DNA of 21,132 nt from a virus: IMG/VR virus record IMGVR_UViG_3300032050_013964, positions 1 to 21,132 of that record. One strand, 5' to 3'. Position 1 is the first letter of the stretch, and each line of letters opens with the position of its first letter. Positions 1 to 21,132 of this stretch are shown piece after piece. Under the pieces are notes generated by a model. It was not told where the DNA came from. It made no database searches and worked only from the letters and a program-made list of their open reading frames with translations. The position numbers and the translations under genes were made by a program.

Positions 1-89
1 GGTCGGATGTTCTTTTCAAAGAAACTAATTCCTTCGTCTCCATAAGAAATGGACGCAATTGCTAATAATGTTAATAGGATCTTCTTCAT
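1..89 (-). CDS. Exported protein, 5' fragment; probable PSCyt1 (planctomycete-type cytochrome c, DUF1549/DUF1553 class)
   Basis: The gene starts at an ATG at 89 and runs off the left edge after 29 codons plus CC (a proline whatever the third base). The visible protein opens with a Sec-type signal peptide (MKKILLTLLAIASISYG), then DEGISFFEKNIRP. The FFEKxIRP segment is, from memory of the family, the characteristic opening of PSCyt1 domains, which normally continue into a CxxCH haem site followed by DUF1549 and DUF1553. None of those later parts is in the window, so the call rests on a short match. It starts 5 bases after the thyX stop and carries an AATAAATA box exactly 5 bases before the ATG, as the second DUF1501 gene and the fibre gene do. 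PSCyt1 and DUF1501 proteins are usually neighbours in Planctomycetota, and two DUF1501 genes lie upstream here, which supports the call. The alternative is an unrelated exported phage protein. Confidence 0.6.
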   Translation of the reverse strand, partial: MKKILLTLLAIASISYGDEGISFFEKNIR

Positions 90-93
90 ATGT

Positions 94-804
94 TTATTTA
101 TTTTTTGTTAGGGCTTTCCATGACACTGGAAATTTGCTTGATACTAGTTGGTTAATTTGTTCTGCAATCAATCGAGTTTCTGCTTGGGTATCTTTCTTAA
201 GCCGCAATCCGCAAACGCGAGCAAACGCATACAAAGAACCTGTCCAATACCACTCTGTGTACATATTTTGTGGCAGAACCATTCTAGCTTGTTCTGCACA
301 AACTCCTTGCTCCAACATAGCTGTATATAGATTGAGACAAATTGATGCAACGCTTTTAACTGTACAATTTTCAGCAAAGGTTAAATCTACAAATTCATCT
401 TCCATTGAACCTTGTTTCTTGTCTGGATTTTTCTTACGCCATTTTTCAGGAAAATAAAATTCTGGTTCATTGTCTACGTACCGTCTGGAAATTTCATTCC
501 AAACTAAACCTACTTGATGTGTACCTAACTGTCTTGCAACAAATATGGGAGCTTTAATTCTGAACTGTAATTGAGGATGAGCAAAAGGTGACCAGTGATT
601 GTGTTCTGCTAAGAAGTTAATTAACTTCTCATCTCCTTTTTTAAGGACTTCAATAGGACGCTGAGCGATAGTTCTTGAATCTGGAAATATTTCATCTTCA
701 TAACCCACTACATCCCATGTAGATTCTTTATCAAAAGATACTCGAGCTGCGTTTACAACCGTAAGGTCTGTTCCTAATGAGTCAATTAAAGTAACCTTCA
801 TCAT
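94..804 (-). CDS. thyX: Flavin-dependent thymidylate synthase ThyX
   Basis: This 236-residue protein is a ThyX, the FAD- and NADPH-dependent enzyme that methylates dUMP to dTMP using methylene-tetrahydrofolate. Visible family features are the N-terminal VVNAARVSF segment, HWSPFAHPQLQFRIKAPIFVARQ, the NEISRRY block, and the C-terminal part with ARMVLPQNMYTEWYWTGSL and CGLRLKKDTQAETR, which carries the conserved dUMP-site arginine. Length is normal for the family. The signature RHRx7S is altered: the segment reads THQVGLVWNEIS, with one extra residue relative to typical bacterial ThyX. Similar forms occur, as I recall, in phage enzymes. The start lies 1 base after the stop of the upstream gene, so the two are probably co-transcribed. 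Two ATGs are adjacent (804 and 801), and a weak AGGA precedes the second. Phages carry ThyX to raise dTTP supply during replication. Confidence 0.95.
   Translation of the reverse strand: MMKVTLIDSLGTDLTVVNAARVSFDKESTWDVVGYEDEIFPDSRTIAQRPIEVLKKGDEKLINFLAEHNHWSPFAHPQLQFRIKAPIFVARQLGTHQVGLVWNEISRRYVDNEPEFYFPEKWRKKNPDKKQGSMEDEFVDLTFAENCTVKSVASICLNLYTAMLEQGVCAEQARMVLPQNMYTEWYWTGSLYAFARVCGLRLKKDTQAETRLIAEQINQLVSSKFPVSWKALTKNK
95..102 (-). promoter_or_regulatory. T4-late-like promoter box AATAAATA before the PSCyt1-like gene
   Basis: On the minus strand AATAAATA is followed by AACAT and then the ATG at 89. It overlaps the thyX stop codon. The box and its 5-base spacing match those before 3492, 7610, 7658, 11433 and 13741. 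It could instead be an A/T-rich translation-start context. Confidence 0.45.
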
Positions 805-805
805 C

Positions 806-1165
806 CTATTTTGACATAGGATTGAAATAAATCAAACCAGGATACTTAATCGAAAATAAAAGAAATTTTTGTTTATCCGTTATTTTATAATAATGAACCG
901 CGCGATTTTCACCTGGATGCACCCTTTTACTGGTAAAGACTAATCCATACTTTTCGGGATGTACTCTGCAAGTATATATGCTCGATGATGTATATTTTTT
1001 ACTATTTCGTATGCCTCTACCGTTCCAATAATGTGGTAAAAAAATTGATTCCCCTTGTGTAAAATAATTGCCTTCGAAATCATAATACCCACTACTGATC
1101 AATCGTTCACCTTGGATATATGCTTCATAAGCAGACTTCTTCCATCTAAGGATTACTCTCTTCAT
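806..1165 (-). CDS. Conserved-looking hypothetical protein, 119 residues
   Basis: I do not recognise this family. The protein is basic and rich in aromatic residues, with many tyrosines, no signal peptide and no membrane segment. The fragments WKKSAYEAYIQGERLISSGYYDF and YGLVFTSKRVHPGENRAVHYYK suggest a small beta-rich domain, but I see no catalytic motif. It ends 1 base before thyX and probably shares its transcript. A promoter-like element (GAAACCCTTTATAAT) ends 6 bases before the ATG, making this the likely first gene of the 1165-to-94 transcript. No Shine-Dalgarno sequence is present. Confidence 0.75.
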   Translation of the reverse strand: MKRVILRWKKSAYEAYIQGERLISSGYYDFEGNYFTQGESIFLPHYWNGRGIRNSKKYTSSSIYTCRVHPEKYGLVFTSKRVHPGENRAVHYYKITDKQKFLLFSIKYPGLIYFNPMSK

Positions 1166-1171
1166 AAGGTA

Positions 1172-1186
1172 ATTATAAAGGGTTTC
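1172..1186 (-). promoter_or_regulatory. Class A promoter motif GAAACCCTTTATAAT
   Basis: On the minus strand the 15-mer contains a perfect TATAAT hexamer 6 bases before the ATG at 1165. A CTGACA sequence lies 19 bases upstream of TATAAT and could serve as a weak -35 box. The 15-mer matches the recurrent GAAACCCCTTAAAAT motif seen before other genes here. Initiation about 7 bases after TATAAT would fall on the ATG. Confidence 0.6.
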
Positions 1187-1270
1187 GGACGGTTTTTGTC
1201 AGAGTGATTAAGGAGCCTCGGACACAGTGCTCCACCGTGACACTCAAGTGCACGTGACCAGCGTGAATTC
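1187..1270. other. Relatively GC-rich intergenic segment with two potential hairpins
   Basis: This gap between a DUF1501 gene and the 119-residue gene is visibly richer in G and C than its surroundings. It holds GGAGC (1212-1216) pairing with GCTCC (1229-1233) across a 12-base loop. A second stem, CGTG-a-CACT (1236-1244), can pair with AGTG-CACG (1247-1254) with one bulged A; in practice the loop would be about 4 bases. Neither hairpin is followed by a T run on the minus strand, so a simple intrinsic terminator is not supported. No tRNA fold is evident. It may be a structured untranslated RNA element or a processing site. Confidence 0.35.
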
Positions 1271-2635
1271 TTATGCAATGATTTCCTTGATGATCTCTCC
1301 GTAATTATCGGTCAAACGGAAGTCCCTACCATTATATCGATATGTCAATTGCGTATGGTCGAATCCAAGCAACCTTAAGACCGTTGCATGGAAATCATGT
1401 ACTGTAACAGGATCTTCTGCTACATTCTTACCAATCTCATCCGACTTACCATAACGAATACCTCCTTTTACGCCGCCGCCTGCCATCCACATAGAAAATG
1501 CTTTGCTATGATGATCTCTACCAGAACGTTCATTTACACGACCAGGGGTAGTTACTGTTCTACCAAATTCTCCGCCCCAAATAATGAGAGTAGAATCTAA
1601 GAGACCTCTTTGTTTCAAATCTTTAATAAGAGCAGCTGCTGGTGTATCTATAGCACCACCCACTCTGGTTACATTTGTTTTTACATCAGTATGATGATCC
1701 CATCCTCCAGCTTCAATTTGAACGAAGCGTACACCCCTTTCAACCAATCTACGTGCAACTAATAGTTTAGCTCCTAATTCTGTATTTCCATACATTTCTC
1801 TGGTTGAATCAGATTCTTTTTTAATATCAAAAGCATCTGTTGCTGCTGCTTGCATTCTAAATGCTAATTCAAATGATTCAATGCGTGCTTCAAGTTGTTC
1901 GTCTTTTTGAACTCTTTGTTCATGCATTAAATTCAATTTCTTCGAAAGATCAATTTGATTCTTTTGTGAATCATTTGTTGTGAATTCAGAAAAGAGATTT
2001 GGTAATACTTTATTCGGCGCAGCATTACGATTGAAGTTTGCTACTGAACCTTGGAATAAAGAAGGTAGGAAAGAAGATTGTCGCCATTCAGCGGCGCCGC
2101 CTAAAGTGATAAATCCGGGTAAGCTTTGATTCTCTGTCCCCAATCCATAAAGGGTCCAAGAACCCAAAGAAGGCTTAGGAAGAACTAATGATCCCGTATG
2201 AATCAATTTAGCAGCAGGACCATGTGCAGGTACATCTGTTGTTACAGAATTGATAAGGCACATTTCATCTGCAACTGTTTGCAGCTGAGGAAATGCATCA
2301 GAAATATGAATTCCTGACTTACCTGATGGTGTAAAGTTAAATGGAGTATAAAAAATCTCTCTTTGGCCACCATCTGAAGAAGTGCCATCAAACTTTTTCA
2401 TTTCTGGCTTATAATCAAAAGTATCCAGGTGAGAAGGTGCACCGCCAGCAAAAATATGAATAACAGCTTTAGCCTTACCCTGTAAAGGAGCTTTACGTGG
2501 CTTAAGGGGGCTTTCTGCTGCCTGAAGATCTTGGAGGATTGTAGCCAATGCTACACCACCAACACCAAAACTGGTTTTTGTTAGGAACTCTCTTCTTGAA
2601 GAGACATCAAATCGTGTATTGCAAAGGTAATCCAT
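1271..2635 (-). CDS. DUF1501 protein A, Tat-exported, alkaline phosphatase/sulfatase-like fold
   Basis: This 454-residue protein has a twin-arginine signal (SSRREFLTK, arginines 14-15, then a hydrophobic stretch at about 23-34), so it would be exported folded through the host Tat system. The body matches DUF1501: the N-terminal block IHIFAGGAPSHLDTFDYKPE has the GGxSHxDTFD motif, LVARRLVERGVRFVQIE precedes GWDHH (about 310-314), and EFGRT (about 355) and SGRDHH (about 372) follow. These Asp and His positions correspond to expected metal-site residues. The family is abundant in Planctomycetota and Verrucomicrobiota, usually beside DUF1549/DUF1553 (PSCyt1) proteins, and its substrate is not established. 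The gene looks intact. It is preceded by a perfect TATAAATA box 7 bases before the ATG. In a phage genome it is an unusual cargo gene; a secreted hydrolase acting on the host envelope or matrix is only a guess. Confidence 0.9.
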   Translation of the reverse strand: MDYLCNTRFDVSSRREFLTKTSFGVGGVALATILQDLQAAESPLKPRKAPLQGKAKAVIHIFAGGAPSHLDTFDYKPEMKKFDGTSSDGGQREIFYTPFNFTPSGKSGIHISDAFPQLQTVADEMCLINSVTTDVPAHGPAAKLIHTGSLVLPKPSLGSWTLYGLGTENQSLPGFITLGGAAEWRQSSFLPSLFQGSVANFNRNAAPNKVLPNLFSEFTTNDSQKNQIDLSKKLNLMHEQRVQKDEQLEARIESFELAFRMQAAATDAFDIKKESDSTREMYGNTELGAKLLVARRLVERGVRFVQIEAGGWDHHTDVKTNVTRVGGAIDTPAAALIKDLKQRGLLDSTLIIWGGEFGRTVTTPGRVNERSGRDHHSKAFSMWMAGGGVKGGIRYGKSDEIGKNVAEDPVTVHDFHATVLRLLGFDHTQLTYRYNGRDFRLTDNYGEIIKEIIA

Positions 2636-2642
2636 ACACTAT

Positions 2643-2650
2643 TATTTATA
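2643..2650 (-). promoter_or_regulatory. T4-late-type promoter TATAAATA before DUF1501 protein A
   Basis: An exact match to the T4 late promoter consensus TATAAATA on the minus strand, 7 bases before the ATG at 2635. It lies directly downstream of an 18-base perfect palindrome (2652-2669). Confidence 0.6.
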
Positions 2651-2651
2651 C

Positions 2652-2669
2652 ATTTTGATATATCAAAAT
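2652..2669. repeat. 18-base perfect palindrome ATTTTGATATATCAAAAT
   Basis: The palindrome spans the stop codon of the 156-residue gene and ends 1 base before the TATAAATA box for DUF1501 protein A. It could be a repressor or activator site or an RNA hairpin. No T run follows on the minus strand, so it is not a convincing terminator. Part of the symmetry may be chance in A/T-rich DNA. Confidence 0.4.
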
Positions 2670-3133
2670 CCACTACGTGTTGTGGATTTTCGGAAAGCAG
2701 CAAGTGATTCTCTTCTTTCAATATATTTTTTACTATTACGACGTATGGGTTTAAGACCGGTGCCTCTAGCCATAATGTCCGTTGCAATATCAAAAGCTGT
2801 GTTATTTACTGCTCTTCCATCTGATAAGCTATTTTTTATGGATTTGAGAAAATTAACACCTCTTTTTGTACCTAGCAATTCGCACATAAAGATATGTTTG
2901 TTAATCTCTGTTATCAATTCAACATTCTTCTCAGCCAGTGTTGCTAGATGTTGATCGATCTCTTCAATAATATTTTTATTTTGTTTTAAATATTCACTAA
3001 CCTCATCCAATGGATGGACCCTCTTTGTTTTAGTTGGTTTTTCATAACTAGCTATCCATTTAATATAATATGGATCTAGTAATTTTACTTCGTCAACAGT
3101 TTTGCCGCAATATTTGCCATAGTTTAAAACCAT
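2663..3133 (-). CDS. Small protein with ExoX C-terminal-like domain
   Basis: The first about 30 residues read NYGKYCGKTVDEVKLLDPYYIKWIAS, which fits the pattern GKYxGKxxxEVxxxDPxYxxWxxS. This pattern is typical of the small C-terminal domain of exodeoxyribonuclease X-like proteins and related stand-alone phage proteins. No nuclease active site (DEDD) is present in the 156 residues, so this is the accessory domain without the catalytic part. Residues about 45-100 look helical, with a probable coiled coil (EYLKQNKNIIEEIDQHLATLAEKN), and the C-terminus is basic, consistent with nucleic-acid contact. A GATACCCCTTAAAAT motif ends 5 bases before the ATG. Function unknown; a DNA-processing accessory role is inference. 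Confidence 0.75.
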   Translation of the reverse strand: MVLNYGKYCGKTVDEVKLLDPYYIKWIASYEKPTKTKRVHPLDEVSEYLKQNKNIIEEIDQHLATLAEKNVELITEINKHIFMCELLGTKRGVNFLKSIKNSLSDGRAVNNTAFDIATDIMARGTGLKPIRRNSKKYIERRESLAAFRKSTTRSGF

Positions 3134-3138
3134 GACTT

Positions 3139-3153
3139 ATTTTAAGGGGTATC
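3139..3153 (-). promoter_or_regulatory. Class A promoter motif GATACCCCTTAAAAT
   Basis: Minus-strand 15-mer differing at one position from the GAAACCCCTTAAAAT copy at 10264-10278, ending 5 bases before the ATG at 3133. Placed in the short gap after the 72-residue gene. Confidence 0.55.
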
Positions 3154-3155
3154 GT

Positions 3156-3374
3156 TTAATCTTCTAACTTTTCAGTAAAATTAAAATCATATCTGAATGA
3201 TTTTACTTCATGACCTGTATATTCTTTGATATGCCCTAAAAATTCTGATTCGATATATTCTTTGCTGATATTTTCTTCAACTCCAAAAATAAGTGAAGCA
3301 GGTCTTTCATCAATTACACCTTCCGCAACTGGTTCTACATATTCTATCTCCGTGATGTTTACAATGTGTGGCAT
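3156..3374 (-). CDS. Hypothetical acidic protein, 72 residues
   Basis: I do not recognise this small acidic protein, which begins MPHIVNITEIEYVEPV. It has no signal peptide, membrane segment or known motif. Its alternation of acidic and hydrophobic residues suggests a single compact domain. Its start lies inside the preceding 60-residue coiled-coil gene (65-base overlap in a different frame), which is a large overlap even for a phage. It ends just upstream of the class A promoter for the ExoX-C-like gene. No Shine-Dalgarno sequence; the A-rich run ATCAAAAAAT precedes the ATG. Confidence 0.65.
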   Translation of the reverse strand: MPHIVNITEIEYVEPVAEGVIDERPASLIFGVEENISKEYIESEFLGHIKEYTGHEVKSFRYDFNFTEKLED

Positions 3375-3492
3375 ATTTTTTGATTTCTAATTTAAATTTT
3401 TCTAGTTCTTTTTCAAGAACTTCTTTCTGAAATTTCAAAGAAATTACTTCTTGTTCTAAGATAGAAACCTTCATTTGAAGATCTTCAGACAT
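3310..3492 (-). CDS. Hypothetical small coiled-coil protein, 60 residues
   Basis: Residues 1-41 form a likely heptad coiled coil (MSEDLQMKVSILEQEVISLK, continuing to KLEIKKYA). The tail is rich in Cys and His (CKHHGDRICRTSCGRC), which could bind a metal but is also the part that overlaps the next gene in another frame, so the tail may be shaped by that overlap. The start codon lies 12 bases after the uvsE stop and has TAAATA exactly 5 bases before it. Either this gene or the 72-residue gene could be spurious, but the clear coiled coil and start context favour it. Confidence 0.6.
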   Translation of the reverse strand: MSEDLQMKVSILEQEVISLKFQKEVLEKELEKFKLEIKKYATHCKHHGDRICRTSCGRCN

Positions 3493-3497
3493 GAAAA

Positions 3498-3503
3498 TAT
3501 TTA
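3498..3503 (-). promoter_or_regulatory. TAAATA box 5 bases before the coiled-coil ATG
   Basis: Minus-strand ACTAAATA, then TTTTC, then the ATG at 3492. One of six start codons in this window with TAAATA at this exact spacing. It sits in the short gap after uvsE. Confidence 0.4.
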
Positions 3504-3504
3504 G

Positions 3505-4392
3505 TCAAAAAATATAATGTTTTTGTCTAATATCTAAAATAGCTAGATTTTTTTGTTTGGCTTCAATTTCCAAATCCATATCAGAGTATCTAGGTAATTC
3601 TTTAATGTAGTCTGAATGTGATCTATCTAATGAATGATCTCTACCTTCACTATAGTGGAATAAAGGTTTTACTCCATATCTAGCCCATGAACTAACACAC
3701 GCTTCATGAGCTTTCCATTCCGGCTCTCCTTCATTATTAATTAATCTATGATGATAGTCTAAAGTAACAGGGGTATTGGGAAATGCTCTATGAATCTTTT
3801 GCCATGTCCAATAACTTTTATCTTCATTTTCAAATACTAGTCTAGTTCGAACTTTTATCGATAATTTATCTATATTTAAAAGCGCTGCATTGATAGCTTC
3901 CTGAGATCTTTTTCCATTAGACAGATGAATGTTGATGGGATATTGAAAGTTCTCCGGAATTCCTAAATTTGACATGATAGCTCCGTGCATTTCAAGATTA
4001 ATTAATGAAGAAGAAGATATTTTTTTATCCGGATTAGTAATAATACAAAATTGTGAAGGATGCATTGACAATCTACCACCCAAAGAAATATATTCATTAA
4101 TTTTATTTCTTGACATTAACCAATATACTTTATTATCGATATAATCATTAAAGAAATCAGAATAAGGTTCTAGATCAGCTAAAGGAAATAAAGAAGATGA
4201 AATTCTATAATGCCAAATATTATTATTAATACAATAATCTACTACTTTGCATAATTCATTTAAATTATGATCATAGATATTTTTTAATTTATTGTATATT
4301 TTATCATTATTCTTTTTAGCCCATGTAACTGTGGTAGACTTAAATTCACTAGCTTCGTTACCCAATAATAAACAACATAATCCTAATCTCAT
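3505..4392 (-). CDS. uvsE: UV damage endonuclease UvsE (UvdE family)
   Basis: This 295-residue protein matches UV damage endonuclease, a TIM-barrel metal-dependent enzyme that nicks DNA 5' to cyclobutane dimers and 6-4 photoproducts to start alternative excision repair. Visible family blocks, in order, are MRLGLCC at the start, RLSMHPSQF (residues about 107-115, family HPGQ), NIHLSNGKR (154-162), LVFENED (185-191), VTLDYHHR (209-216), HYSEGRD (246-252) with a downstream DYI, and DMDLEIEAKQKNLAIL (271-286). These supply the His, Glu and Asp metal ligands expected of the family. Length is typical. Its start overlaps the stop of the upstream lipoprotein gene by 4 bases (ATGA), indicating translational coupling. 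A second UV-lesion enzyme-family gene lies at 10973-11428. Confidence 0.92.
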   Translation of the reverse strand: MRLGLCCLLLGNEASEFKSTTVTWAKKNNDKIYNKLKNIYDHNLNELCKVVDYCINNNIWHYRISSSLFPLADLEPYSDFFNDYIDNKVYWLMSRNKINEYISLGGRLSMHPSQFCIITNPDKKISSSSLINLEMHGAIMSNLGIPENFQYPINIHLSNGKRSQEAINAALLNIDKLSIKVRTRLVFENEDKSYWTWQKIHRAFPNTPVTLDYHHRLINNEGEPEWKAHEACVSSWARYGVKPLFHYSEGRDHSLDRSHSDYIKELPRYSDMDLEIEAKQKNLAILDIRQKHYIF

Positions 4393-5141
4393 AAACTATT
4401 AATATTCCATTTTAAAACATGATCCGGCCTCTGATAACCATACTTATAATGGAGGGTTTCATGATCTTTAATACCCCTTTCTTCATAAATTTCTTTTGCA
4501 AGATCCATTAAGCAATCTTCAGTAGGAACGTATGTTGATAAATGACTGCAAGCTGATTGTACTAATTGCCAATATTTCCAACCAGCTGGTGTTTTAATAT
4601 CCAACACCTGTGGATATTTATTATAAATTCTCCAGATATTTTTTTCATTGAAATGGCCTTTAAATTTTTCCACATATTTAAAGTCTTTAACAACATCGAA
4701 TTTGTTGATATTGGGATAAAGAATTGGTTCGCCGTTAGGTTGCCAGAAAGGATATGATACCTTTTCTGACTGCAATGTTTTATCATTTAAATATTCATCA
4801 TTTACTGGTAATAGGCTGTCATGTTTCTTAACAGCATTATCTTCAGCAATATTTAAAATATTAAATAATTGATTTTTTAATTTTGCTTCTTCCTTATCTA
4901 ATTCTCTAATTTTTAAGTAAGTATTCTCTCTAGCATTCGGTGATTGAATTTCTCTATAGAGTTTTTCGAATAATGCTTTTTCTTCTTTGATTTTTTGAAT
5001 ACGAAATTCAAAGGCTTCTTTTTTTGTTAGAAGTGTTGGTGTATATTCAAGAATTACATCATTGGGGATAAAAACCTTTTCTTCTGGTTTGCATGCAATC
5101 AGGAAGATGGCAACGAGAGGAATAATTTTACTTAGTTTCAT
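4389..5141 (-). CDS. Predicted lipoprotein with coiled-coil segment, 250 residues
   Basis: The N-terminus MKLSKIIPLVAIFLIAC is a classical lipoprotein signal with lipobox LIAC (Cys17), so the mature protein would be lipid-anchored in the host envelope. Residues about 40-95 are charged and heptad-like (KIKEEKALFEKLYREIQ and IRELDKEEAKLKNQLFNIL). The C-terminal half is a separate aromatic-rich region with several Trp and Tyr residues (FWQPNGEPILYP, GWKYWQLVQSACSHL). I do not recognise the family. It overlaps the upstream lipoprotein gene by 14 bases and the uvsE start by 4 bases, so all three are likely co-translated. A role in superinfection exclusion, envelope modification or lysis is possible but unproven. 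Confidence 0.8.
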   Translation of the reverse strand: MKLSKIIPLVAIFLIACKPEEKVFIPNDVILEYTPTLLTKKEAFEFRIQKIKEEKALFEKLYREIQSPNARENTYLKIRELDKEEAKLKNQLFNILNIAEDNAVKKHDSLLPVNDEYLNDKTLQSEKVSYPFWQPNGEPILYPNINKFDVVKDFKYVEKFKGHFNEKNIWRIYNKYPQVLDIKTPAGWKYWQLVQSACSHLSTYVPTEDCLMDLAKEIYEERGIKDHETLHYKYGYQRPDHVLKWNINSL

Positions 5142-5697
5142 TTTGGATCATTCTTTCTTCATTAAGAGATACTTGTAATAGAGCTTCAGATCTACTAGCT
5201 TTCTCTCTTAAGGATTCAACAAGATTATCGATGGTTTCTTTTCGCTTCTCATATGCAGATACTGTAGGTAGATCTGTAGTAGTCTTAGCCATGGCAGTAT
5301 TGATATATGTTTCGTCTTTAATCAAACGAATCTCTTCTCTTTTCCTTTCTAGAACTTCATAGAAGTCATTTAGCTCTCTTTCCGCTTTTGGAATCCTATC
5401 ATGAAGCATAGCTAGCTTTTGATCTAAGAAAGACGATCTGGTAATCTTGCCGTCTGCCATGGCTTGATCTGATTGCTTCTGAAAAAGAATTTCCATAGTA
5501 CGAAGTCTTACTAACCTTTCTTTTAAGACACCATATTGCCTACGATAAAATTCAATAGCAGCTTCTCCTTCACCAACTTGCTGCAGCAATTTATCTTCTT
5601 GTTTATCTCTAAAAACAGTGAGAGCCACATCTGTTTTCTCTGTGCAAGAGATAAGTGTGGCTCCTACTAGGACTGAACAAATGAGGATCTTTTTCAT
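5128..5697 (-). CDS. Predicted lipoprotein, long coiled coil, 189 residues
   Basis: The signal peptide MKKILICSVLVGATLISC ends in lipobox LISC (Cys18). The mature part is almost entirely charged and helical, with heptad-like stretches (FYRRQYGVLKERLVRLRTME, ELNDFYEVLERKREEIRLIK and the C-terminal NLVESLREKASRSEALLQ), suggesting an extended periplasmic coiled coil. I do not recognise the family. It is followed by a second lipoprotein gene overlapping by 14 bases. A class A promoter motif ends 6 bases before the ATG, with GGGGAT directly before the start, the only Shine-Dalgarno-like sequence here, though very close to the ATG. It is the first gene of the lipoprotein-lipoprotein-uvsE unit. Confidence 0.82.
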   Translation of the reverse strand: MKKILICSVLVGATLISCTEKTDVALTVFRDKQEDKLLQQVGEGEAAIEFYRRQYGVLKERLVRLRTMEILFQKQSDQAMADGKITRSSFLDQKLAMLHDRIPKAERELNDFYEVLERKREEIRLIKDETYINTAMAKTTTDLPTVSAYEKRKETIDNLVESLREKASRSEALLQVSLNEERMIQNETK

Positions 5698-5703
5698 ATC
5701 CCC

Positions 5704-5718
5704 ATTTTAAATGGTTTC
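5704..5718 (-). promoter_or_regulatory. Class A promoter motif GAAACCATTTAAAAT
   Basis: Minus-strand match to GAAACCCCTTAAAAT at 13 of 15 positions, ending 6 bases before the ATG at 5697. It lies in the 22-base gap after the coiled-coil gene that ends at 5720. Confidence 0.5.
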
Positions 5719-5719
5719 C

Positions 5720-6340
5720 TTAATCAATCAAATTAGATTCTTCAAAAGCATCTTCAACTTCGCTAGTAGCTTCTTCCATTTCGGCTTTGATTTTGCTTTT
5801 AAGATTAAGAAGCTTACTTTCAAAGTCTCCTAACTTTTGTTTCAATGAAAGAATTTCTTCTTGCTTTGTATTAAGTTGTGAATTTAAATCAGCTACAATA
5901 GTATTTTGTTCTGTAATTTTAATTTGCAAATCATTAACAGAACCTTGAATAGATGCTAATTCGGCATTTTTTGATTCTACTGTATTAGAGAGATCTGCAA
6001 TAGATGAATCTTTAGATTCTAATTGTGATTGGAAAAAATCCCTTTCACCGCGCACAGCTTCTAAAACGGAACGCATAGCATCCAATTCTGCGGTTGAATT
6101 TGAAGAATTAGATACAAACATATCATAGTTTTGCTGCACAGAAGTTAATTGATTTTGCAAATCACTTACTCTGCCCCATGCCATATCCTTTTCGTTTACC
6201 ATGTTTTGGTAATCTTGAGGATTTACATAGTTCCAAGTACTAGTCTGTGCTTCACTAAGATAATTGTTTAATTGTGATAACTCATTATTTTTATCATTAA
6301 TGAGTTCTTGAATAATTTGTGTTACTCTATATTGATCCAT
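5720..6340 (-). CDS. Coiled-coil protein, 206 residues
   Basis: No known family is recognisable. From about residue 75 to 195 the sequence is a near-continuous coiled coil (ERDFFQSQLESKDSSIADLS, NAELASIQGSVNDLQIKITE, KQEEILSLKQKLGDFESKLL), and the N-terminal part is helical with aromatic residues. There is no signal peptide, so it should be cytoplasmic or in the virion. The start is 4 bases after the stop of the DUF1501 gene at 6345, so it is probably translated from the same mRNA. The end is acidic. Such proteins can be structural spacers or scaffolds, but the sequence does not decide this. Confidence 0.8.
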   Translation of the reverse strand: MDQYRVTQIIQELINDKNNELSQLNNYLSEAQTSTWNYVNPQDYQNMVNEKDMAWGRVSDLQNQLTSVQQNYDMFVSNSSNSTAELDAMRSVLEAVRGERDFFQSQLESKDSSIADLSNTVESKNAELASIQGSVNDLQIKITEQNTIVADLNSQLNTKQEEILSLKQKLGDFESKLLNLKSKIKAEMEEATSEVEDAFEESNLID

Positions 6341-6344
6341 AAAA

Positions 6345-7610
6345 TTAAGCTAATAAGTCTTGTTCGACAGTTCCATTATAAACAATAGATACAGGTCTAT
6401 TTCCATCCGACATCAAATGTTTAGTTGGGTCGATACCAATTTGATTATAGATAGTAGCGGCCATATTTTCAACGGTCAACGGTTTTTCTTCTGGTTCGGC
6501 GCCTGTAGCATTAGATGCTCCATGAATATAACCTTCCTTAAATCCACCACCAGCGAAGGCTACTGAGAATACTCTTGGCCAATGGTCTCTGCCGGCATCT
6601 TTATTAATCTTGGGTGTTCTACCGAATTCAGAAGATACCATTACGATTGTATCATTAAGCATTCCCCTTTGTTCTAGATCTTTAATTAACGCAGCATATG
6701 CTTGATCGAATGCTGGTAATTGATTTTTAATATTAGCACCGATAGCAGCATGATGATCCCAACCACCATAAACAACAGAAACGAATCTTACTCCAGCTTC
6801 TACTAATCTTCTTGCCATTAAGAATCTTTGACCTGCTTGTGTTTGACCATAAGCATTACGAATATGTTCTGGTTCTTTAGAAAGTTCAAATGCTTCTCTG
6901 GCTTGTTGGGAAGAAACAAGATCATACGCTTGTTGATAAAACTTGTTCATGGATGCAATAGCATCAGCACCTTCGATGGAACGGAAATGATTATCTACTG
7001 TTTCTAGAATGCTACGACGACGATTGAATCTAGCTTCATCTACACCTGCATTCATTTTTAAATCTCTAACAGCAAAATCTTTTGATGCAGGATCTGACCC
7101 CAATGAGAAAGGACCAAAGGCTTTTGAAAGGTATCCGGTTCCGGCGTCTTCAGAATTCATATTTGGAACACAGACATAAGGAGGCAGGTAATTTCTACTT
7201 CCGAATTCATGCGCTACAACAGAACCAAATGAAGGGTACTTAATAGCTGGTGAAGGGCGATATCCCGTAAACATGTTATGGGTACCTCTCTCATGGGCTG
7301 CTTCACCGTGTGTCATAGAACGAACAACTGTGATCTTATTGGCAATCTTAGCTGTTTCTTTCATATACTCAGAGAAGTGTACACCAGGAATACTTGTTTG
7401 AACAGATCCTAATGGACCTCTGAATTCAATAGGTGCATGGATTTTTGGATCCCATGTTTCTTGTGCAGCAGCACCGCCAGGCAAGTAAATGTGAATAATT
7501 GACTGAGCTTTAGCAGAAATCTTAGACTCAGATTGAGCTCTAAGAACATCACCGGTTGTTAGGCCCAACCCTCCGAAGAGGCCAGCATAGAGGAAATCTC
7601 TTCTATTCAT
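6345..7610 (-). CDS. DUF1501 protein B, Tat-exported, alkaline phosphatase/sulfatase-like fold
   Basis: I chose the ATG at 7610 (421 residues) over an upstream TTG at 7625, because the ATG starts directly at the Tat motif MNRRDFLYAG and carries the TAAATA box at 5 bases. After the signal the protein follows DUF1501: IIHIYLPGGAAAQETWDPK, LMARRLVEAGVRFVSV, GGWDHH (about 281-286), SSEFGRT (about 323-329) and AGRDHW (about 338-343). Relative to protein A, the N-terminal GGxSHxD motif reads GGAAAQE, so the first His is Ala and the Asp is Glu. I recall similar GGxAAQETxD forms among planctomycete members, but activity may differ. The two DUF1501 proteins are clearly divergent, so they are not a recent duplication. 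It leads a minus-strand unit with the coiled-coil gene and faces a plus-strand gene across 47 bases. Confidence 0.9.
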   Translation of the reverse strand: MNRRDFLYAGLFGGLGLTTGDVLRAQSESKISAKAQSIIHIYLPGGAAAQETWDPKIHAPIEFRGPLGSVQTSIPGVHFSEYMKETAKIANKITVVRSMTHGEAAHERGTHNMFTGYRPSPAIKYPSFGSVVAHEFGSRNYLPPYVCVPNMNSEDAGTGYLSKAFGPFSLGSDPASKDFAVRDLKMNAGVDEARFNRRRSILETVDNHFRSIEGADAIASMNKFYQQAYDLVSSQQAREAFELSKEPEHIRNAYGQTQAGQRFLMARRLVEAGVRFVSVVYGGWDHHAAIGANIKNQLPAFDQAYAALIKDLEQRGMLNDTIVMVSSEFGRTPKINKDAGRDHWPRVFSVAFAGGGFKEGYIHGASNATGAEPEEKPLTVENMAATIYNQIGIDPTKHLMSDGNRPVSIVYNGTVEQDLLA

Positions 7611-7615
7611 ATTAT

Positions 7616-7623
7616 TATTTATC
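7616..7623 (-). promoter_or_regulatory. T4-late-like box GATAAATA before DUF1501 protein B
   Basis: Minus-strand GATAAATA, then ATAAT, then the ATG at 7610. Spacing and sequence match the boxes before 13741 and 89. It lies in the 47-base divergent gap shared with the 60-residue plus-strand gene. Confidence 0.5.
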
Positions 7624-7646
7624 AATTATTTGGAAACTATTTCACC

Positions 7647-7652
7647 TAAATA
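7647..7652 (+). promoter_or_regulatory. TAAATA box before the 60-residue plus-strand gene
   Basis: Plus-strand CCTAAATA, then TTTTT, then the ATG at 7658. Same 5-base spacing as the divergent box for the DUF1501 gene on the other strand. Confidence 0.4.
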
Positions 7653-7657
7653 TTTTT

Positions 7658-7840
7658 ATGGCTTTTGTATGGCAAATTAAAAGGCGTTTAGCAGGAGATC
7701 CTGGACCACCTACTGTTTTAGATCCGGGTGAATTAGCTTTTAATGAAGTAGATAACACTCTTTATATAGGAACAGAAATTCAAGATCTTTCTGGTACTAG
7801 TACAGAAACATTATCTACTTCAGCTATTCCAGTTCTCTAA
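7658..7840 (+). CDS. Small tail-fibre-type protein with Mtd-N-like motif, 60 residues
   Basis: The frame is open from 7556, but the likely start is the ATG at 7658: TAAATA lies 5 bases before it, and the preceding part would overlap the divergent DUF1501 gene. The protein reads WQIKRRLAGDPGPPTVLDPG, then ELAFNEVDNTLYIG. This fits the short domain that opens many phage fibre and receptor-binding proteins (xIKxRRxxxxxxPxxLxxGELAFNExxxxLYxG, as in the N-terminal domain of the major tropism determinant). The protein at 13814-14341 shares it. Here only this domain is present, followed by a short Ser/Thr-rich tail. It ends with a 4-base stop overlap (CTAA) with the metallopeptidase gene. It may be a stand-alone attachment module or the remnant of a longer fibre gene. 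Confidence 0.7.
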   Translation: MAFVWQIKRRLAGDPGPPTVLDPGELAFNEVDNTLYIGTEIQDLSGTSTETLSTSAIPVL

Positions 7841-9069
7841 TCCATCCGGATGGTTAATCCGAATGGAGCTGTGTCTTTATTGTTGCCTCTAACCACAAAA
7901 ATGGTATCACAATAGGTTGGATCACCAAATCCATTACCTGGATACAAATCTGTGAAATTAATATAAAGCTTTGCGTCAATAGAATTATCTTTCATATATT
8001 CATATGATGCATTGAAATCAGTACCGCCACCGCCCTTTACCCCATAAGTAGAAATATCTCTACCTTCATCAGCTCGGAAGACTTCGGGATTATATACAAC
8101 CGTATCATAACTCCATACATGAATTTGATAATCACTATACTGTGACATAATACCATAAATCTCACTCAAGAATGCTTTTAAATCATCTTCATTAATAGAC
8201 CCAGAAGCATCAATACCCACACAAATGTCTAGAGTTTCATCTCTCTTCATACCAGGTAATTTAAATGGTGTAGACATACCTTTCTTGGAAGGCGAAAGGA
8301 ATGAATAATCAGAACGAATAGTACTTTGAATTTGATTACGAAGAATCTCTCTCCAATTCATTTTAGGTGAAGATAGCCCTTCAATAATACGACCCATTCC
8401 TTTTGGAATGTTACCAGCACAATTCTGGGCAGCAGCCATCAGCTGTGATTTGATTTCATCACGAAGCTTCTGCTTTTCTTCTTCTGACATACCTTCCATA
8501 TTAGGACGCTTACCTTTACCCTTACCATCTTTCTCATCATCATCCTTACCACCAGAAAGATGTTCATCTAGAAGCTTATCTACCATCTCATCTAACGTCA
8601 TTCCTGCAAATGTATTATTCTTATCCAATTCTTCTTTGATCTTATCATAGATTTGCTCAGCAGATAGATCTCTGAATTGTTGGTCTAAGAGAGTACCGGG
8701 AATTTGCTTTCCAATATTATTATCAGAAAGAATTAGATTAATAGCAAAGTCTGCAGCAACATTCCAAAGCTTAGGTTCTCTATTTCCTCTACGAATATGA
8801 TGCTCAAAACAATTATGAAGCACTTCATGTGCATAAAGAAACACCGTCTCTTGTGTAGAGAGTGCATGAATGAATGCTGGATTATAAAAGAAATTACGAC
8901 CATCTGTTGCAGCTGTATCACACCAATCTTCTGCACGAGTACGTTTGAGGTGTGGTACCATTTGACCAAAGAAAGGATGCTTAATTAGCAACGAAACAGC
9001 AGCCTTGACCAATTTTTCCTCAACAGCTGGAATATTAATATTTTCAATCTTTTCGAGCTTCTTTTTCAT
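7837..9069 (-). CDS. VWA-like metallopeptidase (DUF2201 family)
   Basis: This 410-residue protein has two parts. The N-terminal half carries YAHEVLHNCFEHH (HExxH at residues 81-85), a zinc-peptidase motif, followed by LWNVAADFAINLIL as in the DUF2201 N-terminal domain. A charged linker (about 170-215: GGKDDDEKDGKGKGKRPNME) precedes the C-terminal VWA-like domain, with MIDAS motif GIDASGSI (about 284-291), a GGGGTDFN threonine site and FTDLYPG. Proteins of this type occur next to MoxR-family ATPases, and here a MoxR gene lies directly upstream, so the pair probably acts together in metal-dependent remodelling or chaperoning of a target complex. A class A promoter ends 7 bases before the ATG, downstream of a terminator hairpin, so the gene can be expressed apart from the ATPase. 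The target is unknown. Confidence 0.9.
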   Translation of the reverse strand: MKKKLEKIENINIPAVEEKLVKAAVSLLIKHPFFGQMVPHLKRTRAEDWCDTAATDGRNFFYNPAFIHALSTQETVFLYAHEVLHNCFEHHIRRGNREPKLWNVAADFAINLILSDNNIGKQIPGTLLDQQFRDLSAEQIYDKIKEELDKNNTFAGMTLDEMVDKLLDEHLSGGKDDDEKDGKGKGKRPNMEGMSEEEKQKLRDEIKSQLMAAAQNCAGNIPKGMGRIIEGLSSPKMNWREILRNQIQSTIRSDYSFLSPSKKGMSTPFKLPGMKRDETLDICVGIDASGSINEDDLKAFLSEIYGIMSQYSDYQIHVWSYDTVVYNPEVFRADEGRDISTYGVKGGGGTDFNASYEYMKDNSIDAKLYINFTDLYPGNGFGDPTYCDTIFVVRGNNKDTAPFGLTIRMD

Positions 9070-9076
9070 ATGAATT

Positions 9077-9091
9077 ATTTTATGGGGTTTC
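9077..9091 (-). promoter_or_regulatory. Class A promoter motif GAAACCCCATAAAAT
   Basis: Minus-strand 15-mer differing at one position from the copy at 10264-10278. It ends 7 bases before the ATG at 9069, directly downstream of the terminator hairpin at 9098-9139. Confidence 0.6.
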
Positions 9092-9097
9092 TAAAAG

Positions 9098-9139
9098 AAA
9101 TGAGAGCTATCCATACACCCGTACAGATAGCTCTCATTT
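9098..9139 (-). terminator. Intrinsic terminator between moxR-type and metallopeptidase genes
   Basis: AAATGAGAGCTATC (9098-9111) pairs perfectly with GATAGCTCTCATTT (9126-9139), giving a 14-base-pair stem around a 14-base loop. On the minus strand it follows the MoxR stop by about 12 bases and is followed by TTTCTTTT. The plus strand also has a T run after it (ATTTTTAG), but no plus-strand gene ends here. Confidence 0.8.
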
Positions 9140-9151
9140 TTAGGCTACTTA

Positions 9152-10243
9152 TCAATCATTACTATCAAAAACATACTTACCGTACTTATTAAAGAAATCA
9201 TCAAACGAGGTTAGCTTCTTTGGATCAATATCCAATTCATAATTAGTCAAAGCTACCTTAGCACCCATGATAACCAATTCTGTAGGAAAATTATCCATCA
9301 TGAAACGGAAGTAGCGATCAGCATAATCATGCCATTTCTTCGTCTTAGCATTTGCCAATTCTTTCAATTCATAACAGAGAGAAACCGTTAGAGAATACAT
9401 TGCAGATACCTCACGACTTTCTTTGTTCTTAAGCTCTGTTACTTTACCTTCAAGAATATCAATTGCCTTAGGTAACTTACCGCAAAGCTTACGATGTGCT
9501 ACGAACTTCAAAGCCAATCCATCCCCAATAGCTCCCGATACGAGATCTGTCAAAGAATTAACATCTTCATCTTCATCCCAGAGAAGATCAGATACGAAAT
9601 TCCAGGTACGCGGACATGCAAAAGAACGAGATGGAGACTGCGGATCAAAATTGAAAAGATCTTGCTTTGCAAATGAAATATAACCAATAACGTCAGGGTG
9701 AACATTATGATTCACCGCCCAATCTACCCAGTCATCATTAGACACTGTCATTTCGAGATGAATAAACCGTGAAGCCAATGGAGCTGGCATCTTATAGGTA
9801 ACGCCGCGATCACCTTCACGATTACCAGCAGCTACAATGTCTACACCATCTGGCAAACGATACTTACCTACACGGCGATTCAAGATCAACTGATAAGCTG
9901 CAGCTTGAACAGCAGGAGGTGCTGAAACAATTTCATCCAAGAAGACGATTGCTTTACTATTTGGATCATGCGGCAATTCACTTGGAGGTGCCCAATTCAT
10001 AGTGCCGTCTTTTTCATTAAGATAAGGCATTCCCTTAATATCCGTAGGATCCCAGAGAGCCAAACGAATGTCGATCACTTCGCGGCCTTGTTCTGCACCG
10101 ATTTGTGCAACGACGTCACTCTTACCGATTCCAGGAGGACCCCAGAGCATGATTGGGCGACGCTTAGACATAGCACGCTTAATTGCTTTGGTTGCTGATT
10201 TCGGACTGATGGTTCTGATTGTGGTATTTGATGTAGTAGCCAT
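9152..10243 (-). CDS. MoxR-family AAA+ ATPase
   Basis: This 363-residue protein is a MoxR-type AAA+ ATPase. Walker A is GPPGIGKS (35-42), Walker B is AIVFLDEI (98-105), sensor 1 is GNREGDRG (139-146, Asn140), and the arginine finger lies in PAPLASRF (about Arg158). Length and order are normal for the family. MoxR ATPases remodel or activate partner proteins, typically with a VWA-domain partner; the VWA-like metallopeptidase gene follows directly downstream, separated by a terminator and its own promoter. The ATG is at 10243, with a class A promoter motif 20 bases upstream, the longest such gap here, leaving room for a short leader. Codon and base use look like the neighbouring genes, so there is no sign of recent transfer. 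Confidence 0.93.
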   Translation of the reverse strand: MATTSNTTIRTISPKSATKAIKRAMSKRRPIMLWGPPGIGKSDVVAQIGAEQGREVIDIRLALWDPTDIKGMPYLNEKDGTMNWAPPSELPHDPNSKAIVFLDEIVSAPPAVQAAAYQLILNRRVGKYRLPDGVDIVAAGNREGDRGVTYKMPAPLASRFIHLEMTVSNDDWVDWAVNHNVHPDVIGYISFAKQDLFNFDPQSPSRSFACPRTWNFVSDLLWDEDEDVNSLTDLVSGAIGDGLALKFVAHRKLCGKLPKAIDILEGKVTELKNKESREVSAMYSLTVSLCYELKELANAKTKKWHDYADRYFRFMMDNFPTELVIMGAKVALTNYELDIDPKKLTSFDDFFNKYGKYVFDSND

Positions 10244-10263
10244 ATGTTTTAATTGATGGTTAA

Positions 10264-10278
10264 ATTTTAAGGGGTTTC
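10264..10278 (-). promoter_or_regulatory. Class A promoter motif GAAACCCCTTAAAAT
   Basis: Minus-strand copy of the motif that defines the consensus, located 20 bases before the MoxR ATG at 10243 and just after the stop of the 10285 gene. Confidence 0.6.
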
Positions 10279-10284
10279 TGATGC

Positions 10285-10929
10285 TTATCTGATGTGTGAA
10301 TATTTTTTAAGTTCTTTTACGATTTCTTCTTTTCCATTCCAATGGAAACTTTTAACAAAACGACGAATCAATTTAAGATTAGTAATAATAATGCTCCTAG
10401 TTACAAAACGAGAGATCATCTCTAGATTGGTTTTAATGTCAATGGCGGTTTCATTATTGAATTCAGGTGCTGGTAGAGGTAATTGTGTAGTAGTAGTGCC
10501 CAACCCTTTATCAAAATAAAAATTTAAAATATCCTTTCGTTTTGTATATCGTTTATATGTGTTTCCAGTTTTTACATATAAGCCTTTATACTCTGTATTA
10601 TGCCTGAAAAGATGGCAACCCCAATAACCCATTTTTTTATTAATATTATAATAAGAAGAACGCCAGCTTAGAGTAACATTCCAATCTGGTCCAAACACAT
10701 CACTCTTTATTGGAGTACTGCAATGAAACCCATCATTCAAAATAGAAAAATACTCAGCATTTTTTGATTTTATCAAATCAAAAATAATATTGAAGTTATG
10801 TTTTTCATCTTGATCAATTTCTTTATTCAAAGTAAATGTTACTAATTTAAGTTCTTCCCAATGAGCTTTATCATATTTTGCGCGCCGGCTAAGTTCATTG
10901 AGCTTATCAATTTTATCAACTCTAAACAT
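10285..10929 (-). CDS. Hypothetical protein, about 214 residues
   Basis: No recognised family. The frame extends to an ATG at 10974, but that start would overlap the facing plus-strand ATG (shared CATG). I prefer the ATG at 10929 (MFRVDKIDKLNELSRRAKYD), which has GAAACCC 14 bases upstream and an A/T-rich element 6 bases before it, as in the other class A genes. The protein is basic, with a central Trp/Tyr-rich region (VFGPDWNVTLSWRSSYYN, MGYWGCHLFRHNTEYKGLYV) and a basic helical C-terminus. No signal peptide or membrane segment. It is divergent from the UV-lesion glycosylase-family gene. Confidence 0.7.
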   Translation of the reverse strand: MFRVDKIDKLNELSRRAKYDKAHWEELKLVTFTLNKEIDQDEKHNFNIIFDLIKSKNAEYFSILNDGFHCSTPIKSDVFGPDWNVTLSWRSSYYNINKKMGYWGCHLFRHNTEYKGLYVKTGNTYKRYTKRKDILNFYFDKGLGTTTTQLPLPAPEFNNETAIDIKTNLEMISRFVTRSIIITNLKLIRRFVKSFHWNGKEEIVKELKKYSHIR

Positions 10930-10943
10930 GTTTTTAATATATT

Positions 10944-10957
10944 GGGTTTCGAAACCC
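10944..10957. promoter_or_regulatory. Bidirectional palindromic promoter element GGGTTTCGAAACCC
   Basis: A perfect 14-base palindrome in the divergent gap between the minus gene starting at 10929 and the plus gene starting at 10973. Each arm gives GAAACCC reading outward, 14 bases before the minus ATG and 15 bases before the plus ATG, matching the class A motif spacing. Confidence 0.6.
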
Positions 10958-10972
10958 TTGAACTTATTAATC

Positions 10973-11428
10973 ATGCAAACATTTCTCCCTTATCCTGATT
11001 ATGAAAAATCTTTAAGAGTCTTGGATTATAGAAGACTCGGAAAACAAAGAGCTGAGGTTTTAGGTATTTTGAGATCATTCCAAATGAAGCCTGATCAAGA
11101 TAAGACATTGGGGTTTAGAGATCCATGTAAATGGATGTGGTGGGGACACTTTAATCAGTTAGTAGAATATGGAATTGTTTCTTGCCAGGAATGGAAACGT
11201 AGAGGTTATAAAGATAACACGGAAGACCAAATTGCTTTTTATAAGGATTTCTTCTCTTCTAATAATGAATTGCCTTTTTGGTTTGGAGACGAAAAGATTC
11301 ATTACACCCATCAATGTGTTCTAAAGAAAAAGGATCCAGTATTTTATGGAGATGTTTTTCCAAACGCTGATCCAGAAGTTGGTTATATCTGGCCAGATTG
11401 CAGGCATATGATAAAATGGAGTAAATAA
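10973..11428 (+). CDS. Pyrimidine dimer DNA glycosylase-family protein (MSMEG_6728-like)
   Basis: The start is taken at the ATG at 10973, because MQTFLPYPDYEKSLRVLDYR is the conserved opening of the family; the frame is open further upstream without family similarity. The 151-residue protein then shows RRLGKQRAEVLGIL, the KWMWWGHFNQLVEYGIVSC block, WKRRGY, PFWFGDEKIHYTHQCVLKKK, DPVFYGDVFP and a final GYIWPD. This fits the MSMEG_6728-type group of the pyrimidine-dimer excision family (Pyr_excise); enzyme activity for this subgroup is assumed from the family name. It heads a two-gene plus-strand island and diverges from the 10929 gene across a palindromic promoter. With UvsE it gives the phage two putative UV-lesion repair routes. 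Confidence 0.85.
   Translation: MQTFLPYPDYEKSLRVLDYRRLGKQRAEVLGILRSFQMKPDQDKTLGFRDPCKWMWWGHFNQLVEYGIVSCQEWKRRGYKDNTEDQIAFYKDFFSSNNELPFWFGDEKIHYTHQCVLKKKDPVFYGDVFPNADPEVGYIWPDCRHMIKWSK
11422..11427 (+). promoter_or_regulatory. TAAATA box 5 bases before the 155-residue gene
   Basis: Plus-strand TAAATA, then ACAAC, then the ATG at 11433. It overlaps the stop codon of the glycosylase-family gene, so part of the match is set by coding sequence. Confidence 0.3.
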
Positions 11429-11432
11429 CAAC

Positions 11433-11900
11433 ATGAGTTCTTTTAAACAATTTTACACAGAGACTGTTAATAAATTTAATACTGAATGGCAAGATGCCAG
11501 AACAGATGCCAAGAAAATCAAAGATGTTGATGATAAAATTGCATTTGTAAAAAAGTTTATTAACGATAGCCCCACTAAGGCTAATTTAGGAAGAGTATTA
11601 AACTGGGCAAGAATGACAAAATTAGGTTATTCTACCTCTCCTGAAAAGCAGTCCAAGTTTGATGATTTTATTGATTACCTACAAAACAATGAAGAAAAAT
11701 ATTCCGGAGAAGATAAAGATGTTGATCTTTATGATATTTCAGAAGAGCGTTTTAAGAAAATTTATAAAGATTTGATTAATAGAAGAAATGATTTCCAACA
11801 CGGCGGAAAGAGACCAGAAACCATGATAGCTTATCTAGCTAAGATGAAATCTGTAGCTAAGGAACGTGATATTGAATTACCTACAGATAAACAAGATTAA
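11433..11900 (+). CDS. Hypothetical helical protein, 155 residues
   Basis: Unrecognised. The protein is highly charged and helix-rich: it begins MSSFKQFYTETVNKFN, contains a basic-acidic middle (DVDDKIAFVKKFIND) and ends with AKMKSVAKERDIELPTDKQD. No signal peptide, membrane segment or known motif. It starts 4 bases after the glycosylase-family stop, so the two are probably one transcript. It ends in a TTAA 4-base stop overlap with the facing fibre gene. Confidence 0.75.
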   Translation: MSSFKQFYTETVNKFNTEWQDARTDAKKIKDVDDKIAFVKKFINDSPTKANLGRVLNWARMTKLGYSTSPEKQSKFDDFIDYLQNNEEKYSGEDKDVDLYDISEERFKKIYKDLINRRNDFQHGGKRPETMIAYLAKMKSVAKERDIELPTDKQD

Positions 11901-13741
11901 TAAGTAACGGCAATTCTTCCTTCAAATATTCTTGATACAATATCGCCCGCAGTTTCATCTGCATCTGATGCTGTTTGTTTGGGTGGATATAATACTATGT
12001 TATAAGAAACATTAGGATTAAATACATCATCATAAACATACATTTCACCTCTAACGGTTACCATAACTGGTGTACTACCATACATGAATGATTTCAATTC
12101 ATATGTAAACATATGAATTATTGTGCCATTATTCTGAAAAATTGTTGTATTTGGCCATCCACCAGAATCTATATAATTTAATTCCAGAGTAAAACTTTGA
12201 CCTAAATTTTTATATTGAGTTGTATCATTTCTAAAAGTAGGGAGACTATACCATGGTGCTGCATATCTAAATTGTGATTCTGTAATATTCCAACTTGTAA
12301 TAGTACCATTGCCATTTTGATTGTCACCACATTCAGGATGTATTTGCCTGAAATCACCCGCTGAAAGTATCGAAACTGACTGGTCTTGTGGTCCGTTAGC
12401 ATATGTATTACCTCCGTCAGTTTGAGTATTAATAACGTAGTTGGTATTAGACGCGGGGGTTTGTTGTCTTTGCGTTATAGTGCCATCTGATACAGCCACA
12501 ATTGTACCTCCGGTTACCATACCAGTATTCGGATCCGTGGTGCCGGTACCTGCTTGAACTCCTGTAACTACATTCACACTTGTAACTCTAACATTGCCTA
12601 ATCGACCTCTTATTGTTCCGTCAGCACGGACTCCTTGTATGGATATTGAAGGTGAAAAATTTGATCTTGCGTTTGCTGGAGTGCCTGTGTAATTCCAACT
12701 AATTACACCTATATTATTTAAAAACATCTTTCTATATAAAACCGGCGATCCTAAATAGGGAGTCGACCAATCAGCATGACCCGCATTGCCTCGTGCAGCG
12801 TCAGCTATTTTAATTATTTTTTTCCATGGAGTTACTCCTGTTATAGTAATGGGATTAAAGACAGAACCAGCAGAATTAAATGTGGATAATTTACCGGTAT
12901 TGGTAGCACCGTACCACCTAGGATCAAAACTAGATTGATATCTACCCAAACCTACTGAAACTGCTTGATACGGTTCCCACTTAGTTGTATTTCCATTGTA
13001 TCGCAATAATGCGCCGTCCACAGCACCATCACCCGGCAATAAATCTTGTGGTTTGATAAATGGCGTATTATTTGTATTTGTTATAGAATTTGTAACAGTA
13101 ATATTAGTTGCATTAACAGATGTAGCTGTTACTGTTCCATTAGGTACATTAAGATTTCCATTATTAACAGTTAACCCATTATTAGATATCAAAGAATTTC
13201 CCGTTATTGTTCCATTAGGCACATTCAACGAACCATTATTAACGGTAACTCCATTATTGGATACCAAAGAATTTCCCGTTATTGTTCCATTAGGAACACT
13301 AATGTTTCCATTATTAACGGTAACTCCATTATTAGATACCAAAGAATTTGCGTTAATTGCATCGGCATTTACCAAGGAACCTCCGGTTAAATCTAAATTT
13401 CCATTATTAACAGTTAAACCATTATTAGATATCAAAGAATTTCCAGTCACTGTTCCGTTAGGTACATTGAGGTTTCCATTTGCGACATTTAACCCCGTTT
13501 CTGCTGTGACGTGTCTGAATGACGCATATGCATTTAATCCTGAAATATCACCTTCAAAAGAAATGCCTTTATCTGTAGATATGTCACCGGATGCGTGAAT
13601 ATTATTTCCAGATCTAATATTATCTGTAGTAGTAATCTTCCCGTATACTGAAAGTCCTGTATCTATAGGAATGTTATCACCACCGATTACAATATTAGGA
13701 GAAGTAAATCTTTGTTGTTGTGTTACCTTTTCAATTCCCAT
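11897..13741 (-). CDS. Repeat-containing tail fibre-like protein, 614 residues
   Basis: I use the ATG at 13741 (MGIEKVTQQQRF) rather than a TTG at 13759, because the ATG carries the AATAAATA box at 5 bases. Residues about 70-215 consist of near-identical repeats of about 25 residues (NNGVTVNNGNISVPNGTITG, NSLVS), which suggest a beta-helical or shaft structure. Next comes DLLPGDGAVDGALLRYNGNT plus TKWEPYQ, a phrase type common in phage tail-fibre and baseplate proteins at the junction of shaft and tip. The remaining about 340 residues are Gly-, Asn- and Thr-rich beta sequence, without a recognisable catalytic motif. I infer a fibre or adhesin for host binding. It converges with the plus-strand gene ending at 11900. 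Confidence 0.82.
   Translation of the reverse strand: MGIEKVTQQQRFTSPNIVIGGDNIPIDTGLSVYGKITTTDNIRSGNNIHASGDISTDKGISFEGDISGLNAYASFRHVTAETGLNVANGNLNVPNGTVTGNSLISNNGLTVNNGNLDLTGGSLVNADAINANSLVSNNGVTVNNGNISVPNGTITGNSLVSNNGVTVNNGSLNVPNGTITGNSLISNNGLTVNNGNLNVPNGTVTATSVNATNITVTNSITNTNNTPFIKPQDLLPGDGAVDGALLRYNGNTTKWEPYQAVSVGLGRYQSSFDPRWYGATNTGKLSTFNSAGSVFNPITITGVTPWKKIIKIADAARGNAGHADWSTPYLGSPVLYRKMFLNNIGVISWNYTGTPANARSNFSPSISIQGVRADGTIRGRLGNVRVTSVNVVTGVQAGTGTTDPNTGMVTGGTIVAVSDGTITQRQQTPASNTNYVINTQTDGGNTYANGPQDQSVSILSAGDFRQIHPECGDNQNGNGTITSWNITESQFRYAAPWYSLPTFRNDTTQYKNLGQSFTLELNYIDSGGWPNTTIFQNNGTIIHMFTYELKSFMYGSTPVMVTVRGEMYVYDDVFNPNVSYNIVLYPPKQTASDADETAGDIVSRIFEGRIAVTY
13132..13500 (-). repeat. Direct repeats (75-base unit) within the fibre gene
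   Basis: Units of 75 bases coding about 25 residues recur: a 29-base stretch beginning at 13191 recurs at 13266, and CAAAGAATTT occurs near 13190, 13265, 13340 and 13433, the last step being 93 bases because one unit is longer. The repeats code for the NNGxTVNNG-type protein repeats. Confidence 0.85.
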
Positions 13742-13746
13742 ATTTT

Positions 13747-13754
13747 TATTTATT
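13747..13754 (-). promoter_or_regulatory. T4-late-like box AATAAATA before the fibre gene
   Basis: Minus-strand AATAAATA, then AAAAT, then the ATG at 13741. It lies in the 72-base divergent gap opposite a plus-strand CATAAATA box. Confidence 0.5.
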
Positions 13755-13793
13755 AACAAAGCTTTGCATATGCTTTTATTTTTTTAATAGTTG

Positions 13794-13801
13794 CATAAAT
13801 A
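13794..13801 (+). promoter_or_regulatory. T4-late-like box CATAAATA before the 13814 gene
   Basis: Plus-strand CATAAATA, 12 bases before the ATG at 13814. It matches the T4 late consensus at 7 of 8 positions and would leave a leader of a few bases. Confidence 0.45.
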
Positions 13802-13813
13802 GTGATACTGACC

Positions 13814-14341
13814 ATGCCAGAGTATAGTACGATAAAAATAAAACGAAGAAGGGTAGGATCTGCGGGGGCCCCCTCTAGTTTAAAAAATGGCGAACTGGCC
13901 TTCAATGAAATAAATGACGTTCTTTACTATGGTAGTGGTGAAAATGGGAACGGAGATGCCACGAATATTATTCCAATAGGTGGTAGAGAATATTATACCA
14001 TATCATATGATATAAACACTCCAGAGTCTTTAGTGGGAGGAGAAGATGTTAATTATTTTACTGTTCCATTTAATTTGAATGTAGTAGCTTGGACTTTATT
14101 AGCTACCGTTACTGGTTCTGTTCTATTAGATATACAAACTTGTGATTATGACAATTATCCCAATATGATATCTATATGTAACAACAATAAACCATTTATA
14201 TCTAATGATATAAAGAATAGAGACTTAGATGTTTTGGATTGGGAAGAATATCTTCAAAAAGATAATATATTAATAATAAAAGCACTGTCAGCGGAAAATA
14301 TTGACCGCGTGACAGTGCTTTTAAAATGTGAGAGGGTTTAG
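13814..14341 (+). CDS. Tail fibre/receptor-binding protein with Mtd-N-like N-terminus, 175 residues
   Basis: I choose the ATG at 13814 (MPEYSTIKIKRRRVG) over an upstream GTG at 13802, because the latter directly abuts the promoter-like box. Residues about 5-45 show IKIKRRR, then SLKNGELAFNEINDVLYYG, the same motif as the 60-residue gene at 7658. The C-terminal part (NYFTVPFNLNVVAWTLLATV, LLDIQTCDYDNYP, VTVLLKC at the end) matches, from memory, a common phage fibre domain with FxVPFxxxIxxWTLxAxxTGSxxxDI. It is the only gene of its plus-strand island, divergent from the 614-residue fibre and convergent with the 66-residue gene (TTAG overlap). A terminator hairpin is embedded in its 3' coding sequence. 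A role in virion attachment is likely. Confidence 0.8.
   Translation: MPEYSTIKIKRRRVGSAGAPSSLKNGELAFNEINDVLYYGSGENGNGDATNIIPIGGREYYTISYDINTPESLVGGEDVNYFTVPFNLNVVAWTLLATVTGSVLLDIQTCDYDNYPNMISICNNNKPFISNDIKNRDLDVLDWEEYLQKDNILIIKALSAENIDRVTVLLKCERV
14278..14322. terminator. Bidirectional hairpin terminator embedded in coding sequence
   Basis: AGCACTGTCA-GCGG (14281-14294) pairs with CCGC-g-TGACAGTGCT (14305-14319) with a single bulged G (14309), giving about 14 base pairs around a 10-base A/T-rich loop. On the minus strand it is followed by TTTTATTATTA and lies 19 bases past the 66-residue gene, so it can end the giant-gene transcript. On the plus strand TTTTAAAA follows, just before the stop of the 13814 gene. 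Confidence 0.75.
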
Positions 14342-14538
14342 AACCCGATCATTACAACGAAGGTATTCAAATAACCTTCTTGTGATTGGCACGATTCAAG
14401 ATTATATAAATAACCAACAGGTGCGCCCATGGACCAAAATTCTTGGTTTCCCATATCTTCACACAATTGTCCTATATCAACCGAACCTTCGCCTTCTTGC
14501 CAATAATTTAAATTTCCGTCTATATTTGTGTTTGCCAT
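14338..14538 (-). CDS. Hypothetical small protein, 66 residues
   Basis: Unrecognised acidic protein beginning MANTNIDGNLNYWQEGEGSV and ending GYLNTFVVMIGF. It starts 6 bases after the stop of the giant fibre gene on the same strand, so the two are likely co-translated. Its position suggests a virion or fibre-associated protein such as a small cap or chaperone, but no motif shows this. It shares a 4-base stop overlap with the facing gene and is followed by a strong terminator. A plus-strand frame over the same region is judged a shadow. Confidence 0.65.
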   Translation of the reverse strand: MANTNIDGNLNYWQEGEGSVDIGQLCEDMGNQEFWSMGAPVGYLYNLESCQSQEGYLNTFVVMIGF

Positions 14539-14544
14539 AATATT

Positions 14545-17500
14545 TTAGTTGTTAATTAATTTCCAATCATCTACGTAGATAGACCCGATGGTGCCATCAC
14601 AATCTACATAAAATTCCATTATGCCATTTCCCTGCACAACTGGAGTTGTTGCGGTTACCGCAGTGTAAGTTGTTGTCTTGGGTATTGTATATAAAATATG
14701 ATCTTGTGGAATTCCTATCGATGAATTTTTCTTAATAATCAATCTCGGATTATTTCCATTATAATCATTTGATACAGCTACATTTAATTTCACTGTTACA
14801 TCATTTCCATCATTAATAGATACAAATTTACTACCAGATTTAAATTTATCAGTCGCAGAATATGGCGTTAATTTCTCAGCAACATTTCCTGCTGATAAAG
14901 TTGTATCAGTGCTTCGTTTTCCTAATCTTGTATATGATTCATGATTACCAACTACACCATTTTTATTCATGAATACTACACCCGCTGTTTTAATATTTCT
15001 AACAGGTAAACATGATAGATTTTGTACACCCGCACTTGTAATGGATGTATTTGTAAATTGATAAGACCCTAACACATAACCGCTCAAAGAAATGGAATAT
15101 CCTGTAGTTACATTAGAAATAGTTGAATTATCGAAATTAAAATTTGAAAATTCTGTATCTCTAATATATAAGGGTATGCCAGTATAATTATTTGTTAATA
15201 AAGTACTTTTATCTAAAAATACTTTATTGAAATTTACTGGATTGTAACTCTTAGATGAATGTATAATTATATTTGGATTATTATTACCCATCAATGATGT
15301 TAATCCATTTATCTTAGTGAACCCCGAACCCAATTTAAATTGAGCATTGTTATTAGTACTATTTGCAATATAAACTCCGGATAAAATAGTTGTCATATTA
15401 TTAATAATAAATCCTATTGTTTTATTACCTTCAATATACAAATCTTTTGCAGTTACAGACATTGATTCTCTGTAATCATTATTTGTACTGCTAATAGAAA
15501 TACCGAAGGTAGTGTTATTAACACTGCTTATATTAGAGATAGTAGTATTTTCAATATTGGTATTTGATCCATCTACAAACATGCCGCCCGCAGTATTGTA
15601 ATAATTTTCTATATTGTTTATATTAGTAGTACCTGTTTTTATTGTTCGTTTATATAATAAAACAGTATCACTATCAACTGTGAATGGAGTAATGGGTATT
15701 GTAATATTATTTTGCGAAGCATATACAGCCGATCTTAATACACGGAACCCATATACTGATTTTGATATTGAATCTAATGTCGAAGATCCAATAGCAATCC
15801 CTGCCACGGTACCATCAAATTCAAAGTTAGACGAATATGTGCCTAATCTTTCACCGTTAAAATATAATGAAATAACACCGTCTTCTCTGCACACTGCAAT
15901 ATGATGCCATATACTAAGAGGTGCATATGGTACAGTAACAGTAATTTTAGCGGTATTCGTACTTTCATTAGTATAGAATTTCAATACTCTAGTATTGACC
16001 ACATAAGTTAATTTTATTGAGCCAATACCTTCAACTCCGGGATTAGTAACAAACAATCTAGATTCTTGTGTACTTGCTGCATTGAACTTAAAGAATCCTT
16101 CTATTGTAAAATCATCTTCAAATAAATAGCTAGAATTTTTATTCCACGAAATAGATTTTGTATACGATCCTGTGCATGTTTCTTCGGGGAAAGAATCGGC
16201 AAATGGCGTATCGAATGAAACCGTATTATTTGTTGCTTCATCATTTACAACAGTATCATTATTTGTTAAGTCTATATTTTCGCCTTTGCTAGGCGTAGCA
16301 AAATATAAACCGTGTGAAGTGTTCAGCCAATTTTTTATGCCGTTTACATATCCATCTACGTTATCTATGAATGTACCTCTACTACCATTTGCTATAGCAA
16401 TGTTATTAGACATTACAACATCAGCATTTAATGAAATATTTTCAAAACGCAATCCATTTAACCCCGAACGCAATAGCAAGTTATTGGAAATATTAGAATT
16501 ATATAATGATTTATTAATACAAAGTGCATCACCAGAATGATTATAGAAGGTATTATTTAATAAATTTAAATTATAGCATTTATCGAATAAATTATTTCCA
16601 TTCACATTAGTGCTGCCTGTTCCATCTATATAGCACCCAGATAATAAAGCATATCCATCTTGATTAACATTGAATATTAATGATTCTGTAGTTACACCAT
16701 CCATACCGAGATTTTCAAATTCAGTATCACAAATATAGCTATTTGATGATTTATCGAATTGTATCCAACCACGGCGTGAAGAATTTAATCCTTTAATTGA
16801 TATATTTCTTGATGCATTTACTACTGTAGGTATACCATCATAATTTTGGTGAATATAAACTGATGCAGATGTTGTAGATAATCTATTATTAACTGTTGAT
16901 CTTGCTGTTAATTCATCGAATTGTGCAGCAGCTGCAGATGTTGGTAACAATAATAAACTATCACCAGATAACCAATTAACAGGAGTTTCATTAAATGTGA
17001 ATACAGTAGAGCTAGCTGCGTGTGATCCAGTTAGAGTAACATATCCTGTCTTTTGAAGACCTGCTACCTGTAAGCTACCACCATGCATAACATGTATTTT
17101 TGATTCGACAAGATTTACTGTTTTTTTGTAACCAAAACCGGCAGACAATACAAATTTACCACCCGCACCAATCTTCAATCCATTATTTGTAATGTTGATA
17201 TTTGAATTGGTATTTGAAGGCGATGTAAGTACTCCGCCATTTTGTATAGATATATTATTTAAAAGAGTATCACTTAAGCTGTTATTAACAGTCAATTGTG
17301 TTTTTTCATTCCCATTCAAATATCCTGTTATAACAGTCTTTTCAATAGGACCTGGTTTATAATATAAAGTATCTTTTGCATTATTATAGAGAAATACCGT
17401 ATCTGCTGTTGCTGATAATGTGGATGGTACTACTACTGTAGTAGTATTGAAATTTCCGTCATATAATGCGCGACCATCTATAATTCTTGTATTATATATA

Positions 17501-20500
17501 TCTCCATAAAAAACAGCTTGCGCACCAAAGGCATCATCAACTCCTAAAGCACCAATAAGCATTGCGGTAGTTGATAATGGATTCATTTGCACATCAATAT
17601 TAGCGGTAGATGCAGTTGTGCGCGTACCATTTACATACATTGATAAATTATTATTTTTCTTACATACAGCTACGTGTGACCACGCACTTAATGATCCCGC
17701 CGCAGACAAATTTATACCATTAGGTAATAATGAATTGCGCAATTTATAAGCACCATCGCTATAACATAAAGACAAATCATTAATTGATAGTATTGTTCTT
17801 TCAGTAAGACCAAATATTACCGTATTTTCTTTTGCGGAAGTAAGTGGATATACATATGTTTCTATGGTCCAATCTCCTTTGCTTTGGAAGTTTGTTAAAG
17901 GTGCCCTCAGGAAACGATTACCGGGTATAAACAATGAAGCGGTAGTGCCGGGAGCACTGCGTGATGGCAGTCGCGAAGAAGTCAAAGCATAAAAATTGGT
18001 TAAATTACCAGTTTTTGAATATTCAGTTATGCTAGATAATTTCTCTGCTGCAGATGTTATAATATGGCTATTTACTGGTGCGATAATATTGTTCAGCTTC
18101 AAAAACAATGATACGTTGCCCATATTATTAACACCCGTGCCACCATCTTGTGTTAATGTAGCCGCTGCACTAGGCAATGCATAATTGCTAGTATGAACAC
18201 ATTCTCCGTTAATAATTCTGATTGATGTTAATTTGCCATCATATCTACCTTTATTTCTAGAAGCATCACCATATATGCCTACGAAGGCACCATTTACAAT
18301 ACCATCATTGTAATTTACACTGTTAATAGCCGATGCATCAAATACCCCATCTCTATAAACAGAAAGTGTTGATCCTTTTCTTCCTATACCTACATGATGC
18401 CATATACCATCAGCATAATCAAAATTTGTTGAAAGAATATTAGTATTAGAAAATAATTGCAATTTTCTATCATTTCCTGTAGCATTAATGCATACATGTA
18501 ATGCGCTCACAGAACTGACACTGCCTAGTGTAATGATTCTTCTGCTTAATGTATCATGACCAAATTTGCTACTTTTCATCCAAAAATCAATCCAAAAATC
18601 ATTTGAAAAATCTAAACTTAGGCTAGCAGGTAGCTGTAAGTAATTGTTATTTTTTCTGCCATTAAATATCAAAGTATTTTCTTTATAATTTGTTGATGCA
18701 TTTACGGTATCATCTAAAGATACTGCAAATGAATTTCCTTCTAATAAAATATTATTATTAGCAGATGCATCATATATTCCAGCTTTAATGCCATTAATTA
18801 ATAAATTTGGACTCACTGTTAACAATGTAGCACCGAACCCAGTTGCACCATTATCTGTCAACGTTAGTGCTGAACTGGATGGTATAAAAAATTCATTATA
18901 CAAACATTCACCTTTAGTTATTCTCACATCGGACATATATCCTTTGCAGTTATTCTCACCTAATTTAATACTATTATTATCATTAAACAAATTCAAACCC
19001 ACATAAGACAATGTTCTGGCTGTTTTTCCATTAATAAATAATCTATAATTATTTGATGATCTTGTAAGTGCAATATGATTCCATTGATTTGTGAATGATC
19101 CCGTTCCGTTTAATGTTACGTCAGCAATATTATTATTGCCCAATTCAGCTCTTATTTCATTAGAATTAATAAAACTAAATTTTATACCGTCGGCTAAAGT
19201 ATCTGTACCCTGCCATGTCAATAATGGCGTGTCACCAGTTGGATCACCTACTGCATAATACCAAAATTCAACGGTAAAATCACTACTTCCGAATGTATAT
19301 TCGTCATTTTTTTCACTAACAGTAATTAAATCCCCTGTGCCATCAAAATATATACTTCCACCGTGAGAATATTTATTATATATTTCTTCGGGCGAAAATG
19401 GACTAAACTCTGCTGAAGGTGCTTGTGTAATAGATGCACCATTTAATAAATTAGGATATGATATGTCTGTAGCTGGGTTAGTAGATTTATCATCAGCTTC
19501 TAGAAGCAAAACATTCTCGATCAATGGATATTCGGTTGGTGTATTTCCATAAAGTGCACCACCGTTGCCATTGACTGTTAATGTGGATGTTGGCGGGGTA
19601 AAATCATTGACATAAAGTGCTTGATTTTTTGTAATACGCAAATCAGATATATAACCATCGAATACATTTATGGGCGTTGAAAAATCAGCACCAATTCGCA
19701 TCGTGCCGCCTGTATATGTTTGATAAAATGATGTTTGTTTTAATATACCATCAACGTACAAATATACATTGAACATATTCATAACTACTGCAATATGATG
19801 CCAATTATTATCCAATTGTGTATCAGATATTATTAAATCACCGAACACGGGTATACCATTTTGCAAATTCAAATTAAAATAGCTATTAGCTATATTAAAT
19901 ATAGGTTGTTTAGCTAAATTTTTATTATTTGTTTTAACCCAGCATTCAATAGTAAATCCCAACCACGTCTGCGGATTAAAATCATTAGTATTTTCAAATT
20001 CAATGTAATCTGCATATACATTTTTATGGTTTATATAATTAGGTGAAAATGCATATGAATATTTTTTGGTATCTATCAATGATCGCTGTGTTGCAACAGA
20101 TGATTTATTAGATATGGGCCCGGGAAAGGTTGAATATATTGTCCTATTATACGAACTTTCATCCTTAAACTGGCTATGAGTCGAATCGAGACTAGATGCA
20201 TCAACATTACCATCAATACAAAATACTGCATCTTTCAAATAATAATCTCTAGCAGTGATAGAAAAATTAGATGTATAAACAGCTTTATTTAATAATGTCA
20301 CATTATCAATGTGACCATAAAAATGCCCGTTGCCGTCATTTCCTATATAAATTGGTTGACTGTCCGAAAAAATAGGACTAGCTAAATTTACAGAAGATAA
20401 TAATACTCCATTGACATAAGCTTTTAATGTATTATCAACTGAGACAAACGCCATGTCATATATATGTGTTGATCTACCCCCCCAAAGCCCCATATCATCA

Positions 20501-21132
20501 TTTCTTATCATGAAAATACTATTCCAAGTAGTTCCATTTGTTGAATATCTAAAAGTAACACCTCTAGAGGCTGCTGCTATAGCAGTTCTTCCGTCATATT
20601 CTAATCTAAATGATCCTACGGCGGAACCAAAGCTTTTTGAAACTATAGCTCCACGCCCAAAATACATGTCACTAAATATTTGAAATCTACAGCGTAATGT
20701 AAATTCTGAAGAATTGAAATTTGTATTTAATATTGATATACTGTCATTTACGCCGTTAAAGTAAATTACTTTATCATCTTCCCATTTGCCTACTACATAA
20801 GCTGGGGGTGTATTTGACACTATTTTTGGCGCGCCACCTATTATCAAATCATTATTTCCGGATCTATCAAATATTTGTTTGTTTTTATTATTGAAATGCA
20901 ATAATAATTGTGTGCCTGATATAGCTGATAATGGAATATCAGCTTCCGGTCTTGTAAAATCACCAGTATATACTGCTGTATTAGTAATTCTGAAATTTTT
21001 TAATGATAATCCATCTAAATTTTCATTCAATAAAAAACTCGAACCTATATACTGCCTATTACCAAAACTAAATGTTGTTGCAGCGGTACCATAAGAACCT
21101 TGCAAAATTCCATCTAGATATAATTTAATGGG
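14545..21132 (-). CDS. Giant tail-fibre/adhesin with repeated LamG-like lectin and beta-helix domains (partial)
   Basis: The frame is open to the right edge, so the start is outside the window; at least 2195 residues are visible. Numbering from the edge, concanavalin/LamG-type modules recur, each with a Y/F-[VILF]-[DNR]-G hairpin: LYLDGI (4-9), AYVNGVLLSS (about 240), LYVDGILKQT (457), LFINGKTART (700), VYRDGVFDAS (930), MYVNGTRTTA (1170) and LYFNGERLGT (1760). Most are followed by an FRITNTAVY- or VRITKGECLY-type strand. Between about 1300 and 1640, and again about 1810-1970, Asn/Gly-rich repeats (NLLNNTFYNHSGDALCIN) suggest parallel beta-helix, pectate-lyase-like folds. The C-terminus (VTVKLNVAVSNDYNGNNPRL, then YVDDWKL) resembles terminal modules of phage fibres. 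No signal peptide is visible. The likely role is binding or degrading host surface glycans. The 66-residue gene follows at 6 bases. Confidence 0.85.
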   Translation of the reverse strand, partial: PIKLYLDGILQGSYGTAATTFSFGNRQYIGSSFLLNENLDGLSLKNFRITNTAVYTGDFTRPEADIPLSAISGTQLLLHFNNKNKQIFDRSGNNDLIIGGAPKIVSNTPPAYVVGKWEDDKVIYFNGVNDSISILNTNFNSSEFTLRCRFQIFSDMYFGRGAIVSKSFGSAVGSFRLEYDGRTAIAAASRGVTFRYSTNGTTWNSIFMIRNDDMGLWGGRSTHIYDMAFVSVDNTLKAYVNGVLLSSVNLASPIFSDSQPIYIGNDGNGHFYGHIDNVTLLNKAVYTSNFSITARDYYLKDAVFCIDGNVDASSLDSTHSQFKDESSYNRTIYSTFPGPISNKSSVATQRSLIDTKKYSYAFSPNYINHKNVYADYIEFENTNDFNPQTWLGFTIECWVKTNNKNLAKQPIFNIANSYFNLNLQNGIPVFGDLIISDTQLDNNWHHIAVVMNMFNVYLYVDGILKQTSFYQTYTGGTMRIGADFSTPINVFDGYISDLRITKNQALYVNDFTPPTSTLTVNGNGGALYGNTPTEYPLIENVLLLEADDKSTNPATDISYPNLLNGASITQAPSAEFSPFSPEEIYNKYSHGGSIYFDGTGDLITVSEKNDEYTFGSSDFTVEFWYYAVGDPTGDTPLLTWQGTDTLADGIKFSFINSNEIRAELGNNNIADVTLNGTGSFTNQWNHIALTRSSNNYRLFINGKTARTLSYVGLNLFNDNNSIKLGENNCKGYMSDVRITKGECLYNEFFIPSSSALTLTDNGATGFGATLLTVSPNLLINGIKAGIYDASANNNILLEGNSFAVSLDDTVNASTNYKENTLIFNGRKNNNYLQLPASLSLDFSNDFWIDFWMKSSKFGHDTLSRRIITLGSVSSVSALHVCINATGNDRKLQLFSNTNILSTNFDYADGIWHHVGIGRKGSTLSVYRDGVFDASAINSVNYNDGIVNGAFVGIYGDASRNKGRYDGKLTSIRIINGECVHTSNYALPSAAATLTQDGGTGVNNMGNVSLFLKLNNIIAPVNSHIITSAAEKLSSITEYSKTGNLTNFYALTSSRLPSRSAPGTTASLFIPGNRFLRAPLTNFQSKGDWTIETYVYPLTSAKENTVIFGLTERTILSINDLSLCYSDGAYKLRNSLLPNGINLSAAGSLSAWSHVAVCKKNNNLSMYVNGTRTTASTANIDVQMNPLSTTAMLIGALGVDDAFGAQAVFYGDIYNTRIIDGRALYDGNFNTTTVVVPSTLSATADTVFLYNNAKDTLYYKPGPIEKTVITGYLNGNEKTQLTVNNSLSDTLLNNISIQNGGVLTSPSNTNSNINITNNGLKIGAGGKFVLSAGFGYKKTVNLVESKIHVMHGGSLQVAGLQKTGYVTLTGSHAASSTVFTFNETPVNWLSGDSLLLLPTSAAAAQFDELTARSTVNNRLSTTSASVYIHQNYDGIPTVVNASRNISIKGLNSSRRGWIQFDKSSNSYICDTEFENLGMDGVTTESLIFNVNQDGYALLSGCYIDGTGSTNVNGNNLFDKCYNLNLLNNTFYNHSGDALCINKSLYNSNISNNLLLRSGLNGLRFENISLNADVVMSNNIAIANGSRGTFIDNVDGYVNGIKNWLNTSHGLYFATPSKGENIDLTNNDTVVNDEATNNTVSFDTPFADSFPEETCTGSYTKSISWNKNSSYLFEDDFTIEGFFKFNAASTQESRLFVTNPGVEGIGSIKLTYVVNTRVLKFYTNESTNTAKITVTVPYAPLSIWHHIAVCREDGVISLYFNGERLGTYSSNFEFDGTVAGIAIGSSTLDSISKSVYGFRVLRSAVYASQNNITIPITPFTVDSDTVLLYKRTIKTGTTNINNIENYYNTAGGMFVDGSNTNIENTTISNISSVNNTTFGISISSTNNDYRESMSVTAKDLYIEGNKTIGFIINNMTTILSGVYIANSTNNNAQFKLGSGFTKINGLTSLMGNNNPNIIIHSSKSYNPVNFNKVFLDKSTLLTNNYTGIPLYIRDTEFSNFNFDNSTISNVTTGYSISLSGYVLGSYQFTNTSITSAGVQNLSCLPVRNIKTAGVVFMNKNGVVGNHESYTRLGKRSTDTTLSAGNVAEKLTPYSATDKFKSGSKFVSINDGNDVTVKLNVAVSNDYNGNNPRLIIKKNSSIGIPQDHILYTIPKTTTYTAVTATTPVVQGNGIMEFYVDCDGTIGSIYVDDWKLINN

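Follow-up and report, generated by a model that had tools for sequence, protein, structure and literature searches.

A putative tailspike-like adhesin of an uncultured phage that combines LamG modules with a G8-type beta-helix scaffold

The window analysed here, a virus record of 21,132 bases taken as a whole, ends in part of a giant gene whose product is most plausibly a tailspike-like adhesin borne on the tail of an uncultured phage, with a glycan specificity that would be exchangeable through its LamG modules; we give this reading a probability of roughly 70%. On the minus strand, the frame at 14545-21132 runs for 2195 codons without a stop and is open at its 5' end, which lies past the high end of the window. 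The complete gene is present in a sibling contig, L007 (955-8982), which is 99.99% identical to the window over 16,585 bases; there it begins with ATG and encodes 2675 aa, and the window protein corresponds exactly to residues 481-2675, the 3' 2195 codons of 2675. An earlier, sequence-only reading of the window had put the protein at more than 2195 residues, which was borne out once the full gene was obtained. With its LamG modules set aside, the protein has three parts: the N-domain, a beta-helix of the G8 type, and a C-domain that resembles a CBM. In the arrangement that we propose, the N-domain would probably serve for attachment to the tail, followed by a right-handed beta-helix that appears related by sequence to animal TMEM2 and by fold to phage tailspikes, and then by a C-domain that is probably CBM4/16-like. 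Seven LamG modules would be placed between the N-domain and the helix, and an eighth would interrupt the sequence of the helix while leaving the helix itself unbroken. The LamG array may bind host-surface glycans with avidity, and the helix may bind or cleave polysaccharide. Virion location, glycan binding, and any enzyme activity of the giant are properties that we infer.

The LamG modules are clearly recognizable in the sequence. All six window modules that were scored lie above the curated cut-off of Pfam LamG_3 (PF13385, 27.6 bits), with E values of 4e-20 to 1e-11, and a seventh is sliced by the window edge, where it occupies residues 1-51 of the window protein. A profile made from the modules themselves finds eight in the full L007 protein, seven within residues 185-1699 and the eighth at 2138-2280. 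The sequence-only reading was therefore right to count at least seven, as the six scored modules are joined by the one cut at the edge. In the window, all on the minus strand, these are the C-terminal part of LamG2 (20980-21132), LamG3 (20287-20748), LamG4 (19627-20013), LamG5 (18913-19335), LamG6 (18208-18648; the most conserved LamG, with 72% identity to its counterpart in L008), LamG7 (17476-17919), and LamG8 (15733-16161). Each was delimited by the module profile and, LamG2 aside, by Pfam, with the addition of the comparison across phages for LamG2 to LamG7, among which LamG2, LamG3, and LamG7 are the variable modules, and of an AlphaFold2 (AF2) model for LamG8. As for their fold, AF2 modelling of the sibling protein over residues 1-540 (mean pLDDT 67.5) gives LamG1 a LamG (ConA-like) sandwich, with Z up to 13.6 against solved structures; the scores are near 13 for pentraxin-type chains and about 11-12 for the LG domains of laminin and neurexin. 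The expectation that the modules fold as LamG thus holds for LamG1 of the sibling; LamG8 was modelled with modest confidence.

The helix was delimited in two parts on the minus strand, the first (16297-17268) by the AF2 model and family profiles and including a G8-like start with a G8 profile match at about 16657-17301, and the second (15022-15627) by the AF2 model and structure alignment. The model, which covers residues 1225-2195 of the window protein, has a mean pLDDT of 74.7; both helix parts score well, LamG8 and the linkers are weaker, and 196 of the 971 residues fall below 50. In VIA-align, model residues 59-813 align with the tailspike of cyanophage Pam1 (7eea; Z 23.9, rmsd 3.2, 415 residues aligned) and residues 129-779 with AlgE4 (Z 23.5, rmsd 3.0, 321 aligned), and the helix also aligns with the Sf6 tailspike (2vbm; Z 21.8, rmsd 3.6, 335 aligned). 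Because the Pam1 and AlgE4 alignments span the LamG8 insert, the two parts are predicted to form one continuous right-handed beta-helix of the tailspike type. The sequence-only reading had described two beta-helix segments with a LamG module between them; the intervening module stands (Pfam E 3.8e-10), and the separate segments give way to a single predicted helix. The insert is a LamG module, and no GG family row appears among the matches listed. Phage tailspikes lead the Foldseek results, in which TMEM2 ranks sixth (E 2.6e-8) and CBM4-2 and CBM16 chains follow further down, with matches that are short and about as long as the C-domain; TMEM2 is absent among the 50 VIA-align matches listed for the helix model. 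At the level of sequence, the top match of the family profile in the PDB is human TMEM2 (8c6i, E 4.4e-18), in two stretches that correspond to the G8 start and to the later helix. Pfam G8 (PF10162) has no match in the window protein, where the helix parts stay under the Pfam cut-offs, and matches weakly in 8 of 35 members of the family alignment (E <= 0.1, best 1.7e-4).

The terminal domains are less readily placed. The C-domain (14548-14976, minus strand), delimited by profile search and Foldseek and common to 53 viral loci, is a predicted CBM4/16-like jelly roll; it has no convincing sequence family in Pfam or the PDB, and one family member gives a weak LamG row (E 3.2e-4). Likewise, the N-domain has no convincing sequence relative, one member matching DUF4082 weakly, and no match for it stands out among the structure matches listed for the model of residues 1-540, which are those of LamG1.

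The company that the helix keeps among known folds raises the possibility that the giant is a polysaccharide-degrading tailspike, in which the helix would act as a lyase or hydrolase, held to its substrate by the LamG modules and the C-domain. The best fold matches include alginate epimerases and lyases, capsule lyases, and O-antigen tailspikes, the C-domain is CBM-like, and the PDB entry of the best sequence match, TMEM2, names it a cell surface hyaluronidase. However, strongly conserved residues are concentrated at the start of the helix and in the C-domain rather than in the central helix, where the family alignment has no alignable conserved acidic pair or catalytic residues, and the TMEM2 structure report describes an ectodomain with no hyaluronidase activity seen and no assignable active site (PMC10206443). 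We regard a degradative role as a contender, with the odds somewhat against it. For the tailspike-like adhesin, the same alignments bear on the idea of the sequence-only reading that the lectin modules imply glycan binding by the virion: a modular LamG and helix protein is what we find, and its being virion-borne and glycan-binding is plausible, as the helix aligns with tailspikes and with enzymes that act on polysaccharides. The further idea of a structure as long as the tail itself is not supported, the length being put very roughly at 30-50 nm from typical module sizes.

The scaffold also occurs on its own. A C-domain search of viral contigs yielded 53 loci, with three near-identical pairs among them; 39 have the full plan of N-domain, G8-like region, and C-domain, eight have no detected N-domain (including the 5'-truncated L009, with seven LamG modules), and six have the C-domain only. 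LamG-free proteins, meaning those with no match to the module profile at E 1e-3, make up 36 of the 39, and all but two of these are 807-881 aa long, the remaining two having 1003 and 2064 aa. The full-plan members with LamG are three: the window's sibling L007 (eight modules), L015 (eight; the same contig as L008), and L061 (four). Profiles built from 30 LamG-free members (the 36 minus three near-identical copies, L028, L048, and L049) match the full giant protein in the N-domain (E 8e-13), in G8 (4.8e-16), and in G8 plus helix (6e-23), with shuffled or reversed copies reaching at most about 4 bits; an earlier leave-out test with four LamG-free sequences had found the C-domain in the eight-LamG proteins and missed the N-domain and G8. 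The scaffold has no match in 50,697 GenBank phage records, queried with the C-domain and with a whole 820-aa member, and in bacterial genome contigs it occurs at two loci only, both metagenome-assembled. These comparisons indicate that one common scaffold has gained or lost LamG modules, and we favour gain because LamG-free members are widely spread. Family relatives upstream at two other loci (L079 8051-11398 and L063 2799-5861) carry a single LamG before the C-domain. The module of L079 lies about 300 aa past the G8 region, whereas in the giant this distance is about 175; the modules also do not group, and a separate insertion is suggested.

The history of the array itself was followed in three versions of the giant, W (L007 and the window), A (L008), and B (L009, 5'-truncated). 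The module tree, whose bootstrap support is not settled and which has some long branches, clusters the modules of W, A, and B by position, and modules within any one protein share only about 12-28% identity; the array is therefore old, with its order retained. A repeat scan found no long internal DNA repeats, the best direct repeats being 23-34 nt and diverged. On the module tree and the repeat scan we reject recent tandem duplication, and the growth by duplication and shuffling proposed from the sequence alone is not supported as a recent process. What has changed recently would instead be the content of particular positions. Between A and B, identity is 97-100% for LamG5, LamG6, and LamG8 and 90% for LamG4, but only 24-33% for LamG2, LamG3, and LamG7. 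Differences at fourfold sites are 0-0.10 for LamG5, LamG6, LamG8, the helix, and the C-domain, an intermediate 0.38 for LamG4, and 0.59-0.67, that is, saturated, for LamG2, LamG3, and LamG7. Ahead of LamG7, a stretch of some 60 codons sees nucleotide identity fall from about 96% to about 45%, and after the module it is back at 98%. Differences of this kind are best read as replacement rather than point mutation. The whole giant gene also appears to have been exchanged among related phages, besides LamG2, LamG3, and LamG7, because it and the downstream genes give conflicting relationships: among the downstream genes, compared across about 5 kb, W and B are 94.3% identical, with W-A and A-B both at about 84.5%, whereas the giant genes of A and B hardly differ except in the variable modules and the W protein is only about half identical to that of A. 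The case for exchange rests on three metagenome contigs, with chimeric assembly as the main caveat.

Switching by a diversity-generating retroelement (DGR) or by inversion finds no support, as no reverse transcriptase (PF00078) was detected in four records, which are possibly fragmentary, the repeat scan found no convincing invertible repeats, and the synonymous differences are saturated. The suggestion of broad or switchable glycan binding therefore divides: the replacement of LamG2, LamG3, and LamG7 between phages makes broad specificity plausible, and switching within one genome is unsupported. In the adhesin reading, these three modules would determine strain specificity and be altered by recombination. 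It is unlikely, in our estimate, that the giant is instead a structural whisker or decoration whose LamG modules serve mainly as spacers or adhere weakly to glycans in the environment instead of recognizing a receptor. An array of LamG modules need not in itself be specific for a receptor, and arrays of 5-7 LamG modules without the G8 scaffold do occur in other viral contigs (L072, L080, L081, L082, L083, and L084), but the module-specific replacement of LamG2, LamG3, and LamG7 resembles selection on recognition more than on spacing.

The neighbourhood of the gene is consistent with the tail role of the proposed adhesin and supports it, short of proof. Convergent with the giant is a 179-aa gene (13802-14341, plus strand) with a phage structural-protein domain (phrog_10330), found at the same position in L007, L008, and L009; it has phrog_10330/phrog_35197 in common with the end of a tail-fibre-like gene of L008 (1265-2782) and with L100:4276-6066. 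The next gene downstream (11897-13759, minus strand) encodes 620 aa, in a slot that is taken in L008 and L009 by longer proteins of the NHL/RCC1 type (1236 and 1381 aa, respectively); it contains a 75-base tandem repeat in three copies at 13128-13349. In L008, a minor-tail/tail-fibre-family gene is followed by a 1008-aa relative (one LamG plus the C-domain) and then by the giant. A family paralog lies directly upstream in 5 of 36 loci (L007, L008, L061, L045, and L055), collagen-like runs of at least 50 aa occur in 4 of 36 upstream genes, and a match of the directly upstream gene to the commonest tail-fibre PHROG is limited to 5 of the 36 loci. The records nearest to the window (L007, L008, and L009) have no detected terminase, and the window holds non-structural genes, as might be expected if the giant were not a virion protein at all and were secreted or displayed by the infected cell. 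However, a collagen-like or minor tail protein is encoded two genes upstream of the giant in L008, tail-fibre genes neighbour some family loci, and the 236-kb record of L061 does have terminase matches, so we consider a non-virion role very improbable. The genes in question, all on the minus strand, encode ThyX (94-804), a UvdE-type UV endonuclease (3505-4392), and a VWA/DUF2201 and MoxR-type ATPase pair (7837-9069 and 9152-10243). The window also has two DUF1501 genes without a PHROG match (1271-2635, E 1.6e-134, and 6345-7625, E 1.3e-110; both minus strand). Ten further proteins of the L008 contig include a DnaB-like helicase and few others that could be named, and the search for a near DNA match among GenBank phages found none.

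Taken further, and with a good deal of hesitation, these data might point to an unrecognised family of phage G8-type beta-helix tailspikes, homologous to TMEM2/CEMIP2, absent from cultured phage records in two queries, and acting on host polysaccharides, in which one lineage gave rise to a giant adhesin with LamG cassettes that change singly between phages, so that receptor specificity would evolve module by module. The literature searched contained no paper on a G8 phage protein. The function of the TMEM2-like helix in animals is disputed, and the link made here is to a family of phage proteins with a small LamG-free form that could be expressed and assayed. LamG2, LamG3, and LamG7 are the likely host-specificity modules, and they offer a testable case of modular receptor-binding evolution.

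Multi-LamG phage proteins per se are already known and are not rare. Of the 50,697 GenBank phage records, 85 match the window protein at E 1e-5, and one paper mentions LamG domains in several gene products, whose function it considers unclear, and cites a receptor-binding prediction (PMC8541153). Such proteins resemble the giant in their size and in their LamG_3-type modules, often several in one protein, but the large array proteins of the six other loci do not match the 30-member scaffold profiles. The beta-helix tailspikes of Pam1 (7eea), Sf6 (2vbm), P22, and LKA1 (gp49, 4ru4) have the right-handed beta-helix that is predicted here and, like the giant, a terminal domain of carbohydrate-binding-like fold. 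In contrast to them, the giant has seven LamG modules ahead of the helix and one within it, and its kinship at the level of sequence is instead with the G8/TMEM2 type. The giant and the ectodomain of CEMIP2/TMEM2 (8c6i) are homologous by sequence profile at the G8 start and along the helix, and their N- and C-domains are unlike. Both have a lectin-like domain inserted in a continuous beta-helix, predicted as such in the giant, which in TMEM2 is POMGNT1-like and follows three turns, whereas in the giant it is a LamG module located further along (PMC10206443).
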